Shown here: one piece after another, positions 1 through 64,000 of the stretch
Numbering within the stretch: the stretch's first letter is position 1
Layout of the letters: every line of letters begins with the position of its first letter
Assembly (NCBI RefSeq): GCF_016902445.1
Contig: NZ_JACSNX010000001.1
Location: 186,001 to 250,000, forward strand
Origin: Oscillibacter valericigenes
Lineage (GTDB): Bacteria > Bacillota > Clostridia > Oscillospirales > Oscillospiraceae
Reading direction: 5' to 3'
Length of the DNA stretch: 64,000 nucleotides
Position numbers and translations under genes: made by a program
The notes under the pieces: model-generated
Databases searched by the model: none
Told to the model about the DNA's origin: nothing
Seen by the model: the letters and a program-made list of their open reading frames with translations, nothing else

Positions 1-364
1 GACGGTCCGCGCTCTCCAGTGTCTCCTGCCAGTCCTGGTCCGCGGCTTCGTCGTTCCCGTCGTACCACCGGCGCAGCAGCTCCCGGCGGGCCTCCCCCAG
101 GGGCTCCCGGATATCCTCCATGTCCAGTCCCAGGGACAGTCCCAGCACATCCGCGGCCGTTCCTCCCAGGGGGATGGCCTCCCGGTCCAGGGCCTCCCGC
201 TTCTGTTGGGCCTGTTTTTGCGCCTGCCGGATCTCCTTCCTGGTGGCCGGGCGGCCGTCATCGCAGCCCACGATCACGCCGATGATCTTCCGGCCCCCGC
301 CGCCGCAGTGCTGGGCGCATCGCAACCCGCCCCGAGCCGACTGACTGAAGCACAGTTCCAGCAT
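1..364 (-). CDS. DUF1835 family protein, 3' end beyond window
   Basis: A leftward gene whose C-terminus is cut by the window edge; 121 codons are visible. The N-terminus reads MLELCFSQSARGGLRCAQ, which resembles the opening of DUF1835 proteins, followed by a glycine-rich stretch and a charged segment with many Arg, Glu and Asp residues. A ribosome site (AGGAGGG) lies about 8 bases before the ATG at 364. The biochemical role of DUF1835 proteins is not established. The family assignment rests on the N-terminal motif alone, so it is moderate. Confidence 0.6.
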   Translation of the reverse strand, partial: MLELCFSQSARGGLRCAQHCGGGGRKIIGVIVGCDDGRPATRKEIRQAQKQAQQKREALDREAIPLGGTAADVLGLSLGLDMEDIREPLGEARRELLRRWYDGNDEAADQDWQETLESADR

Positions 365-396
365 CTCTGTTCCCTCCTGTTGCTGCCCCCGACACA

Positions 397-819
397 TCAC
401 AGCCCGCACCACTCCGGCCACGGGCCCGGGATGCTGGCAAAGAAGAGGGCATTGTCCCGCTTTTCATATTGGGTCAGCGTGTTGTCTCCGGCGTCGAACA
501 GCAGGATGCCGCCGTCGACCCGCAGCAGGCTGTATCCGCCGCCGTCGCTGGCCTGCAGGGTATAATACCCGTCCCCCTGCTCCCGGCAGGTCCCCTCGTC
601 CAGCACGCCCGTCTCCTGGGTATAGCGGCAGAAATGGCCCTCTCCGTCCAGCAGCAGATAGATCGCTCCATACATCGGCCCCACCTGATAGGTGCCGCGA
701 AGATCCAGGGGCACCTCCTCCCGCTGCTTCTGGAGCAGGGCGATGTTCAGCGTCAGCGAGGCCGTCAGCCCCAAGGCCAGTACCAGCAGCAGGGTTTTCT
801 GGGAAAAGATCCGCTTCAT
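397..819 (-). CDS. Hypothetical membrane-anchored protein
   Basis: A 140-residue protein of no family I recognise. The start at 819 is chosen because GGAAGGAGG precedes it; the longer frame upstream has no such site. Residues 1-8 are basic (MKRIFSQK), followed by a hydrophobic segment of about 20 residues (TLLLVLALGLTASLTLNIAL), so it is probably anchored with the bulk outside the cell. The outer part is rich in Gly, Tyr and Asp and reads like a small beta fold (GTYQVGPMYGAIYLLLDGEG). It lies 32 bases upstream of the DUF1835 gene on the same strand and may be co-transcribed with it. Confidence 0.6.
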   Translation of the reverse strand: MKRIFSQKTLLLVLALGLTASLTLNIALLQKQREEVPLDLRGTYQVGPMYGAIYLLLDGEGHFCRYTQETGVLDEGTCREQGDGYYTLQASDGGGYSLLRVDGGILLFDAGDNTLTQYEKRDNALFFASIPGPWPEWCGL

Positions 820-918
820 TTTGCGTCCTCCTTCCACGGGGCCCAGGACACGGTCCCGGGCCGGGCCTGTCTCTGGCTCCAGCATATCGGCTTCCGCCCG
901 CTTTGTCAAGGGCTCCGC

Positions 919-948
919 AAAAAAGCGGCGGACCGTCCGGTCCGCCGC
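919..948 (-). terminator. Rho-independent terminator of nfnAB
   Basis: A perfect 10-bp stem (925-934 with 939-948) and a 4-base loop, followed on the minus strand by six T residues. It starts 15 bases after the nfnB stop codon, so it should end the nfnAB transcript. Confidence 0.85.
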
Positions 949-962
949 CTCTTTCGGGGGAT

Positions 963-2354
963 TTACTTCTTGCTCAGCGCCTCGTCGATGGCACGGGCGG
1001 CGGTCTTGCCGGCGCCCATGGCCAGGATGACGGTGGCAGCGCCGGTGACGGCGTCGCCGCCGGCATAGACGTGCTCGCGGGAAGTGAGGCCGTCCTCGTT
1101 CACCACGATGCCGCCCTTCTTGTTGATCTCCAGGCCCTCGGTGGTGGACTTGATCAGGGGGTTGGGGCTGGTGCCCAGGGCCATGATGACGCAGTCCACG
1201 TCCACATCGAACTCGCTGCCGGGGACCTCGATGGGACGGCGGCGGCCGGAGGCGTCGGGCTCGCCCAGCTCCATCCGGATGCAGCGGATGCCCTTCACGT
1301 CGTCGTTCTCATCGGCCAGCACCTCCACCGGGTTGCAGAGGGTCTTGAAGATGATGCCCTCCTCCTCGGCGTGCTCCACTTCCTCACGCCGGGCGGGCAG
1401 CTCCTCCATGCCCCGGCGGTAGACGATGTAGACCTCGGCGCCCAGGCGCTTGGCGCACCGGGCAGCGTCCATGGCCACATTGCCGCCGCCCACCACGGCC
1501 ACCTTCTTGGGGTGGATCAGGGGGGTGTCGGAGTCCGGCAGATAGGCCTTCATCAGGTTGATGCGGGTCAGAAACTCGTTGGCGGACAGCACGCCCTTGT
1601 AGTTGACGCCGGGAATGTTCATGAACATGGGCAGGCCGGCGCCGGAGCCGATGAACACGGCCTCAAAGCCCATGTCGTCCATCAGCTCGTCCACAGTGAT
1701 GGTGCGGCCCACCACGGTGTCGGTCATGATCTTCACGCCGAAGTGCTCCAGCCGGGCCACCTCCTTGGCCACGATGGCCTTGGGCAGACGGAACTCCGGG
1801 ATGCCGTACACCAGCACGCCGCCCACCTGGTGCAGCGCCTCGAACACGGTGACGTCGTACCCCTTCCGGGCCAGGTCGCCGGCGCAGGTCAGGCCGGCGG
1901 GGCCGGAGCCCACCACAGCCACCTTGTGGCCGTTGCGCTCCGGCACGGCGGGAGCGCCGCCCTGATGGCCGTGGGCGTTGTGGTAGTCCGCCACGAACCG
2001 CTCCAGACGGCCGATGCCCACGCTCTCGCCCTTGATGCCCCGGATGCACTGGCCCTCGCACTGGTTCTCCTGGGGGCAGACCCGGCCGCAGATGGCGGGC
2101 AGGCTGTTGGTGGAGGTGATGACGCCGTAGGCCTCGTCAAACTTGCCCTCCGCCACCTTGGAGATGAACTCGGGGATATGTACGTTCACGGGGCAGCCGT
2201 TCACACACTTGGGGTTCTTGCAGTTCAGGCACCGCTTGGCCTCGTCGATGGCCATTTCCTCGGTGTAGCCCAGGGCCACCTCGTCAAAGTTCTTGTTCCG
2301 AACGTTGGGATCCTGGGAGGGCATGGGATTCTTTTTCAAAGACATATTGGCCAT
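963..2354 (-). CDS. nfnB: NfnB: NADH-dependent ferredoxin:NADP+ oxidoreductase, large subunit
   Basis: About 463 residues, related to the small subunit of glutamate synthase (GltD/GltA). Two N-terminal cysteine clusters (CLNCKNPKCVNGCP and CGRVCPQENQCEGQC) would hold two [4Fe-4S] clusters. They are followed by an FAD-binding GSGPAGL motif and a second Rossmann motif, GGGNVAMDAARCA, for NADP(H). The adjacent partner is an NfnA-type subunit and no glutamate synthase large subunit is present, so the electron-bifurcating transhydrogenase NfnAB is the better call than gltD. A GTG at 2360 overlaps the nfnA stop, but the ATG at 2354 sits about 10 bases after AAGGAGG and is preferred. A SudA-like sulfide dehydrogenase is the main alternative. 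Confidence 0.85.
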   Translation of the reverse strand: MANMSLKKNPMPSQDPNVRNKNFDEVALGYTEEMAIDEAKRCLNCKNPKCVNGCPVNVHIPEFISKVAEGKFDEAYGVITSTNSLPAICGRVCPQENQCEGQCIRGIKGESVGIGRLERFVADYHNAHGHQGGAPAVPERNGHKVAVVGSGPAGLTCAGDLARKGYDVTVFEALHQVGGVLVYGIPEFRLPKAIVAKEVARLEHFGVKIMTDTVVGRTITVDELMDDMGFEAVFIGSGAGLPMFMNIPGVNYKGVLSANEFLTRINLMKAYLPDSDTPLIHPKKVAVVGGGNVAMDAARCAKRLGAEVYIVYRRGMEELPARREEVEHAEEEGIIFKTLCNPVEVLADENDDVKGIRCIRMELGEPDASGRRRPIEVPGSEFDVDVDCVIMALGTSPNPLIKSTTEGLEINKKGGIVVNEDGLTSREHVYAGGDAVTGAATVILAMGAGKTAARAIDEALSKK

Positions 2355-2356
2355 GG

Positions 2357-3199
2357 TCACTGGGCCTCCTTCTTGAACAGGTTGCAGGTCTCCTCATACT
2401 TGTGCTTCTCGAACTCCTGATACATCTGGTTGCGCTTCACCGCCAGATCCCAGTCCACCTTGTGGCCGTCGAAGTCCGGGCCGTCCACACAGGCGAACTT
2501 CATCTCGCCGCCCACGCTCAGCCGGCAGCCGCCGCACATGCCGGTGCCGTCGATCATGATGGGGCTCATGGACACGGTGGTGGGGATGCCGTAGGGCTCC
2601 GTGGTCTTGGAGACGAACTTCATCATCACCATGGGGCCGATGGCGAACACCTCGTCATACTGGTTGCCGGCCTCGATCAGCTCCTTCAGGGCGTCGGTGA
2701 CCAGGCCCTTCTGGCCGTAGGAACCGTCGTCGGTGCAGACCTTCAGCACGCTGCTGGCGGCGCGGAACTGATCCTCCAGGATCACCAGGTCCTTGTTCTT
2801 GAAGCCGATGACGGCATGGACCTCGGCGCCGCAGTCGTGGAACTTCTTCAGCACGGGATAGGCGATGGCGCAGCCCACGCCGCCGCCCACCACGCAGACC
2901 TTCTTCTTGCCCTCGGTCTCGGTGGCCTTGCCCAGGGGACCCACAAAGTCCTGCAGGCAGTCGCCCTCGTTCAGGTGGCTCAGCTTCTCCGTGGTGGCGC
3001 CAACCGTCTGGACGATGATGGTGACGGTGCCCTTCTCCGGGTCAAAATCATTGATCGTAATAGGGATCCGCTCGCCGTTCTCATCCACCCGCAGGATGAT
3101 GAACTGGCCCGGCTGGGCCTTTTTGGCCACCAGGGGTGCCTCGATCTCATAGAGCGTGACGGTGGGACGGAGGGCCTCTTTTCTCACAATGCGATACAT
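2357..3199 (-). CDS. nfnA: NfnA: NADH-dependent ferredoxin:NADP+ oxidoreductase, small subunit
   Basis: 280 residues of the dihydroorotate dehydrogenase PyrK/ferredoxin-NADP reductase type. The N-terminal half is an FAD-binding beta barrel (PGQFIILRVDENGERIPITI). The middle holds a nucleotide-binding GGGVGCAIAYP motif. The C-terminus carries a cysteine pattern for one [2Fe-2S] cluster (GMCGGCR, then FACVDGP). NfnAB couples NADH and reduced ferredoxin oxidation to NADP+ reduction in many anaerobes. It is the first gene of a two-gene operon with nfnB, has a good promoter, and has a candidate Rex operator on the -10 box. The ribosome site AAGGAAG precedes ATG 3199. Confidence 0.85.
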   Translation of the reverse strand: MYRIVRKEALRPTVTLYEIEAPLVAKKAQPGQFIILRVDENGERIPITINDFDPEKGTVTIIVQTVGATTEKLSHLNEGDCLQDFVGPLGKATETEGKKKVCVVGGGVGCAIAYPVLKKFHDCGAEVHAVIGFKNKDLVILEDQFRAASSVLKVCTDDGSYGQKGLVTDALKELIEAGNQYDEVFAIGPMVMMKFVSKTTEPYGIPTTVSMSPIMIDGTGMCGGCRLSVGGEMKFACVDGPDFDGHKVDWDLAVKRNQMYQEFEKHKYEETCNLFKKEAQ

Positions 3200-3267
3200 A
3201 GTCTTCCTTCTTTCCCGAATGATCGAAATTTATAGTCTTCCGGCGATGTATCCTTCAACGCGACACA

Positions 3268-3285
3268 TTGTTTATACTTTAACAC
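3268..3285. promoter_or_regulatory. Candidate Rex operator over the nfnAB -10 box
   Basis: TTGTTTATACTTTAACAC matches the clostridial Rex pattern TTGTTAA-N4-TTAACAA at 12 of 14 defined positions. It covers the -10 hexamer of the nfnAB promoter, so bound protein would block transcription. Rex senses the NADH/NAD+ ratio, which fits a transhydrogenase operon. The assignment is by pattern only; no rex gene lies in this window. Confidence 0.6.
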
Positions 3286-3304
3286 ATAGCCAGAACGCCG
3301 TCAA
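3276..3304 (-). promoter_or_regulatory. Sigma-A promoter of nfnAB
   Basis: On the minus strand the -35 is TTGACG (3304-3299), the spacer is 17 bp and the -10 is TAAAGT (3281-3276). Transcription would begin near 3269, about 70 bases upstream of the nfnA start. Confidence 0.7.
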
Positions 3305-3360
3305 TCTGTTTTTCGCATGGATCTGCAAAAGAAATCGCAAACTCCCGGGATGCTCTTCCC

Positions 3361-4023
3361 TCACGTACAAAGGGTGATGCGTCTGCCCTCAGACCGGAGG
3401 ACGCCTTCCTCCTTCATCCGCTTCATCTCCCGCATCATGGCGCTGCGGTCCGTGGCGATGTAGTCCGCCAGCACGCTCAGGGAGAAGGGCAGCTGGAAGG
3501 TGTCGCTGCCCGCCTTCTCCGCCAGCTGGTGGAAGTAGCACAGCAGCTTCTCCCGGATGGACCGGCGGGACAGCACGTCCACCCGCTCGGAGAGGGCCTG
3601 GGCCTTGTCGGAGATCAGCCGCAGCATGTTCTGCACCAGCAGGCTGTGGTGGGTGCAGGCATGCTCGCACCGCTTCAGGATGTGGGGGTAGTCGATGAAC
3701 ACCACATCGCAGGCCGCCCGGCAGACCACCTCCAAACTGTCCCGGGCAGAGGTAGAAAAGGCCAGGCTCCGGCCGAACACACCGCCGGGCCCCAGCTCCT
3801 CCAGCACAGTGGCCACGCCCTCCTGGTCGATGCGGATCAGGGCGGCCTCTCCGCGCTCCACCACGCCCACGGAATTGCCGCCGGGACCGGAGAAATCATA
3901 GATCACATCGTCGGGGCGGTAGCTCCTCTGCACCGCCTGAAAACAGTTCAGCATCCGCTGATAGTCCTCATACCGGATGTCCTGAAACAGAGGACTCTTT
4001 GTCAGTTCCTGCCGGGTCAGCAT
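3361..4023 (-). CDS. Crp/Fnr family transcriptional regulator
   Basis: 220 residues from the ATG at 4023, which follows AAAGGAG; an in-frame ATG eight codons upstream has no such site. Residues 1-120 look like a cyclic-nucleotide-type sensor barrel (SPLFQDIRYEDYQRMLNCFQ and GGVFGRSLAF). The C-terminal 70 residues form a winged helix (LPFSLSVLADYIATDRSAMM). No cysteine cluster typical of oxygen-sensing Fnr is visible, so the ligand is unknown. The gene has its own promoter, divergent from the CBS-domain gene, and lies upstream of nfnAB on the same strand with about 160 bases between. Confidence 0.85.
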   Translation of the reverse strand: MLTRQELTKSPLFQDIRYEDYQRMLNCFQAVQRSYRPDDVIYDFSGPGGNSVGVVERGEAALIRIDQEGVATVLEELGPGGVFGRSLAFSTSARDSLEVVCRAACDVVFIDYPHILKRCEHACTHHSLLVQNMLRLISDKAQALSERVDVLSRRSIREKLLCYFHQLAEKAGSDTFQLPFSLSVLADYIATDRSAMMREMKRMKEEGVLRSEGRRITLCT

Positions 4024-4061
4024 GACAGCCTCTCCTTTCTGTTGCATATATCACATTTCTT

Positions 4062-4090
4062 ATCATACCAGTCTCCTGCACAAATGTAAA
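4062..4090 (-). promoter_or_regulatory. Promoter of the Crp/Fnr-type gene
   Basis: Minus strand: TTTACA (4090-4085), a 17-bp spacer, then TATGAT (4067-4062). It lies 39 bases upstream of the start codon. Confidence 0.7.
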
Positions 4091-4214
4091 GCCAAATCTC
4101 TGGCAGATTTCATAAATTATTCATCAAATTGGGCGGTATTCCCTGTATAATTTATTCAGACAGCCGGAACGGCTCAATACGGGCGGCCCCCGCCCTTAGA
4201 AATGAGGCAGCAAC

Positions 4215-4664
4215 GTGAACATAGCTTATTTTCTGCTCCCGAAGCACTCTGTCGCATATCTCTATGACGACTGCACCTTCCGCCAGGGACTGGAAAAGAT
4301 GCGGCACCACGGCTACACCGCCATCCCGGTCATCAGCCGGGAGGGAACATACATCGGCACGGTCAGTGAGGGGGACTTTCTCTGGCGCCTGCTCTCCAAG
4401 GACTGTGAAGACCTGTCGGCCTATTCCATGAAGGACATGGAAAAGCTGCGGGTCCGGGACATCCTCCGGGGCAACAACTATCCTCCCGTCCGCATCACTG
4501 TCAGCATGGAGGCGCTTCTGCAAAGCGCCATGAACCAGAACTTCATCCCCGTGGTAGACGATCTGGGCAACTTCACCGGCATCGTCACCCGCAAGGACAT
4601 CATCCGCTATTTTGCGGAGCGCAAGGACGCGGCGGAGCCGCAGCCTCTGCGGAAGATCGTATAA
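4215..4664 (+). CDS. CBS-domain protein
   Basis: 149 residues with two CBS repeats. Repeat 1 is about residues 8-60 (TAIPVISREGTYIGTVSEGDFLW). Repeat 2 is about 80-140 (FIPVVDDLGNFTGIVTRKDIIRYF). Such stand-alone pairs usually bind adenine nucleotides and regulate a partner, but no partner is evident here. The start is GTG with only a weak ribosome site (TGAGGC). A TATAAT-like element lies at 4146-4151 without a convincing -35. It ends at a strong terminator, so it is a single-gene unit. Confidence 0.85.
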   Translation: MNIAYFLLPKHSVAYLYDDCTFRQGLEKMRHHGYTAIPVISREGTYIGTVSEGDFLWRLLSKDCEDLSAYSMKDMEKLRVRDILRGNNYPPVRITVSMEALLQSAMNQNFIPVVDDLGNFTGIVTRKDIIRYFAERKDAAEPQPLRKIV

Positions 4665-4675
4665 GCCAGCCGGAG

Positions 4676-4706
4676 GACGGCGGAGCGCAGCTCCGCCGTC
4701 TCTTTT
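4676..4706 (+). terminator. Terminator of the CBS-domain gene
   Basis: A perfect 11-bp stem (4676-4686 with 4690-4700), a GCA loop and a TCTTTT tail, 11 bases after the stop codon. Confidence 0.85.
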
Positions 4707-4840
4707 GCAGAGCCGGGCATGCCCGTCCGGCCGGCTTTGACAGGAAAACGGGCGAAACTGTACAGCGGATCTGGTGGCATCTCTGCGCCCATTCCGGTAT
4801 CATGGTCTTCATCCAAACAGAAACGGAGGAATCCATCTTG

Positions 4841-5314
4841 ATGCGTTTAGGTACCAGCCTTTATCACGCCCGGAGGAAAAAGGGTCTGTCTCAGGAAGCT
4901 GTGGCGGAAAAACTGGGCGTCAGCAGACAGACCATCTCCAAGTGGGAGACGGATGAGACCCTGCCGGACATCCGGCAGGCGAAAAAGCTGTCCGTGCTCT
5001 ATGGACTCACCCTGGATGAACTCATCTCGTTCGACCTGGACACCCGGGCCCTGCAGGAAATGATCGACACCACCAGCGATGCCGTGACAAAAAATGTGGA
5101 TTGGACCAGGGTGTGGGGGAAAAAATATCCGATCCTGACCACTTATCAGACAGAGGTGGCGGTGGACGTCTATGCCGCCGCACTGGACGGGCTGCTGGGG
5201 CAGCTGCAGCGGGATTACGGCTATGACCGGCTGAACGCCCTCCTCGTACTGAAGGACATCCTGTCCAAGGTCTGGAAGGACGGTGCGCCGGCGCCGTCTC
5301 AAGAGGCGCCCTGA
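4841..5314 (+). CDS. XRE-family transcriptional regulator
   Basis: 157 residues from ATG 4841, preceded by GGAGGA; a longer frame from 4802 lacks a ribosome site. Residues 2-60 are a Cro/C1-type helix-turn-helix (RRKKGLSQEAVAEKLGVSRQ, then TISKWE). The remaining 95 residues are a helical domain without recognised motif. A possible -35 (TTGACA, 4737-4742) lies upstream with a poor -10. Its targets cannot be inferred from the neighbours. Confidence 0.85.
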   Translation: MRLGTSLYHARRKKGLSQEAVAEKLGVSRQTISKWETDETLPDIRQAKKLSVLYGLTLDELISFDLDTRALQEMIDTTSDAVTKNVDWTRVWGKKYPILTTYQTEVAVDVYAAALDGLLGQLQRDYGYDRLNALLVLKDILSKVWKDGAPAPSQEAP

Positions 5315-5322
5315 AATACCAG

Positions 5323-5376
5323 GCCCTGCGGAAGCAGGGCATCCGGCAGGCGGCGGGATCCCGGATCCCGCCGCCT
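5323..5376. terminator. Two hairpins between convergent genes
   Basis: A 7-bp stem (5323-5329 with 5334-5340) is followed by a perfect 13-bp stem (5348-5360 with 5364-5376) that ends one base before the stop codon of the leftward gene. Neither has a clear T tract. They probably separate the two converging transcripts. Confidence 0.5.
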
Positions 5377-5377
5377 G

Positions 5378-5983
5378 TCATCTCTCCATCATCTCATCCA
5401 GCGCATACTTCCGCACCGGCCCCGGCGGGCCGCCGCCCTTTGTGGACACACCGGCCACATAGCCGGGGAACGTGTCCAGAAAGTAGAACTGCTCGCCGGG
5501 CTGGAGGGGCGTCTCAGCGTCCAGCATGGTCCCCACGCCGGTGCCGCTGCGCTTGGTCCGGGCCTCCCGCCGGACCCAGCTCTGGAAAAAGGCCCGCTCC
5601 GTGCCCACGTCCGCCAGGCGGCGCATGGTCCGCTGGCTCACCGGACGGATATGCTCGATGTCCACTCCCACCGGCCGGTCCGACAGGCCCACCAGCACCG
5701 CGCCGGCGGTGTGGCTCAGATTGAAGTGGACGTCCGGGTGCTCCGGGAAATAGGGCTTGCCGAAGGAGCTGAGGCGGATCTCCGGCAGCTCCCGCCAGCG
5801 GTACTGCTCCCACAGGGCGTGGCGCAGGATCAGATAGGCGCACAGGGGCTCCCGGCGCTTCTCCGGCTGCTTGATCCGCAGCAGGCGCTCCCGCCGCGCC
5901 TCCGGCAGCAGGCGCAGCATGGCTGCCGTCTCCCGCTCTGTCAGCGGCCGCTCCAGCCGGGCCGCCCACAGCTCGATGGACAT
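5378..5983 (-). CDS. 4'-phosphopantetheinyl transferase (Sfp type)
   Basis: 201 residues from ATG 5983, which follows GGGGGAGG. The family signature is visible: FNLSHTAGAVLVGLSDRPVG, then VDIEHIRP for the Mg-binding Asp and Glu, and a C-terminal WVRREARTKRSGTG in place of the usual W-x-x-KEA-x-x-K. The lysine of the KEA element is Arg here, a conservative change. Such enzymes move phosphopantetheine from CoA to carrier proteins. No carrier protein or synthase is nearby, so its target (fatty acid ACP or a peptide synthase) is unknown. Confidence 0.85.
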   Translation of the reverse strand: MSIELWAARLERPLTERETAAMLRLLPEARRERLLRIKQPEKRREPLCAYLILRHALWEQYRWRELPEIRLSSFGKPYFPEHPDVHFNLSHTAGAVLVGLSDRPVGVDIEHIRPVSQRTMRRLADVGTERAFFQSWVRREARTKRSGTGVGTMLDAETPLQPGEQFYFLDTFPGYVAGVSTKGGGPPGPVRKYALDEMMER

Positions 5984-6111
5984 ACCGCACCTCCCCCTTC
6001 GACACTTTTCTACCATTTTACGCACAAGACTGCCGTCTGTAAACCCGCTGCGCAAAAACTTTTTTAAAAAATCCGGAAAAAAAAGAGGAAATCCAAACAG
6101 AACGGGGTATA

Positions 6112-6132
6112 TCTAAAATGTCCCGTTTTAGA
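6112..6132. promoter_or_regulatory. Inverted repeat upstream of dnaG
   Basis: TCTAAAA (6112-6118) and TTTTAGA (6126-6132) form a 7-bp inverted repeat, 70 bases before the dnaG start. It may be an operator or part of the leader; nothing identifies a protein that binds it. Confidence 0.3.
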
Positions 6133-6201
6133 ACTGTGCCGCTCCCACGGTATGGCCGGCGGAAAAGGCGGCAAAACTGATGGAAAGGATGAGACCTTGT
6201 C

Positions 6202-7984
6202 ATGCCCTTCCCCCAGAGCTTTCTGGACGAGCTGGTGGCCCGCAGCGACATCGTGGATGTGGTGGGCAGCTATGTGCAGCTCACCCGGAAGGGTTCGAAC
6301 CTCTTCGGTCTGTGCCCCTTCCACAGTGAGAAGACCGGCTCCTTTTCCGTCTCCCCGGACAAGCAGATCTACTACTGCTTCGGCTGCAAGCGTGGGGGCG
6401 GCGTCATCAATTTCATCATGGAGGAAGAGAACCTCTCCTTCCCCGACGCGGTGCGGTTCCTGGCCAAGCGGGCCGGGATGGAGGTGCCGGAGGAGGACGG
6501 CGACCGGGAGGCGGGCCGGAGGCGGCAGCGCCTGCTGGACCTGAACCGGGACGCAGCCCGGTTTTATTATCAGATGCTTCAGCAGCCGGAGGGCCGGGCC
6601 GTGCAGGAATATCTGGACCGACGGAAGATCCGCAAAGCCACGGCGGTCAACTTCGGCCTGGGGGCGTCCCTGGATTCCTGGGACGCGCTGATCCTGGCCA
6701 TGACGAAAAAGGGCTACACCAAGTCGGAGCTGCTGGATGCCGGCCTGGCGGTGCAGAACCGGAACGGCGGTCTCTACGACAAGTTCCGCAACCGGCTCAT
6801 GTTCCCCGTCATCGACGTGCGGGGGGACGTGGTGGCCTTCGGCGGCCGGGTGCTGGACAAGTCGGAGCCCAAGTACATGAACTCTCAGGAGACGCCGGTA
6901 TACTCCAAGCGGCGGGTGCTGTACGGGCTGAATCTGGCCAAGAAGTCCAAGCGGCCCAACATCATCCTCTGTGAGGGGAACATCGACGTGGTGACCCTCC
7001 ACCAGGCGGGATTCGACAACGCGGTGGCCTCCATGGGCACGGCGCTGACGGTGGAGCAGACCCGGCTCCTCAGCCGGTTCACCAAGGAGCTGGTGCTGTG
7101 CTACGACAACGACAACGCCGGCAAGATCGCCACGGACCGGGCGCTGGAGATCCTGAACAACTCGGAGTTCTCCGTGAAGGTCCTTCAGCTGCCCCGGCGG
7201 CGGACGGAGGACGGAGAATTGGTGAAGCAGGACGCCGACGACTTCATCAAGTTCCAGGGCAAGGATGCCTTTGAAGCGCTGCTGAGCGGCAGTGAGAACG
7301 GCATCGAGTTCCGCATGGCCCAGGTGGCGGGAAAGTATGATCTCACCAATGACGAGGCCCGGGTGGCCTACTGCGGGGAGATCAGCGGCCTTCTGGCCGC
7401 GCTGGACAACCCGGTGGAGCGGGAGATCTACACCACCCGGGCGGCGGAGACCGCCAAGATCACCCCGGAGGCCATGAAGCTGGAGGTCCAGCGGGCCTTC
7501 CGGCGGCGCGCCGGCCGGGAGCGGCGGCAGGAGCTGCGGCGGGATCTGAACCCGGCGGCCCAGCTGCAGCCCAGGGAGCGGGAGCTGCGGTACGACAACA
7601 TCCGCTCCGCCCGGGCGGAGGAGGGCATTTTGAGGCTGCTGATCCGGGACGAGAGCCTGTTCCCGGCGGAGCCGCCTTTGAAAGAGGAGCAGTTCTCCTC
7701 TTCCCTGCTGGGACGGGCCTTTGCCCTGCTGTGGCAGGCCAGGGCCCAGGGGCGCACACCGTCCCTGTCCCCGCTGGCCGGGGAGTTCACCCGGGAGGAG
7801 ATGGACCATCTCACCGGCATCTGCCAGCAGCCGGAGTCCCTGTCCAACGGGCGGCAGGCGCTGGCGGATTACATACGCATCGTACAGACGGAGGCCGAAA
7901 AGCGGCTGGGCGGCGGCGAAGCCGATCCCCTGCTGGCGGCCACAGAAAAATACAAAGACAAAAAGGGTACTGGAGGAAAGCAGC

Positions 7985-7995
<11 letters not shown>
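6202..7995 (+). CDS. dnaG: DNA primase
   Basis: 597 residues. Residues 38-65 form the N-terminal zinc ribbon ([20 protein letters not shown], then YCFGCKRGG). The TOPRIM core follows: an [13 protein letters not shown] motif with the catalytic Glu near residue 258, and a later CYDNDNAG motif. The C-terminal part, from about residue 430, would contact the replicative helicase. It makes RNA primers for DNA replication. Its last 11 bases overlap the rpoD start, a classic dnaG-rpoD pair, here without rpsU upstream. AAAGGA precedes ATG 6202. Confidence 0.97.
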
Positions 7996-9451
<1,456 letters not shown>

Positions 9452-9594
9452 TGCAGGTGCACTAGCTTTCAAGTTCCACGGCGCAGTTTTGGGGCCCCCG
9501 CGCAGTCTGCTGCGTGGGGAGAGCCGGAGCGGCGGAAGGAGCGAGCTTTCGCCACGGGCGGAAGCGAGGGATCTGGAGTGGGCGACGGCGACGA
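9452..9594 (+). other. Inserted segment between two copies of the rpoD 3' end
   Basis: 143 bases between the rpoD stop codon and the second copy of the rpoD end. There is no convincing reading frame. Two imperfect hairpins are visible: a 10-bp stem, CCCCGCGCAG with CTGCGTGGGG (9 of 10 matching), and GCTTTCGCC-ACG-GGCGGAAGC (8 of 9). It reads as a small insertion at the gene end; origin unknown. Confidence 0.6.
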
Positions 9595-9638
9595 GCCACC
9601 CCAGCCGTTCCAAGAAGCTGAAGGATTTCCTCAACTGA
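9595..9638 (+). repeat. Second copy of the rpoD 3' end
   Basis: A 44-base direct repeat of 9408-9451, in the same orientation. Both encode [13 protein letters not shown] and a TGA stop. They differ at seven bases in five codons (CGC/CGT, AGC/TCC, GAC/GAT, TTT/TTC, TTG/CTC), all synonymous. Sequence upstream of base 9595 bears no relation to rpoD. Confidence 0.9.
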
Positions 9639-9650
9639 ATCAAACGCAGA

Positions 9651-9680
9651 CAGGCGCTGTCCCGGGCGGGACAGCGCCTG
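9651..9680 (+). terminator. Terminator of the dnaG-rpoD operon
   Basis: A perfect 13-bp stem (9651-9663 with 9668-9680), a GGGC loop and a T-rich tail (TTGTCTTTCT). It lies 12 bases after the stop codon of the second rpoD-end copy, so it was probably the terminator of the uninterrupted gene. It may also serve recQ from the other side. Confidence 0.8.
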
Positions 9681-9697
9681 TTGTCTTTCTGTCTCTG

Positions 9698-11515
9698 TCA
9701 CGATGGAAAGTCCCGGATCACCGCCAGGAAGTCCCGGCCGTACCGCTCCGCCTTGGCGGCACCCACGCCGCTGACCGCCCGCAGCTCCGCCATGGTCCCG
9801 GGGCGGGAGATGGCCATCTCCCGCAGCGTCTTGTCGGAGAACACCACGTAGGCGGGCACGCCCTGCCGCCGGGCCATCTGTGCCCGCAGGGCCCGGAGAC
9901 GGCCGAACAGCTCCGCCGCATCCCCCTCCAGCTCTCCGGCCGCCGCCCGGCGGGCCGGGGCGGACCGGTCCTCCCGCAGCGTCTTCATCTGGAGCGCCGA
10001 CTCCCCGTACATCACGTCCTCCGCCCGCTCCGTCAGCCGCAGCACCGGGTACTGCCCCGGGCTCAGCTCCAGCACCCCCTGGTCCAGCAGGAAGCGGATG
10101 CGCTCCTGGACCTCCTTCGCCGTCAGGTGGCCCAGGGCACCGTAGGTGTCCTCCCGGTCCATGCGGTACTTCCGCACCCGCTCCGTGTCCGCGCCGCAGA
10201 GGGTCTCCGCGATGACGCCGGCGCCGAAGTGCTGCCCCGTTTTGGCGATGCAGGCCACAATGGCCTTGGCGTCCCGGCTGACATCCACCTCCTGGAAGTT
10301 GTGGAGGCAGTTGTAGCAGGCATTGCAGGTATCCGGCGCGCGCTCGCCGAAATACTCCAGGATGTACTGCCGCAGGCACCGGCGGGTCCGGCAGTAGCCG
10401 GTCATCTGCCGCAGGCGGGCAAGGTCCCGCTGCCGCAGCTCCTCCGCCGTCCGGGGGTCCAGGTCCTCCCGGGGCTCGCTGTGGGTGATGAGGTACTCCC
10501 CGGTCCGCACGTCCTGACCGCTGTACAGCAGGATGCAGCTGGAGGGCGCCCCGTCCCGGCCGGCCCGGCCCGCCTCCTGGTAGTAGCTCTCCATGTCCTT
10601 GGGCATGTTGTAGTGGACCACGTACCGGACGTCGGACTTGTCGATGCCCATGCCGAAGGCGTTGGTGGCCACCATCACCTGCACCCGGTCGTAGAGGAAG
10701 TCCTCCTGGTTCCTCTGCCGCTCCTCCGGGTCCAGCCCGGCGTGGTACCGGGCGGTGGCCACCCCCCGCTGGCGGAGGAAATCGCACACCTCCTCCACCG
10801 TCTTCCGGGTGGAGCAGTAGACGATGCCGCACTTGCCGGGGCGGCTCTTCACCGCTTCCAGCAATGCCGCCCGCTTGTCCGAGGGCTGCCGGACCTCGAA
10901 GTACAGATTTTCCCGGTCAAAGCCGGTGGTCAGCTCCAGCGGGCCCCGCAGGTCCAGCAGGCGGCGGATGTCCGCCTTCACGTCCGGCGTGGCGGTGGCG
11001 GTGAAGGCCCCCACCGGGGGCCGGCGGGGCAGGCCCTCCGCAAAGGCGGGGATGTTCAGGTAGGAGGGGCGGAAGTCCTGGCCCCACTGGGAGATGCAGT
11101 GGGCCTCGTCCACCGCCACCAGGGAGATGTCCGCCTCCCGGACGAAGGACTGGAACCCCTCGGTCTCCAGCCGCTCCGGGGCCACGTAGATGATCTTGTA
11201 CCGCCCCTCCCTGGCCCGGTCCAGCGCCAGGAGATACTGGCGGAAGGTCAGGGAGCTGTTCAAAAACGCCGCCGGGATGCCCATCTGCACCAGCTGCGTC
11301 ACCTGGTCCCGCATCAGCGACACCAGGGGCGACACCACCAGGGTGATCCCAGGCAGCAGCAGCGCCGGGATCTGGTAGCAGATGGACTTCCCCGCCCCGG
11401 TGGGCATGATGGCCAGGGCGTCCCGGCCGGAGAGCAGCGCGTCGATGACCGCCTCCTGCCCGCCCCGGAACGCGTCGTAGCCGTAATAGGTTTTCAGGGC
11501 CTCTTCCTTGGTCAT
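9698..11515 (-). CDS. recQ: ATP-dependent DNA helicase RecQ
   Basis: 605 residues. Motif I is MPTGAGKSICYQ and the DEAH box reads AVDEAHCISQWGQDFRPSY, followed by the helicase C domain (GRAGRDGAPSSC). The zinc-binding region is CRTRRCLRQYILEYFG, then CNACYNC. A winged helix follows, and an HRDC domain sits at about residues 530-603 (GTMAELRAVSGVGAAKAERY). The length is typical of RecQ. It unwinds 3'-5' in recombination and fork repair. It is a single-gene unit facing rpoD; GGAGGG precedes the start. Confidence 0.96.
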   Translation of the reverse strand: MTKEEALKTYYGYDAFRGGQEAVIDALLSGRDALAIMPTGAGKSICYQIPALLLPGITLVVSPLVSLMRDQVTQLVQMGIPAAFLNSSLTFRQYLLALDRAREGRYKIIYVAPERLETEGFQSFVREADISLVAVDEAHCISQWGQDFRPSYLNIPAFAEGLPRRPPVGAFTATATPDVKADIRRLLDLRGPLELTTGFDRENLYFEVRQPSDKRAALLEAVKSRPGKCGIVYCSTRKTVEEVCDFLRQRGVATARYHAGLDPEERQRNQEDFLYDRVQVMVATNAFGMGIDKSDVRYVVHYNMPKDMESYYQEAGRAGRDGAPSSCILLYSGQDVRTGEYLITHSEPREDLDPRTAEELRQRDLARLRQMTGYCRTRRCLRQYILEYFGERAPDTCNACYNCLHNFQEVDVSRDAKAIVACIAKTGQHFGAGVIAETLCGADTERVRKYRMDREDTYGALGHLTAKEVQERIRFLLDQGVLELSPGQYPVLRLTERAEDVMYGESALQMKTLREDRSAPARRAAAGELEGDAAELFGRLRALRAQMARRQGVPAYVVFSDKTLREMAISRPGTMAELRAVSGVGAAKAERYGRDFLAVIRDFPS

Positions 11516-11588
11516 GGTTTCCTTCCCTCCGGGGCCTGTCCGCCCCCGTGTTGACGCTCAGCATTGTAGCACATCTGTTCGCATAAGG

Positions 11589-11618
11589 CAAGGCCCCGGC
11601 ATTCGTCCGCCGGGGCCT
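11589..11618 (-). terminator. Terminator of the P-loop ATPase gene
   Basis: A 10-bp stem (11591-11600 with 11609-11618) with an 8-base loop, between the stop codon at 11637 and recQ. The T tract on the minus strand is short. Confidence 0.6.
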
Positions 11619-11636
11619 GCTCTCTCATATCTTATC

Positions 11637-12704
11637 TTACCCCAGCCAGCTGAGGAGCCTTCCAGCCTCCAGGGCTGCCAGGGTCCGGACGCCGTCGAAG
11701 TCCACATAGGGGTTGTAGACCGCCTCCAGCTTGTCATGGCTGGCCTTGGCGTCCTTCAGGGCCGCCACGCCCTCCTCCCGCAGCAGGGCCGCCATCCGGG
11801 TCTGGAATCGCAGGCGGGCCTTGCCCTCCGGCTCTGCCATGGCATCCAGCCGCACCCGGCGGAAGGGCTTCTGCCCGTACTCCATGCCGGACCGGGAGGT
11901 GACGAAGGCCAGCCCCAGGCCGGGGATCAGCAGGTGCTCGATCCGGTCCGGCTGCTCCGGCGCACAGCAAATGATGGTATTCCAGCCGCTGTCCGCCGCT
12001 GCCCGGTGGAGCCGGGCGAGCATCTCCCCCGCCAGCTCCCAGCTGTCCGCCAGCTCGTAAACCTTGGGGCACAGGGCGTCCACGCTGTCGAACCGCCAGA
12101 TGTACCCCTTGTGGGTGATGCTGCCCAGGAAGCGGCGGGTAGTCCTTCCCTCCTCGCCGCCCCGGCGGCGCAGCTCCCGGGTGATGATGCCCGCCGTCCG
12201 GCGGTCCGCCCGCTCCCGGTCGAAGGTCTTCCGCACCGCCGCCACCGCGTCCAGCTCTACCTGCCGTGCGGCCTTCAGGTTGTGGTAGGCCCGGGCGTAG
12301 GCGGCCTTGTAGGCGTGGGTGTGGGCCTTCACCTCCTCCGCCGCGGCCTTGGCTGCAGTGAGGTCATAAAACCGTCCCAGGTCCACATACCGGTCCACCG
12401 CCGCCGGATACTTGGGTTCGATGATGTGGGGCGCCGTGCCGTCCACCACGGCGCAGCGGAGCTCCGGCAGCACCACGCCGTCCAGGGAGTCCGGATCTCC
12501 GGAGCACCATAAGTACTCCACCGGCGTGCCTGCGTCCTCCATGGTGCGGCCGATCTCCCGCATGAAGGTGTTCTTGCCCACGCCGGGGCCGCCCTTCAGG
12601 ACCATCAGGTCATAGGTGTCCTCCAGGTCCACGATCTCCGAAAACAGGTTCTGAAAGCCGTCGCCGCTGTTGGCGCCTGCGAAAAAATGGGTAACTTGAG
12701 CCAT
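11637..12704 (-). CDS. PRK06851-like P-loop ATPase
   Basis: 355 residues from ATG 12704 (GGAGGGGAG precedes); the much longer frame upstream is spurious. Near residue 34 is a Walker A motif, LKGGPGVGKNTFMREIG, with Asn where Ser or Thr is more usual. Next come WCSGDPDSLDGVVLPE and VDGTAPHIIEPKYPAAVDRY, conserved in the PRK06851 family of clostridial proteins. A second domain carries another nucleotide-binding-like region but no clear second Walker A. The role is unknown; some annotations call it a nucleotide kinase-like ATPase. It is monocistronic. Confidence 0.75.
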   Translation of the reverse strand: MAQVTHFFAGANSGDGFQNLFSEIVDLEDTYDLMVLKGGPGVGKNTFMREIGRTMEDAGTPVEYLWCSGDPDSLDGVVLPELRCAVVDGTAPHIIEPKYPAAVDRYVDLGRFYDLTAAKAAAEEVKAHTHAYKAAYARAYHNLKAARQVELDAVAAVRKTFDRERADRRTAGIITRELRRRGGEEGRTTRRFLGSITHKGYIWRFDSVDALCPKVYELADSWELAGEMLARLHRAAADSGWNTIICCAPEQPDRIEHLLIPGLGLAFVTSRSGMEYGQKPFRRVRLDAMAEPEGKARLRFQTRMAALLREEGVAALKDAKASHDKLEAVYNPYVDFDGVRTLAALEAGRLLSWLG

Positions 12705-12847
12705 ACGCTCCCCTCCAAGTGTCGTTCTTACTCTCAGGCTATGCAAAAACAACTTGACCTGACAGCGGTTTTTCACAGACCGGGGCCGGATGGATGAAAA
12801 TACCTCTTCTGGAAGAGAAATTAGGAGATGAATTTTTTTCCGCCATC

Positions 12848-12856
12848 TGTTATAAT
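12848..12856 (+). promoter_or_regulatory. Extended -10 promoter of the carboxypeptidase gene
   Basis: TGTTATAAT is an extended -10 box (TG-N-TATAAT), 60 bases before the start codon. The -35 region is poor, as expected for extended -10 promoters. Confidence 0.65.
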
Positions 12857-12915
12857 GAAACGAACGACATTGCGGCGGCGCCGGACTGGCCCGCCTTTCA
12901 GATAGGAGCGCCGAT

Positions 12916-14061
12916 ATGGACGAGGAATACAAGCCCATGATCTCAGACGAGGAGCGTGCCGCCCGACGGGCCCAGCGGGCGGAGAGCCGCCGGAAAAAAC
13001 GCCGGGCAAGACGGATGCGGCAGCTTCGCCGCCTGGTGCCCTGCGGCCTGCTGGCTGTCCTGTGTGTGGGGCTGGTGACCGTAGGGGCCCAGCTCATCGA
13101 GAAGCCGCGGCCGGAGGTCGGCAAGGCCGGCCGCCCCTTCCAGCCAGCGGCCGCCGCCAGCGATGATGTTGCGGCGTCTTACACCAGAGCCGTGTCCGAC
13201 ACGGACACCGTCCAGCTGGGAGAGGACTTCCCCAGCCGCTGCGCGGTGCTGATCGATCTGGATGACCGGACGGTCCTGGCCGAGAAGAACGCGGACACGC
13301 TCATCGATCCCGCCTCCATGACCAAGGTGCTGACGGTGCTGGTGGCGGCTGAGCACATCACGGAGGAGGACCTGGACAAGACGTTCACCATCACCATCGA
13401 CATCACCGACTACTGCTATGTCAACGGATGCAGCGTGGTGGGCCTGATGGTGGGGGAGACGGTCCCGGTGCGGGAGCTGTTCTACGGCACCATCCTCTCC
13501 TCCGGCGCGGACGCGGCGCTGGGACTGGCCACCTATGTGGCGGGCTCCCAGGAGGCGTTCGTGGCGCTGATGAACGAAAAGCTGGAGGAGCTGGGCATCG
13601 CGGACACCGCCCACTTCACCAACTGCGTGGGGCTGTACGACGAGGCTCACAAGTGCACGGTCCGCGACATGGCGGTGATCCTGGAGGCTGCCATGGACAA
13701 CGACCTGTGCCGGGAAGTGCTGGGGGCCCGGACCTATGAGACCCTTCCCACCACAGACCACCCGGAGGGGCAGATCCTCTCCAACTGGTTCCTGCGGCGG
13801 ATCGAGGACAAGGACACCGGCAGTGTGACGGTCACCGGCGCCAAGACCGGATATGTGGCGGAGTCCGGCAACTGCGCCGTCAGCTGCGGCGAGACGGCGG
13901 ACGGCCGCCGCTACATCTGCGTGACGGCAGATGCGTACAGTGCCTGGCGGGCCATCTACGATCACACGGATCTGTACAGGATCTACTGTTCCGGGGAGAC
14001 GCCGGAGGAGACCGAGGCAGAGCCTCCCGTCCTTTCCGATGGAGATGCCGTCTCTGCATAA
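12916..14061 (+). CDS. D-alanyl-D-alanine carboxypeptidase, serine type (S11)
   Basis: 381 residues. The first 35 are very basic, followed by a transmembrane segment (about residues 38-57, LVPCGLLAVLCVGLVTVGAQ), so it is a type II anchored enzyme without a cleavable signal. The active-site SxxK motif is ASMTKVLT. The second motif reads SSGADAA, with Ala at the position of the usual Asn in SGN. The KTG motif is AKTGYVAESG. It would trim the terminal D-Ala of peptidoglycan stem peptides. Its own extended -10 promoter and terminator make it a single-gene unit. Confidence 0.88.
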   Translation: MDEEYKPMISDEERAARRAQRAESRRKKRRARRMRQLRRLVPCGLLAVLCVGLVTVGAQLIEKPRPEVGKAGRPFQPAAAASDDVAASYTRAVSDTDTVQLGEDFPSRCAVLIDLDDRTVLAEKNADTLIDPASMTKVLTVLVAAEHITEEDLDKTFTITIDITDYCYVNGCSVVGLMVGETVPVRELFYGTILSSGADAALGLATYVAGSQEAFVALMNEKLEELGIADTAHFTNCVGLYDEAHKCTVRDMAVILEAAMDNDLCREVLGARTYETLPTTDHPEGQILSNWFLRRIEDKDTGSVTVTGAKTGYVAESGNCAVSCGETADGRRYICVTADAYSAWRAIYDHTDLYRIYCSGETPEETEAEPPVLSDGDAVSA

Positions 14062-14066
14062 GAAAC

Positions 14067-14094
14067 AGGCGGAGCGCCCTTCGGCGCTCCGCCT
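14067..14094. terminator. Bidirectional terminator
   Basis: A perfect 12-bp stem (14067-14078 with 14083-14094) with a CTTC loop between convergent genes. A pyrimidine-rich tail follows on the plus strand and TTTCTT on the minus strand. Confidence 0.75.
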
Positions 14095-14106
14095 CTCTCG
14101 TTCTGT

Positions 14107-14928
14107 TCAGAATCCTCTTCTTTTCAGATCCGCCGCCAGGGAGACGTAGAACTCCCGGACGTCAAAGCCGGGGATGTTCTCCCGGTTCAGGTCCACCACG
14201 TCCCCGTGAGAGATGCCCCGCTTTCCCTTGGGCTCCAGCAGGGTAAACCGCTCTCCCCACCTGGCGGAGTCCACCGCCACCAGCCCGTCGTTCAGCCCAT
14301 CGAAGTGCTTGACGATGGGGTAGGTCATGTTCAGGGGGAACTTCCCGTGCTGGGCCCTGCGGCAGTAGGACATGACGCTCTGGTAAAAGACGCCGGGGGC
14401 ATCCGGGGTGACCGCGTTCCGCTTTTCGCAGGCGGAGGCCGTCAGGTCTGTCACCGCCGCCAGGAAATCCGGCCGCTCGTCCCCCAGCCGCTTCAGAGCC
14501 GCGTTGTAGGTGTCCGCGATCTTCTGCCGGGCCGCCGCCGGGATCTTCTCCAGCAGGTATTCGGCAAAGATGCAGCCCCGGTGGGGCGTGTTGACGGTGG
14601 TGAGGCTGGCAACATACGGCGCCATTCCCTGGCGGGTGATGGCGGCCCGGCTGTCCAGCCCGCCCTTGGAGTGGGCGATGATGTTCACCTTTTCACAGCC
14701 TGTCTCCGCCAGGATCTGCCGGATGCGCCGGGTGGGATAGGCTGCCCCCACCGGCCGGATGTTCAACAGCAGGAAGAAGGCGGCACAGAGCAGCCCCAGC
14801 AGCCAGAGCCAGCCCCCCAGGTCTCCCATCAGCCAGGTAAGGAAATCCAAGTCTTCCACCAGCATCCAGGTCAGGCCAGCCGCAACGGAAACCAGGACAA
14901 AAACGCCCCTCCTGGCCCACTGCCTCAC
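14107..14928 (-). CDS. Alpha/beta-hydrolase (lipase-like), apparently internally deleted
   Basis: 273 residues. Two hydrophobic segments occupy residues 5-60. Then IRPVGAAYPTRRIRQILAET runs straight into GCEKVNIIAHSKGGLDSRAA, where AHSKGG holds the nucleophile Ser. Later come VNTPHRG, a FDGLNDGLVAVDSA segment with a likely acid residue, and SHGDVVDLN with the likely His. In related lipases a strand with an HG oxyanion motif and about 60 more residues stand between the YPTR-like stretch and the RIRxIL helix; here they are absent in frame. The protein may be folded but inactive. It shares a 4-bp ATGA overlap with the upstream EFR1 gene. Confidence 0.7.
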   Translation of the reverse strand: MRQWARRGVFVLVSVAAGLTWMLVEDLDFLTWLMGDLGGWLWLLGLLCAAFFLLLNIRPVGAAYPTRRIRQILAETGCEKVNIIAHSKGGLDSRAAITRQGMAPYVASLTTVNTPHRGCIFAEYLLEKIPAAARQKIADTYNAALKRLGDERPDFLAAVTDLTASACEKRNAVTPDAPGVFYQSVMSYCRRAQHGKFPLNMTYPIVKHFDGLNDGLVAVDSARWGERFTLLEPKGKRGISHGDVVDLNRENIPGFDVREFYVSLAADLKRRGF

Positions 14929-15746
14929 AGGAACACCTCGTTCTCCTTGAGCTCTGTGAAATTCTGCTCCAGCATGGCCACGTGGGACAAAAACGCCGGG
15001 TCGTCAAAGTACTTGGCGTGCTTCGTGCACTTGCGGACGCAGCACTGGCACTTGATGCAGGTGCCCGGCACCTCCGCCACGTTGGAGGGGTTGATGGCCC
15101 CCATGGGGCACAGGCGGGCGCAGGCGCCGCAGTCGGTGCAGCGGCTCAGGTCCGTCTGGGGCTTGGCCTTCAGGAACTGGGCGGGCTGGCCGTCGGTGCC
15201 CTTGGGCACGTAGTAAGGAGCCGCCGGGTCTCCCGGCACGGCGACGGGGGCGGGAATGTCCGTCAGGCCCGCCACCTTGTCCGCGATCCGGGCGGCAAAG
15301 GACTCCATCTGCCGCTTGTCGTCCCAGTCCGGGCGGCCGTCCGCCAGGACGTCGGTGAAGGCGTGGCGGCAGGCGAAGGCGGCGCCCGCCACGGTGTGGA
15401 AGCCGTCCGCCTCCAGCACGGCGCACAGCTCCGCCAGGGCGTTGTCGTAGGACCGGTTGCCGAAGGTGACCACCCCCACCGCCAGGGCGCCATTGCCGTG
15501 GATCTGCTCCCGGACGAAGGGCAGCATCTTGTTGGGCAGCTTCCCCGCATAGGTGGGCATGGCAAACACCACCAGATCGCCCGGGTCAAACTCCATGGGC
15601 TCCCGCCTGTCCGACGGGCGGGTGAAGTTCCGCCGCTCCAGGGGGACGCCCAGCTTCTCCGCCAGGGTCTCCGCAATGGTGTTTGCCGTCTTGTCCGTAT
15701 TGCCTGTGGCGCTCCAATAGACCGCCCGGACCCGTTCCACACGCAT
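14925..15746 (-). CDS. EFR1 family flavodoxin-ferredoxin fusion
   Basis: 273 residues. The N-terminal 160 are flavodoxin-like, with the FMN phosphate loop WSATGNTDKTA. The C-terminal 90 hold two [4Fe-4S] motifs, CTDCGACARLCPMGAI and CIKCQCCVRKCTKHAKYF; the second cluster motif lacks the final proline. Such proteins probably carry electrons between ferredoxin-type donors and unknown acceptors in anaerobes. It is the first gene of a two-gene unit with the lipase-like gene. Confidence 0.88.
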   Translation of the reverse strand: MRVERVRAVYWSATGNTDKTANTIAETLAEKLGVPLERRNFTRPSDRREPMEFDPGDLVVFAMPTYAGKLPNKMLPFVREQIHGNGALAVGVVTFGNRSYDNALAELCAVLEADGFHTVAGAAFACRHAFTDVLADGRPDWDDKRQMESFAARIADKVAGLTDIPAPVAVPGDPAAPYYVPKGTDGQPAQFLKAKPQTDLSRCTDCGACARLCPMGAINPSNVAEVPGTCIKCQCCVRKCTKHAKYFDDPAFLSHVAMLEQNFTELKENEVFL

Positions 15747-15775
15747 CTCTCATCTCTCCCCTTCTTGTTATAAAC

Positions 15776-15807
15776 AGCAGGCGCCCGAGGTCCCTCGGGC
15801 GCCTGCT
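15776..15807 (-). terminator. Terminator of the truA-clp operon
   Basis: A perfect 15-bp stem (15776-15790 with 15793-15807) and a 2-base loop, four bases after the stop codon of the small Cys protein. On the minus strand it is followed by TGTTTATAA. Confidence 0.8.
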
Positions 15808-15811
15808 GAAC

Positions 15812-16021
15812 TCACAGTGAAAAATCTTCCTCTTTCAGCCGTTCAGTCTCCAGCGCCGCCGGCCGGGGCGGCACCCGCTTCAAGGGGTCGTATTTAAATG
15901 CTCTGCAGTGATGCTCCACCGGGACGATGCCCCGCTTCACGCAGGCCACCTCCCGCTCGTTGATCTGCTGGCCTCGCTGGCAGTAGGCACAGCGGGGGTC
16001 CATATCCTTTCGGAACAGCAT
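15812..16021 (-). CDS. Small conserved cysteine protein
   Basis: 69 residues from ATG 16021 (AAGGAGGGGGG precedes). Four Cys residues lie in the pattern CAYCQRG, CVKRGIV and HHCRAF, suggesting a small zinc or metal-binding unit. The C-terminal half is FKYDPLKRVPPRPAALE, a stretch I recall from small clostridial proteins of unknown function. It lies 26 bases after the ClpE-like gene and just before the operon terminator, so it is co-transcribed. A role as adaptor or partner of the Clp ATPase is only a guess. Confidence 0.75.
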   Translation of the reverse strand: MLFRKDMDPRCAYCQRGQQINEREVACVKRGIVPVEHHCRAFKYDPLKRVPPRPAALETERLKEEDFSL

Positions 16022-16047
16022 GACCTTCCCCCCTCCTTCTTCACCCG

Positions 16048-18366
16048 TCACAGGGTGTACAGCTTGATGGCGTCATTCTCCACCGTGGCCTTCACCTGGC
16101 TGATGGGGTGCTCGTAGCTGTCGATGATCTGGGTCGCCATGGGGTCCTCCAGCTCCCGCTGGATGGTGCGCCGCAGGTTCCGGGCACCGTAGGTCAGGGA
16201 GTAGGACTTCTTGGTGAGGAGCTCCACCAGGGCGTCGTCATAGGTGAAGGTGATGCCCTTCTCCTTCAGGGAGCCCACCAGCTCGTTCAGCATGATGCGG
16301 GCGATGCCGTGGAAGTTCTCCTCGCTGAGGCGGTTGAAGGTGATGACCGCGTCCACCCGGTTGATGAACTCCGGCCGCAGGAACTGCTGCAGCGCCTTCA
16401 TGGCCCGGTCGGCGTCCTGCTCGTTCACGGAACGGCCGAAGCCCACGGTGCCCTCCTTGGTGGCGCTGCCGGCGTTGGAGGTCATGACGATGATGGTGTT
16501 CTCGAAGTTCACCTTCCGGCCGTGGGCGTCGGTGATCTCACCGTCGTCCAGGATCTGGAGAAGGATGTTCAGCACATCCGGGTGGGCCTTCTCGATCTCG
16601 TCGAACAGGACCACGGCGTAGGGCTTGCGGCGGATCTTCTCCGTCAGCTGGCCCGCCTCGTCATACCCCACATAGCCCGGGGGAGAGCCCACCAGGCGGG
16701 AGACGGAGTGCTTCTCCATAAACTCCGACATATCCAGCCGGATCAGGGCGTCCGGCGTGTTGAAGAGGTCATTTGCCAGCTGCTTCACCAGCTCTGTCTT
16801 GCCCACGCCGGTGGGGCCCACGAAGATGAAGCTGACGGGCTTGTGCTTGGGGGAGATGCCCACCCGGTTCCGCCGCACGGCGGCGGCCACGGCGGTCACC
16901 GCCTGGTCCTGGCCGATGATGTGGCTCTTGAGCCGCCCCTCCAGCTGGCTCAGGCGCTGGAACTCCTGTTCCCGGATCTTGGCCGCCGGGATCTTGGTCC
17001 ACAGCTCGATGACGTGGGCCAGGTTGTCCATGCTGAGCTGGGGGTCGCCCTTTTCCAGCAGGCCGTTCAGCTCCGTGTTCAGCTGCATCTCCCGGCTCTT
17101 CAGCTCCGCCATCCGGGCGTAGTCCTGCTCCGTCTTCTCCTCCTGCTCCTCCAGCATGGTGCGCTCTTTCTCATAGTCGTCCAGCTCCCGCTGGATCTCC
17201 ATGCGGCGGGAGATGTCCGGGTCCTTCAGGTTCAGGTCGGAGCAGGCCTCGTCGATCAGGTCGATGGCCTTGTCCGGCAGGAACCGGTCGGTGATGTACC
17301 GCTCGGACAGCAGCACCGCCTGGCGCAGGATCCCCTCAGAGATCTTCACCCCGTGGAACTGCTCGTACTTGGGAGCCAGGCCCTGGAGGATCTTCACCGA
17401 GTCCTCGATGGAGGGCTCGTTCACCGTCACCGGCTGGAACCGCCGCTCCAGGGCGGTGTCCTTCTCGATGGACTTGCGGTACTCATTGAAGGTGGTGGCG
17501 CCGATCACCTGGATCTCGCCCCGGGAGAGGGCGGGCTTTAAGATATTGGCGGCGTTCATACTGCCCTCGGCGTCGCCGGCGCCCACGATGTTGTGGACCT
17601 CGTCGATCATCAGAATGATGTTGCCCAGGCGCTTCACCTCGTCGATGAGGCCCTTCATCCGGCTCTCGAACTGGCCCCGGAACTGGGTGCCGGCCACCAG
17701 GGCCGTCAGATCCAGCAGATAGACCTCCTTGTCCCGCAGCTTGAAGGGCACATCGCCCTTGGCGATCCGCTGGGCCAGCCCCTCGGCGATGGCGGTCTTG
17801 CCCACGCCGGGCTCACCGATCAGGCAGGGATTGTTCTTCTGACGGCGGTTCAGGATCTGCACCACCCGCTCGATCTCCTCCTCCCGGCCGATGACCGGGT
17901 CCAGCTTGCCCTCCTGGGCCCGCTGGGTCAGGGAGATGCAGTAGTTCTCCAGATATTTGCGCTTGCCGTTTTTGGGATCCTTGCGCTCTTTTTCCCGGCC
18001 GCGGGCGCCGCCCTCTTCCTGACCGCCGCTCTCGCCGCTCTTGGCGGTCTCACCGGAGAAGAGCCGGTTCAGGAAGGGGAAGGTGGCGGTCTTGCCCTCT
18101 TCCTCTTCCTCCCCAAGGTCCTCGCCGCCGGGCAGATCCTCAATATTCTCCACACCGTTCATGGCCTGGAGCATCTCGCTGTTGAGGGTTTCCAGATCCT
18201 CGTCCGAGATGCCCATGCGCTTCATCATGTCATCCACCTGGGGCAGGCCCAGCTCCTTTGCGCACTTCAGGCACAGGCCCTCGTTGATGGTCTTGTCCCC
18301 CTCCATCTTGGAGATGAACACTACGGCGATATTCTTTTTACATCTTGAACAAAGTGTCGGCTGCAT
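16048..18366 (-). CDS. ClpE-like AAA+ unfoldase with N-terminal zinc finger
   Basis: 772 residues from ATG 18366 (GGAGGG precedes). Cys 6, 9, 32 and 35 (CSRC and CLKC) form a zinc finger in place of the ClpC N-domain, as in ClpE. An acidic linker (about 80-130) follows. The first AAA+ module has Walker [16 protein letters not shown]. The middle coiled segment ([20 protein letters not shown]) resembles a UVR/M domain. The second AAA+ module has [17 protein letters not shown] and [15 protein letters not shown]. It should unfold proteins for ClpP. No heat-shock operator (CIRCE or CtsR site) is seen. It lies in the truA operon. Confidence 0.9.
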
Positions 18367-18417
18367 CGTGTAAATCCCTCCAGAAATCATGACGCCGCCG
18401 GGGCGCGGCCCCGTTCG

Positions 18418-19119
18418 TCATTGCAGAAGCGACAGCGCGCTCAGGGGCGTGTGTGTCGCAAAAAATCGTAAAATATGGGTGGCGGAAACGGTGTCCGTCT
18501 CAAAGGAGACTCCGAAGCGCCGCAGCACCCAGATGGCCAGAAACAGGGCCAGAGCGCCCTCCGCCAGTCCGATGAGGCCGCCTCCCAGGGAGTTGACCAG
18601 ATGGAGACCCGGCAGCTGCAGCACCAGATCCATGGCCCGGATCAGCAGCTTCAGCAGGATCGTCAATCCCACGAAGGAGATGAGGAACAGCGCCGCATAG
18701 AGAATGGACTGGGCAACGCTCTCCACCACAGCCATGGCCAGAGAAATGCCGGTGTCCTGGATCTTCTCCTCCGTCTGCCGGACCAGGGAATCCCGCACGT
18801 CCTCGTCCAGGCCCATCAGGGCCAGCAGGTCGGCGATGGCGAAGCCCTCGTCCACGTCCTCCTCCGGCATCTGGACCTCCTGGGACTGCTGGGCCATGGC
18901 CTCGTCCACCCTTGTCTCGATGCTCTCCCGGATCAGCGGTGTGACCAGACGGGCCGCCGGCGCCGCCAGCGCATTTGCGATGACGGCCGCGCCCACCAGG
19001 GCCACGATCACCACCGCCAGTCCCGCCAGAGCCCGGAACAGTCCCCGATGGGCGCACCAGGCCGCCGCGGCGATCAGAACGGCCGCCGCAATCATGTCTA
19101 TTATAACAGGTGTTGTCAT
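18418..19119 (-). CDS. CvpA-like membrane protein
   Basis: 233 residues with about four membrane segments: residues 5-22, 30-50, a central one near 140-165 (ILYAALFLISFVGLTILLKL) and one near 185-205. The order and the glycine-rich HLVNSLGGGLIGLAEG segment match the CvpA/colicin V production family. A charged loop (residues 60-120) lies between helices 2 and 3. The function of CvpA proteins in Firmicutes is not settled. It sits between the DUF5711 gene (57 bases) and the Clp gene (51 bases) in one operon. Confidence 0.75.
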   Translation of the reverse strand: MTTPVIIDMIAAAVLIAAAAWCAHRGLFRALAGLAVVIVALVGAAVIANALAAPAARLVTPLIRESIETRVDEAMAQQSQEVQMPEEDVDEGFAIADLLALMGLDEDVRDSLVRQTEEKIQDTGISLAMAVVESVAQSILYAALFLISFVGLTILLKLLIRAMDLVLQLPGLHLVNSLGGGLIGLAEGALALFLAIWVLRRFGVSFETDTVSATHILRFFATHTPLSALSLLQ

Positions 19120-19176
19120 GCTTGCCTACCTTTTTGCTCGTAAACGTTTTGTGAATTCAGCCGAAATGTTTCCCAT

Positions 19177-20364
19177 TCAAGGCAGGAACAGGCGGGCGCT
19201 GTCCGATGCCAGCAGCAGGGCGGAACCGTCCTGCCGCATCAGGACGGACCGGGCGTAGTCCGTGCCCTCCAGAGCGGCGTAAGGCTCCAGCTCCTCCGTG
19301 TAGATCACCACGCTGTCCATATACAGCACCGCCAGATAGCTTCCCGCAGAGGAGATGCTGAGGATCTCCTCGTTCACATCCAGGGAGGCGATCTCCTGCC
19401 CGTCCGTGTCCACGGTCACCAGCCGGCCCACGCTGCCGGACCGGTAGCGGTTCAGCAGCAGGGCGGCAAAGCCGTCCCCGTTCAGGTCGTATTCCCGCAG
19501 ATAGCTGCCGCTGTATGAATAGGTCGCCCGGATCTCTCCGTCCTGTCCCGCATAGGTCAGGCAGGTGTCGGAAACTGTCACCAGCCGGCTGTCCTGCTGG
19601 CCGATGGCCATCACCAGCCCATCCGAGATGTCATAGTCTGCCGCCGGCTCCTCCTGGTCCAGCCGGTACAGCACCACGTTGCTGACGAATACGCTGTCCT
19701 CCTGGCCCAGGGTCACCGCCGTCAGCATGGAGCTGTCATCCGTGACGCAGGCATCCACAACGAACCGCTGGGACGCATTGAAGGCAAAGACCTCCTCCAT
19801 CCGGCTGTTATACACGGTGACGCCGCCCTTATAGCCCTCCAGCTCCTTTGTCACGGCCAGCCAGCCGTCGCGGTTCAGCCGGGCGGAGAGGAAGGGGTAA
19901 TCCTCCGGCGCTGTGAGGGCCAGCACCTCGCCGTCCTCGTCCACCACATACAGCTCCGTGCCGCCCGCATCATAGGCCACGGCCCGGCCGCCGCCGATGG
20001 ACAGGGCGGGCGCTGTCATCCGCACCGCAGTGGACCAGATCTCCTGGCCGTTCTTTCCCAGGATCTGGAGCTTTGTGTCCGAAAGGACCACCAGAGAGCT
20101 GTCCAGCACTGCGAAGCGGTTGTTGTCTGAGGCATCATAGTCATACCGGACCTCAGCCGCGCTCTCCCCGCTGCCGTAGGAAAACAGCCGCTGCAGGGCG
20201 TCAAAGCCAGTGCCGTCCCGGTAGGCTGCCACGATCACCACGGCCAGCACCGCCGCCAGGATCAGGAAGAAGATGCCGAACCGGCGCAGGCGGCTGCCCC
20301 TCCGGGGGGCCTCGTCCTCTTCCCCGTCGTTGTCGTTCCAGATGTCGTTGCTTGTATCACGCAT
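19177..20364 (-). CDS. DUF5711 family membrane-anchored beta-propeller protein
   Basis: 395 residues. After a charged head (residues 1-25) comes one membrane segment (FGIFFLILAAVLAVVIVAAY), then about 340 outer residues of repeated beta-type units, for example FAVLDSSLVVLSDTKLQILG, LYVVDEDGEVLALTAPEDYP and LVTVDTDGQEIASLDVNEEI. This is the pattern of a WD40/PQQ-like propeller and fits DUF5711. The role is unknown. The start at 20364 overlaps the truA stop by 8 bases, so translation is coupled; in-frame ATGs a few codons upstream lie further inside truA. Confidence 0.75.
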   Translation of the reverse strand: MRDTSNDIWNDNDGEEDEAPRRGSRLRRFGIFFLILAAVLAVVIVAAYRDGTGFDALQRLFSYGSGESAAEVRYDYDASDNNRFAVLDSSLVVLSDTKLQILGKNGQEIWSTAVRMTAPALSIGGGRAVAYDAGGTELYVVDEDGEVLALTAPEDYPFLSARLNRDGWLAVTKELEGYKGGVTVYNSRMEEVFAFNASQRFVVDACVTDDSSMLTAVTLGQEDSVFVSNVVLYRLDQEEPAADYDISDGLVMAIGQQDSRLVTVSDTCLTYAGQDGEIRATYSYSGSYLREYDLNGDGFAALLLNRYRSGSVGRLVTVDTDGQEIASLDVNEEILSISSAGSYLAVLYMDSVVIYTEELEPYAALEGTDYARSVLMRQDGSALLLASDSARLFLP

Positions 20365-21112
20365 TGAGCCGTCCATCCTCATACCAAAGTCTCGTCAGGT
20401 ACAGTCCCCCCGGCGGCACCGTGGGGCCGGCGGCGGACCGGTCCCCCCGCTCCAGAATGCCGGGGATGTCCTCCGGGGCGAATTTGCCCTCCGCCGCGTA
20501 CAGCACGGTGCCGGTGATGGCCCGTACCATGTTATACAGAAATCCGTTGGCGCAGACCTTCAACTCCAGCAGGTCGCCGTTCCGGGTCACATGGCAGTAG
20601 TAGATGGTGCGGACGGTGGACTTGGTCTCCGTCCCCACGGAGCGCACTGCCGCGAAGTCGTGGGTACCCACGAACATCCCCGCCGCCCGGTCCAGAAATC
20701 CCTCGTCCAGATGCTTGGGATAAAAATACGCCCGGTTGACATAAAACGGGTTCTTGAACCGGGAGTTGTAGATCCGGTAGGTGTACTCCTTCTTCAGGCA
20801 GGAGCCGATGGCGTTGAAGTCCTCCGCCACCTCGAAGGCCTCCTTCACCGCGATGTCCTCCGGCGTATGGGTGTTGATGGCGAAGGGGATCCGGTCCACG
20901 GGGATGCGGGAGTCGGTGCGGAAGTTGGCGATGTAGTGCTCCGCGTGGACGCCGGCGTCCGTCCGGCCGCAGCCGGTCAGGTGCACCGGCCCGCCGCAGA
21001 TGGAGGCGATGGCCTTTTCCAGGGTCCCGCAGACGGTGACGGCGTTTTTCTGCACCTGCCAGCCGTGGTAGGCGGTGCCGTTGTACATGAGTTTTAAGGC
21101 GATATTACGCAT
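20357..21112 (-). CDS. truA: tRNA pseudouridine synthase A
   Basis: 251 residues, the usual length. The N-terminus ALKLMYNGTAYHGWQVQ and the catalytic motif GCGRTDAGVHAEHYIANF (Asp in RTDAGVHA) define TruA, which converts U38-40 in the tRNA anticodon stem. C-terminal NGFLYNMVRAITGTVLYAAE is also typical. The ribosome site AAGGAGAG overlaps the end of the upstream gene, 9 bases away, so the genes are co-transcribed. Confidence 0.97.
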   Translation of the reverse strand: MRNIALKLMYNGTAYHGWQVQKNAVTVCGTLEKAIASICGGPVHLTGCGRTDAGVHAEHYIANFRTDSRIPVDRIPFAINTHTPEDIAVKEAFEVAEDFNAIGSCLKKEYTYRIYNSRFKNPFYVNRAYFYPKHLDEGFLDRAAGMFVGTHDFAAVRSVGTETKSTVRTIYYCHVTRNGDLLELKVCANGFLYNMVRAITGTVLYAAEGKFAPEDIPGILERGDRSAAGPTVPPGGLYLTRLWYEDGRLNA

Positions 21113-21121
21113 AAGCTCTCC

Positions 21122-22003
21122 TTATTCCGGCCAGGCCAGACTGGGCGTTCTGGACAAGGGGCACTCCTCTAGATCATCCCACCGCATGGCCTCCTGCTCA
21201 TAGAGGGGAAATTCATACCGCAGGCCAAACCCATCCGTGCAGACGTAGGTCAGCCGGACCCGGTCCCCCGGGGCGCAGGAGATGGCAACACCGTCCTGCA
21301 CAGTTCCGTCCACGTCCAGCATTGGCCGATCCGCCGTCTCCCGGATCGTGTGGATCAGACTGCCGTTCCGGTAGAGGCGGAACGTGCCGCTGGCGGCCTC
21401 TGCCTCCTCCCCGGACGGCGACACCAGCTCAACCCAAAAATCCAAGAGCGACAGCTGCCGCAGCTCATAGGAGTAATGGAAGCCGCTTCCTCCGCTTTGC
21501 ATCTGCAGGGGCAGCAGGGGGGCGATGGTCTCGCTGCTGTACAGCACGGTATCGTCCTCCAGACGCAGCTCTAGCCCCATGTCCAGGTCCAGCGGGAAGG
21601 TCACGGTACCGGTGTAGGTCACCCCGTCCGCATGGGGAGACAGGGCGTCCAGCTTCCACGCCATGGAATAGGGCTCCCCCACGTGGCAGAATCCGATGTC
21701 CAGACTGGGCGCGTGGACATCCGGCACCTGCGCCACGATGTCCACTGTCAGCATCCGGCTCTGGGTGTTGACCACGGGATTTTCAAACCGGGCGGAGGGA
21801 GACTGCTGTGCCCGCGCCGCCTGGAGCTCCCGAAGGGCCGCGTCCGCAGCCTCCAGACGCTCCTCCAGGTCCGCGGCCCCCTCCCGGGTGTCCGCCAGCT
21901 TCGTCCGCAGGCCGTTCACCTGGCCCCACAGGGCGCCAATGGCCACAGCCTGGACCGCCAGGACCAGAACCAGAACCGCCAGTTTCCAATGCCGCTTCCA
22001 CAT
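21122..22003 (-). CDS. Hypothetical anchored protein with coiled coil
   Basis: 293 residues. A short basic head (MWKRHWK) and a hydrophobic segment (LAVLVLVLAVQAVAIGALWG) are followed by a coiled coil at about residues 30-65 (TREGAADLEERLEAADAALR). A beta-rich domain of about 215 residues follows, without a recognised family. It ends with a WDDLEECPLSRTPSLAWPE tail. It is the first gene of the operon that continues with truA, DUF5711, cvpA and clpE-like. No promoter is obvious, because the upstream 580 bases are repeat-rich. Confidence 0.65.
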   Translation of the reverse strand: MWKRHWKLAVLVLVLAVQAVAIGALWGQVNGLRTKLADTREGAADLEERLEAADAALRELQAARAQQSPSARFENPVVNTQSRMLTVDIVAQVPDVHAPSLDIGFCHVGEPYSMAWKLDALSPHADGVTYTGTVTFPLDLDMGLELRLEDDTVLYSSETIAPLLPLQMQSGGSGFHYSYELRQLSLLDFWVELVSPSGEEAEAASGTFRLYRNGSLIHTIRETADRPMLDVDGTVQDGVAISCAPGDRVRLTYVCTDGFGLRYEFPLYEQEAMRWDDLEECPLSRTPSLAWPE

Positions 22004-22068
22004 GAGCGTCCCTCCCGATCAGATGTGCATTTCGGACGGCCCCGCTGGCCGGTGGCAGTCCCCGCAGC

Positions 22069-22584
22069 GGGCCGATGAGGGCATCGGCCCTTACGGGATG
22101 CGGGCTTTCGTCACCCCTGCAAGGTCCGACACACAGGTCGGCCCCTACGGATGGGGCGGGTCACCCTTCTGCTCTGTAGGGGCGGATGCCCACATCCGCC
22201 CGCCGCACAAGCTGCCGCGCGGAGCGGCCAGCGGCAGCGAAAAGAGAAGCAATTCAATGCGACGACCACCCCGACGAGGTCCGCACCATCCGCCACGGGA
22301 CGGCAGTACCGACTTCGCAGAAGAGAATAGCGTGCCCGAAGGCGGGGCCAAATCGGAGCAGGCACCGATCCGCCGACCCCCGTCGCGCGGAGGGCCACTG
22401 CACCGGAGCGCGCCAAAACGGCCTTTTCTTTTGGACCGTGCACGGCCCGTTTTCTTTTCGGCCAAGACCGAAAAGAAAATGGGGGGTGTATCCCGCTGGA
22501 CCAGCCCCCCTGCGGGAGCAGAGACCCCGTGGCCGCCGTCCGGCGGCCCACATTTCCAACGGGCGGTTGATAACCGCCCCTACG
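22069..22584. repeat. Cluster of GGGCGG-stem / CCCTACG palindromic repeats
   Basis: The spacer 22004-22584 holds no credible gene. Four short palindromes share a G/C stem and a flanking (C)CCTACG: 22069-22096, 22123-22150, 22176-22201 (inverted, beginning GTAGGGGCGG) and 22561-22584 (ending CCGCCCCTAC). The last two face each other and bound a 408-bp block. The final one abuts the stop codon of the XRE gene and could end its transcript. Confidence 0.65.
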
Positions 22585-22812
22585 TCAGCGATTGACTGCC
22601 GGGTTGTCCGTCCTGCCCAGCAGGTAGTCCACGGAGCAGTCCAGGTAGTCAGCGATGCGGGCAAGACTGTCTCCCTTGAGCATAGAACCGCTATACATGG
22701 TCGACAATGTATTCTTGTTTAATCCCAAATCTAAAAGCATATCTTTGATTTGAATATTCCGTTCTTTTGCTCTATTCTTTATGGATTCAGCAACCTTTTC
22801 CGGGGCGTACAT
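22585..22812 (-). CDS. Small XRE-family repressor
   Basis: 75 residues from ATG 22812, with GGAGGG seven bases before. Almost the whole protein is a helix-turn-helix (IKDMLLDLGLNKNTLSTMYS, then GDSLARIADYLDCSVDYLLG). Its 5' part and upstream region are AT-rich compared with neighbours, suggesting recent arrival. Two matched palindromes in the divergent promoter region are its likely operators. Confidence 0.8.
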   Translation of the reverse strand: MYAPEKVAESIKNRAKERNIQIKDMLLDLGLNKNTLSTMYSGSMLKGDSLARIADYLDCSVDYLLGRTDNPAVNR

Positions 22813-22842
22813 TAAGTGACCCTCCATCGCGCGCAATATTTT

Positions 22843-22890
22843 TCCAATTTTTTTTGGATTTTCTCTTGTAATCCAATAATTTTTGGATTA
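22843..22890. promoter_or_regulatory. Pair of matched operators between divergent genes
   Basis: Two sites share TCCAA-N6-TTGGA: 22843-22858 and 22872-22887. The second extends to a perfect 8-bp arm palindrome, TAATCCAA-TAATTT-TTGGATTA (22869-22890). Centres are 29 bp apart. The second fills the spacer of the rightward promoter. Confidence 0.75.
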
Positions 22891-22894
22891 TACT
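22866..22894 (+). promoter_or_regulatory. Promoter of the 88-residue gene
   Basis: TTGTAA (22866-22871), a 17-bp spacer and TATACT (22889-22894). The whole spacer is occupied by an operator palindrome, so repression by the adjacent XRE protein is expected. Confidence 0.7.
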
Positions 22895-22963
22895 GTTCTC
22901 ATTAACCGCTACCATACCACAAAACTGATGTGGAAACAACAAACTTCCAAAGGAGGAATCCCT

Positions 22964-23230
22964 ATGACATCCATTTTCGAGCCCCTCTTCGACACCTACG
23001 GCGACAGCGTGATGCGGGAGCATGGTGTCTTTGATGAGACAGAGCTGATGAAAGCCCTGGACGGCCTGTCCCTGGAGCAGCCCGCAAAGAACGAGGTCTG
23101 CGACCTGCTGTTCGACTGCTATTTCCGCTGGTCCACAGCCGCCTTTGCCGTGGGCGCCCACCTGGGGCTCTCCCTGGGAGGCCGGGTGTCCGGGTGTCCA
23201 AGCATTACAGAAACTGCCGCAGGGCGATAA
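22964..23230 (+). CDS. Hypothetical protein, divergent from the XRE gene
   Basis: 88 residues from ATG 22964 with a strong AAAGGAGGAA site; the longer frame from 22883 would start inside the promoter. The protein is acidic and helical (VMREHGVFDETELMKALDGL, then FDCYFRWSTAAFAVGAHLGL). I do not recognise a family. Its last 26 bases overlap the convergent ecfT stop region, and the tail after GLSLGGRVSG looks unrelated in style, so the original C-terminus may be lost. Promoter architecture suggests control by the XRE repressor. Confidence 0.6.
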   Translation: MTSIFEPLFDTYGDSVMREHGVFDETELMKALDGLSLEQPAKNEVCDLLFDCYFRWSTAAFAVGAHLGLSLGGRVSGCPSITETAAGR

Positions 23231-24008
23231 TGCCCGCCGTGATCACCGCGCCCAGGGCCAGGGCGGCATAGTCCCGTCCTTCGTACTGCAGCACGTGGAG
23301 CTTGGTGCGGCCCTCATCGCCGTGGTAGCAGCGGCACTCCATGGCCACCGCCAGCTCGTCCGCCCGGCGGAAGGCGCTGATGAACAGCGGCACCAGGATG
23401 GGGATCAGGGCCTTGGCCTTCTGGATGATGCCGCCGCTCTCAAAGTCCGCGCCCCGGGCCTTCTGGGCAGACATGATCTTGTCCGTCTCCTCGATCAGCG
23501 TGGGGATGAACCGCAGGGCGATGGACATGATCATGGCCAGCTCGTGGACCGGCACGTGGAGCTTCTTCATCCAGTTCAGCAGCCGCTCCAGCCCATCGGT
23601 AAGGCTGATGGGGCTGGTGGTGTAGGTCATCAGGAACGTGCCCATGATCAGCAGCATGATCCGCAGGACCATGAACAGAGCGTTTCGGGCGCCCTCTGCC
23701 GTGACGTGGAGGAATCCCCACTCCGCCAGGATATGCTCCCCCGGTGTGAAGAACAGATTCAGAAGGCCGGTGAACACGATGATGAACACCACCGGCTTCA
23801 GCCCCCGCACCAGGGCCCTGATGCCCACCCTTGAGATGCGGACGCACACCGCCAGAACCGCCGCCAGAATGCCGTAGGCCAGCAGACTGTCGGCGCAGAA
23901 CAGCGCCACGATGTACAAAACCACCAGCAGGATCTTGGTCCGGGGGTCCAGGCGGTGGGCCACGGTGTCACCGGGGAAATACTGGCCCAGCGTGATGTCC
24001 TTCAGCAT
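23205..24008 (-). CDS. ecfT: EcfT: energy-coupling factor transporter membrane protein
   Basis: 267 residues with about five membrane helices. The two coupling-helix motifs are QKARGADFESGG and MECRCYHGDEGR, corresponding to the conserved ARG-type motifs that dock on the ATPases. It forms the shared membrane module of a group II ECF transporter that serves various vitamin-binding S components located elsewhere. The start overlaps the ecfA2 end by 7 bases. Confidence 0.93.
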   Translation of the reverse strand: MLKDITLGQYFPGDTVAHRLDPRTKILLVVLYIVALFCADSLLAYGILAAVLAVCVRISRVGIRALVRGLKPVVFIIVFTGLLNLFFTPGEHILAEWGFLHVTAEGARNALFMVLRIMLLIMGTFLMTYTTSPISLTDGLERLLNWMKKLHVPVHELAMIMSIALRFIPTLIEETDKIMSAQKARGADFESGGIIQKAKALIPILVPLFISAFRRADELAVAMECRCYHGDEGRTKLHVLQYEGRDYAALALGAVITAGIIALRQFL

Positions 24009-24868
24009 GCCGCTCCCCCCTCTCGCAGCGCCAGCAGCTCCCGCTCCAGCGCCTCCACGGTGTAGACCGCCGGGTCGATGGCGAGGCCCCGCTCCCGCAG
24101 GCCCATGGCGATGCGGGTCACCTGGGGCACGTCCAGCCCGGCGGAGAGCAGCTCGTCCGCCCGGGCGAACACCTCCGCCGGGGCGCCGCTCATCAGCACG
24201 TGGGCGGACTTCAGCACCAGGATCCGGTCCACGTTCTGGGCGATCTCGTCCATGCTGTGGCTCACCAGGATGATGGTGCGCTTTTTGTTGCGGTGGTAAT
24301 CCCGGATGTTGGCCATCAGGTTCTCCCGCCCCGCCGGGTCCAGGCCCGCGGTGGGCTCGTCCAGCACCAGCACGTCCGGCTCCATGGCCATGACGCCCGC
24401 CAGGGCCACCCGGCGCTTCTGTCCGCCGGAGAGCTCGAAAGGCGACTTCCCCAGCTGGTCGTCCCGGATGCCCACCAGGCGGGCGGCCTCCCGGACACAG
24501 CGGTCCAGCTCCTCCCCGGTCTTGCCCTGGTTGGTGGGGCCGAAGGCGATGTCCTTGTACACCGTCTCCTCAAACAGCTGGTACTCCGGGTACTGGAACA
24601 CCAGCCCCACCTGGAAGCGGACGTCCCGGATCTTCTTTGGCTCCGCCCAGATGTCTTTTCCGTGGAGCAGGATCTGCCCCGACGTAGGTCTCAGCAGGCC
24701 GTTCAGATGCTGGATCAGGGTGGACTTGCCGGAGCCGGTGTGGCCGATGATGCCCAGGAACTCCCCGTCATACACGTCGAAGCTCATATCCTCCACCGCG
24801 CTGCGCTGGAAGGGGGTGCCCACGCTGTAGGTGTGGGTCAGATGTTGTACTTGCAGTATCGGTTCCAA
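24002..24868 (-). CDS. ecfA2: EcfA2: energy-coupling factor ATPase
   Basis: 288 residues. Walker A is GHTGSGKSTLIQHLNGLL, the signature is FELSGGQKRRVALAGVMAME, Walker B is VLVLDEPTAGLDP and the switch His is in LVSHSMDEIA. The N-terminal HLTHTYSVGTPFQRSAVEDM is typical of EcfA2. It pairs with EcfA1 to power vitamin uptake through EcfT. Confidence 0.93.
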   Translation of the reverse strand: MEPILQVQHLTHTYSVGTPFQRSAVEDMSFDVYDGEFLGIIGHTGSGKSTLIQHLNGLLRPTSGQILLHGKDIWAEPKKIRDVRFQVGLVFQYPEYQLFEETVYKDIAFGPTNQGKTGEELDRCVREAARLVGIRDDQLGKSPFELSGGQKRRVALAGVMAMEPDVLVLDEPTAGLDPAGRENLMANIRDYHRNKKRTIILVSHSMDEIAQNVDRILVLKSAHVLMSGAPAEVFARADELLSAGLDVPQVTRIAMGLRERGLAIDPAVYTVEALERELLALREGGAAC

Positions 24869-24886
24869 TGTTCTCTTCCCTTCCGC

Positions 24887-25738
24887 TCATTTGGCCACGG
24901 CGCTGTAAATGGCGTCCGCGCAGGCCTCCACCGTCAGGGCGGTGAGGGGCACATCCAGCCCGTCTTTGCACAGTCGGTCCAGCAGGTCCACGGTGTCCGG
25001 CACCGTCAGGCCCATGGAGCGCAGAGCGTCCACCTGGGTAAAGACCTCCCGGGGCGTGCCGTCCAGGGCGACTTTCCCGTCGTCCATCACCACCACCCGG
25101 TCGGCGTCCTCCGCCTCGTTCATGTGGTGGGTGATCAGCACCACGGTGATGCCCTTCTCCTGGTTCAGCCTGTGGACGGCGGAGAGCACTTCCCGCCGGC
25201 CCACCGGATCCAGCATGGCGGTGGCCTCGTCCAGCACGATGCACGCCGGCTCCATGGCCAGCACGCCGGCGATGGCGATCCGCTGCTTCTGCCCGCCGGA
25301 GAGCAGGTGGGGCGCATGGCGGACAAACTCGCTCATGCCCACCGCCGCCAAGGCGTCATCCACCCGCCGGCGGATCTCCTGACTGGGGACCCCCAGGTTC
25401 TCCGGGGCGAAGGCCACGTCCTCCTCCACCACGTTGGCCACGATCTGGTTGTCCGGGTTCTGGAACACCATGCCCACTGTGCTGCGGATGGCCAGCAGCT
25501 GGTTTTCGTCCTGGGTGTCCATGCCCGCCACATACACGCGGCCCCCGCAGGGCAGCAGGATGCCGTTGAAGGTCTTGGCCAGGGTGGACTTGCCGGAGCC
25601 GTTGTGGCCCAGCACCACCACGAAGGAGCCCCTCTCGATGGTCAGGTCCACGCCCTTCAGAACCAGTGCCGGCTCCGCGCCCTCGTCGGCGGGGTAGGAG
25701 AAGGTGAGATCTTTTGTTTCAATGATTGCGTCTTTCAT
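24887..25738 (-). CDS. ecfA1: EcfA1: energy-coupling factor ATPase
   Basis: 283 residues from ATG 25738 (AAAGGA precedes; GTG 25741 is an alternative). Walker A is GHNGSGKSTLAKTFNG, the signature LLSGGQKQRIAIAGVLAME, Walker B CIVLDEATAMLDP and the switch LITHHMNEAE. It is first in the ecfA1-ecfA2-ecfT operon. The 200 bases upstream are a repeat element rather than a plain promoter region. In many Firmicutes this trio precedes truA; here truA is about 2 kb away, beyond the XRE pair and a repeat block. Confidence 0.93.
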   Translation of the reverse strand: MKDAIIETKDLTFSYPADEGAEPALVLKGVDLTIERGSFVVVLGHNGSGKSTLAKTFNGILLPCGGRVYVAGMDTQDENQLLAIRSTVGMVFQNPDNQIVANVVEEDVAFAPENLGVPSQEIRRRVDDALAAVGMSEFVRHAPHLLSGGQKQRIAIAGVLAMEPACIVLDEATAMLDPVGRREVLSAVHRLNQEKGITVVLITHHMNEAEDADRVVVMDDGKVALDGTPREVFTQVDALRSMGLTVPDTVDLLDRLCKDGLDVPLTALTVEACADAIYSAVAK

Positions 25739-25755
25739 CACAACGTCCTTTGCTC

Positions 25756-25962
25756 AATTAGGAGTTAGGAATGAGGAATTAGGAATTTTGGTGTCCGGCT
25801 CCGCCGGACAAATTTCAATCAGTTTCGCCGTATCTTGAATTCGGAATGAGAAATGGAAAATTAGGAATGATTGTGGTGACCGCTTCGCCGGACAAATTTC
25901 AATCGTTTCGCCGCAGGCGAAACACCTCCATTCCTAATTCCTAACTTCTAATTCCTAATTCT
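25756..25962. repeat. AATTAGGA-type repeat element
   Basis: The left end carries AATTAGGAGTTAGGAATGAG, continuing with GAATTAGGAATT. The right end (25930-25962) carries the same kind of sequence inverted. Inside are two diverged copies of about 80 bp (25756-25836 and 25837-25921), each with a CGCCGGACAAATTTCAATC core. Hairpins are GTCCGGC-TCC-GCCGGAC and GTTTCGCC-GCA-GGCGAAAC. No coding frame is present. It looks like a non-autonomous (MITE-like) or REP-like element. Confidence 0.7.
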
Positions 25963-26821
25963 CCGAAGTCCATCGGCCCGTGGCTCCACACGGCAGCGCC
26001 AATCCCGTCTCCGTCACCGGCAGGCCCAACTCGTCCCAGGTGCACTTGCCGCCGTACTTCTCAGCCACCAGCAGGTGCAGCAGATACCCCAGCACCGACG
26101 GGGCCAGGCCCGTGGTGTAGGAGTTGATCAGCACGAACAGGGGCCGTTCCGACAGCACGCCGGCGCAGAGCTTCACGAAGTCATAGAGGTTGTCCTCCAG
26201 CTTCCACACCTCGCCGCCGGGGCCACGGCCGTAGCTGGGGGGATCCATGATGATGGCGTCGTAGGTCTTGCCCCGGCGGATCTCCCGCTCCACGAATTTG
26301 GCACAGTCGTCCACGATCCAGCGGATGGGGGCCTCTCCCAGCCCGGAGAGCCTGGCGTTCTCCCTGGCCCAGGCCACCATGCCACGGGCCGCGTCCACAT
26401 GGCAGACGCTGGCCCCCGCCTTAGCGCAGGCCACCGTGGCCCCGCCGGTGTAGGCGAACAGGTTCAGCACCCGGATGGGCCGGTCGGCGGAGCGGATCTT
26501 CTCCATGGCGAAGTCCCAGTTCACCGCCTGCTCCGGGAACAGTCCCGTGTGCTTGAAGTTCATGGGCTTTACCTGGAAGGTCAGGTCCCGGTAGCGGATC
26601 TTCCAGCTCTCCGGCAGGGCCTTCTTCTCCCAGTGGCCGCCGCCGGACTGGCTGCGGAGATACCGGGCATTGGCCCGCTTCCAGGCGGGGTTGCGTCGGG
26701 GCGTGGCCCAGATGGCCTGGGGGTCCGGACGCACCAGATACTGCGTGTCCCACCGCTCCAGCTTTTCTCCATTGCCGCAGTCCAGCAGCTCATAGTCCCG
26801 CCATTGATCCGCGATCCACAT
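25955..26821 (-). CDS. Class I SAM-dependent RNA methyltransferase (COG1092-like)
   Basis: 288 residues. The SAM-binding strand is VLNLFAYTGGATVACAKAGA, followed by VDAARGMVAWARENA. The catalytic loop is AIIMDPPSYGRGPGG, the DPPSY form of RlmI/RlmK-type 23S rRNA cytosine methyltransferases. It lacks an N-terminal PUA domain, so substrate remains open. Its last codons (GAG AAT TAG) lie inside the inverted end of the AATTAGGA element, which appears to supply the stop codon. It has its own strong promoter. Confidence 0.85.
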   Translation of the reverse strand: MWIADQWRDYELLDCGNGEKLERWDTQYLVRPDPQAIWATPRRNPAWKRANARYLRSQSGGGHWEKKALPESWKIRYRDLTFQVKPMNFKHTGLFPEQAVNWDFAMEKIRSADRPIRVLNLFAYTGGATVACAKAGASVCHVDAARGMVAWARENARLSGLGEAPIRWIVDDCAKFVEREIRRGKTYDAIIMDPPSYGRGPGGEVWKLEDNLYDFVKLCAGVLSERPLFVLINSYTTGLAPSVLGYLLHLLVAEKYGGKCTWDELGLPVTETGLALPCGATGRWTSEN

Positions 26822-26865
26822 ACCAAACTCCTCCAGACAAACTCTTTTCCAGTATAAACTATGTT

Positions 26866-26894
26866 ATTATACCGCCTGCGCCCAGTTCCGTCAA
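26866..26894 (-). promoter_or_regulatory. Promoter of the methyltransferase gene
   Basis: Minus strand TTGACG (26894-26889), a 17-bp spacer and a perfect TATAAT (26871-26866), 45 bases before the start codon. Confidence 0.85.
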
Positions 26895-26927
26895 CCGTTT
26901 GAGGCTGGTTTGTCTCTTTCCGGGCAC

Positions 26928-26954
26928 AAGAAAAAGACCGCCCGCAGGCGGTCT
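26928..26954 (-). terminator. Terminator of the flavoprotein gene
   Basis: A perfect 7-bp stem (26936-26942 with 26947-26953), a CGCA loop, then TTTTT on the minus strand. Confidence 0.8.
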
Positions 26955-26962
26955 CTCAGGGT

Positions 26963-27547
26963 TCAGTTTGACTGCGCGGCTCTCCACAGTTCCCGGGCAA
27001 AGGTCCGGGTACGGGCCTCCTTCTCCCCGTCCATGAAGGGCACGTCATAGCCCAGGTGCCGCTCCGCATGGCTGCCCAGATACCGCAGCCGGGAATGCTT
27101 GCAGTACCGGCGCATCCCCTCTTCGAACAGGTCGCACCCCTGCTCCGGCCGGTAGCCGCAGGTCAGCAGCAGGGCCATGGCCTTCCCCGCCCACAGGGCG
27201 GGGCCCTTCTCCGCCCCGTAGTACTTGTTCATGCCGTACACCAGCCGGTCCAGCAGGGCCTTCATGGGCGGCGTGCAGTACCAGGAATAGATGGGGGTGG
27301 CCAGGACAATCAGGTCGCACGCCAGCACCCGGTCAAAGATGGCGGGCACATCGTCCCGCCGGGCGCAGCCGAATACCGTCCAGTCCCGCTGACAGGCCCG
27401 GCAGGCCGTGCAGGGCCGGATGTCCAGATCGTGGAGCCACACGGTCTCCGTCTCCGCCCCCAGGGCCTCCAGCTCCTGCCGGAAGGGTACCAGCAATGCG
27501 TTGGTATTCCCCTGCTTCCGGGGACTGCCCATCAGAATGCACACCTT
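26963..27547 (-). CDS. Flavodoxin-family NAD(P)H-dependent oxidoreductase
   Basis: 194 residues from ATG 27547 (AAGGAG precedes). The FMN-binding loop is ILMGSPRKQGNTNALL, and VLATPIYSWYCTPPMKALLDRL completes the site. A cysteine run, CTACRACQRDWTVFGC, follows near residue 48, as in iron-sulfur flavoproteins, but the spacing differs from the classic CX2CX2CX5C motif, so whether it binds a cluster is unclear. It is a single-gene unit; substrate unknown. Confidence 0.82.
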   Translation of the reverse strand, partial: KVCILMGSPRKQGNTNALLVPFRQELEALGAETETVWLHDLDIRPCTACRACQRDWTVFGCARRDDVPAIFDRVLACDLIVLATPIYSWYCTPPMKALLDRLVYGMNKYYGAEKGPALWAGKAMALLLTCGYRPEQGCDLFEEGMRRYCKHSRLRYLGSHAERHLGYDVPFMDGEKEARTRTFARELWRAAQSN

Positions 27548-27635
27548 CATGCGCGCCAGCTCCTTTTCCGTCGGATCTCTGTATGCTTTCATCATACCCG
27601 GAAGGGGGCGCTCCGTCAAGACAAGGCAGGAAACA

Positions 27636-27660
27636 GGGCCGGGACTGACGGTCCCGGCCC
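27636..27660 (-). terminator. Terminator of the GH18-SLH gene
   Basis: A perfect 10-bp stem (27636-27645 with 27651-27660), 12 bases after the stop codon, followed by TGTTTCCTG on the minus strand. Confidence 0.7.
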
Positions 27661-27672
27661 CGTGGGCTGTCG

Positions 27673-29394
27673 TCAGGCCTCTTCCAGCAGGGCACCCAGC
27701 CGCTGGAGGATCACCGCCGTCTGGGCCCGGGTGGCGGAGCCGGCCGGGTCCAAGGTCCCATCGGACCGGCCCCGGAGCAGCCCGGCGGACACCGCCCAGG
27801 CCATGGCCTCCCGGGCGTAGTCCGCCACAGCAGCGGTGTCGGAGAAGCGGCTCAGATCCGCCCGGCCCGCCGTGTCCGCTCCCCAGTGCTCCAGGTAGCG
27901 GAACAGGATGGCCGCCAGCTGCTGGCGGGTGATCCGTCCCTCCGGGCGGAAGGTGCCGTCCTCAAAGCCCCGGACGATGTTGTTTTTCTCCGCCCAGGCC
28001 ACGGCGTCGGCGCAGTAGCTGCCCGCCGCCACATCGGTGAAGGGCGGCGTCCCCGCCCGGGGGCTGCCCTCCAGCCGGTGGAGGATGGCGGCGATCTGCC
28101 CCCGGTTGGATGTCCGGCCGGGGGAGAACGTGGTGCCGGTGGTGCCCTGCATCAGCCCCGCCTCATAGACATATCGAACCGCCTCCTCGTACCAGGCGCC
28201 GGGGGCCACGTCCCGGAAGGGGTTGCCCCAGGTGCTGCGGAAGGCACTGCTGGCGGCGGCCGTCAGCTCCCCGCCGTCGTCCTGGGACAGCTCCCAGAAC
28301 CCGATGCCTCCCAGGCCCTGAGACCGGGCCAGGGCGGCCTTGGCGGCAAGAGACTCGGCGTCATCGTAGGAGATGAAGGTCCGGCTGCCGTAGAGATACG
28401 GCACCTGGGCCTCCTGGTGGCGATATTGCCGGTAAGCGGCATTGCTGAGATAATTCTTTTTCAGCATCCTGTAGCTGACGGACTTGGCGGAGGTGTAGGT
28501 GCTGTACAGGCCGTTGTTCTGACTGCTGACCCCCTGGTAGGCGTAGCCGTACAGGGGCATGCCCAGGACGAGCTTCTCCGCCGGGATGCCCTTGTCCAGA
28601 TAGGCCTGCACGCTGTCCGCAATGCTGCTCTTCCCCTGGGGCGAGGCGCCGGAGGGCGTGTACAGAGGGGCGTTGAAGTCGGCAGAGGTGTCCCAGGGAC
28701 CGTGGAGGTCATAGCCCATCAGGAAGATGTGGTCCACGATGTCCGCCACTTTGACTGCTTCGATCTGGTTCAGATACCAGCTGCCGGCGGCGCCGGCGAT
28801 GGTGAGGGAATAGTCCTTCCCGTCCCGGCGGCCCTGGCGGTCCAGCTGGGTCCGCAGCTCCTGCAGCAGCTTGGTGAAGTTCTGCTTGTCCGCCGGGCGG
28901 TGGATGGTCCCCGGCGCGCCGCCGGACACCGGGTATTCCCAGTCCAGGTCTACCCCGTCCAGGCCCTGCGCCACCACGAAGTCCACGCAGCTGGCGGCGA
29001 ATGCCTCCCGCCGGGCCGCCGTAGCGGCGGCGTCGGAGAAATACTGGGAGTCCGACCAGCCGCCCACGGAAATCAGCAGCTTCAGATGCCCGTTCTGCTG
29101 CCGCAGCTTCCGGAGGGCAGCCAGGTTCTTCTTGTCGTGGGCCGGGTTCTCCAGGGCGATGGTCAGGGTGTCCGGGTCGATCCGGGCAAAGGCGTAGTTG
29201 ATCTGGGTCAGGTGCTCCGCCGGAAGCTGGTCCGGCGTGTAGCCCTGGTAGGCCGCCCACCCGGCGTAATAGCCCACCACTTCGCCGCCGGCCTGGTATG
29301 TACGCTGCTCTGCTCCGGTGGGGGTGCCCAGCAGCAATGCCGCCATACACGCGGCGGCCAGCGCGGCGGCGGTGCGTCTGATAAGATCTTGCAA
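27673..29394 (-). CDS. Secreted GH18 glycoside hydrolase with three SLH domains
   Basis: 573 residues. A twin-Arg-containing but Sec-like signal peptide (residues 1-28, ending PTGAEQ) is followed by a GH18 barrel at about 35-380: VGYYAGW, LLISVGGWSD and the catalytic GLDGVDLDWEYP (DxxDxDxE with the acid Glu). Three S-layer homology repeats cover about 395-570 (NPFRDVAPGAWYEEAVRYVY, FTDVAAGSYCADAVAWAEKN and the last one). It probably cuts chitin- or peptidoglycan-type beta-1,4 glycans at the cell surface. The start is TTG, 8 bases after GGAG; no ATG gives a full signal peptide. Confidence 0.88.
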   Translation of the reverse strand: MQDLIRRTAAALAAACMAALLLGTPTGAEQRTYQAGGEVVGYYAGWAAYQGYTPDQLPAEHLTQINYAFARIDPDTLTIALENPAHDKKNLAALRKLRQQNGHLKLLISVGGWSDSQYFSDAAATAARREAFAASCVDFVVAQGLDGVDLDWEYPVSGGAPGTIHRPADKQNFTKLLQELRTQLDRQGRRDGKDYSLTIAGAAGSWYLNQIEAVKVADIVDHIFLMGYDLHGPWDTSADFNAPLYTPSGASPQGKSSIADSVQAYLDKGIPAEKLVLGMPLYGYAYQGVSSQNNGLYSTYTSAKSVSYRMLKKNYLSNAAYRQYRHQEAQVPYLYGSRTFISYDDAESLAAKAALARSQGLGGIGFWELSQDDGGELTAAASSAFRSTWGNPFRDVAPGAWYEEAVRYVYEAGLMQGTTGTTFSPGRTSNRGQIAAILHRLEGSPRAGTPPFTDVAAGSYCADAVAWAEKNNIVRGFEDGTFRPEGRITRQQLAAILFRYLEHWGADTAGRADLSRFSDTAAVADYAREAMAWAVSAGLLRGRSDGTLDPAGSATRAQTAVILQRLGALLEEA

Positions 29395-29451
29395 GGGAAA
29401 ACGCTCCTTTTTCAGATGATCGTCACCGCATGGCGTGTGTCGTCACGCTCT

Positions 29452-29480
29452 ATTCTACCGGACCGGGCTGCGGGCCTCAA
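29452..29480 (-). promoter_or_regulatory. Promoter of the GH18-SLH gene
   Basis: Minus strand TTGAGG (29480-29475), a 17-bp spacer and TAGAAT (29457-29452), 58 bases before the TTG start. Confidence 0.6.
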
Positions 29481-29506
29481 GGCACAAATGCTGGCAGCAC
29501 GGCCAG

Positions 29507-29545
29507 AAAACAGCAGCGCGGCAGGCCCTTTCGGGTCTGCCGCGC
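29507..29545 (-). terminator. Terminator of the dehydratase-activase operon
   Basis: A stem of about 13 bp with one mismatch (29516-29528 with 29533-29545), a TTTC-type loop and TTTT on the minus strand, 12 bases after the stop codon. Confidence 0.75.
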
Positions 29546-29557
29546 CGGCATTTCCAG

Positions 29558-30907
29558 TCATAGATTGATTGACACGGAGGCGGTCTGGGGCTCTGCCGCG
29601 CTCTGCGGGGCCTCCGCCGGAGCGGGGGCCGCCTCGCCCTGGCCGGCAGCCTTCTCCGCCAGCCGCTCCCGGGCCACCGCCAGCATCAGCTTGATGCGGT
29701 TCTCCTGATTCACCCGGGTGGCGCTGGGGTCATAGTCGATGGGGGTGATGTTGGCCTGGGGGTACAGCTCCCGGATCTTGTTGATCATGCCCTTGCCGCA
29801 GATGTGGTTGGGCAGGCAGCCGAAGGGCTGTGCGCAGACGATGTTCTCGTACCCGGCCCGCACCAGCTCGATCATCTCAGCGGTGAGGAGCCAGCCCTCT
29901 CCCATCTTGTTGCCGGTGGAGATGACGCCGTCCGCCAGCTTCACCAGCTCCCGGAAGGGCAGGGGCGCGTGGAAGCCATTGTCCTTCAGGACCTTGATCA
30001 TCACCTTCTCCATGCCCTCGATGTAATCCAGGATCACGTCGGACACATGCTTTTCCAGGAAGGTGCCGCCGTACAGCCGGGCGGTCTCGGAGGGGTTGTA
30101 GGCGCAGTACTGCACGAAGCCCATGAGCCCCGGCAGGTTCACCTCGCAGTCCTGAGAGGCCAGGAACTTCTCCAGATCGTTGTTGCCCAGGGGAGAGTAT
30201 TTCACGTAGATCTCCCCCACCACGCCGACTTTGACCTTGGGCACACGGTGGACGGGGATGGCGGCGAAATCCTTGGCGATCTTGGGCATGGCGGCCTTGA
30301 TCTCCCGGCCGGACCAGCCCTTGTCCTCCAGGACCCAGCCGCAGATGGTATCCAGCCATTTTTCCTGCAGGGCGGCCGCGTCGCCCCTGTGGGTCTCATA
30401 GGGCTCTGTCTGGGCCTTCAGGGCCACCAGCAGGTCGCCGTAGTAGATGCAGGCCAGCAGCTTGCGCATCAGGGGCAGGGTCATGGGAAAGCCGGAGTCC
30501 TTCTCCAGGCCGGAGAAGTTCAGGCTCACCACCGGCACCTGGCCGTAGCCCGCCTTCACCAGGGCCTTGCGCAGCAGGTGGATGTAGTTGGACGCCCGGC
30601 AGCCGCCGCCGGTCTGGGTGATGATCAGGGCGGTGTGGTCCAGGTCGTACTTCCCGGAGTTCAGCGCGTCCAGGAACTGGCCGATGACCAGCAGGGCGGG
30701 ATAGCAGGTGTCGTTGTGGACGTATTTCAGGCCCAGCTCGCACACCTGGCTGCCGCAGTTTTCCAGCAGCTCGCAGGTGTAGCCGGCCTGGCGCATGACG
30801 GCCGCCAGGATGCGGAACTGCACCGGAGCCATATTGGGGATCAAAATTTTATGGGTCTTCTTCATCTCAGGGGTGAACTTGGGGTAATTCTGGTATTCCA
30901 GCTCCAT
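29558..30907 (-). CDS. 2-hydroxyacyl-CoA dehydratase-related protein (COG3581)
   Basis: 449 residues. Motifs include IPNMAPVQFRILAAVMRQAG, the cysteine-bearing VHNDTCYPALLVIGQFL, TQTGGGCRASNYIHLLRKAL and CAQPFGCLPNHICGKG. These would bind an iron-sulfur cluster, as in 2-hydroxyacyl-CoA dehydratase subunits. The C-terminal 40 residues are an Ala/Pro/Gln-rich tail. The start is 3 bases after the stop of the large activase gene. In many clostridia both parts form one protein of about 1400 residues; here they are two genes. Substrate unknown. Confidence 0.85.
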   Translation of the reverse strand: MELEYQNYPKFTPEMKKTHKILIPNMAPVQFRILAAVMRQAGYTCELLENCGSQVCELGLKYVHNDTCYPALLVIGQFLDALNSGKYDLDHTALIITQTGGGCRASNYIHLLRKALVKAGYGQVPVVSLNFSGLEKDSGFPMTLPLMRKLLACIYYGDLLVALKAQTEPYETHRGDAAALQEKWLDTICGWVLEDKGWSGREIKAAMPKIAKDFAAIPVHRVPKVKVGVVGEIYVKYSPLGNNDLEKFLASQDCEVNLPGLMGFVQYCAYNPSETARLYGGTFLEKHVSDVILDYIEGMEKVMIKVLKDNGFHAPLPFRELVKLADGVISTGNKMGEGWLLTAEMIELVRAGYENIVCAQPFGCLPNHICGKGMINKIRELYPQANITPIDYDPSATRVNQENRIKLMLAVARERLAEKAAGQGEAAPAPAEAPQSAAEPQTASVSINL

Positions 30908-30910
30908 GTC

Positions 30911-33844
30911 TCACGCCTCCTTTCTGGCGGTTTCCCGGGCCTCGTCCTGCTCATCCAGGGCGGCGAACAGGCTCCGCAGCCGGATGCGGACGGCGCCCAG
31001 GTTGGTGATCTCGTCGATCTTCAGCTGCGTATACAGCTTGCCGCCCGCCTGCAAAATCTCTCTCGTCTCGTCGGAGGTGATGGCATCCACGCCGCAGCCG
31101 AAGGAGACCAGCTGCACCAGGTCCATATCCTTCTGGGTGCAGCAGTACCGGGCCGCCGCGTAGAGCCGGGCATGGTAGGTCCACTGGTTCAGCACCGTGG
31201 TGGGGAATTTCTCCACCCGGTTGGAGATGGAATCCTCCGTGATGACCGCGGCGCCGGAGCGGGTGATCAGGGTGTCGATACCGTGGTTCACCTCCGGGTC
31301 CACATGATAGGGGCGGCCCGCCAGCACGATGATCCGGCGGCCCTCCGCCCGGGCCTGGTCCATGATCCGCTCCCCCTCCCTGCGGATGAGAGACATGTGG
31401 TGGGCGTACTCGGCGTAGGCGGCGTCGGTGGCCTCCTTCACCTCGCCCTTCGTGATGTCCGGGAAGTAATTCCGCAGGATGGTGAAGATCTTCTTGGTAA
31501 AGTCCTTGGGCCGGTGGAGCCCCACGTAGTCATAGATGAACCTGGTGTCCTGGATCTCCGGGCAGTTGCCGGCGATGACCTCCGGATAATAGGCCACCAC
31601 GGGGCAGTTGTAGTGGTTGTCCCCCAGCCCCTCATCGATGTTGTAGGTCATGCAGGGGTAGAAGATGGCGTCCAGTCCCAGCTTGGAGAGGAACTGGATG
31701 TGGCCGTGGGCCAGCTTGGCGGGGAAACAGGCGGTGTCGCTGGGGATGGTGCCCTGCCCCTTCAGATACAGGTCCCGGCTGGAGAGAGGACTGTGGTAAA
31801 CGGCAAAGCCCAGCTTTGTGAAAAAGGCATGCCAGAAGGGCAGCAGCTCCCACATGTTCAGGCACAGAGGCAGGCCGATCTTGCCCCGCTTGCCGGGGAC
31901 GGGCTTGTACCCCAGGATCAGCTTGCGCTTGTAGGCGTAGAGGTTCCGCTCGCCGGTGTCCGCCTTGCCGGTGACAGGCCGGTCGCACCGGTTGCCGCTG
32001 ATGAAGGTAGCCCCGTCGGCAAAGGTGTTGATGGTCAGCTGGCAGTTGTTGCCGCACAGGCCGCACACCCGGCTCTCCGTCTCCTGGCGGAAATCCGCCA
32101 GTCCCTGGCGGTCCAAAAGCGTGCTGATCTGGTCCGCCCGGGCCTTGCCCCGGCCGAACAGGGCCGCGCCATAGGCGCCCATGAGGCCTGCGATATCGGG
32201 CCGGATGACCTCCACGCCCATCTCCTTCTCAAAGGCACGCAGCACCGCCTCATTGTAGAAGGTGCCGCCCTGCACCACGATGTTCCGGCCCAGCTCCTCG
32301 GGGGAAGAGGCCCGGATCACCTTATAGATGGCGTTTTTCACCACAGAGATGGAGAGGCCGGCGGAGATATTCTCGATGGTGGCCCCGTCCTTCTGGGCCT
32401 GCTTCACAGAGGAGTTCATAAACACGGTGCAGCGGCTGCCCAGGTCCACAGGCCGCTCGGCAAAGAGGCCCAGCCTGGCGAACTCCTTCACATCATAGCC
32501 CAGTGCCTGGGCGAAGGTCTGCAGGAAGCTGCCGCAGCCGGAGGAGCAGGCCTCATTTAAGAAGATGTTGCTGATGGCGCCGTCCTCGATCTTGAAGCAC
32601 TTCATGTCCTGGCCGCCGATGTCGATGATGAAGTCCACATTGGGCAGGAAGTGACGGGCAGCCGTGAAGTGGGCCACCGTCTCCACCACGCCGTAGTCGG
32701 CGTGGAAGGCGTTCTTCGCCAGGTCCTCACCGTAGCCGGTGGTGGTGACGGATGCCACGTGGAGGGCCGGATGCTCGTCGTAGAGCTTCTGCAGCACCTC
32801 CCGGATCAGGGGCACCGGATTGCCCAGGTTGGGCTGATAGTCCGTAAAGAGGATCCGGGCCTCCTGGTCGATGACCACCACCTTGACGGTAGTGGAGCCG
32901 GAGTCGATGCCGATGTGCACCGGGGCGGCGTAGTCCGCGCCGAAGGGCACCCGGGGCACTGCGGCCTTGGCATGCCGGGCCCGGAAGGCCTCATACTCCT
33001 CACGGCTGGTGAACAGAGGCGGCTGGGACCGGTAAGTCTCCGCCGCGCCGTGCTTCTGCAGGTCGTCCGCCACCCGATCCAGGTCAAAGGCCTGGTCAGA
33101 GTAGAAGGCCGCGCCCAGCGCCACGAACAGCAGGCTGTTCTCCGGACAGGCGCCCTTCACCCCCAGGGTGTGGTCGAAGCTCTCCCGCAGGCAGCGGGAG
33201 AAGGTCAGGGGTCCGCCCAGATACAGCACGTTGCCGTGAATGGGCCGGCCCTGGGCCAGACCGGCGATGGTCTGGTTCACCACCGCCTGGTAGATGCTGG
33301 CGGAGATGTCCTCCGCCCGGGCGCCCTGATTGATGAGGGGCTGGATGTCGCTCTTGGCGAACACGCCGCAGCGGGAGGCGATGGTGTACGTCTTCTCCGC
33401 CCGCTGGGCGGCGGCGTCCATCTCGTCGGCGCTCATCTTCAAAAGCGTCGCCATCTGGTCGATAAAAGCACCGGTGCCGCCGGCGCAGGAGCCGTTCATC
33501 CGCACCTCCATGCCTCCGGTGAGGAACAGGATCTTGGCGTCCTCACCGCCCAGCTCGATGATGCAGTCTGTGCCCGGGGCCAGACGGTTGGCGGCCACCC
33601 GGGTGGCGAACACCTCCTGCACGAAGGGGACGCCCACGCTCTCCGCCATGCCCATGCCGGCAGAGCCGGAGATGGCCAGATCCGCCGTCCGGCCGTACCG
33701 CTCCGCCACCCGGCGCAGCAGCTCCTCCGACTTCTCCAGAATATGGCTGTAATGCCGCTCGTATGTACTGTAGATCAGATTGTCCGTGTCATCCAGCACC
33801 ACGCATTTGATGGTGGTGGAGCCCACGTCAAGTCCAACTTTCAA
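30911..33844 (-). CDS. Acyl-CoA dehydratase activase, double BadF/BadG domain (COG1924 + COG3580)
   Basis: 977 residues from a TTG start with AAGGAGGAA about 9 bases before. The first ASKHA ATPase domain starts KVGLDVGSTTIKCVVLDDTD and has CAGGTGAFIDQMA with the cluster-ligand Cys. The second starts near residue 300 with HIGIDSGSTTVKVVVIDQEA and has CSSGCGSFLQTFAQALGYD. The C-terminal third (from about 620) is the COG3580/DUF2229 part: CGLCGNNCQLTI, GLPLCLNMWELLPFWHAFFT and SFGCGVDAITSDETREIL. It likely uses ATP to drive electron transfer to the partner protein encoded next. Confidence 0.88.
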   Translation of the reverse strand: MKVGLDVGSTTIKCVVLDDTDNLIYSTYERHYSHILEKSEELLRRVAERYGRTADLAISGSAGMGMAESVGVPFVQEVFATRVAANRLAPGTDCIIELGGEDAKILFLTGGMEVRMNGSCAGGTGAFIDQMATLLKMSADEMDAAAQRAEKTYTIASRCGVFAKSDIQPLINQGARAEDISASIYQAVVNQTIAGLAQGRPIHGNVLYLGGPLTFSRCLRESFDHTLGVKGACPENSLLFVALGAAFYSDQAFDLDRVADDLQKHGAAETYRSQPPLFTSREEYEAFRARHAKAAVPRVPFGADYAAPVHIGIDSGSTTVKVVVIDQEARILFTDYQPNLGNPVPLIREVLQKLYDEHPALHVASVTTTGYGEDLAKNAFHADYGVVETVAHFTAARHFLPNVDFIIDIGGQDMKCFKIEDGAISNIFLNEACSSGCGSFLQTFAQALGYDVKEFARLGLFAERPVDLGSRCTVFMNSSVKQAQKDGATIENISAGLSISVVKNAIYKVIRASSPEELGRNIVVQGGTFYNEAVLRAFEKEMGVEVIRPDIAGLMGAYGAALFGRGKARADQISTLLDRQGLADFRQETESRVCGLCGNNCQLTINTFADGATFISGNRCDRPVTGKADTGERNLYAYKRKLILGYKPVPGKRGKIGLPLCLNMWELLPFWHAFFTKLGFAVYHSPLSSRDLYLKGQGTIPSDTACFPAKLAHGHIQFLSKLGLDAIFYPCMTYNIDEGLGDNHYNCPVVAYYPEVIAGNCPEIQDTRFIYDYVGLHRPKDFTKKIFTILRNYFPDITKGEVKEATDAAYAEYAHHMSLIRREGERIMDQARAEGRRIIVLAGRPYHVDPEVNHGIDTLITRSGAAVITEDSISNRVEKFPTTVLNQWTYHARLYAAARYCCTQKDMDLVQLVSFGCGVDAITSDETREILQAGGKLYTQLKIDEITNLGAVRIRLRSLFAALDEQDEARETARKEA

Positions 33845-33920
33845 CTCTGATTCCTCCTTCTGGGAAAACGGTTGCGTCAGAGTTTTCGACAGCTAACCGC
33901 ATGATACCACATTAGTTGAC

Positions 33921-33949
33921 ATCATACACTTTTTCCATGGGATGTTCAA
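33921..33949 (-). promoter_or_regulatory. Promoter of the dehydratase-activase operon
   Basis: Minus strand TTGAAC (33949-33944), a 17-bp spacer and TATGAT (33926-33921), about 77 bases before the TTG start. Confidence 0.7.
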
Positions 33950-34008
33950 TCGGCAATATTCTGAAAGACTGTTAATTTTTCGTTAAGAAACTTGGTGAAG
34001 GAAAGGGC

Positions 34009-34037
34009 TTGGCCTTTTCTCTCCTCTATGCTATACT
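34009..34037 (+). promoter_or_regulatory. Promoter of queH
   Basis: TTGGCC (34009-34014), a 17-bp spacer and TATACT (34032-34037), 36 bases before the start codon. Confidence 0.65.
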
Positions 34038-34073
34038 GGTCCCATCTTAGAACCAAAGTGAGGCACCCTTGAT

Positions 34074-34640
34074 ATGGAACGTGTATTGCTGCACACCTGC
34101 TGCGCCCCCTGCTCCCTCAGCTGCATCGATCCCCTGCGGAGCGAGGGCATCGAGCCGGTGGCGTTTTGGTACAACCCCAACATCCACCCCTGGAAGGAGT
34201 ATCAGGCCCGGCGGGACTGCCTGCTGGCGCATGCCCCCACCATCGGCATGGAGGTCCGGGTGCAGGAGGACTACGGCCTGCGGCAGTTCGTGGAACATGT
34301 GGCGGAGGACATCGACCGCCGCTGCGTCTACTGCTACGAGCACCGGCTGGAGGGCACGGCCAAATACGCGGCGGAGCACGGCTTTTCCGCCTTCACCTCC
34401 ACCCTGCTGGCCAGCACCTATCAGAACCACGAGGCCATCGCCGCCGCCGGGGAGAAGTACGCCCGGCAGTACGGGGTGGAATTCCTCTACCGGGACTTCC
34501 GGCCCAATTTCCGGGCCGGGAACCAGCGGGCCCGGGAGCTGGGCTTCTACATGCAGAAGTACTGCGGCTGCGTCTTTTCCGAGGCCGACCGCTATCAGAA
34601 GCAGATCGACCGGGACCGGGCGAAATTCCAGGAGGCGTAA
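34074..34640 (+). CDS. queH: Epoxyqueuosine reductase QueH
   Basis: 188 residues. The N-terminal HTCCAPCSLSCIDPL gives the vicinal Cys pair and the nearby Cys. CVYCYEHRLEGTAKYAAEHG and a YMQKYCGCVFSEADRY tail complete the QueH cysteine pattern for iron-sulfur binding. It performs the last step of queuosine formation in tRNA and replaces QueG. No other queuosine genes are nearby. It has its own promoter and terminator. Confidence 0.95.
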   Translation: MERVLLHTCCAPCSLSCIDPLRSEGIEPVAFWYNPNIHPWKEYQARRDCLLAHAPTIGMEVRVQEDYGLRQFVEHVAEDIDRRCVYCYEHRLEGTAKYAAEHGFSAFTSTLLASTYQNHEAIAAAGEKYARQYGVEFLYRDFRPNFRAGNQRARELGFYMQKYCGCVFSEADRYQKQIDRDRAKFQEA

Positions 34641-34727
34641 ATCCAGTATCTCACCGCGGCCCGGCACTGTCCAGAGCAGACGGACCGCCGGTCTCCGGCG
34701 GAGGACAACTGGTCAGAGAACAGCGCA

Positions 34728-34765
34728 GGAGCCTGCGGGGCATCGGCCCTGCAGGCTCCTTGTTT
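34728..34765 (+). terminator. Terminator of queH
   Basis: A 9-bp outer stem (34728-34736 with 34751-34759), an imperfect inner G/C stem and a TTGTTT tail. It lies between convergent queH and darA. Confidence 0.7.
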
Positions 34766-34776
34766 CAGCTTTGGTC

Positions 34777-35121
34777 TCAGAACTTCCGGATCTCGTCCAG
34801 GGACAGGACGAACACCGCCGCGCCGCCGGCCATGACTTCCATGGGCACCGGCGGGACCGAGGACATCTCCCCATGCGGCATGGTGACGCTCTGGTACACC
34901 GTCTCCTTCCGCCGCCCGGCGTATTTCTGCAGCAGCTCCAGAGCCGAATCCAGCCGGTCCTCCTCCACGCCGATCATCACCGTGGTGCTCTTCTTCTTCA
35001 AAAAGCCGCCGGTGGAGCTCAGCACCGTCACCATAAAGCCCTGCTCGTTCAGGTTCCGGATGGTGTTGTCGGAATCACTGCCCTGCAGGACGGCCAGCAC
35101 CAGCTTGCTCTTCTTTTCCAT
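34777..35121 (-). CDS. darA: Cyclic-di-AMP receptor, PII-like (DarA)
   Basis: 114 residues, close to the family length. The glycine-rich LSSTGGFLKKKSTTVMIGVE motif marks the DarA/DUF970 ligand-binding region. LVLAVLQGSDSDNTIRNLNE is the first strand and helix of the PII fold. It binds c-di-AMP, probably with effects on osmotic or cell-wall homeostasis, though its partners are unknown. It is usually next to tmk or holB; here it stands alone with a good promoter. Confidence 0.92.
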   Translation of the reverse strand: MEKKSKLVLAVLQGSDSDNTIRNLNEQGFMVTVLSSTGGFLKKKSTTVMIGVEEDRLDSALELLQKYAGRRKETVYQSVTMPHGEMSSVPPVPMEVMAGGAAVFVLSLDEIRKF

Positions 35122-35173
35122 ATCTTCCGCCTCCCGTGTTCAATGTCGTTGGAAGCGCACTTCCTTTTTCTAT

Positions 35174-35201
35174 TTTACCGCGCCCGGCAGAAATTGCAAG
35201 C
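35174..35201 (-). promoter_or_regulatory. Promoter of darA
   Basis: Minus strand TTGCAA (35201-35196), a 16-bp spacer and TAAAAT (35179-35174). Confidence 0.6.
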
Positions 35202-35223
35202 GCCTTTTCGTGCGCCCCGAGGA

Positions 35224-36816
35224 TCACGGCTCCCGGCGGAAGATGGCCGCACCGTCCTTCCAGGTCTCCAGCACCCGGATGTCCCGGAGTTCCTCCGGCG
35301 GCACCGCCAGCGGATCCCGGTCCAGGATCACCAGGTCCGCCCGCTTCCCCGGCGACAGGGTGCCCTTGTCCCGCTCCTCAAAATACTGGAACGCGGCATT
35401 CGCCGTCACCGCCTCCAGGGCGGTCCGGGCGTCCACCCGCTCCTCCGCTCCCAGGAGACGGCCGGACCGGGTCACCCGGTTCACGGCGCACCACACGGTC
35501 TCCAGAAGATCCGGCGGGATCACCGGTGCGTCGGTGTGGAAGGTGAAGGGGATGCCCAGCTCCGCCGCCGAGCCCGCGGGGCTGATGCGGTCCGCCCGGT
35601 CAGGCCCCAGGTTCTCCCAGTGGATGTCCCCCCAGTGGTACACGTGGGCCACGAAGAAGGAGGGGATCACCCCCAGCCGCTTCACCGCCGGCAGCTGGTC
35701 CCGGCCCAGCAGCTGGGCGTGGATCATCACCGGCCGCATGGCCGCCAGGTCCACGCCCTCCCGGGCCGCGGTCTCCAGCGCCGCCAGGTACTGGGCGCAG
35801 GCGGCGTCCCCGTTGCAGTGGGCCAGCAGCTGCACGCCCTCCGCCCCGGCCCGGCGGACCATGTCCAACACCTGTGCATCCGTCAGGGGGCCGTAGCCCC
35901 GGTACGCCGCCTCCCCCTGATAGGGCTGCCGCAGCCAGGCGGTGCGGCCCTGGGGGGAGCCGTCCAGAAACATCTTGTACCCGCCCAGCTTGAAGTGCCC
36001 CTGATACCGCCGGACGCTGGCCGGGAACGCCTGCCGGGCCGCCGCAGTCCCCGCCTCGTCTCCATAGGCCACCACGTCCAGCTTCAGAGAGCCGTCCGCC
36101 AGCAGCGCCTGATACAGGGGCACCAGCTCCCGGCGCAGCAGCCCCTCCTGCACCGTGGTGATGCCGTGGGAGGCGTACAGGCCCTGGGCCTTCCGATAGG
36201 CCCCCAGAAAGGCCTCCAGCGGCATCATGGGCACCCGCTTCTGAAACTCCAGAAAGGCGTTTTCCTCCATGTAGCCGGTGGGGACGCCGCACGCCTGCCC
36301 GATGACGCCGCCCGCTGGACAAGGGGTGTCCCCGGTGACGCCCAGCCGCTCCAGCGCGGCTGTGTTGAATACTCCCATGTGGCCGGACTGGTGGCAGATC
36401 ACCACCGGGTTCTCCGGCGCCGCCGCATCCAGGCAGGCCCGGTCCGGGTGGCGGCACTCCGACATCTGGTTGTGGTCGTACCCCTGAGCCGTCACCCACT
36501 GTCCGGCGGGAACGTGCTCCCGCCGGATGTAGTCCCGGATCCTGTTTTGGATGTCCGCCCAGGACCGGCACCCGCTCAAATCCGCCTGCAGAAACTGGTT
36601 GGCCACCGCCGTGAAGTGGCTGTGGGCGTCCAGGAACGACGGCAGCAGCGTCCGGCCCGCCAGGTCTACCCGGCGGACATCGATCTCCGCCTGGTCCTCC
36701 ACCGCCGCCAAGCTCCCCACGGCGGCGACGCGGCCATCCCGCACCAGCAGAGCCTGGGCTGCGGGGCTCTCCCGCTCCATGGTGCGGATGGTGCCGTTTG
36801 TAAAGAGAATGTCCAT
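35224..36816 (-). CDS. Amidohydrolase of the YtcJ-like family (COG1574)
   Basis: 530 residues. The metal-binding HxH motif is FLDAHSHFTAVANQFL. Other conserved parts are CHQSGHMGVFNTAAL, KLGGYKMFLDGSPQGRTAWL, QLLAHCNGDAACAQYLAALE, the metal His in VMIHAQLLGRDQLP and a C-terminal FTFHTDAPVIPP with the catalytic Asp. The final RADLVILDRDPLAVPPEEL is typical of the composite domain. The substrate cannot be read from sequence; N-substituted formamides or similar amides are typical of the family. AGGAGGG precedes the start. Confidence 0.88.
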   Translation of the reverse strand: MDILFTNGTIRTMERESPAAQALLVRDGRVAAVGSLAAVEDQAEIDVRRVDLAGRTLLPSFLDAHSHFTAVANQFLQADLSGCRSWADIQNRIRDYIRREHVPAGQWVTAQGYDHNQMSECRHPDRACLDAAAPENPVVICHQSGHMGVFNTAALERLGVTGDTPCPAGGVIGQACGVPTGYMEENAFLEFQKRVPMMPLEAFLGAYRKAQGLYASHGITTVQEGLLRRELVPLYQALLADGSLKLDVVAYGDEAGTAAARQAFPASVRRYQGHFKLGGYKMFLDGSPQGRTAWLRQPYQGEAAYRGYGPLTDAQVLDMVRRAGAEGVQLLAHCNGDAACAQYLAALETAAREGVDLAAMRPVMIHAQLLGRDQLPAVKRLGVIPSFFVAHVYHWGDIHWENLGPDRADRISPAGSAAELGIPFTFHTDAPVIPPDLLETVWCAVNRVTRSGRLLGAEERVDARTALEAVTANAAFQYFEERDKGTLSPGKRADLVILDRDPLAVPPEELRDIRVLETWKDGAAIFRREP

Positions 36817-36875
36817 ATGATCCCTCCTGTTCTCTCAGTTTGCCGCGGCCGGAGTCATCCCATACCCACGATGTG

Positions 36876-36906
36876 CAAAAGCAGGCCGCCCCTCCGGGCG
36901 GCCTGC
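36876..36906 (-). terminator. Terminator of the ACT/PFL operon, beyond the duplicated gene end
   Basis: A perfect 11-bp stem (36881-36891 with 36896-36906) and TTTT on the minus strand. It lies 4 bases after the stop codon of the distal copy of the PFL gene end, not after the gene itself. Confidence 0.8.
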
Positions 36907-36910
36907 GGAT

Positions 36911-36949
36911 TCAGTTCTTCAAACTGTGGAGGGGTGCCGGGATACGGCC
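36911..36949 (-). repeat. Second copy of the PFL-gene 3' end
   Basis: A 39-base direct repeat of 37101-37139, exactly 12 codons plus stop ([12 protein letters not shown]). It differs at one base, CCG versus CCC for the same proline. Sequence beyond the repeat on either side is unrelated to the gene end. Confidence 0.9.
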
Positions 36950-36950
36950 A

Positions 36951-37095
36951 GTCCCAGCCGGGTAAACCCGGCCGGGACCCCTGCTTCGATTGCAATGCTC
37001 GGCGGAAGTAAATTCCGCCTGCGCCAAGGTTTTGCCAATGGCAAAACGCTTGTACGGCGCAAAGCGCCGCCCCATCTGCGATGGGGTCCCCGGGG
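36951..37095. repeat. Array of five to six tight hairpins between the duplicated gene ends
   Basis: Consecutive hairpins: 36951-36963 with 36966-36978 (12 of 13), 37001-37007 with 37013-37019, 37029-37036 with 37040-37047, 37055-37060 with 37064-37069, 37070-37076 with 37080-37086, and a CCCCGGGG palindrome at 37088. Loops are mostly 2 to 5 bases. No coding frame is credible. Confidence 0.75.
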
Positions 37096-37100
37096 CGGCC

Positions 37101-38459
37101 TCAGTTCTTCAAACTGTGGAGCGGTGCCGGGATACGGCCGCCCCGGGCGATGAAGTCCGCGCTGGACTCCGGATGTACCGGCATCACCGGGGCGCTGCCC
37201 AGGAGGCCCCCCATCTCGATCCGGTCCCCCACCGTCTTGCCGGGGGCCGGCAGCAGCCGCACGGCGGTGGTCTTGTTGTTCACCATGCCGATGGCCGCCT
37301 CATCGGCGATGATGGCGGCGATGGTCTCCGCCGGGGTGTCACCGGGCACGGCGATCATGTCCAGTCCCACGGAGCAGACGCAGGTCATGGCCTCCAGCTT
37401 GTCCAGGCAGAGGGTCCCCGCCTCGGCGGCGGCGATCATGCCCTCGTCCTCGCTGACGGGGATAAAGGCGCCGGAGAGGCCGCCCACGGAGGAGGACGCC
37501 ATGACGCCGCCCTTCTTCACCGCGTCGTTCAGCAATGCCAGCGCCGCCGTGGTGCCATGGGTGCCGCAGACCTCCAGGCCCATCTCCTCCAGGATCCGGG
37601 CCACGCTGTCCCCCACCGCCGGGGTGGGCGCCAGAGAGAGGTCCACGATGCCGAAGGGGGTATCCAGCCGACGGCTGGCCTCCTGTGCCACCAGCTGGCC
37701 CATGCGGGTCACCCGGAAGGCGGTCTTCTTCACCGTCTCCGCCACCACGTCAAAGGGCTGGCCCTTCACCGCCTGCAGGGCGGTGCACACCACGCCGGGG
37801 CCGGAGACGCCCACGTTGATGACCTTCTCCGCCTCTCCCACGCCGTGGAAGGCGCCGGCCATGAAGGGGTTGTCCTCCACGGCGTTGCAGAACACCACCA
37901 GCTTGGCGCAGCCCAAGCCGTCCCGGTCCGCCGTGGCGGCGGCGGTGTCCTTGACGATGCGGCCCATGAGAGCCACCGCATCCATGTTGATGCCCGCCCG
38001 GGTGGAGCCCACGTTGACAGAGGAGCATACCAGCTCCGTCCGGGCCAGCGCCTCCGGGATGGAGCGGATCAGCTTCTCATCGGCCTTGGTCATGCCCTTC
38101 TGCACCAGGGCAGAGTAGCCGCCGATGAAGTTGACGCCGCAGGTCCGGGCCGCCCGGTCCAGCGCCAGGGCGAAGGGCACGTAGTCCTCCGTCTCGCTGG
38201 CGCCTGCCACCAGGGCCATGGGGGTGACGGAGATCCGCTTGTTGACGATGGGGATGCCGAACTCCCGCTCGATGTCCTCCCCGGTCCGCACCAGCTTCTC
38301 CGCGTACCGGGTAATTTTGTCGTAGATCTTCTCACAGGCCCGCTTTGGGTCCGGATCGCAGCAGCTCAGCAGGGAGATGCCCATGGTGATGGTGCGGATG
38401 TCCAGATGCTGCTGGTCGATCATCTCAATGGTGGATAAGATTTCCTTCTGGTTCAGCAT
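37101..38459 (-). CDS. PFL family protein (UPF0210/DUF711)
   Basis: 452 residues from ATG 38459 (GGGAGA precedes); the upstream frame extension is spurious. It belongs to the UPF0210 family, named for distant similarity to pyruvate formate-lyase: [20 protein letters not shown] near the N-terminus, and [40 protein letters not shown] and [20 protein letters not shown] further on. Function is unknown. It is routinely paired with an ACT-domain UPF0237 gene, as here. Its 3' end is duplicated 190 bp downstream. Confidence 0.88.
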
Positions 38460-38493
38460 AATGTATCTCCCAACGTACAAATTCTCTCTAAGG

Positions 38494-38701
38494 AGCCCCG
38501 TAAACCGGGAAAGGGGGCTAGGGGAAAACCTCCGGTTTTCCCCAGTTCGTTCGCCGCCGGCAAACGAAGAAATTGAAATCATTTTCGGCAGGACATGCGC
38601 CTGTCGAAAATTCCTTGACCCAGCCGCCTTGGGCGGCGTCCCCAGTGACCGACGTCACTGGGGGTGGGGGTTCTAAAGGGGGAGCCTGCTCCCCCTTTAG
38701 A
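38494..38701. repeat. Array of seven hairpins between the ACT and PFL genes
   Basis: Hairpins in order: 38494-38499 with 38514-38519; 38521-38530 with 38534-38543; 38546-38555 with 38559-38568 (9 of 10); 38581-38592 with 38600-38611 (11 of 12); 38623-38628 with 38632-38637; 38640-38649 with 38654-38663; and 38672-38685 with 38688-38701. The last has a perfect 14-bp stem that includes the ACT stop codon and may end or attenuate transcription into the PFL gene. Confidence 0.75.
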
Positions 38702-38966
38702 TCCTGTGCATGGCATCAAAGATCTCCTCCCGCTGGATGCGGATGGAGATCCCCATCTTCCGGCCCAGCTGCTCCAGCAGGTCCCGCAGCTCCCCGATGG
38801 AGACGCTGGCCGCCCCCACGTCCACGGCCATGACCATGGTGAAGGAGCCCTGGAGGATGGTCTGGGAGATATCCAGGATATTCACATTGTTTTCAGCCAG
38901 CAGGGTGCAGACAGCGGCGATGATGCCCACCTTGTCCTGCCCCACAACGGTAACGATGGCGTTCAT
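38697..38966 (-). CDS. ACT-domain protein (UPF0237)
   Basis: 89 residues from ATG 38966 (GAGGAGGAA precedes). It is a single ACT domain: MNAIVTVVGQDKVGIIAAVC, then NNVNILDISQTILQGSFTMV. The C-terminus is IRIQREEIFDAMHRI. UPF0237 proteins probably bind a small ligand such as an amino acid, and the gene is regularly upstream of the UPF0210 gene, as here, with the hairpin array between them. Confidence 0.9.
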   Translation of the reverse strand: MNAIVTVVGQDKVGIIAAVCTLLAENNVNILDISQTILQGSFTMVMAVDVGAASVSIGELRDLLEQLGRKMGISIRIQREEIFDAMHRI

Positions 38967-39141
38967 GGAAAATTCCTCCTCACAGCCGCCGGCCGGCAGC
39001 TCCGGCAGGGCGGCGTTCTCTCGTATCGGGCCGCCGCAGCCGGCAGCACGCCACGGCATACTGCCAGTCCGGCAGCAGCCGGCGCTCTCGCCGTGTTTTG
39101 CGGCTATTGTACCACGAAGGGACGGAGAAGTAAATCCTCTC

Positions 39142-39615
39142 TCATCCCGGCGGGGCCAGAAACGGCCCCCAGGCCGGCGGCGTGAACGTCAGCAGCATGT
39201 ACAGCCCCGCCAGGGCCAGCGCCAGCGCCGTCCACAGCACCGGGTGCTTTTCCCCGTCCGGACAGAAGGCCATGGATGCAGCCAGCACCGCCGCCCATAC
39301 AGCCAGCCCCATCGTGCCGCGTCCGCCGGCGGCCAGCAGTGCCCAGTCCGCCGCCGCTGCCGTCAGCGGCGCCAGCACCGCCGCAGGGAGGTCCCGCAGC
39401 AAAGGCCGGCGCGCCCCGCCCAGGCGGCTGGTCATCACCCAGGCGGCCAGGCCCGGCCAGAAGGCCAGCTTGCTCAGTTCCCAGGGGCTGGCACACTGGG
39501 GCACGAATGCCGCCGGAAGTCCGCTGTCCGCCGCGCCGTGGAACAGCAGCAGGGCCAGCCCGCACACCACCGCCGCCAGATATCGCAGTGCAAACCGATC
39601 ACAGGGGTCCCGCAT
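39142..39615 (-). CDS. DUF6512-like membrane protein
   Basis: 157 residues from ATG 39615 (GAGGTGAGG precedes). About five hydrophobic segments span the length. The segment SPWELSKLAFWPGLAAWVMT and the C-terminal LLTFTPPAWGPFLAPPG resemble DUF6512 membrane proteins, where the motif is NESVWEHLKL and a fuller C-terminus follows. This copy lacks the acidic NES residues, so it is divergent. Function unknown. Confidence 0.6.
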   Translation of the reverse strand: MRDPCDRFALRYLAAVVCGLALLLFHGAADSGLPAAFVPQCASPWELSKLAFWPGLAAWVMTSRLGGARRPLLRDLPAAVLAPLTAAAADWALLAAGGRGTMGLAVWAAVLAASMAFCPDGEKHPVLWTALALALAGLYMLLTFTPPAWGPFLAPPG

Positions 39616-39676
39616 GGTCTGCCTCACCTCGTTCCACTGTATGCGCAGCAGCGGGACGGCAGACCAGAAAGGACAT

Positions 39677-39699
39677 GGGGCGCGCCGGCCGCGCGCCCC
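39677..39699 (-). terminator. Candidate terminator of the aspartate-pathway operon
   Basis: A perfect 9-bp G/C stem (39677-39685 with 39691-39699), 21 bases after the lysC stop, followed on the minus strand by ATGTCCTTTCT. The T tract is weak. Confidence 0.55.
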
Positions 39700-39720
39700 A
39701 CCTCCCGGCAGCGGGACCTG

Positions 39721-40932
39721 TTACAGGTCGCCGAAGAACTTGTCGTGGATGGCCCGGACCGCCCGGTTCACATCCTCCTCATCCAGCAGGACAGAGACCC
39801 GGATCTCCGAGGTGTTGATCATCTGGATGTTGATGCCGGCCTCATAGAGCGCCTCGAACATCCTGGCGGCCACGCCGCAGTTGCTCATCAGGCCCGCGCC
39901 CACGATGGAGACCTTGCCGATGCTCTCATCAGTCTCGATATGGTCGAATTTCAGCGCCTCCTTGTGCTCTTCCAGCACTTTCTGAGACTCCTCCAGGTCC
40001 TTCTTGTGGACCGTGAAGGTGATGTCCTTGGTATCCTCCCGGCCGATGGACTGCAGGATGACGTCCACATTGATGTTGTGCTTGCTCAGCAGGTCAAAGA
40101 CCTGGAAGGCGACGCCGGGGTTGTGCTGCAGGCCGATCAGGGCGACCCGGGCAATGCTGGTGTCCTTGGCGACGCCGGCGATATTCGTTTTCTCCACTTT
40201 GGTGACCTCCTTGACTTTCGTGCCGGGCTTGCGTTCCAGGCTGGACACGACTTCCAAATTCACTCTGAACTTCTTGGCCAGCTCCACGCTGCGGTTGTGG
40301 AGCACCTGGGCCCCCTGCGACGCCAGCTCCAGCATCTCGTCGTAGGTGATCTCCTCCAGCTTCTTGGCATTAGGAACGATGCGGGGGTCTGTGGTATACA
40401 CGCCGTCCACATCCGTATAGATCTGGCACAGGTCTGCCCGGAATGCCGCCGCCAGCGCCACGGCGCTGGTGTCGGATCCGCCCCGGCCCAGGGTCGTTAC
40501 ATCGCCGTTGCGGTCCACGCCCTGAAAGCCGGTGACGATGACGATCCGGTGCTGGTCCAGCTCCGCCTGGATCCGCTCGGAGTCGATCTTCTTGATCCGG
40601 GCATCGGAGTGAACGGCAGTGGACTGGATCCCCACCTGCCAGGCCGTCAGGGACACGCAGGGCAGGCCCATGGCCTCCAGGGCCATGGCGCACAGGGCCA
40701 CGGAGATCTGCTCTCCGGTGGAGAGCAGCATATCCATCTCCCGCTTGGAGGCGTGGGGGTTGATCTCCTCCGCCTTGGCGATGAGATCATCGGTGGTGTC
40801 CCCCTGGGCGGAGAGGACCACGATCACGTCATTCCCAGCCAGATAGGTCTCGGCGATGATGCCGGCCACGTTGCGGATGCGCTGGGCATCCTTCACGCTG
40901 CTGCCGCCGAATTTCTGTACGATCAAACTCAT
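39721..40932 (-). CDS. lysC: Aspartate kinase
   Basis: 403 residues. The kinase core begins MSLIVQKFGGSSVKDAQRI and includes VTGFQGVDRNGDVTTLGRGG and YTDVDGVYTTDPRIVPNAKK. Two ACT domains follow at about 265-400 (TKDITFTVHKKDLEESQKVL and VSIVGAGLMSNCGVAARMFE), the site of feedback by lysine or threonine. It makes aspartyl phosphate for Lys, Thr and Met. It is the last gene of a three-gene operon, and the 79-base gap before it shows no riboswitch. Confidence 0.97.
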   Translation of the reverse strand: MSLIVQKFGGSSVKDAQRIRNVAGIIAETYLAGNDVIVVLSAQGDTTDDLIAKAEEINPHASKREMDMLLSTGEQISVALCAMALEAMGLPCVSLTAWQVGIQSTAVHSDARIKKIDSERIQAELDQHRIVIVTGFQGVDRNGDVTTLGRGGSDTSAVALAAAFRADLCQIYTDVDGVYTTDPRIVPNAKKLEEITYDEMLELASQGAQVLHNRSVELAKKFRVNLEVVSSLERKPGTKVKEVTKVEKTNIAGVAKDTSIARVALIGLQHNPGVAFQVFDLLSKHNINVDVILQSIGREDTKDITFTVHKKDLEESQKVLEEHKEALKFDHIETDESIGKVSIVGAGLMSNCGVAARMFEALYEAGINIQMINTSEIRVSVLLDEEDVNRAVRAIHDKFFGDL

Positions 40933-41011
40933 GGTGTTTCCTTCTTTAACTGAAATCTCAAGCAGGCTTCCACGCCTGGTCCATTATACACAGCAAGGGG
41001 CCGTTTGGGGC

Positions 41012-42205
41012 TTATCCCAGGACAGGCAGCCTGGCCAGGACCGCCAGGGCCGCAGCTTTTTCCGCCGCCTCCCCGCCGCTGACAGGCTCTGTCAGGAACG
41101 CCGTCATACCGCTGTCCTCACTGAGCACCTCCACCTGGCCAAATGCTCCGACGGCGTCTGCCAGGCTGCCGCGGATGCGGAAGTAGTGCCGGAGGGGCAC
41201 TGTCTGCGGGGCCACAAAGCCCTCCGGGTCCGCTTCCCAGCCGATCTCCTCCCGGCGGGGGCTGGCCTGCAGGGCCTCCATCACATCTGCCACGCAGGCG
41301 GAGGCGGTGGGCATCTCCCCGGCTCCCCGGCCGTAGAACATCACCTCGCCGGTGGCATTGCCCTTCACCACCACGGCGTTGAACACATCCTCCACATTGG
41401 CCAGGGGGTGGTCCTCCGGGACCAAGTGGGGCGCCACATAAGCCGTCCGGCCGCTGCCCAGGCGCAGCGCCCGGCCCAGCAGCTTGATGCGGTAGCCCGC
41501 CCGCTGGGCGATCCGGACGTCATCCAGCGACAGCCGGCTGATCCCCTCCATGGGGACCGCCGCCGGATCCACCTGCCGGCCGAAGGCCAGATCCGCCAGG
41601 ATGCAGATCTTCCGTCCGGCGTCGATGCCCTCCACATCGGCGGTGGGATCCGCCTCGGCATAGCCCTTCTCCTGAGCCTCCCGCAGGGCGTCGGCAAATG
41701 TGGCGCCGGCCCGGACCATCCGGGTGAGGATATAGTTGGTGGTGCCGTTCAAAATACCGTACACCTCGTCGATGCGGTTGGCTGCCATGCACTGGGTCAG
41801 GGGGTGCAGGACGGGGATGCCGCCGCCCACGCTTGCCTCGAACAGGTAGTTCACGCCCCGCTTTTTGGCCAGGGCCAGCAGCTCACAGCCCTTTTCCGCC
41901 ACCAGCTGCTTGTTGGCCGTCACCACATGCTTGCCGGCATTCAGGGCCCGCTTCGTGTACTCGTAGGCCGCCTCCACGCCGCCGATGGTCTCCACCACCA
42001 CCCGGATGGCGTCGTCCTCCTCGATCCTTGTGAAATCATCCGTCATCAGCTGGCGGTATGGTCCGTCCTTGAAATGCCGCACCAGGATGGTCTTTACCTG
42101 CAGAGGCTCTCCCAGCTTGCGCTCGATCTGCCGGGCATTCTCCGCCACCACCTTGGCCACGCCGGTGCCGACAGTGCCAAGTCCCATGATCGCGATCTGT
42201 ATCAT
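41012..42205 (-). CDS. hom: Homoserine dehydrogenase
   Basis: 397 residues. The NAD(P) motif is IAIMGLGTVGTGVAKVV. The catalytic region is GTTNYILTRMVRAGATFADA and EADPTADVEGIDAGRKICIL. The C-terminal 80 residues would form the ACT domain that senses threonine, though it is a little divergent. It reduces aspartate semialdehyde to homoserine. It lies 25 bases after the ACT gene and 79 before lysC. Confidence 0.96.
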   Translation of the reverse strand: MIQIAIMGLGTVGTGVAKVVAENARQIERKLGEPLQVKTILVRHFKDGPYRQLMTDDFTRIEEDDAIRVVVETIGGVEAAYEYTKRALNAGKHVVTANKQLVAEKGCELLALAKKRGVNYLFEASVGGGIPVLHPLTQCMAANRIDEVYGILNGTTNYILTRMVRAGATFADALREAQEKGYAEADPTADVEGIDAGRKICILADLAFGRQVDPAAVPMEGISRLSLDDVRIAQRAGYRIKLLGRALRLGSGRTAYVAPHLVPEDHPLANVEDVFNAVVVKGNATGEVMFYGRGAGEMPTASACVADVMEALQASPRREEIGWEADPEGFVAPQTVPLRHYFRIRGSLADAVGAFGQVEVLSEDSGMTAFLTEPVSGGEAAEKAAALAVLARLPVLG

Positions 42206-42230
42206 GTGTACGCTTCCTCTTTCTCTGTTG

Positions 42231-42671
42231 TTATCCGGCCAGGACTTCCACCCGCACCACGCCGTTCAAGGCAGATACGTCCGCCATCAGCTGCTCCAGG
42301 GACTCTTTCAGCTCACTGGTCTCCGCAGAAATGGTCACCGCCGCGCAGCCGTTGGTGGGGATGCTCTGATTGATGGTGAGGATGTTGGCCCCGGAGGTGG
42401 CAAACACGGACAGCACGCCGGACAGCACGCCGGTGTTGTCCTTCAGCATGCAGTAAAAGGTGATGATATGCTCTGCCTTCATGTCGTTGAAGGGCTGCAC
42501 CGCATCCTTATATTTGTAGAACGCGCTGCGGCTGATGCCCACCATCTTCGTGGCGGCGCCCACGGTGTCCGCCTCTCCGGTCTGCATCATCCGTTTGGCC
42601 TCCGCCACCTTGACAAAGATCTCCGGCAGGGCATTTGCGGCCACGATATAATACTTGATCTCTCTCGCCAT
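42231..42671 (-). CDS. PheB-like ACT-domain protein (UPF0735)
   Basis: 146 residues. The N-terminal half is a helix-turn-helix-like domain (EADTVGAATKMVGISRSAFY). The C-terminal half is an ACT domain (FYCMLKDNTGVLSGVLSVFA, then ANILTINQSIPTNG). UPF0735 genes usually sit before hom, and their product probably regulates the aspartate or aromatic pathway in response to an amino acid. It is first in the operon with hom and lysC and has its own promoter. Confidence 0.9.
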   Translation of the reverse strand: MAREIKYYIVAANALPEIFVKVAEAKRMMQTGEADTVGAATKMVGISRSAFYKYKDAVQPFNDMKAEHIITFYCMLKDNTGVLSGVLSVFATSGANILTINQSIPTNGCAAVTISAETSELKESLEQLMADVSALNGVVRVEVLAG

Positions 42672-42712
42672 TCCGTCCGCCTCCTATGGCCATTTGTCTT
42701 TCCATACAAAGC

Positions 42713-42741
42713 ATCTTACCATATTTCCCACGGCGATACAA
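42713..42741 (-). promoter_or_regulatory. Promoter of the UPF0735-hom-lysC operon
   Basis: Minus strand TTGTAT (42741-42736), a 17-bp spacer and TAAGAT (42718-42713). Confidence 0.65.
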
Positions 42742-42831
42742 CCAAATCCGTCGAAATTCTTTTGAGGAAAACGGGGAAACTTCCCCCGTCTTTCCACTGC
42801 CGCTCTGAGCAGAATGCCGGAAACAAGCAAG

Positions 42832-42931
42832 CGCCCCGGCAAAAGCCGGGGCGCCCCAGCTTGTCGAAAATGTTTTTTCGACAAGCTGCTCACGGCTGCA
42901 GAACTTTCCCGAAAGTTCTGCAGCCGCGTGA
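42832..42931. repeat. Three long hairpins in the 42672-43069 spacer
   Basis: Hairpins: a 10-bp stem at 42832-42841 with 42846-42855, a 14-bp stem at 42858-42871 with 42876-42889, and a 15-bp stem at 42895-42909 with 42912-42926. The first is repeated exactly at 43023-43046. The rest of this 398-base spacer holds the operon promoter on one side and no gene. Confidence 0.7.
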
Positions 42932-43022
42932 TTTAATTGGCGCAGGACACCCTTCCCGGGTTTCCCGCACACACCCTTCCTCCCCGTTTCCGGAGCTTAC
43001 CAGATTGGTCGGAAGGCCAAAG

Positions 43023-43046
43023 CGCCCCGGCAAAAGCCGGGGCGCC
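43023..43046 (-). terminator. Terminator of the ddl-apeA gene run
   Basis: A perfect 10-bp stem with an AAAA/TTTT loop, 23 bases after the apeA stop, followed by GCTTTGG on the minus strand. It is an exact copy of the hairpin at 42832-42855. Confidence 0.65.
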
Positions 43047-43069
43047 CGCACATGTTTGTCTCTGCCGGC

Positions 43070-44476
43070 TCACTTCTCCGCTTCGAACACGGCCTTCATG
43101 CCCTTGTAGGTCTCATAGCAGTCCAGCTTGGACACCGTCTCAAAGGGGGCGTGCATGCTGAGCACCGGCACGCCCGCGTCCAGCGTGGTGATGTTGCGGT
43201 TGGCCATATACATGGCCACCGTGCCGCCGCCGCCGGCGTCCACCTTGCCCAGCTCGGCGATCTGCCAGATGACTCCCGCCTCGTCAAAGACGTTGCGGAT
43301 ATAGGCCACCGTCTCCGCGTCCGCGTCAGAGGCGCCGGACTTGCCCCGGGCGCCGGTGTACTTGCACAGGCCGATGCCGTAGTTCAGATAGGCGGCATTG
43401 CGCTTCTCATACACGTCGGAGAAGTTGGGGTCATAGGCCGCCGTCACGTCGGCGCTGAGGCAGAAGGACTTCTCAAAGCACACCCGCACCGGCACGCCCT
43501 GGCTCTCGCACAGATCCTCCATGAACGTGTCGAAGGCGGCGGACTGCATGCCCGTCACACCGTCGGAGCCGATCTCCTCCTTGTCCGCCAGAACGCACAC
43601 CGCCGTCTTTGCAGGCGTCTTGTCCAGGTCCAGCAGGCCCCGCAGGGCGGCGTAGGCGCACACCCGGTCGTCGTGGCCGTAGGCGCCGATCATGCTGCGG
43701 TCCAGGCCGATGTCCGTGGCCTTCACCGCCGGCACCGCCTCCAGCTCCGCGGAGGTGAAGTCGTCCTCCGTGATGCCGTACTTCTCATTCAGCAGCTTCA
43801 TCACCGCCAGCTTCACCCGGCCGGACTCCTCAGCGTCCCCGATGGGCTCGCTGCCCAGCAGCAGGTTCAGCGTCTCGGCGGGGATGGCCTCCGCCAGGGT
43901 CTTCTTGTTCTGCTCCGCGCCCAGGTGGGGCAGCAGGTCCGTGATCACCAGCCGGGGATCGTCCGCGTCCGCGCCGATGTTCACCTGCACGGTGGTACCG
44001 TCCCGCAGGGCCACCACGCCGTGGAGCTCCATGGGGATGGTGACCCACTGGTACTTGCGGATGCCGCCGTAGTAGTGGGTCTTGAAATAGGCCAGCTCTC
44101 CGTCCTCATACAGGGGATTGGGCTTCAGGTCCAGCCGGGGGGAGTCGATGTGGGCGGCGGCGATCTGTGCGCCCTCCGCCAGGGACTTCTCGCCGATGTG
44201 GGCCAGCAGCACGCTCTTGCCCCGGTTGCAGAGATAGACCTTGTCTCCCGCCTTCACCGCCGTGCCCCGGACATAGGGCCGGTAGCCGGCCTGCTCCGCC
44301 AGGCGGATCACCTCCGCAGCACAGAGCCGCTCGGTCTTGCCGGCGTCCAGAAAGGCCTTGTAATCCGTGCAGTACGCCTCCAGAGCGCCACGCTCCGCCC
44401 CGTCCAGCCGGTCAAAGCCGTTGCGGCGGCGGGAGAACAGCTGCTCCTTCAGCGCCTTGTACTCACTCTTTTCCAT
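43070..44476 (-). CDS. apeA: M18 family aminopeptidase
   Basis: 468 residues. The zinc ligands and catalytic residues are visible in AAHIDSPRLDLKPNPLYEDG, IGAYGHDDRVCAYAAL, CVLADKEEIGSDGVTGMQSA and VLSMHAPFETVSKLDCYETY. The length fits M18 (aspartyl/leucyl aminopeptidase type). It forms large cytoplasmic assemblies that trim peptides. The start overlaps the end of the Sua5-CoaE gene by 14 bases, and it closes a long operon. Confidence 0.92.
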   Translation of the reverse strand: MEKSEYKALKEQLFSRRRNGFDRLDGAERGALEAYCTDYKAFLDAGKTERLCAAEVIRLAEQAGYRPYVRGTAVKAGDKVYLCNRGKSVLLAHIGEKSLAEGAQIAAAHIDSPRLDLKPNPLYEDGELAYFKTHYYGGIRKYQWVTIPMELHGVVALRDGTTVQVNIGADADDPRLVITDLLPHLGAEQNKKTLAEAIPAETLNLLLGSEPIGDAEESGRVKLAVMKLLNEKYGITEDDFTSAELEAVPAVKATDIGLDRSMIGAYGHDDRVCAYAALRGLLDLDKTPAKTAVCVLADKEEIGSDGVTGMQSAAFDTFMEDLCESQGVPVRVCFEKSFCLSADVTAAYDPNFSDVYEKRNAAYLNYGIGLCKYTGARGKSGASDADAETVAYIRNVFDEAGVIWQIAELGKVDAGGGGTVAMYMANRNITTLDAGVPVLSMHAPFETVSKLDCYETYKGMKAVFEAEK

Positions 44477-46133
44477 GTGCTTTTTCCTCCTTGATGGTAT
44501 CGATCAGCCGCCGGAAAAACTCTCGGGCCTCCAGTTCGAAGGCCGCGGCGGTGTCCGCGGCGTTGTTCAGCTCACAGTCGCACTTGCTCCGGTAATACTC
44601 ATCCGGCTGCTGGGCGGAGATCCGCAGGCGGGCGTACTGCTCCGGGATGCTGTCCCGGGCCATGATCCGCCGGACCCGCAGCTCCAGCGGAGAAGTGACC
44701 GCCACCGTCCGGTCACACAGCTGGTCCAGCCCGCCCTCCAGCAGGTTGATGGCATCGATGGCAAAGAGCCTGTTCTCCGACGAAGCCAGCCGCCGCCGCA
44801 CCTCCGGCACCAGATGGCGGAAGATGATGCTGTTGAGCTGCTCCAGCCGGTCTTTGTGGGAAAAGACCTCCTGGCCCAGCTTTCTGCGGTCCAGCTGGCC
44901 GTCGGCGTCAAAGGCACCGGGGAAAGAGGCGCCGATATCGTCCCGCAGGGGCGCACAGGTCTCCAGCATCTCGTGGTACAGCTGATCGCAGTCGATGACC
45001 TGTCCTCCCAGAGACTCCACGGCCCGCAGGGCGCTGGATTTCCCGGCGCCGGTGCCGCCGGTGAGACCCAGCACCACCCGCTCGCTGTCCGCCTCCACCA
45101 CGTGGAAGCCGGCGGCCTTTTTCAGCCGGTTGCCGATGGCCAGGCCCAGTCCGCGGTTGTCCGGGCACTGGGCGTAAATCTCCGTCACACCGCTGGCATC
45201 AAAGGTCCGCAGGGCGTCGAACACCCGCTGGGCCTGGGCCAGCTTGTCGCCGGCGGGCCCCAGGGTGTGGACCTCGTGCCCCTGAAACAGGTCGGCGAAT
45301 TCGTCAAAGCAGATGATCCCGGAGGAAGGACCCGCCCGGTGCAGGATCTCCTGTGCGGACTTCTCCGGCGCGCCGGTGATGACAGTCACCGGGGCCTTGG
45401 GGGCGTAATGGCGGTACTTCATGCCGGGGGCCTTGGGCTTCTCCCCCTCCGCCAGGGCGCCGTTGACGGCCTTGTCCACGTCGATCTTGCCGATGAGCCG
45501 CTCCAGGTCCTCCAGGGGCAGCCCGCCGGGCCGCAGCAGCCGGGGCGGATCGCAGGTGAGATCCAGAATGGTGGACTCCACGCCCACCGCGCAGGGGCCT
45601 CCGTCCACCACGCCGCTGATGCGGCCGTCCATATCCTCCAGCACATCCTGGGCCGTGGTGCAGCTGGGCCGGCCGGAGGTATTGGCGCTGGGCGCCGCGA
45701 TGGGCACCCCCGCCTCCCGGATGATGGCCAGCGTCACCGGGTGGTTGGGGCAGCGGACGCCCACGGTGTCCAGTCCGGCGGTGGTCTCATCCGGGATGAT
45801 GGGCCGCCGCTTCAGGATCATGGTCAGGGGGCCGGGCCAGAACTTCCGGGCCAGCACATAGGCCAGGGGCGGCACATCCGCGCAGTAGCGGGGCAGCCAC
45901 TGGGCCCCGGCCACATGGATGATGAGGGGGTTGTCCTGGGGACGGCCCTTGGCCTCGAAGATCCGCCGCACCGCCTCGCCGTCCATGGCGTTGGCGCCCA
46001 GGCCGTACACCGTCTCCGTGGGGATGCCCACAAGGCCCCCCTCCCGCAGGATCTTGGCCGCCGCGGAGATCTTGTCCTCGATCTCCTTCTGCTGGCCCTT
46101 GGTGTCCCGCAAGTCAAAATATCGTGTCTGCAT
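44463..46133 (-). CDS. Sua5/TsaC threonylcarbamoyl-AMP synthase fused to dephospho-CoA kinase (CoaE)
   Basis: 556 residues, two enzymes in one chain. Residues 1-215 are the YrdC/Sua5 core (GLVGIPTETVYGLGANAMDG and GVPIAAPSANTSGRPSCTTA). About 225-345 is the Sua5 C-terminal domain. Residues 353-556 are a complete CoaE: Walker A LGLTGGTGAGKSSALRAVES and VIDCDQLYHEM. The first makes threonylcarbamoyl-AMP for tRNA t6A; the second is the last step of CoA synthesis. Both halves look intact. There is no stop or frameshift at the join. Partner t6A genes tsaE and tsaB lie 10 kb away. Confidence 0.92.
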   Translation of the reverse strand: MQTRYFDLRDTKGQQKEIEDKISAAAKILREGGLVGIPTETVYGLGANAMDGEAVRRIFEAKGRPQDNPLIIHVAGAQWLPRYCADVPPLAYVLARKFWPGPLTMILKRRPIIPDETTAGLDTVGVRCPNHPVTLAIIREAGVPIAAPSANTSGRPSCTTAQDVLEDMDGRISGVVDGGPCAVGVESTILDLTCDPPRLLRPGGLPLEDLERLIGKIDVDKAVNGALAEGEKPKAPGMKYRHYAPKAPVTVITGAPEKSAQEILHRAGPSSGIICFDEFADLFQGHEVHTLGPAGDKLAQAQRVFDALRTFDASGVTEIYAQCPDNRGLGLAIGNRLKKAAGFHVVEADSERVVLGLTGGTGAGKSSALRAVESLGGQVIDCDQLYHEMLETCAPLRDDIGASFPGAFDADGQLDRRKLGQEVFSHKDRLEQLNSIIFRHLVPEVRRRLASSENRLFAIDAINLLEGGLDQLCDRTVAVTSPLELRVRRIMARDSIPEQYARLRISAQQPDEYYRSKCDCELNNAADTAAAFELEAREFFRRLIDTIKEEKAHGKE

Positions 46134-46212
46134 ATCTCTTCGCCTCTATCTCTCTTCGCCGGAGGTCCTCCGGCGGTGTCTCTCTTGTCCGTGGCCCGTG
46201 CCGGGCCGCCTG

Positions 46213-47280
46213 TCACGCCGTCTCTCCGCCGCTCTTCAGCTTCTCCGCCTGGTCGGCGGTGACCAGGGCGTCGATGAGCTCGTCCAGGTCGCCGTTCAGG
46301 ACCGCGTCGATCCGGTACAGCGTCAGGCCGATCCGGTGGTCCGTCACCCGGCCCTGGGGGAAGTTGTAGGTACGGATCTTCTCACTGCGGTCACCGCTGC
46401 CCACCTGGCTCTTCCGCTCTCTGGCGATGTCGGCGTCCTGCTTCTCCCGCTCGATCTCATACAATCTTGACGCCAGAAGGCGCATGGCCTTGTCCCGGTT
46501 CTGGAACTGGCTGCGCTCCTGCTGGCACTCCACCACCATGCCGGTGGGCCGGTGGATCAGCCGCACGGCGGAGGACGTCTTGTTCACGTGCTGTCCGCCG
46601 GCGCCGCTGGCCCGGTAGACCTGCATCTCGATGTCCGCCGGGTCCAGCTTCACGTCCACTGCCTCCGCCTCCGGCAGCACCGCCACCGTGGCGGCGGAGG
46701 TCTGGATGCGGCCGTTGGACTCCGTCACCGGCACCCGCTGGACCCGATGGACACCGCTCTCGAATTTCAGCCGGGACCAAGCGCCCTCGCCCTCGATGAG
46801 GACGCTGCACTCCTTCACGCCCCCCAGCTCCGTCTCGTTCAGCTCCACGGTGTCCGTCTTCCAGCCCCGGGCGGCGGCGTACATGGTGTACATCCGCAGC
46901 AGTGAGGCGGCGAACAGCGCCGCCTCCTCGCCGCCGGTCCCGGCCCGGATCTCCAGAATGACGTTTTTCCGGTCGTTGGGGTCCTTGGGCAGCAGCAAGA
47001 GCTTCAGCTCCTGATGCAGCCGCTCCATCTCCTCCCGGGCGGCGGTCAGCTCCTCCTGGGCCAGCTCCCGCATCTCCGGGTCGGAGAGCAGGGCCTCCGC
47101 CGCGGAGCGGTCCGCCTCCGCCCGCCGGTATTTTTCATAGGCCTCCGCCACCGGGGCCAGCTCCTTCAGCTCCCGGTTCACGGTCCGCAGCCGGTCCGCG
47201 TCGCCGTAGACCGTCGGGTCCGCCAGCTGAGCCTGCAGATCCTCATACCGCAGCGCCAGCTCTCTCAGTTTTTCCAGCAT
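46213..47280 (-). CDS. prfA: Peptide chain release factor 1
   Basis: 355 residues, typical of RF1. The peptidyl-tRNA hydrolysis motif is GAGGQHVNKTSSAVRLIH. The anticodon-like region reads VHRVQRVPVTESNGRIQTSA, where RF1 has a PxT tripeptide. The usual neighbour prmC, which methylates the GGQ Gln, is absent here. It recognises UAA and UAG. The spacer to the Sua5-CoaE gene (79 bases) contains a perfect 17-base palindrome at 46161-46177. Confidence 0.96.
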   Translation of the reverse strand: MLEKLRELALRYEDLQAQLADPTVYGDADRLRTVNRELKELAPVAEAYEKYRRAEADRSAAEALLSDPEMRELAQEELTAAREEMERLHQELKLLLLPKDPNDRKNVILEIRAGTGGEEAALFAASLLRMYTMYAAARGWKTDTVELNETELGGVKECSVLIEGEGAWSRLKFESGVHRVQRVPVTESNGRIQTSAATVAVLPEAEAVDVKLDPADIEMQVYRASGAGGQHVNKTSSAVRLIHRPTGMVVECQQERSQFQNRDKAMRLLASRLYEIEREKQDADIARERKSQVGSGDRSEKIRTYNFPQGRVTDHRIGLTLYRIDAVLNGDLDELIDALVTADQAEKLKSGGETA

Positions 47281-47320
47281 GGGGTCTCACCTCTCCTGTC
47301 AGTTTTCCAACAGGAGCGCC

Positions 47321-47803
47321 CTACTGTCCCTCCAGAAAAGCCCGGACCTGACGGAGGAACTCCACCCGCCAGAATTCCCAGCCCACGTCCCCGCTCCGCA
47401 GGGACACCGCCGCCCGGTGGCCGGCGGGCACGCTCAGATCCATCTGGCGGTAGATCTCCTGGTACTGGGCGCCGCTGCTGCGGGTCAGCACGTAGGCGGC
47501 GTTTTGGATCTCGCCGCCCCGCTCCTTCAAAAAGGCCCGCATGACGGCGCTGTACCGCCCGGCCCACACCGGCGTGCCCAAGATCACCAGTCGGTAATCC
47601 CCCAGCGGACGCGCCGTCTCCACCGGGGCCACCGGGCGGGTGCTTCTCCGCATGGCATCCAGCCCGCAGCGGAGCCAGCCCTTCCAGCCGCTCCGGTCCG
47701 CGTCGTCCCGCAGCTCCGCCAGCTCCGCGTCCAGGGCGGAGGCGATCTCCTCCATGGCCTTCTTGGTGTTCCCCGTCCGGGAGTAATAGATACATAAGAT
47801 GTC
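47321..47803 (-). CDS. Flavodoxin-like protein
   Basis: 160 residues from ATG 47803 (GGAGGAA precedes). The FMN phosphate loop is CIYYSRTGNTKKAMEEIASA, followed by LVILGTPVWAGRYSAVMRAF. This is the flavodoxin pattern, somewhat divergent in the second half. Partner enzymes are not evident; it lies in the ddl-prfA gene run, with 40 bases to prfA. Confidence 0.85.
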   Translation of the reverse strand, partial: DILCIYYSRTGNTKKAMEEIASALDAELAELRDDADRSGWKGWLRCGLDAMRRSTRPVAPVETARPLGDYRLVILGTPVWAGRYSAVMRAFLKERGGEIQNAAYVLTRSSGAQYQEIYRQMDLSVPAGHRAAVSLRSGDVGWEFWRVEFLRQVRAFLEGQ

Positions 47804-47828
47804 GCTCATTTGGTTCCTCCGTATCCGC

Positions 47829-48650
47829 TCAGTCAAACAGGAAGGTCTTCACCAAAGCAAAGGCCTCCCGCAGGTAATAGTTGACCGTGAGATGGGCCCA
47901 GGGCAGCGGCGCCGGGACGCCGGCCACGTCTCCATAGCCCTGCCGGGCGGCGATCAGCTCCGACCGGGCCATGTGGAAGTCGTTGGTGACCACCGCCACC
48001 GTGTCCGCCGCCGGGTCCACGCCCGCCTCCTCCAGCAGGGGCCGGGAGAGGGCGAAATTCTCCGCTGTATTGGATGCCTGGTCCTCCAGGATCAGCCGGT
48101 CCGGCTCCACGCCCCGCTCCGTGAGATAGTCGTACATGCACGCCGCCTCGCTGATCTCCTCGCCGTAGCCAGTGCCGCCGGTGAGCACCGCCGGGATGTC
48201 CGGGTATGCCTCCAGGTAGTCCAGCGCCGCATCCAGCCGGGTCCGCAGGGACAACGACGGCTCGGTGCCGTTGACGCCCGCCCCCAGGACGATGACCGCG
48301 TCCGCCGCCGGAGGCGTCATGCCGCCCCTTCCCCGGCTGATGACAAATGCCTCCAGTCCCACCAGCAGGGCCAGGCCCACGGCCACACAGCCGTAAAAGC
48401 CCCGGCGGACCAGCAGCCAGCGGTCGTTCCCGGCGGCCAGGCGGTCCAGCAGCCAGGAGAGCACCAGCAGCGCGGCGATGCCCAACAGCAGGAAACCGGA
48501 GAATCGGATGCCCAGGCTCCGGACCAGCACCAGGACCAGGCCCAAAACGGCGCAGACCGCAGCCGCGGTCAGCCGTGCCTGTCCTCTCCGGCGGCCCCGG
48601 TAGACGTCGTACCGGTACAGAGGCCGCCGCTTAGCCCTCTGCCTCTTCAC
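47829..48650 (-). CDS. YdcF/ElyC-like membrane protein
   Basis: 273 residues. A very basic head is followed by two to three membrane helices (about 27-50, 53-72 and 83-103). The DUF218 domain follows: DAVIVLGAGVNGTEPSLSLR, AVLTGGTGYGEEISEAACMY and VTNDFHMARSELIAARQGYG. Members act near envelope or peptidoglycan metabolism, but the reaction is unknown. Its start overlaps the ABC-F gene end by 20 bases. Confidence 0.88.
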   Translation of the reverse strand: MKRQRAKRRPLYRYDVYRGRRRGQARLTAAAVCAVLGLVLVLVRSLGIRFSGFLLLGIAALLVLSWLLDRLAAGNDRWLLVRRGFYGCVAVGLALLVGLEAFVISRGRGGMTPPAADAVIVLGAGVNGTEPSLSLRTRLDAALDYLEAYPDIPAVLTGGTGYGEEISEAACMYDYLTERGVEPDRLILEDQASNTAENFALSRPLLEEAGVDPAADTVAVVTNDFHMARSELIAARQGYGDVAGVPAPLPWAHLTVNYYLREAFALVKTFLFD

Positions 48651-50538
48651 TGAGCTGCTCCCACCTTTCGTACAGGGCGTCCAGCTCCGCCTGGGCGGCG
48701 GCCTTCTGCTGCACCAGCTCGTTCAGCTTCTCGTAGTCACAGGCGGCGGCCTCCATGTCCGCCTCCAGGGCGGCGATATGCTCCTCCGCCCTGGCGATAT
48801 CCCGCTCGCAGATGGTCAGCTGCCGCCGGGCCGCCTGCTGGGCCTTGTTGCCCCGCTGGGGCCGCTCCGCGGCGGGCTTCTCCCGCTCCTTCTCCGGCTT
48901 GGGGGCGGCGGCCTTCTCCGCCTCCTCCTGGGCCTTCATCTGCCGGTACTGGGCAAAGCCGCAGGGGTAGTCGGTGATGGTGCCGTCCGCCAGCTCCCAG
49001 ATCCGGGTGGCGAAGCGGTTGATGAAGTACCGGTCATGGCTGACAAACAGCAGCGTGCCGTCGTAGGCCTCCACCGCCTCCTCGATCCACTCCCGGGAGT
49101 CGATGTCCAGATGGTTGGTGGGCTCGTCCAGGATCAGGAAGTTGATCTCGTCGTCCATCAGCATGCACAGCCGCAGGCGGCTCTGCTCGCCGCCGGAGAG
49201 GACCGACACGGGCTTGAACACGTCCTCCCCCCGGAAGTCATAGGCCGCCAGCCGGTTCCGGGCGCTCTGGGCCGAGAGTCCCTTTTTGGCGGCCATCATG
49301 TTCTCCACCAGATTCCAGTCCGGGTGGTCGAAGCGGACGATCTGGGGCAGGTACGCCTCCTTCACCTGGGGGCCGGTCTTGATGCGCCCGTCGTCCGGGT
49401 ACAGCTCCCCCACGATCATCTTGATGAGGGTGGACTTGCCGGTGCCGTTGTCGCCGATGAGGGCGATGCGCTCGCCCCCCTCCACCTTCAGGCTGATGCC
49501 CTCGAACAGATGCTTGTCCCCATAGGACTTGGACACGTTCCGGATGCCCAGCACCTCGTCCCCGTGGAACTCCGCGGAGGAGAACCGGGCGTCCATCTTC
49601 CGGGCCTTGGTGGGCTTGGAAGTAGTCCGCATCCGCTCGATCCGCTTTTCCATGGAGATGGCCCGGCGGTAGGTCTTGTCCATGCCCATGAAGGCCCACA
49701 CCCGCAGCTGCTCCGCCGCTTTCTCCAGCTGCGCGATCTTGGCCTGCTCCTTTTCGTACTGCTTCATCCGTTCCTGGTAGCGGCGCTCCTTCTCCACGGC
49801 ATAGAAGCTGTAGTTCCCGCTGTAGAACTCCGCCCTGCCGTCCTGGATCTCGATGACCCGGGTGACGGTGCGGTCCAGGAAGTACCGGTCGTGGGAGATG
49901 GTGACCACCGTGCCGTGGAATCCCCGGATGTACTCCTCCAGCCACTCGGTGGCGTGGAGGTCCAGGTGGTTGGTGGGCTCGTCCAGCAGCAGGATGTCCG
50001 TGTCCTCCAGGATGAGGCGGCCCAGGTTCACCCGGGTCTTCTCCCCGCCGGAGAGGCTGTCGAAAAGCTGCTGCCGCTGGGCGTCCGGAATGGACAGGCC
50101 GTTTGCGATCTTGTTCACCGCCACGTCCGTGTCGTAGCCGCCGAAGGCCTCGAACCGCTCGCTGAGGGTGCCGTACCGCTTCAAAATCGCCGGGTCGCTC
50201 TCCCCGGCGGCCATCCGGGCCTCCAGGGCCCGCATCTCCTCCGCCAGACTCTGCAGCCGGGCAAAGGCGGAGCGCAGCACGTCCTCCACCGTGTAGCCGG
50301 CGGGGTAGACGGGGATCTGGGAGATCAGGCCCACCCGCCGGCCCTGGCCCACCACGACGGTGCCCTCGTCATAGTCCAGCTCGCCGGTCAATATCTTGAA
50401 CAGGGTGGTCTTGCCGGCGCCGTTGCGGCCCAGCAGCCCCACCCGCTCCCCCTGGTCCACCTGAAAGGTGAGGCCGTCCAGGACGTTCTTCCCCACCTCA
50501 AAGGATTTGATCAGGTTGTTTACTTGGATCTCAATCAT
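48631..50538 (-). CDS. ABC-F family ATPase (Uup/YdiF-like)
   Basis: 635 residues with two ABC modules and no membrane part. Walker A motifs are GRNGAGKTTLFKILTG and GDNGTGKSTLIKMIVG. Signatures are SLSGGEKTRVNLGRLIL and VLSGGEQSRLRLCMLM. A charged linker (about 230-310) joins them, and a Glu/Ala/Lys-rich linker leads to a C-terminal coiled coil (about 555-635), as in YdiF/Uup. ABC-F proteins act on the ribosome; a translation factor role is more likely than resistance, given the housekeeping context. It overlaps murF by 8 bases. Confidence 0.9.
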   Translation of the reverse strand: MIEIQVNNLIKSFEVGKNVLDGLTFQVDQGERVGLLGRNGAGKTTLFKILTGELDYDEGTVVVGQGRRVGLISQIPVYPAGYTVEDVLRSAFARLQSLAEEMRALEARMAAGESDPAILKRYGTLSERFEAFGGYDTDVAVNKIANGLSIPDAQRQQLFDSLSGGEKTRVNLGRLILEDTDILLLDEPTNHLDLHATEWLEEYIRGFHGTVVTISHDRYFLDRTVTRVIEIQDGRAEFYSGNYSFYAVEKERRYQERMKQYEKEQAKIAQLEKAAEQLRVWAFMGMDKTYRRAISMEKRIERMRTTSKPTKARKMDARFSSAEFHGDEVLGIRNVSKSYGDKHLFEGISLKVEGGERIALIGDNGTGKSTLIKMIVGELYPDDGRIKTGPQVKEAYLPQIVRFDHPDWNLVENMMAAKKGLSAQSARNRLAAYDFRGEDVFKPVSVLSGGEQSRLRLCMLMDDEINFLILDEPTNHLDIDSREWIEEAVEAYDGTLLFVSHDRYFINRFATRIWELADGTITDYPCGFAQYRQMKAQEEAEKAAAPKPEKEREKPAAERPQRGNKAQQAARRQLTICERDIARAEEHIAALEADMEAAACDYEKLNELVQQKAAAQAELDALYERWEQLSEEAEG

Positions 50539-51913
50539 ATGCTTGCTTCAATTGCTCCACAAGCCAGCCGAAGTGCATGTTGTGGGACGCCTTCACCAGC
50601 ATAGCGGTGTCGGGGCCCAGCAGTTCGGTCAGGGTGCGGACAGCCTCCTCCTTGGTGGCAAAATGGGTGACGGAGCCGCCGCTCTGGGCGGCGCCGTCGG
50701 CGATCTTCTCCGCCTTGGTGCCGATGGCCACGATCTCATCGATGCCCAGCATGGCCGCCAGGGCGCCCATGTTGTAGTGGGCCTGCTCCGTCAGGTCCCC
50801 CAGCTCTCCCACATCGCCCAGCACGGCCACCTTCCGGCCGCACTCGGTCTTGGCCAGGATCTCCAGGGCCGCGGTGACGGACTGGGGATTGGCGTTGTAG
50901 CAGTCGTCCAGCACCAGCCGGCCCTCCGCCAGCCGCACCACCCGCATCCGGGACCCGGTGGGCTCGTAAGACGCCGCGCCCCGGGCGACGGCCGCCCGGT
51001 CCTCGCCCAGCTCCTCGGCCACCGCCACGGCGATGGCGGCGGAATAGGCCATGTGCTCTCCCGGCGCCGGAATGGTCAGATGATAGGTGTCCCGGGGGGA
51101 CACGATGGTGCAGGTGATGCCCGCCACACCGTGGTCCGCCATGTCCGTCACCCGGACGTCGCAGTGCTCGGACCGGCCGCAGCGGACCGTCCGGAAGGGC
51201 AGGTCCAGCGTGTTCAGCAGGGCGTCGTCCCCGTTGAGCACCGCCAGGCCCTCCGGCTTCAGATTTTCAAAGATCTCGCTCTTGGCCTGCAGGATGCCCT
51301 CCCGGCTGCCCAGGTACTCGATGTGGGCGTCGCCGATGTTGGAGATGACGGCGATGTCCGGCCGCACCATCTCCCCCAGGTAGCGGATCTCCCCGAAATG
51401 GTTCATGCCGGTCTCGATCACCGCCGCCTGGTGCTCCGGCCCCAGGCCCAGCAGGGTCAGAGGGGTGCCGATGTCGTTGTTGAAGTTCTCCGGCGTCTTC
51501 AGCACCCGGAACTGCGCCCCCAGCACGGCGGAGATCATCTCCTTCGTGGTGGTCTTGCCCACGCTGCCGGTGATTTGGACGAATGGGATGTCGAACCGGT
51601 CCCGGTAGGCGGACGCCAGGGCCCGCAGGGCCAGGCGGGTGTCCGCCACCCGGATGTAGAACTTGCCGGGCCGCAGCGTCTCCGGCACCCGGGCGCACAG
51701 GCACCCGGCGGCACCGGCGTCCAGCGCGGCGTCGATGAAGTCGTGGCCGTCGAATCGCTCCCCCACCCAGGGCAGGAACAGGCAGCCCGGGGCGATCTTC
51801 CGGCTGTCGGTGCACACCGCGGTGATGGGGGCCGTCTCCTCCCGGGGATCCAGCCAGGTGCCGTCCACGGCGGATACGATCTCAGGGATGGTCATTGGCT
51901 GCATGCAGTTCAC
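50531..51913 (-). CDS. murF: UDP-N-acetylmuramoyl-tripeptide--D-alanyl-D-alanine ligase
   Basis: 460 residues. The ATP loop is QITGSVGKTTTKEMISAVLG. The central domain shows HFGEIRYLGEMVRPDIAVIS, and the C-terminal domain has LVLDDCYNANPQSVTAALEI, the MurF pattern. It adds D-Ala-D-Ala to the peptidoglycan precursor. It directly follows ddl, which makes that dipeptide, with a 4-base overlap. Confidence 0.95.
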   Translation of the reverse strand: MNCMQPMTIPEIVSAVDGTWLDPREETAPITAVCTDSRKIAPGCLFLPWVGERFDGHDFIDAALDAGAAGCLCARVPETLRPGKFYIRVADTRLALRALASAYRDRFDIPFVQITGSVGKTTTKEMISAVLGAQFRVLKTPENFNNDIGTPLTLLGLGPEHQAAVIETGMNHFGEIRYLGEMVRPDIAVISNIGDAHIEYLGSREGILQAKSEIFENLKPEGLAVLNGDDALLNTLDLPFRTVRCGRSEHCDVRVTDMADHGVAGITCTIVSPRDTYHLTIPAPGEHMAYSAAIAVAVAEELGEDRAAVARGAASYEPTGSRMRVVRLAEGRLVLDDCYNANPQSVTAALEILAKTECGRKVAVLGDVGELGDLTEQAHYNMGALAAMLGIDEIVAIGTKAEKIADGAAQSGGSVTHFATKEEAVRTLTELLGPDTAMLVKASHNMHFGWLVEQLKQAYD

Positions 51914-52965
51914 CCTCTCCTCTTCACATCGCAGGAAAGCCGCACGATCTCCTCGCAGAGCTGCTCATAGCTCATGCCCACGGCGGCAGCCTCCTTGGGG
52001 ACAAAGCTGTTGGGGGTCATGCCCGGCAGGGAGTTGGCCTCCAGCACCCACAGCTTCCCGTCTTTGTCCAGGATCATGTCCGTGCGGGAGTAGACCTCCA
52101 GCCCCAGCGCCCGGTGGACCCGCAGGGCCAGCTCACCGGCGGCGGTCATCACCTCCGGCGGCACAGGAGCGGGGCAGGTCTCCGTGGCCGCGCCGATCTG
52201 GTACTTGGCCACATAGTCGAACTCCCCGCCGGCGGGCACGGTCTCCACCGCCGGCAGCCACCGGTCGCCCAGCACCGCCACCGTCAGCTCCCGGCCGTAG
52301 ATCCGCTCCTCCGCCAGGACCTTGGCGCCGTAGCGCAGCACCTCCTCCAGCGCCTGCCGCAGCGCCGTCCGGTCCTCCGGTAAGTACACGCCCAGGGACG
52401 ATCCGCCCCCCAGGGTCTTGATGACGCAGGGCATGGGCAGGGTCTGGGCCAGGGTCTCCGCCTCCTCCGCCCTGTAGGACAGCAGCCGCCACTTGGGGGT
52501 GGGGATGCCGCAGGCGTCCAGAATCTGCTTGGAGACCGCCTTATCCATGGCGACGGCGGAGGCCAGATGGCCCGCGCCTGTATAGGGCACCCCCAGCAGG
52601 TCCAGGGCGGCCTGGATGCGGCCGTCCTCTCCGTCCATGCCGTGGAGGCCCAGGAACACCAGGTCCGCCCGCTGGCAGATCTCCAGCACATGGGGGCCGA
52701 TGTGGCTGGGGCCCTGGTCTCTCCGGCTGCGCTTCACCGCCTCCAGGTCCGGCGCCTCCACCTCGATCTTCGCGTCGGGGCACAGGCCGTCCGGTGCGTC
52801 GAACAGGGTCTCCGGGTCCTCCGGCACGTCCTCCAGCCCCAGGAACAGATCCACCAGGATGGCCCGGTGGCCGTTTTTCCGCAGGGCCCGGCACACGCCG
52901 GTGCCCGTCACCAGGGACACCGCCCGCTCCGTGGAGATGCCCCCCGCCAATACTACGATCTTCAT
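51910..52965 (-). CDS. ddl: D-alanine--D-alanine ligase
   Basis: 351 residues of the ATP-grasp type. Motifs are VVLAGGISTERAVSLVTGTG, VFLGLHGMDGEDGRIQAALD, PCVIKTLGGGSSLGVYLPED and LEANSLPGMTPNSFVPKEAA. The Tyr or Phe position that separates D-Ala and D-lactate ligases is not resolved by eye, but no van genes are nearby. It is the first gene of the run, downstream of a promoter. Confidence 0.94.
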   Translation of the reverse strand: MKIVVLAGGISTERAVSLVTGTGVCRALRKNGHRAILVDLFLGLEDVPEDPETLFDAPDGLCPDAKIEVEAPDLEAVKRSRRDQGPSHIGPHVLEICQRADLVFLGLHGMDGEDGRIQAALDLLGVPYTGAGHLASAVAMDKAVSKQILDACGIPTPKWRLLSYRAEEAETLAQTLPMPCVIKTLGGGSSLGVYLPEDRTALRQALEEVLRYGAKVLAEERIYGRELTVAVLGDRWLPAVETVPAGGEFDYVAKYQIGAATETCPAPVPPEVMTAAGELALRVHRALGLEVYSRTDMILDKDGKLWVLEANSLPGMTPNSFVPKEAAAVGMSYEQLCEEIVRLSCDVKRRG

Positions 52966-53038
52966 TTCCGTTTCCAGTCCCTTCTGTCTTGACTGCTCTC
53001 AAATGGGTAGTCATAATCATCCTATTTTAATGTTCCAT

Positions 53039-53067
53039 AGTTTAGCACAATCCGCCCATGAATACAA
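53039..53067 (-). promoter_or_regulatory. Promoter of the ddl-murF operon
   Basis: Minus strand TTGTAT (53067-53062), a 17-bp spacer and TAAACT (53044-53039), about 75 bases before ddl. Confidence 0.6.
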
Positions 53068-53083
53068 CTCCCAAAACGGCGGT

Positions 53084-53121
53084 GTCCCCCGAAAAGAGCG
53101 TCCGGGCTCTTTTCGGGGGAC
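53084..53121 (-). terminator. Terminator of the SLH protein gene
   Basis: A perfect 16-bp stem (53084-53099 with 53106-53121) with a 6-base loop, 25 bases after the stop codon. A weak TTTT occurs about 15 bases beyond. Confidence 0.7.
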
Positions 53122-53146
53122 AGCCGGATCCGGCGGAAAAACCGTG

Positions 53147-54136
53147 TCAGAAGAGCCAGCTGAGCAGGCCCTCCGGCTCTCCCTCCAGCAGCGTGCCGGC
53201 GGCGGAGAGCATCCGGGCGGCATCCGCCCGGGTGACGGTCTCCGCCATGGCGGCGCTGCCGAAGCTGCCGGCGGACAGGACGCTGACCGCCTCCATGTTG
53301 CCCACCGCCTGGGCCGCCCAGGAGGGCACCGCCTCCCGGTCCGCGTACCAGCTGGCAAGGTCCACGTCCTCCACCGCCAGGACGCGGTTCAGGACCGTGG
53401 CCGCCTCATTGAACGTGATGGGGTCGTCCCCCTGGAAGGCCACGCCCTCCGCCGTGGAGACGCCCTGGATGATCCCGTCCGCCACGCCGGCGGCGGCGTA
53501 GGCCTTGGCCCAGGCGGGAATGGCCTCGTCGTCGCAGAAGCCCGTCATGGTGACGGCGGTGGGCTCCGCGCCGGCGGTCTCCAGCACCATGGCCAGGAAC
53601 TCACTGCGGGAGACGGTCTTGTCCGGCTCAAAGTAGTACTGGTCCCCGATCTTCGCGCCGGTGAAGATGCCCTTCTCCGCCAGATCCTGGGCTGCGGCCG
53701 CGGCGGCGGACCCCGCCGTGTCCGCATAGGAGACGCCGGACCTGGCCTTCTCAATGGTGACGCTCACGGTGGCAGGCTGGGAGACGTGTCCGGCGCTGTC
53801 GGTGGCAGTGTAGGTGAAGCTGTCGCTGCCGGCAGCATCCGCCTCCGGGGTGTAGATGAAGCTGGCGCCGTCGATCTGGACGGTGCCCTTTTTCGGCGCT
53901 TCCTCCACGGCGTAGGTCAGGTCCTCCCCCTCTTTGTCCGCGGCCAGGAACTGGGCCTGATAGGGGATGCTCCGGTAAGTGCGGATCTCCACAGCCTGGG
54001 CCGTGGGGGCGCCCTCCGCCGGCTGGGCCTTCTCCTTCCCGCCGAACAGGGCGGCAGCGTTGACGGACAGGGTCAGGGCGGCCGTCAGGCACAGGGCGGC
54101 GGTGCGTTTTGTCAGTTGGGTCTTCAAGGCGATCAT
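53147..54136 (-). CDS. Secreted protein with cadherin-like/Ig and SLH domains
   Basis: 329 residues. A signal peptide spans 1-30 (KRTAALCLTAALTLSVNAAA). Residues 45-130 form a tandem-beta unit of the type found in bacterial cadherin-like/Ig repeats (SDSFTYTATDSAGHVSQPAT). The rest holds three SLH-like segments (GVSYADTAGSAAAAAAQDLA, then FCDDEAIPAWAKAYAAAGVA). It is probably attached to the cell wall polymer and has no visible enzyme part. AGGAGG precedes the start. Confidence 0.82.
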   Translation of the reverse strand: MIALKTQLTKRTAALCLTAALTLSVNAAALFGGKEKAQPAEGAPTAQAVEIRTYRSIPYQAQFLAADKEGEDLTYAVEEAPKKGTVQIDGASFIYTPEADAAGSDSFTYTATDSAGHVSQPATVSVTIEKARSGVSYADTAGSAAAAAAQDLAEKGIFTGAKIGDQYYFEPDKTVSRSEFLAMVLETAGAEPTAVTMTGFCDDEAIPAWAKAYAAAGVADGIIQGVSTAEGVAFQGDDPITFNEAATVLNRVLAVEDVDLASWYADREAVPSWAAQAVGNMEAVSVLSAGSFGSAAMAETVTRADAARMLSAAGTLLEGEPEGLLSWLF

Positions 54137-54194
54137 ACCTCCTGTATTGAATTGGGTGCACCGCTAGTTTCTTCCCGCCCGCCGGAAATATGCA

Positions 54195-54228
54195 GAAAAA
54201 CCCCGGCCGGAGCATGCTCCGGCCGGGG
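54195..54228 (-). terminator. Terminator of the rodA-like gene
   Basis: A perfect 28-base G/C palindrome (54201-54228) followed by TTTTT on the minus strand, 15 bases after the stop codon. Confidence 0.85.
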
Positions 54229-54243
54229 GAAGGTCCCTCTCGT

Positions 54244-55443
54244 CTATCCCAGCAGCCTGCCCGGGCGCCGCGTCACGGGGGACCGCTTTTTGATGCCGGA
54301 CACCACCCCCATGGCGGCATACAGCGTCAGCAGCGAGGAGCCGCCATAGCTGAAGAAGGGCAGCGTCACGCCGATGGTCGGCATGACGAACAGGCACATG
54401 CCGATGTTGATGACGGTCTGGTAGATCAGCATGGCCGCCATGCCCACGCAGACATAGCAGTGGAGGGGCACCTGGGCGTTCCGGGCCACCAGCAGCACCC
54501 GGATGATGATGGCCGTCAGCAGGGCGATCACCGCCAGACAGCCGATGAGGCCCAGTTCCTCCCCGCAGACGGAGAAGATGAAATCCGTCCACCGGTATGG
54601 CAGGGAGTAGGACTCGCTGCTCTGGGTCTGGGTCCCCTGCATGTACCCCTGCCCGAAGATGCCGCCGGACCCGATGGCCAGCAGGCTGCGGCTCTGCTGC
54701 CAGCCCACGCCCAGAGAGTCGTAGGAGTGGTCGAACAGCACCCGGAATCGGTTCAGCATATAGTCCATGGACGCAGGTACGATATCCAGCAGCAGCACAA
54801 AGGCGATGCCGCCCCCCAGGCCGGCGAACAGCAGGGCGAACCACCGCAAGGCGAACCCGGCGGCAAAGGCCATGCACAGGAAGATGAAGAAGAAGGTCAG
54901 GGCGTTGCCCATGTCCCCGGAGATGACCACATAGTACCCCATCAGCAGCAGGGTGTGGCCCGCCACCATGGCGGCAGCGGGGAAGGACTTCAGGTCCCGC
55001 TTTTCCTCCCGCAGCCACTCCAGCTGCTTGGCCAGCAGCAGGGTGAAGGTGATCTTCACGATCTCCGCCGGGCCGATCTGAAAGGGGATGCCGGGGATCT
55101 TCAGCCAGGCCTGGTTTCCGGTGGTGGCGCCGCCCACGCCCAGGGGCGTCACCAGCAGGCCGATGAAAACGATGTTGAACGCCAGCACCCATTTCCACTT
55201 TTTCAGCACGATCTCCACGTCGATCATGGACATGAACACATAGGCGCACAGGCCCAGCAGCATGGCCGCCCCCTGGACGCCCACGTACCGGATCATGCCG
55301 CTCATGCCGCTGGTGTCCATGTAGCGGGTGGCGCTGGCGATCAGCACCATGCCGTACAGCGTGGCGGCGCAGCAGAGCCCCAGCAGCACCAGATCGGCCT
55401 GCTGGATGAAGTCCGCCAGAATGGCTTTCAGTCGATTCCACAT
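54244..55443 (-). CDS. rodA: FtsW/RodA/SpoVE family glycosyltransferase
   Basis: 399 residues from ATG 55443 (GGAGG 11 bases before). About ten membrane helices. Conserved loops are GNQAWLKIPGIPFQIGPAEI, VVISGDMGNALTFFFIFLCM, a loop with GWQQSRSLLAIGSGGIFGQG, FIFSVCGEELGLIG and TIGVTLPFFSYGGSSLLTLY. This is the SEDS peptidoglycan polymerase family. RodA is preferred over FtsW because no division genes are adjacent; assignment within the family is not firm. It has its own divergent promoter. Confidence 0.85.
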   Translation of the reverse strand: MWNRLKAILADFIQQADLVLLGLCCAATLYGMVLIASATRYMDTSGMSGMIRYVGVQGAAMLLGLCAYVFMSMIDVEIVLKKWKWVLAFNIVFIGLLVTPLGVGGATTGNQAWLKIPGIPFQIGPAEIVKITFTLLLAKQLEWLREEKRDLKSFPAAAMVAGHTLLLMGYYVVISGDMGNALTFFFIFLCMAFAAGFALRWFALLFAGLGGGIAFVLLLDIVPASMDYMLNRFRVLFDHSYDSLGVGWQQSRSLLAIGSGGIFGQGYMQGTQTQSSESYSLPYRWTDFIFSVCGEELGLIGCLAVIALLTAIIIRVLLVARNAQVPLHCYVCVGMAAMLIYQTVINIGMCLFVMPTIGVTLPFFSYGGSSLLTLYAAMGVVSGIKKRSPVTRRPGRLLG

Positions 55444-55482
55444 GGGTGTTTCGTTCCTCCGGGGGCAAAATTTGACAGATGC

Positions 55483-55511
55483 AGTATACCACAAAGAAAA
55501 AGGGGTGTAAA
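55483..55511 (-). promoter_or_regulatory. Promoter of the rodA-like gene
   Basis: Minus strand TTTACA (55511-55506), a 17-bp spacer and TATACT (55488-55483). Confidence 0.7.
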
Positions 55512-55526
55512 CGCTGGAAATTTGTT

Positions 55527-55555
55527 TTTACAGACTGTTCAAAATGTGATATACT
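55527..55555 (+). promoter_or_regulatory. Promoter of tsaE-tsaB
   Basis: TTTACA (55527-55532), a 17-bp spacer and TATACT (55550-55555). It has the same hexamers as the divergent rodA promoter, with the two -35 boxes 15 bases apart. Confidence 0.75.
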
Positions 55556-55596
55556 GAATCGAATTTGGAAACGACACAGGAAAGGAGCACTGCTTC

Positions 55597-56025
55597 GTGG
55601 AATACATCTCCCACAGCGAGGCGGAGACCGAGGCCATTGGAGAGCGGCTGGCCGCCGCCCTCTCCCCCGGCGCCGTGGTGGCCTACCGGGGCGGCCTGGG
55701 CATGGGGAAGACCGCCTTCACCCGCGGGCTCGCCCGGGGCCTGGGGTGCCGGGGCCGGGTCACCAGCCCCACCTTCACCATCGTCAACGAATATGAGGGG
55801 GCCATCCCCCTGTTCCACTTCGACATGTACCGGCTGAACGGGTCCGAGGACCTGTTCGATATCGGCTGGGAGGACTATCTCTCCCGGGGCGGCGTCTGCG
55901 CCGTGGAGTGGAGCGAGCAGGTGGCGGACGCCCTGCCGGAGGACGCCGTCACCGTCACCCTCTCCCGCCACCCGGACCACGACGGCTGGCGGATCATCAC
56001 CGTGGAGGGAGGTTCTGCTTCATGA
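55597..56025 (+). CDS. tsaE: tRNA threonylcarbamoyladenosine ATPase TsaE
   Basis: 142 residues from a GTG start (AAAGGAG precedes). The P-loop is YRGGLGMGKTAFTRGLARGL, followed by SPTFTIVNEYEGAIPLFHFD and the conserved W in VCAVEWSEQ. TsaE energises TsaBD in t6A formation at tRNA position 37. Its stop overlaps the tsaB start (ATGA). Confidence 0.96.
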   Translation: MEYISHSEAETEAIGERLAAALSPGAVVAYRGGLGMGKTAFTRGLARGLGCRGRVTSPTFTIVNEYEGAIPLFHFDMYRLNGSEDLFDIGWEDYLSRGGVCAVEWSEQVADALPEDAVTVTLSRHPDHDGWRIITVEGGSAS

Positions 56026-56720
56026 GAATTCTTGCCCTGGAGACCTCGGCCAAGGCGGTCTCCGCCGCCGTGACAGAGGACGGCAGGGTCCTCTGCTCCG
56101 GCTATCAGGACACCGGGCTCACCCACAGCCGCACCCTGATGCCCATTGTGGAGGCCATGCTGAAAAACACCGGCCTGACGGTGCGGGACTGCGACGCCGT
56201 CGCCGTGGCCGTGGGCCCCGGGTCCTTCACCGGCATCCGCATCGGCGTCTCCGCCGCCAAGGGGCTGGCCTTTGCGGCGGACAAGCCCTGCGCCGCCGTT
56301 TCCACCCTGGAGGCCATGGCCCGGAACGTGGCCCATATGGACGCCCTGGTGGTCTGCGCCATGGACGCCCGGCGGAATCAGATCTACAACGCCCTGTTCG
56401 CCGCCGAACACGGCCGCCTGACCCGCCGGACGCCGGACCGGGCCATCGGCCTTGCGGAGCTGGCGGAGGAGCTGCGGGACGAGCCGCTGCCCCTGGTGCT
56501 CGTGGGGGACGGCGCCGCCCTCTGCGAGCGGGCGCTGCGGGAGGCGGGCCTCCCCTGCCGCCTGGCGCCGCCCCATCTGGTGATGCAGAACGCCATGTCC
56601 GTGGCCCTGTGCGGCGAGGACCTGGCCCGGGCGGGGAAGCTGGTCTCCGCCCAGGCGCTGCTGCCGGTCTATCTCCGGCCGCCCCAGGCCCAGCGCCTGC
56701 GGGACCGGATGCAGACCTGA
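56022..56720 (+). CDS. tsaB: tRNA threonylcarbamoyladenosine protein TsaB
   Basis: 232 residues. The ASKHA start is ILALETSAKAVSAAVTEDGR, and AVGPGSFTGIRIGVSAAKGL is the family hallmark. It is a catalytically silent partner of TsaD. Often rimI and tsaD follow; here upp follows, so TsaD lies elsewhere. Confidence 0.95.
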   Translation: MRILALETSAKAVSAAVTEDGRVLCSGYQDTGLTHSRTLMPIVEAMLKNTGLTVRDCDAVAVAVGPGSFTGIRIGVSAAKGLAFAADKPCAAVSTLEAMARNVAHMDALVVCAMDARRNQIYNALFAAEHGRLTRRTPDRAIGLAELAEELRDEPLPLVLVGDGAALCERALREAGLPCRLAPPHLVMQNAMSVALCGEDLARAGKLVSAQALLPVYLRPPQAQRLRDRMQT

Positions 56721-56774
56721 CAGGCTTCCGTCTGTTATGATAGGAATGATATGATTGCGTAAAGGAGTTATGGA

Positions 56775-57410
56775 ATGATGAGCGGAAAAGTACACGTGAT
56801 GGACCACCCCCTGGTGGCCCACAAGCTGACCATCCTGCGGGACAAGAACACCAGCGTCAAGGATTTCCGGGAGATCGTCTCCGAGATCGGGATGCTGATC
56901 ACCTACGAGGCCACCCGGGACCTGCCCCTGACCACCAAGGAGGTGGAGACCCCCATCTGCAGGACCACCGCCCCCACCCTGAAGGGCAAGAAGTTCGCCG
57001 TGGTGCCCATCCTGCGGGCGGGCCTGGGCCTGGTGGACGGCGTGCTGCGGATGGTGCCCTCCGCCCGGGTGGGCCACATCGGCATGTTCCGGGATGAGGA
57101 GACGCTGGAGCCCCATGTCTACTTCTGCAAGATGCCCAAGGACATCGCCGAGCGGGACATCATGATCGTGGACCCCATGCTGGCCACCGGCGGCAGCGCC
57201 GAGGCCGCCATCACCGAGATGAAGAAGCGGGGCTGCAGGAACATCAAGCTGATGGTGCTGCTGGCGGCGCCGGAGGGCATCGAGCGCATCCAGAAAACCC
57301 ACCCGGACGTGGACATCTACTGCGGCGCCGTGGACGACCATCTGAACGAGCACGGCTACATCGTCCCCGGCCTGGGAGACGCCGGCGACCGCATCTTCGG
57401 AACAAAATAA
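56775..57410 (+). CDS. upp: Uracil phosphoribosyltransferase
   Basis: 211 residues. The PRPP loop is [20 protein letters not shown], the RAGLG region is [20 protein letters not shown], and the C-terminal uracil site is [17 protein letters not shown]. It salvages uracil to UMP. AAGGAG precedes the first of two consecutive ATGs. It lies 54 bases after tsaB, with a TATGAT-like element between, so it may have its own promoter. Confidence 0.97.
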
Positions 57411-57452
57411 GGCCTATGGGTCGCCGGCACAGCCGGCGGAAAGGAGTGTACC

Positions 57453-58022
57453 ATGAACACGGAACAGACGACCGCCAAACGGCACGGCCCCAGCCGGGTC
57501 ACGGCGGTGATCTGCCTGGCGCTGATCCTCTGCGCCGCTCTGGTCATCGCCCGCATGGTGAAATTCCGGTCCCAGGTGGATGTGACGCTTCCAGCCATCC
57601 TGTGGGAGGACGGGGAAGCCACGGCTGTGACCACCACGCTGCGTTTTCATGGAGAGCTGGTCAAGCAGTGGGGGCAGGATGACAGCTTCAGCGGCTATTT
57701 GGAGCTGGAGGACCAGCCCTTCACCTCTGAGGAAGCCAGCAAGGCCTGGCTGACCATGGCCCGCGAGGATGGCGGCCTCAAACGGGGACATCTCTACTAC
57801 GGGCTGTTCCCCGCCAATGACCTGTTCGGCGAGCTGTACGCTGACCGGGCGTATGGGCAGTTCTTCCTGTTCCCCTATGTGCGGACGCCCGGCGAGGACG
57901 ATGCGCTCTCGTCCCTCGGCCCCGGTGATTCTGTCTATGTGGCCCCGGCAGAGTCCCTGGACGAAGCCAAGGCCCTGCTGGAGTCGCACGGCCTGCTGAT
58001 GCCGGACGGGAGCCTGCGGTGA
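57453..58022 (+). CDS. Hypothetical membrane-anchored protein
   Basis: 189 residues. One membrane segment (TAVICLALILCAALVIARMV, residues 17-36) is followed by an outer domain with repeated short strands (LPAILWEDGEATAVTTTLRF) and acidic turns. I recognise no family. A strong AAAGGAG site precedes it, 42 bases after upp, and a strong terminator follows, so it probably ends the tsaE-tsaB-upp transcript. Confidence 0.7.
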   Translation: MNTEQTTAKRHGPSRVTAVICLALILCAALVIARMVKFRSQVDVTLPAILWEDGEATAVTTTLRFHGELVKQWGQDDSFSGYLELEDQPFTSEEASKAWLTMAREDGGLKRGHLYYGLFPANDLFGELYADRAYGQFFLFPYVRTPGEDDALSSLGPGDSVYVAPAESLDEAKALLESHGLLMPDGSLR

Positions 58023-58054
58023 ACTCTGCCAATGTCCTGATCCTGAAGATTTCA

Positions 58055-58092
58055 AAGACCCGCCCGGCGGAACCTTCCGCCGGGCGGGTCTT
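58055..58092. terminator. Bidirectional terminator
   Basis: A perfect 18-bp stem (58055-58072 with 58075-58092) between convergent genes; TCTGTT follows on the plus strand and TTTGAAAT on the minus strand. Confidence 0.85.
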
Positions 58093-58102
58093 CTGTTCGC
58101 TT

Positions 58103-58306
58103 TCAGCTGTCCGCCTCTTCCAGATGGAGCGTCACGGCCCGGGGGCTCTCGATCAGCCGGTCCACCTCTTCCCGGGTCCGGGCCAGCAGGTCCCGGGCCT
58201 CCCGGCAGCGGCCCTGGTCCAGCAGCTCCACGCCGCGGCTGATGGCACGTGCCATCCGGCAGCAGATCTGCTGATAGCCCTGCCGGGTGTCCGGATAATA
58301 CTCCAT
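58103..58306 (-). CDS. Small helical protein divergent from the RHH gene
   Basis: 67 residues, fully helical in appearance (QICCRMARAISRGVELLDQG, then ARDLLARTREEVDRLIESPR). No family recognised. AAGGGG precedes ATG 58306. It is transcribed from a near-consensus promoter that lies inside the operator array of the neighbouring ribbon-helix-helix gene, so its expression is probably set by that protein. Confidence 0.7.
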   Translation of the reverse strand: MEYYPDTRQGYQQICCRMARAISRGVELLDQGRCREARDLLARTREEVDRLIESPRAVTLHLEEADS

Positions 58307-58341
58307 CTCATATCCCCTTCTCCAAAAATTTCTCCATTTTA

Positions 58342-58409
58342 TGCGTCATAATTGCGTCATTTTTACAAAACATTCTAACATGACGCTATATTGATGTCAA
58401 TACGACGCA
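58342..58409. promoter_or_regulatory. Array of TGCGTC half-sites
   Basis: TGCGTCAT occurs at 58342-58349 and 58353-58360, 11 bp apart, about one helical turn. Inverted half-sites are at 58381-58386 (TGACGC) and 58404-58409 (GACGCA). Such spaced short repeats suit a ribbon-helix-helix repressor. Confidence 0.65.
58372..58400 (-). promoter_or_regulatory. Promoter of the 67-residue gene
   Basis: Minus strand TTGACA (58400-58395), a 17-bp spacer and TAGAAT (58377-58372). One inverted TGACGC half-site lies within the spacer. Confidence 0.75.
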
Positions 58410-58421
58410 ACGAGGTGGAGA

Positions 58422-58604
58422 ATGAGAGACTCTTTATGCCGGTTTACGCTGCGGGTCCCCCGGGAACTGCTGGATCAGCTTGGCTATATTGCTGAATACG
58501 AGGGCCGCACCAAAAACCGGGAACTGGAACAGATGATCCGCCATAGAGTTTCTGATTTCGAGCGCCAGCACGGCCCCATTCCCCTGGGCGATCCCGAAGA
58601 TTGA
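58422..58604 (+). CDS. Ribbon-helix-helix (Arc-type) DNA-binding protein
   Basis: 60 residues. The N-terminal strand CRFTLRVPRELLDQLGYIAE and the following GRTKNRELEQMIRHRVSDF fit the Arc/MetJ fold. GAGGTGGAG precedes the start. The half-site array upstream suggests autoregulation and control of the divergent gene. A strong terminator follows. It could be the last chromosomal gene before the mobile element, or part of it. Confidence 0.8.
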   Translation: MRDSLCRFTLRVPRELLDQLGYIAEYEGRTKNRELEQMIRHRVSDFERQHGPIPLGDPED

Positions 58605-58613
58605 GACAAAGAC

Positions 58614-58641
58614 AAGTCCCCCGGAATCCTCCGGGGGACTT
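58614..58641 (+). terminator. Terminator of the RHH gene
   Basis: A perfect 12-bp stem (58614-58625 with 58630-58641) with an ATCC loop and a TTCACTTTTTG tail. Confidence 0.85.
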
Positions 58642-58800
58642 TCACTTTTTGTTTGTGTCAGCGCAAGTTAGGTACCCTTAATAATTTCCCTCTAAGATTG
58701 CCGATTATCTGCTGAATAGCCTCATTTTCAGCACAAATTTGGGGTTCTTTTTCTGGCCGAGGTCCTCTTGACCACATATTTGCCCACAGACAGCGAAAAC

Positions 58801-58837
58801 CGGCCCGCTGAGGGATTTTCTTTCCCCCGGCGGGCCG
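58801..58837 (-). terminator. Terminator of the integrase genes
   Basis: An 8-bp stem (58801-58808 with 58830-58837) with a 21-base loop and GTTTTCG on the minus strand, 11 bases after the integrase stop. Base composition becomes richer in A and T from about 58640, which suggests that the element boundary lies between 58642 and 58800. Confidence 0.5.
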
Positions 58838-58848
58838 ACTCACGTCAC

Positions 58849-60063
58849 TCAGCTTGCCCTGCGGCTCCACCGTTTCCTCGCCTGGAAAGTGGTCATGGTG
58901 CGCTCTTTTGGTTTCTCCTCCTGCGGGTTGACTTCCACCTTGGCGATGCCCTGGTCGATCTTTACCGCTGCCCTCTGCCGCATCTCGTCGGTGACATGGG
59001 AGTAGGTGTTCAGCGTGGTGGCACTGGACACATGGCCCAGGATGGTGGAGAGGGTCTTAATGTCCATCCCGTAGGCCAAGGCGTTGGTGGCGAAGGTGTG
59101 CCGCAAATCGTGGAACCTAACCCTATCGCATCCCGCATGGTCTAATATTCTGTGCAGGCGCAGGTGGATGGAGGATGGGCGCATGGGCGAGTCCTCTTTC
59201 TTGGGTGAGGGGAACATCCATCGGGAATCTACTCTGGCTCTGTACTCCTGCATCACCTTCAGGACTGTGGGCGGCAGGATCAAGGTGCGGACTGCCGCTT
59301 TTGTCTTTGGCTCGCAGATCACCACATCTGGGCCATCCGTCCCAGCCTGCTTGTTGATCCGCAGTTCTCCGGTCTCCAAATTCAGGTCATCCCATTGAAG
59401 GGCTGCGATCTCCCCCAGCCGCAGGCCGGTGACTAACTCCAGAAGGAACAATTCGTAGTAGTTCTCCTCCTTGGCCTGGATCAGCAGTTTCTGCATGGCC
59501 TCCCTGGAGAGGATCTTCATCTCCTCACATCTCACTGGGGGCAGTTTACACCCCTCGGTTGGATCGCGGGGGATCAGATGTTCTGTTTTTGCCTTTTCCA
59601 GCGCCCGATGACAGAGACTGTAACAATTTCGGATTTGGCTGTCAGCAATACCATTTCCACTGATGTGGTCATCTGATTTCATCCAGGCGCAGAATTGCTG
59701 GATATCGTTTGTCGTCAGTTTGTTCAAGGGGATACTGCCCAGCTTCGGCTTGATGTACAGCCGGAGATATCCCTCATAGGTGCGCTGTGTTCTGGGGCGA
59801 ATCGTTGGCCTGCTGTAGGTTTCGTACCAGTGATCCAGCCATTCCCCGAAGGGCATATCCGCCCGGACCTTGGAGGTGGTAGCCGGAGAGATGGACTCCC
59901 TCAGCGCCTTTAGTTTTTCAACGCACTCACCCTTGGTCTTGGCCAGGACATTTTTCGTCTTGGGCAGGTCCTTCTCGTCGTAGCCGATGACCACCCGCCC
60001 CTCCCATCGGCCGTCTTTTCTCAGGCGGACGGTTCCCTCACCGCTCTTGCGCTTTCTTCCCAC
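58849..60063 (-). CDS. Tyrosine recombinase (integrase), distal copy
   Basis: 404 residues from a GTG start (GGAGAGGAG precedes) placed inside the end of the upstream integrase gene. N-terminal strand region GEGTVRLRKDGRWEGRVVIG, SAM-like core-binding domain (about 70-165), then the catalytic domain: Arg in VTGLRLGEIAAL, HDLRHTFATNALAYGM (His-x-x-Arg), LGHVSS and the Tyr in LNTYSHVTDEM. All catalytic residues are present. The C-terminal 30 residues are basic and Lys/Arg-rich. It overlaps its paralogue by 43 bases in another frame. Confidence 0.93.
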   Translation of the reverse strand: MGRKRKSGEGTVRLRKDGRWEGRVVIGYDEKDLPKTKNVLAKTKGECVEKLKALRESISPATTSKVRADMPFGEWLDHWYETYSRPTIRPRTQRTYEGYLRLYIKPKLGSIPLNKLTTNDIQQFCAWMKSDDHISGNGIADSQIRNCYSLCHRALEKAKTEHLIPRDPTEGCKLPPVRCEEMKILSREAMQKLLIQAKEENYYELFLLELVTGLRLGEIAALQWDDLNLETGELRINKQAGTDGPDVVICEPKTKAAVRTLILPPTVLKVMQEYRARVDSRWMFPSPKKEDSPMRPSSIHLRLHRILDHAGCDRVRFHDLRHTFATNALAYGMDIKTLSTILGHVSSATTLNTYSHVTDEMRQRAAVKIDQGIAKVEVNPQEEKPKERTMTTFQARKRWSRRAS

Positions 60064-61214
60064 GGTCTCAGCTCCTCTCCGAAAATATCTGTCAGGAATT
60101 TCTCCACGATCTCCGCCGCACGTCTCTGCATATCCCCTGTGGTATGGGTGTAGGTATCCAGGGTGAAAGCCGATTTGGTGTGGCCCAGGATGCCTGACAG
60201 CGTCTTGACGTCCACACCGCTGGTCAGGGCATGAGTTGCGAAGGTATGCCGCAGATCATGGAAACGAAGGTCAGGGAGATCCGCCTTCTTCAGTAGAGTC
60301 TTCATCCGGTTATAGGCAGCGCTGGGGCGGGTGGGCTGCTCCGGCCTCAGCGGGTCAGGGAATATCCACTCAGTTAAGGCAGACTTCTGCCGCTTCCGGA
60401 GAAGTTCCGCTGTGCTGGGCGGCAGGATGATGGTGCGGGTGCCAGCGGTGGTCTTGGTGTCCCATGCGGTCAGCTCGCCTCCCGTCTCCTGATGGATCGT
60501 GCGCCGCACCTTGAGGGTGCTATCCACCTCATTGAAGTCTGTCCACTTGAGCCCGCAGATCTCTCCCCTGCGCAGGCCGGTGGTAAGTTCCGTGTAGAAG
60601 AAGTCATGCCAGATATCATCCTGCTGAATAATTGCCATGAATATATCCAGCTGTTCATCTGTTAGAATTTGTTTTGCCTTACAGGCGAACTTAGGCGGCG
60701 GAATTTCTTCTGTTGGGTTCCACGGGATCAGTCCGGCCTGTTTTGCCGCATCCAGCGCCTCGTGGAGCATAGAGTGGATTCCTCGGATGGTACTGCTGGC
60801 CAGCCCTTTTCCTGTGATTTGATTTCCATGACTGGCCAGGACATCATACAACTTTTGGACATCCTTCCCTGTGAGTTGGGCAATGGGTTTGCCGCCTAAG
60901 TGGGGATTGATGTGAATGCGTGCTGCTCCCTGATATCGGGTCAGCGTAGTGTGGCGGATAGTACCGGCGATGTTCTCCAGCCATTGATCCAGCCACTCCG
61001 CCAAGGTCATCCGGCTCTGCCCCGTCAGGTCAACGCCCTGGTAGATGTCGATGTGCTGCCGGAGTTTAGCGGTCAGTTCCTTTTGTGTATCAGCGTAGAC
61101 ATAGCGGAAGATTGAGTCGCCGTTTTCCTTGTGGCCCACTACGATGCGGCCCTCCCAGCGGCCGTCCTCCCGTTTCCGCACCATACCGTCCCCGGATGGC
61201 CTGCGTTTTGCCAT
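60021..61214 (-). CDS. Tyrosine recombinase (integrase), proximal copy
   Basis: 397 residues from ATG 61214 (TGGAGGTGA precedes). It parallels the adjacent integrase: GDGMVRKREDGRWEGRIVVG at the N-terminus, TTGLRRGEICGLKW, HDLRHTFATHALTSGV, LGHTKSAFTLDTYTHTTGDM. The catalytic set appears complete. The two proteins are clearly paralogous but diverged. Both should act on the element's attachment sites, alone or as a pair. Translation of the second is probably coupled to this gene. Confidence 0.93.
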   Translation of the reverse strand: MAKRRPSGDGMVRKREDGRWEGRIVVGHKENGDSIFRYVYADTQKELTAKLRQHIDIYQGVDLTGQSRMTLAEWLDQWLENIAGTIRHTTLTRYQGAARIHINPHLGGKPIAQLTGKDVQKLYDVLASHGNQITGKGLASSTIRGIHSMLHEALDAAKQAGLIPWNPTEEIPPPKFACKAKQILTDEQLDIFMAIIQQDDIWHDFFYTELTTGLRRGEICGLKWTDFNEVDSTLKVRRTIHQETGGELTAWDTKTTAGTRTIILPPSTAELLRKRQKSALTEWIFPDPLRPEQPTRPSAAYNRMKTLLKKADLPDLRFHDLRHTFATHALTSGVDVKTLSGILGHTKSAFTLDTYTHTTGDMQRRAAEIVEKFLTDIFGEELRPWEESARAVREPSA

Positions 61215-61232
61215 GCTGCTCACCTCCAGAGG

Positions 61233-61460
61233 TTATCTTTGATTTGCGATATAATTCCTGATAGGCGGGAATTTGTGAGGCTCCGCCACCCACTGATACA
61301 CCACGGCCCCGCAGCGGCGGCAGATCAGGTAACGCAGCCGGTTGCCCAGGAGTCCGTGCTTCTTGAAAGTGACGATTGCCTCGCCGTGCTGCCAGCCGAG
61401 GCCCAGGTCATCGCTCCCACAGTATTGGCACCGCCGGACTGGGATTTGATCAGTTGTCAT
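61233..61460 (-). CDS. Zinc-ribbon protein of the mobile element
   Basis: 75 residues from ATG 61460, six bases after GAGGAGGG; an ATG at 61466 would touch the ribosome site. Four Cys form two pairs (CQYCGSDD and CRRCGAVV), a zinc ribbon. The rest is basic (TFKKHGLLGNRLRYLI). It lies 18 bases before the first integrase gene, the place where small excision or regulatory proteins often sit, but no Xis-like fold is evident. Confidence 0.7.
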   Translation of the reverse strand: MTTDQIPVRRCQYCGSDDLGLGWQHGEAIVTFKKHGLLGNRLRYLICRRCGAVVYQWVAEPHKFPPIRNYIANQR

Positions 61461-61526
61461 GGTCATCCCTCCTCAGCAACATAACATACCATAGAAACAG
61501 GAAATAGCCAGGGGCACGGCGAACTA

Positions 61527-61544
61527 TTATCAAATTGTTATCAA
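61527..61544. repeat. Two direct TTATCAA repeats upstream of the zinc-ribbon gene
   Basis: TTATCAA occurs at 61527-61533 and 61538-61544, 11 bp apart, in the 203-base spacer between the relaxase and zinc-ribbon genes. The spacing suggests a protein site on one face of the helix. The protein is unknown. Confidence 0.35.
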
Positions 61545-61607
61545 TTCCAGATGCATTTCGCCGCCCTTCTCATTGTCAACGGCATCGCAATACCCGCCAG
61601 CCAGCAG

Positions 61608-61641
61608 AGCCCTTCTGGTCGGAAGGGGCTTTATTGTTTTA
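61608..61641 (+). terminator. Terminator-like hairpin facing right
   Basis: A stem of about 8 bp (61608-61615 with 61622-61630, one bulge) followed by TTATTGTTTTAT on the plus strand. There is no rightward gene here, so it may be a relic or may block antisense transcription into the relaxase gene. Confidence 0.45.
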
Positions 61642-61663
61642 TGTGCCGTAATTTTTGAGGAGG

Positions 61664-63622
61664 TCACATCCCGCCCATGACCATTCCGCCCCGGGTCTGC
61701 TCCTCCTCGTGGTCGTCCGGCTTGTGGCCCATAGCGATTTTCTTCTCCTGGATTCTCCTTCGGAGCTTGCGGTCCACATGGAGACCGGCGCTGGATTGGG
61801 ACAGGGAGCGGGTCTCGAAGATCCTGCTCATGTGGTAGAGCAGGTGAGTGACCGCCAGCATGACAGAGGGCGTGCGGAGATTGTTTCTCTGCTCCAGGAA
61901 GAACTGAGCATACTGATTTCCCTGGGCGGCGGAGCGGCTGAACCAATCCATCGCTTGGGTCTGGTCGTGATTTACTCCCTGCCCCGTCAGATACAGCTTG
62001 CCCAGTAGATACTGGGCGTACTGGTTGCCCGCCTCCGCCGACAGTGTGAAACATGCCACGGCTTTAGAGGCATCTTGGGTCACCACCTCGCCGGATAGAT
62101 ACTCCTTCCCCAGCCGGTAGGCCGCCCACTGGTTCCCGTTCTCCGCCGCTTCCTTCAGCCAACGGATGCCCTCCTCCGGGTCACGGACTTCGGTATCATC
62201 AGAGAGAAGCAGTTTCCCCAAGGCATACTGGGCCTCCGGTAGTCCCTGATTCGCTGACTGAGTAAGCCAGTGCTTTGCCTTCCGGCTGTCCGGGATGAGC
62301 AGAGGACCGTCCCGGTAGAGTTGGCCCATGAGGTACTGGGCATGTGTATCGTCTTGCTCTGCCAGTCGCTCCAGTTCCTCCGCCGCCCAATCCCGGTCGG
62401 CCAGAGGAAGTGAATCATCCCGGATGCTCTGCCGCAGTTCCCAGCAATCATAGGACTCGCCCCGCAGTTGCTCCGGCTCGTCGTGAGAGGTTAGATCAGC
62501 ATTCTCGAAAGTGATCTCCCCCAACCGGATGCGCTCCGCCTCCCGGATGACAGCGTTTTTGATCTGCCGGAACTCTTTCTCCTGGGACAGTTTTTTCTTC
62601 TCTCTGGGCTTGTCGTGGTAGTAGTTTTCTACCTCGCTTTGAAGGGTGCACCACTGGTCGTAGCACTTACAGACCACCGGCAACTCCTCCAGCTTGTCCA
62701 CTACCTCGTCCACGGTTTTCTTTACGGACTTGGGGAGGTAGCCGTAGGACTTCTTGCCCTTGACGGTCTCCAGCTGTCCGGCCAGCTGTTCCATCTTCTG
62801 CTCGATCTCCGGAACCGAGCAGATGCTCTGCACCATTTCACGGGTCAGACGTCGAATGGCCCTGCGTGCCTCCCGCACCAACTCATCCCGCGACTGGGAC
62901 TTTTGTTCGTAGGTGTGGAGCATCTCCTGCTGGAAGATTTGATTGGTCAGTTGGGACTTGATTTTTTGGATGCCCTCTCTGGTGAGATAGGCTTCTCCCG
63001 GCACTGTTGACCACGCCATCATGTGGATGTGGGGGTGATCCCCCTCGTCGTGGTAGGCAGCGTACCAGCGGAAGTGATTCGGCGAGATGCTCATCGTGGC
63101 GGCGATGTCGTTGCGATTTGCCCGGAGCAAATTTTGCCACGCCTTGGCGTTGTCGTAGCCAAGCCGGGCGGCGTCCCCTCGTTTTAGAGAGATGATGTGC
63201 GTCCACACGTTGCCGGTGTACTGATCCAACTCCCGCATGGCCTGCTCCAAGTTCACGCCGTCCTCGTCCCCAAAGAGGCCGTGATTCCCCAGCCGTTCCG
63301 CTCTGGGACGTGTGGCAATGTACTTCATGTAGCCGTCCGACTGCTGAACCTGCGGCCAGTTTTCTTCAAGTGCCCTGGTGATGAATGCAGAGGCATTTGC
63401 TTTGGCGGGCTTGGCTTCGTAGTCGGAATACTCGTCCAGCTTCTGTGCATCCGGAAAATCTTTCACCAGTTTTGTGATGAGCTGCTCTTGCTTCCTTGTG
63501 GGCAGACGGTCATCCGGGAGCAGTTCCACTCGTTCCCGTGTTCCAATGTACTGCAGATATCCACTGACAGGATGGTTTCTATCGCACTGCAGGTAGGGAC
63601 TTTTCAGGATCAGTCTTGCCAC
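61664..63622 (-). CDS. MobP-type (MobP3-like) relaxase with Sel1 repeats
   Basis: 652 residues from a GTG start (GGAGGGAGA precedes). The N-terminal 220 residues carry the relaxase fold: YLQYIGTRERVELLPDDRLP, YIATRPRAERLGNHGLFGDE, NVWTHIISLKRGDAARLGYD and the metal motif DHPHIHMMAWSTV (HxH). Middle residues (250-380) are charged and coiled. From about 425 to 575 there are four Sel1-type repeats (AQYLMGQLYRDGPLLIPDSR, AQYALGKLLLSDDTEVRDPE, AAYRLGKEYLSGEVVTQDAS, AQYLLGKLYLTGQGVNHDQT). It would nick oriT and lead DNA in conjugation. Confidence 0.9.
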   Translation of the reverse strand: MARLILKSPYLQCDRNHPVSGYLQYIGTRERVELLPDDRLPTRKQEQLITKLVKDFPDAQKLDEYSDYEAKPAKANASAFITRALEENWPQVQQSDGYMKYIATRPRAERLGNHGLFGDEDGVNLEQAMRELDQYTGNVWTHIISLKRGDAARLGYDNAKAWQNLLRANRNDIAATMSISPNHFRWYAAYHDEGDHPHIHMMAWSTVPGEAYLTREGIQKIKSQLTNQIFQQEMLHTYEQKSQSRDELVREARRAIRRLTREMVQSICSVPEIEQKMEQLAGQLETVKGKKSYGYLPKSVKKTVDEVVDKLEELPVVCKCYDQWCTLQSEVENYYHDKPREKKKLSQEKEFRQIKNAVIREAERIRLGEITFENADLTSHDEPEQLRGESYDCWELRQSIRDDSLPLADRDWAAEELERLAEQDDTHAQYLMGQLYRDGPLLIPDSRKAKHWLTQSANQGLPEAQYALGKLLLSDDTEVRDPEEGIRWLKEAAENGNQWAAYRLGKEYLSGEVVTQDASKAVACFTLSAEAGNQYAQYLLGKLYLTGQGVNHDQTQAMDWFSRSAAQGNQYAQFFLEQRNNLRTPSVMLAVTHLLYHMSRIFETRSLSQSSAGLHVDRKLRRRIQEKKIAMGHKPDDHEEEQTRGGMVMGGM

Positions 63623-64000
63623 TCATCTCCCTCCTCCCAGGCTCCCCGCACCCGTTGCTCCAGCGAGATGCGGCCATTGGTTTTCTTCACGTTTTGCACG
63701 CTCTCCGCCCTTCGACGACGGAGATCCTCGTCGCTGAACTGATAGGCGTCGGCCAGGATGCCGGCCACCATGTCCTGTTCCACCGCCTGCCGGAAGACCA
63801 GGGAGGACAGCCGCTCCTCCAGTTGTCCCAGCCGCCCGTCCAGGTAAGACTTGATGGAGGTGGGGAGGAACAAACCAGCGTCGTTGGCGCTGAGGTAGTC
63901 CAGGTAAAAGTCCACCGCCCGCTCGACGAAGGCGGTCATGCTCCGGCTTCCGTCCTCCTGATACCGGCGCTCCAGGATGGCTTTCTTCTCTGGGGTGAGA
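63610..64000 (-). CDS. Relaxase accessory protein, 5' end beyond window
   Basis: 130 codons are visible; the frame is open to the window edge, upstream of the internal Met at 63939. The visible start is LTPEKKAILERRYQEDGSRS followed by MTAFVERAVDFYLDYLSAND, which resembles a ribbon-helix-helix mobilization protein. The C-terminal part is helical. It overlaps the relaxase start by 13 bases, so the two are probably co-translated, as in relaxosome operons. Confidence 0.65.
   Translation of the reverse strand, partial: LTPEKKAILERRYQEDGSRSMTAFVERAVDFYLDYLSANDAGLFLPTSIKSYLDGRLGQLEERLSSLVFRQAVEQDMVAGILADAYQFSDEDLRRRRAESVQNVKKTNGRISLEQRVRGAWEEGDEWQD

Follow-up and report, generated by a model that had tools for sequence, protein, structure and literature searches.

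What left the UPF0210 gene of Oscillibacter valericigenes with two copies of its own end, one closing the gene and the other lying beyond a row of hairpins and next to the terminator, is the question raised by this locus of the window, by which we mean the whole 64,000-nt stretch of DNA that was analysed. From comparison of the segment with its relatives in other genomes, we consider it probable that the insert represents a family of short (~110–140 nt), non-coding, hairpin-rich mobile elements of the Oscillospirales, the element (E) comprising hairpins P0–P4.

Organization and history of the UPF0210 gene end

As the preliminary description had reported, the last 13 codons of the gene including the stop are present twice on the gene strand (Table 1). 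Both copies of this segment (D) read GGC CGT ... AAC TGA and are identical at 38 of 39 positions, the sole difference being silent (CCG/CCC). The spacing of the repeat is 190 nt, with 151 nt separating the two copies, and with six more bases on the terminator side it extends to 45 nt at 93%. The terminator had likewise been placed correctly beyond the distal copy, its stem beginning 4 nt past the distal stop, and the description of the intervening 151 nt as a run of hairpins agrees with the folding of a 301-nt region around them, which is 6 sd better than that of its own shuffles. Since the distal copy is the end of the UPF0210 gene itself, it does not belong to an unrelated old repeat family. 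The NCBIfam family match begins only at residue 43, and for this reason the true start of the gene is probably near 38459 and not at 38582.

Table 1. Positions of the features of the UPF0210 and rpoD loci in the window
Feature	Position	Strand	Remark
UPF0210 gene	37101..38582	-	NCBIfam PRK05313 equivalog
X at UPF0210	37136..37147	-	Junction sequence CCCGGGGC-GGCC, spanning the first base of D
Proximal copy of D	37101..37139	-	Last 13 UPF0210 codons with stop; functional gene end
X' at UPF0210	37089..37100	-	Perfect reverse complement of X (12 nt); immediately 3' of the UPF0210 stop; 5' end of the insert
P0 hairpin	37070..37086	-	CCCCATCGCAGATGGGG; same hairpin present in a G002 copy
P1 hairpin	37055..37069	-	
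P2 hairpin	37025..37052	-	CAAG-C-GTTTTGCC..GGCAAAAC-CTTG, one bulged C; most conserved part
P3 hairpin	37001..37019	-	
P4 hairpin	36951..36978	-	3'-terminal hairpin of the element, with arms that vary
Match of family core to covariance model	36990..37077	-	95.4 bits
Distal copy of D	36911..36949	-	Apparently the original UPF0210 end, severed from the gene
Intrinsic terminator of UPF0210 gene	36877..36906	-	Beyond the distal copy of D
X at rpoD	9400..9410	+	AAAACTGCGCC
Proximal gene end of rpoD insertion (second family)	9408..9451	+	
X' at rpoD	9480..9490	+	GGCGCAGTTTT
Hairpin element at rpoD (second family)	9491..9594	+	
Distal copy of rpoD gene end	9595..9638	+	

The 3' region of the gene was searched in 86 genomes of the same genus, and the 30 best loci, that of the window included, were read. 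The relatives named from the UPF0210 protein are Oscillibacter and other Oscillospiraceae. An insertion accompanied by duplication of the gene end had been suggested, and the empty sites that were looked for in close relatives were found in the same-genus genomes G002, G005, G085 and G049, where the gene has a single end, the stop is followed directly by the terminator and the hairpin segment is absent. The gene match and the terminator-side match share roughly one copy in G002 and G003 (39 nt on contig C59 of G003). The G003 gene is in two partial pieces, that on contig C32 being cut by the contig end, and its apparently empty state is read from C59, the one piece that extends to the insertion site. 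At the codon that differs between the two copies, the four empty relatives have CCC, as does the distal copy, and for this reason the distal copy looks like the original at this position; CCG occurs in some more distant relatives.

A family of hairpin cores beside gene ends

A search of its own genome with the hairpin segment gave 17 places at E < 0.01, and a covariance model of the core (P1–P3) was built from 17 sequences. The copies listed by this model number 117 in G000 (31), G085 (31), G002 (21) and G005 (34), and 118 in genomes chosen as copy-rich, namely G073 (40), G065 (35), G056 (24) and G083 (19); 219 of these 235 copies, from the eight genomes, were fetched and used. Core copies therefore number 19–40 in each of the eight genus genomes examined, and at least one is present in 51 of the 86. 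Of 395 genomes sampled from the order, at least 37 have the core at E ≤ 1e-6, as do at least 20 of 172 genera; these are lower bounds, since few candidates were scored per genome. No exact match to one P1–P2 pattern was obtained in viral contigs.

The stems of the element are kept by compensatory changes. Across 116 distinct core sequences, changes on both sides were seen in 24 of the 25 stem pairs, with 437 such cells compared with 101 after shuffling, counts that lean towards the model because the alignment was fitted to it; the covariation signal was lost in slid structures. The stem cells of the core comprise 2662 Watson-Crick, 64 G-T, 22 A-C and 84 other combinations.

The repeat at UPF0210 is not due to chance, since copies of the same core elsewhere, the flanks of which were checked for duplications as the preliminary description had proposed, mostly have a direct repeat on either side: one scoring at least 28 flanks 168 of the 219 copies, compared with 8 of 1443 cross-locus pairings. 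The other 51 copies are without a strong direct repeat, and several of them lie beside tRNA genes and may belong to another class. In 138 of the 168 strong-repeat copies the distal copy of D starts 25–60 nt after the core, a preset range, so that the constancy of the 3' end arises partly by selection; most of the strong-repeat copies read outside this range were arrays or of the tRNA type. The 138 copies fall into 58 sites by shared k-mers, a rough clustering that merges a few different genes (e.g. tsf with uvrB). At the 36 sites from the first four genomes, the distal copy begins 29–55 nt after the core, just past P4, which mostly terminates in a G run plus several more bases (CTGGGAC at UPF0210), and D is 37–112 nt long with one tRNA-type outlier of 138 nt.

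A simple open-frame rule, which misassigns some gene starts (e.g. L209), places 27 of these 36 sites at gene ends. The similarity between the two copies stops at most 2 nt from the stop codon in 10 of the 27 and beyond position +12 in 8, and the junctions lie mostly 33–82 nt upstream of the stop codon. The typical layout can be written L R d stop (T) – X' – E – R d stop T, with a complete end retained by the gene and a second one left beyond E. At gene starts, where the junction is just within the gene, the element lies outside the gene and antisense to it, as seen by eye at L013 and L403 and at the annotated truB gene of Vescimonas fastidiosa. Proximal and distal copies were compared by codon at 28 gene-end sites, two of the 30 having been dropped for an identity below 75%. 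Differences fall 59, 25 and 20 times on codon positions 3, 1 and 2, respectively, 56 codon changes are synonymous and 28 are not, and one clean stop is kept in 23 of the 28 distal copies. Because of this concentration at the third position and the clean distal stops, both copies of D appear to have served as coding sequence through much of their past, with the remaining five distal ends seemingly in decay.

The host genes that were looked up are mostly housekeeping genes. Among the 17 proteins concerned, GlyS, Alr, UvrB, Tsf, Era, Pgi, PrfB and DnaB score above a curated NCBIfam cut-off, and an EF-G-like protein, Fhs, AspS, UppP, MutS, TrmL, two OmpR-type regulators and an ABC ATPase have matches below the cut-offs, several of them because a cut stretch of the gene was used.

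The same layout is found in other genera and in one other family of the Oscillospirales. The sample of 28 loci behind this statement consists of the best hit per genome and hence leans to the tRNA-linked class; 12 of the 28 have a repeat scoring at least 20, at least two of these (L363, L364) lying beside tRNA-type terminators. In the complete record of V. fastidiosa MM35 (NZ_AP023416.1; L406, 2890–3180 of the locus) a copy of the family at the start of truB is accompanied by a 63-nt duplication (61/63 identical), and its junction complement is 9 nt long. In a genome from the other family of the order (L387, G125:C46) the end of a gene that resembles rplL by eye is duplicated along with its terminator, with a junction complement of about 18 nt, also read by eye.

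Core copies also lie beside apparent tRNA genes and terminators, in the window's own genome at L002–L007, L009, L011 and L017, and elsewhere at several of L365–L373 and at L404. These were recognised by eye, one tRNA being confirmed. Many have a longer 5' part containing AAAATCGATATTTT and no gene-end repeat, and they perhaps represent an older or source class. One tRNA-linked copy in G002 is 92% identical to the core in the window. Two records deposited as Bacteriophage sp. (UNVERIFIED), L403 (MT838853.1) and L404 (MT838705.1), 4.5–5 kb in length, were considered as an autonomous form and set aside, as their genes look bacterial-chromosomal.

The junction complement, the rpoD insertion and persistence at one locus

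The 5' end of the insert is often a complement of the junction at which D starts. This complement, X', was first noticed at 36 sites and then counted at 58: it is at least 8 nt long at 30 of the 58 (3.3% in the cross-site control), at least 11 nt at 21 (0.07%) and shorter than 8 nt at 28. The complementarity is centred on the start of D, covering about positions -6 to +7 around the L-R junction. Between species, X and X' of the same gene change together (GGACAATGTGC/GGACAACGTGC, GTCGAGATGGC/CGTGGAAATGGCGG, GGCTGATCGCCGG/GGCTGGTCCCCGGAG), as read by eye from examples, and X' differs from its target by at least one base at alr in five genomes, at the GATGGC site in G085 and at the response-regulator site in G083. 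Inverted repeats native to the target were considered as the source of X' and are weak, reaching 8 nt in 4 of 31 cases compared with 3% by chance, and X' is for this reason taken to be mostly borne by the element.

A short motif, (C/G)GA, ends at the junction or one base before it at 26 of 63 sites, compared with a background of 8.9% (p 6e-12), or 10.5% in the same codon phase. The motif had been spotted by eye and was tested on largely the same sites, in three windows (16/63 vs 4.5%, 26/63 vs 8.9% and 30/63 vs 17.4%), of which the middle one is quoted.

The preliminary description had treated the duplicated end of rpoD as a like case, and this holds for the layout, including the X/X' geometry, but not for the hairpin element, as the rpoD insert gave no match to the covariance model of the UPF0210 core. 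The rpoD segment is a member of a different hairpin family, and the presence of one layout in two such families suggests a general process. The insertion is shared by G003 (96% over 265 of 281 bases), and G002, G005, G073 and G085 have empty sites at which the gene end alone is matched, in one copy. In G073 a relative of the second-family core (L400) lies at a gene end that is duplicated over 34 nt, running through the stop, and no X' was seen there. Further relatives lie within apparent RNase P RNA genes, identified by eye, of G000 (L398, C30:128015-128090) and G005 (L397, C119); an inverted partner precedes the core by about 100 nt, and the core apparently forms an extra helix. Also by eye, the terminator region right after the UPF0210 stop in G067 (L131) seems to contain a hairpin segment like that of the second family.

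The UPF0210 event had been proposed to be the younger of the two, and two comparisons agree with this. The rpoD insertion is common to the window and to G003, while G003 looks empty at UPF0210 as judged from contig C59, and the two copies of D are identical at 38 of 39 positions at UPF0210 compared with 37 of 44 at rpoD, although identity of D is a poor clock because recombination may keep the copies alike. The rpoD insertion is probably the older.

Two other repeats were seen in the window. Identical 28-nt terminator-like hairpins at 42829–42856 and 43020–43047 lie 191 nt apart with other hairpins between them, and CCGGAAAC ahead of the first recurs inverted ahead of the second; they gave no hit with the covariance model and possibly represent a third family of hairpins arranged in the same way. 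The region 25750–25960 has TTAGGAATT-like runs in inverted arrangement and an inner 23-nt repeat (25798, 25882), and has the appearance of a separate MITE-type repeat.

Units made up of the element and D also occur in tandem. In the one-contig genome G085, glyS and a response-regulator gene each have three such units and several other loci have two, and such arrays would be natural if the L-R junction remained a target after insertion. Many insertions are old: of the 122 copies whose locus also has an orthologous insertion, 88 have their nearest core at that locus in a different genome. Core identities within a locus range from 0.34 to 0.97; many exceed 0.7, and many others are near the between-locus mean of 0.52, so that some gene ends were probably hit independently.

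Possible origins and relation to known systems

No mobilising enzyme was found among the four types looked for. At E ≤ 1e-5, reverse transcriptase (RT, PF00078) is absent from the copy-rich genomes G000, G002, G003, G005, G042 and G083 and from others, and present in 34 of the 86 genus genomes, including the copy-rich G085 and G073; Y1 transposase (PF01797) is absent from the copy-rich G000, G002, G003, G073, G074 and G083, and present in 31 of the 86, including G005, G042 and G056. As the genomes named are 91–98% complete, one absence by itself carries little weight, but the absences recur. TnpB (PF07282) is above its cut-off in one of ten copy-rich genomes and IscB (PF14239) in none of the ten.

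We read E as a non-autonomous, structure-based mobile element. It is joined 3' to the top strand at R and 5' to R'L', a bottom-strand sequence, so that one strand turns into the other at E. An element of this kind would insert at a site favouring (C/G)GA-N. DNA repair synthesis from the left side, L, would re-make the gene end, which would then be joined to E; a duplication that varies in length while its 3' junction is rather constant could be accounted for in this way. X', the short inverted copy of the junction, would form the joint and would itself be made in a fold-back or guide step. Because L-R stays whole after insertion, X' could let the element find the same junction again, giving rise to tandem arrays and to persistence at one locus. 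Only insertions that leave the gene whole would survive selection, and movement would have to depend on something encoded elsewhere, be it a host function or an unrecognised enzyme. We tentatively go further and suggest, as an idea that may well prove wrong, that this is a selfish element that writes its own guide, acquiring a 10–18 nt complement of the target junction and a second gene end and becoming locus-specific, re-targetable and protected within essential genes without a known transposase, integrase or RT. On the reading of E as a mobile element, a non-coding element could live harmlessly in essential genes and a repeat could carry target-specific complementarity, and what closes a housekeeping gene in these gut bacteria may be a duplicate that an insertion produced.

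Of the other explanations, replication template switching alone survives best, though we regard it as unlikely. Forks would stall at strong hairpins, fold-back and slippage would make X' and D, and E would be a passive repeat. Tandem inversion duplications and quasipalindrome template switching share the direct–inverted–direct order and the perfect hairpin arms, and the order seen here, direct, short inverted and direct, is that left by a fold-back rearrangement; the tandem arrays fit slippage. The low number of G-T stem cells (64 compared with 2662 Watson-Crick) points the same way, and PMC8794818 states that RNA hairpins can be both generated and maintained by template switching, which could explain the covariation of X with X' as well as that of the stems. 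Random switching, however, would not be expected to yield a core conserved across genera, a preference for (C/G)GA, or rather constant boundaries at the joint in many genes, these ends having been read within the preset search range.

It is less likely still that R d stop X' E moves as a site-specific integrative cassette, a circle bringing its own gene end and acted on in trans by a recombinase on the folded strand. The gene end is reconstituted, the units accrete in tandem, X' lies directly after or near the stop, and both copies of D look like coding sequence in their distribution of differences over codon positions at the 28 sites, all of which a cassette would explain, but dozens of different genes are involved, each with its own R and X', and no core site beyond (C/G)GA is shared among them. 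A host 3'-UTR structure acting in mRNA stability, termination or the end of translation, duplicated secondarily and kept for the benefit of the host, would fit the covariation, the persistence at orthologous loci and the excess of G-T over A-C in stems (64 and 22), which favours the sense strand, but is very improbable given the antisense copies at gene starts, the presence or absence of the element between close relatives and the variation of X' by locus. RNA splicing, with E as part of an intron and X' as an internal guide, was also considered; the topology fits, but five of the 28 distal ends are without a clean matching stop and there is no intron model match in the sequences scanned.

The literature, in narrow searches, yielded no description of such an element, from which its absence from print is not established, and passages of PMC8040213 make no mention of Oscillibacter or Oscillospir-. 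A repeat that often ends at the stop, a 5' end complementary to the junction and the (C/G)GA preference are three features new to us.

Several known systems share one or more of these properties. Phages, ICEs and integron attC cassettes that insert at gene 3' ends supply the gene end a second time, accrete in tandem and often use conserved genes. The element described here likewise leaves a copy of the host gene end and an intact gene, but it is a unit of about 200 bp without genes, with many different targets and a locus-specific X'; unlike integron cassettes, it has no common core site at its borders, which vary by locus with only (C/G)GA enriched. REP and REPIN elements, mobilised by RAYT (Y1), are short, palindromic and intergenic, have a bulged stem and occur in tens of copies. 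Our element is also a dispersed, imperfect palindrome with a bulge, but has a long gene-end duplication and a target-complementary X', and Y1 is missing from several copy-rich genomes.

Group II introns and target-primed retroelements pair with their target at the insertion point and have a rather constant 3' end and a variable duplication. An RT retrotransposon, a bacterial SINE, was an attractive candidate in view of the rather constant 3' end, the variable duplication and the 5' joint, and was rejected as RT is missing from several copy-rich genomes. Group II introns differ in the same respect, and Rfam gave no match at gathering in the window and, at ten loci scanned, none to an intron at E values up to 1. 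In the guide RNAs of TnpB and IscB from IS605-type elements a structured non-coding core adjoins target-derived sequence, whereas here the guide-like part spans the junction; TnpB and IscB, like Y1/RAYT, were rejected as partners, being missing from several, most or all of the copy-rich genomes examined. MITEs of DDE transposons have fixed terminal inverted repeats and a short target duplication that is constant in length, whereas the ends of the present element (X'..R) vary by locus and its duplication varies from 37 to 112 nt. The element resembles integrative elements in leaving the gene intact, REP elements in its dimensions and fold, and base-pairing-guided elements in the match to its junction, but fails a defining test of most of the known families tried.
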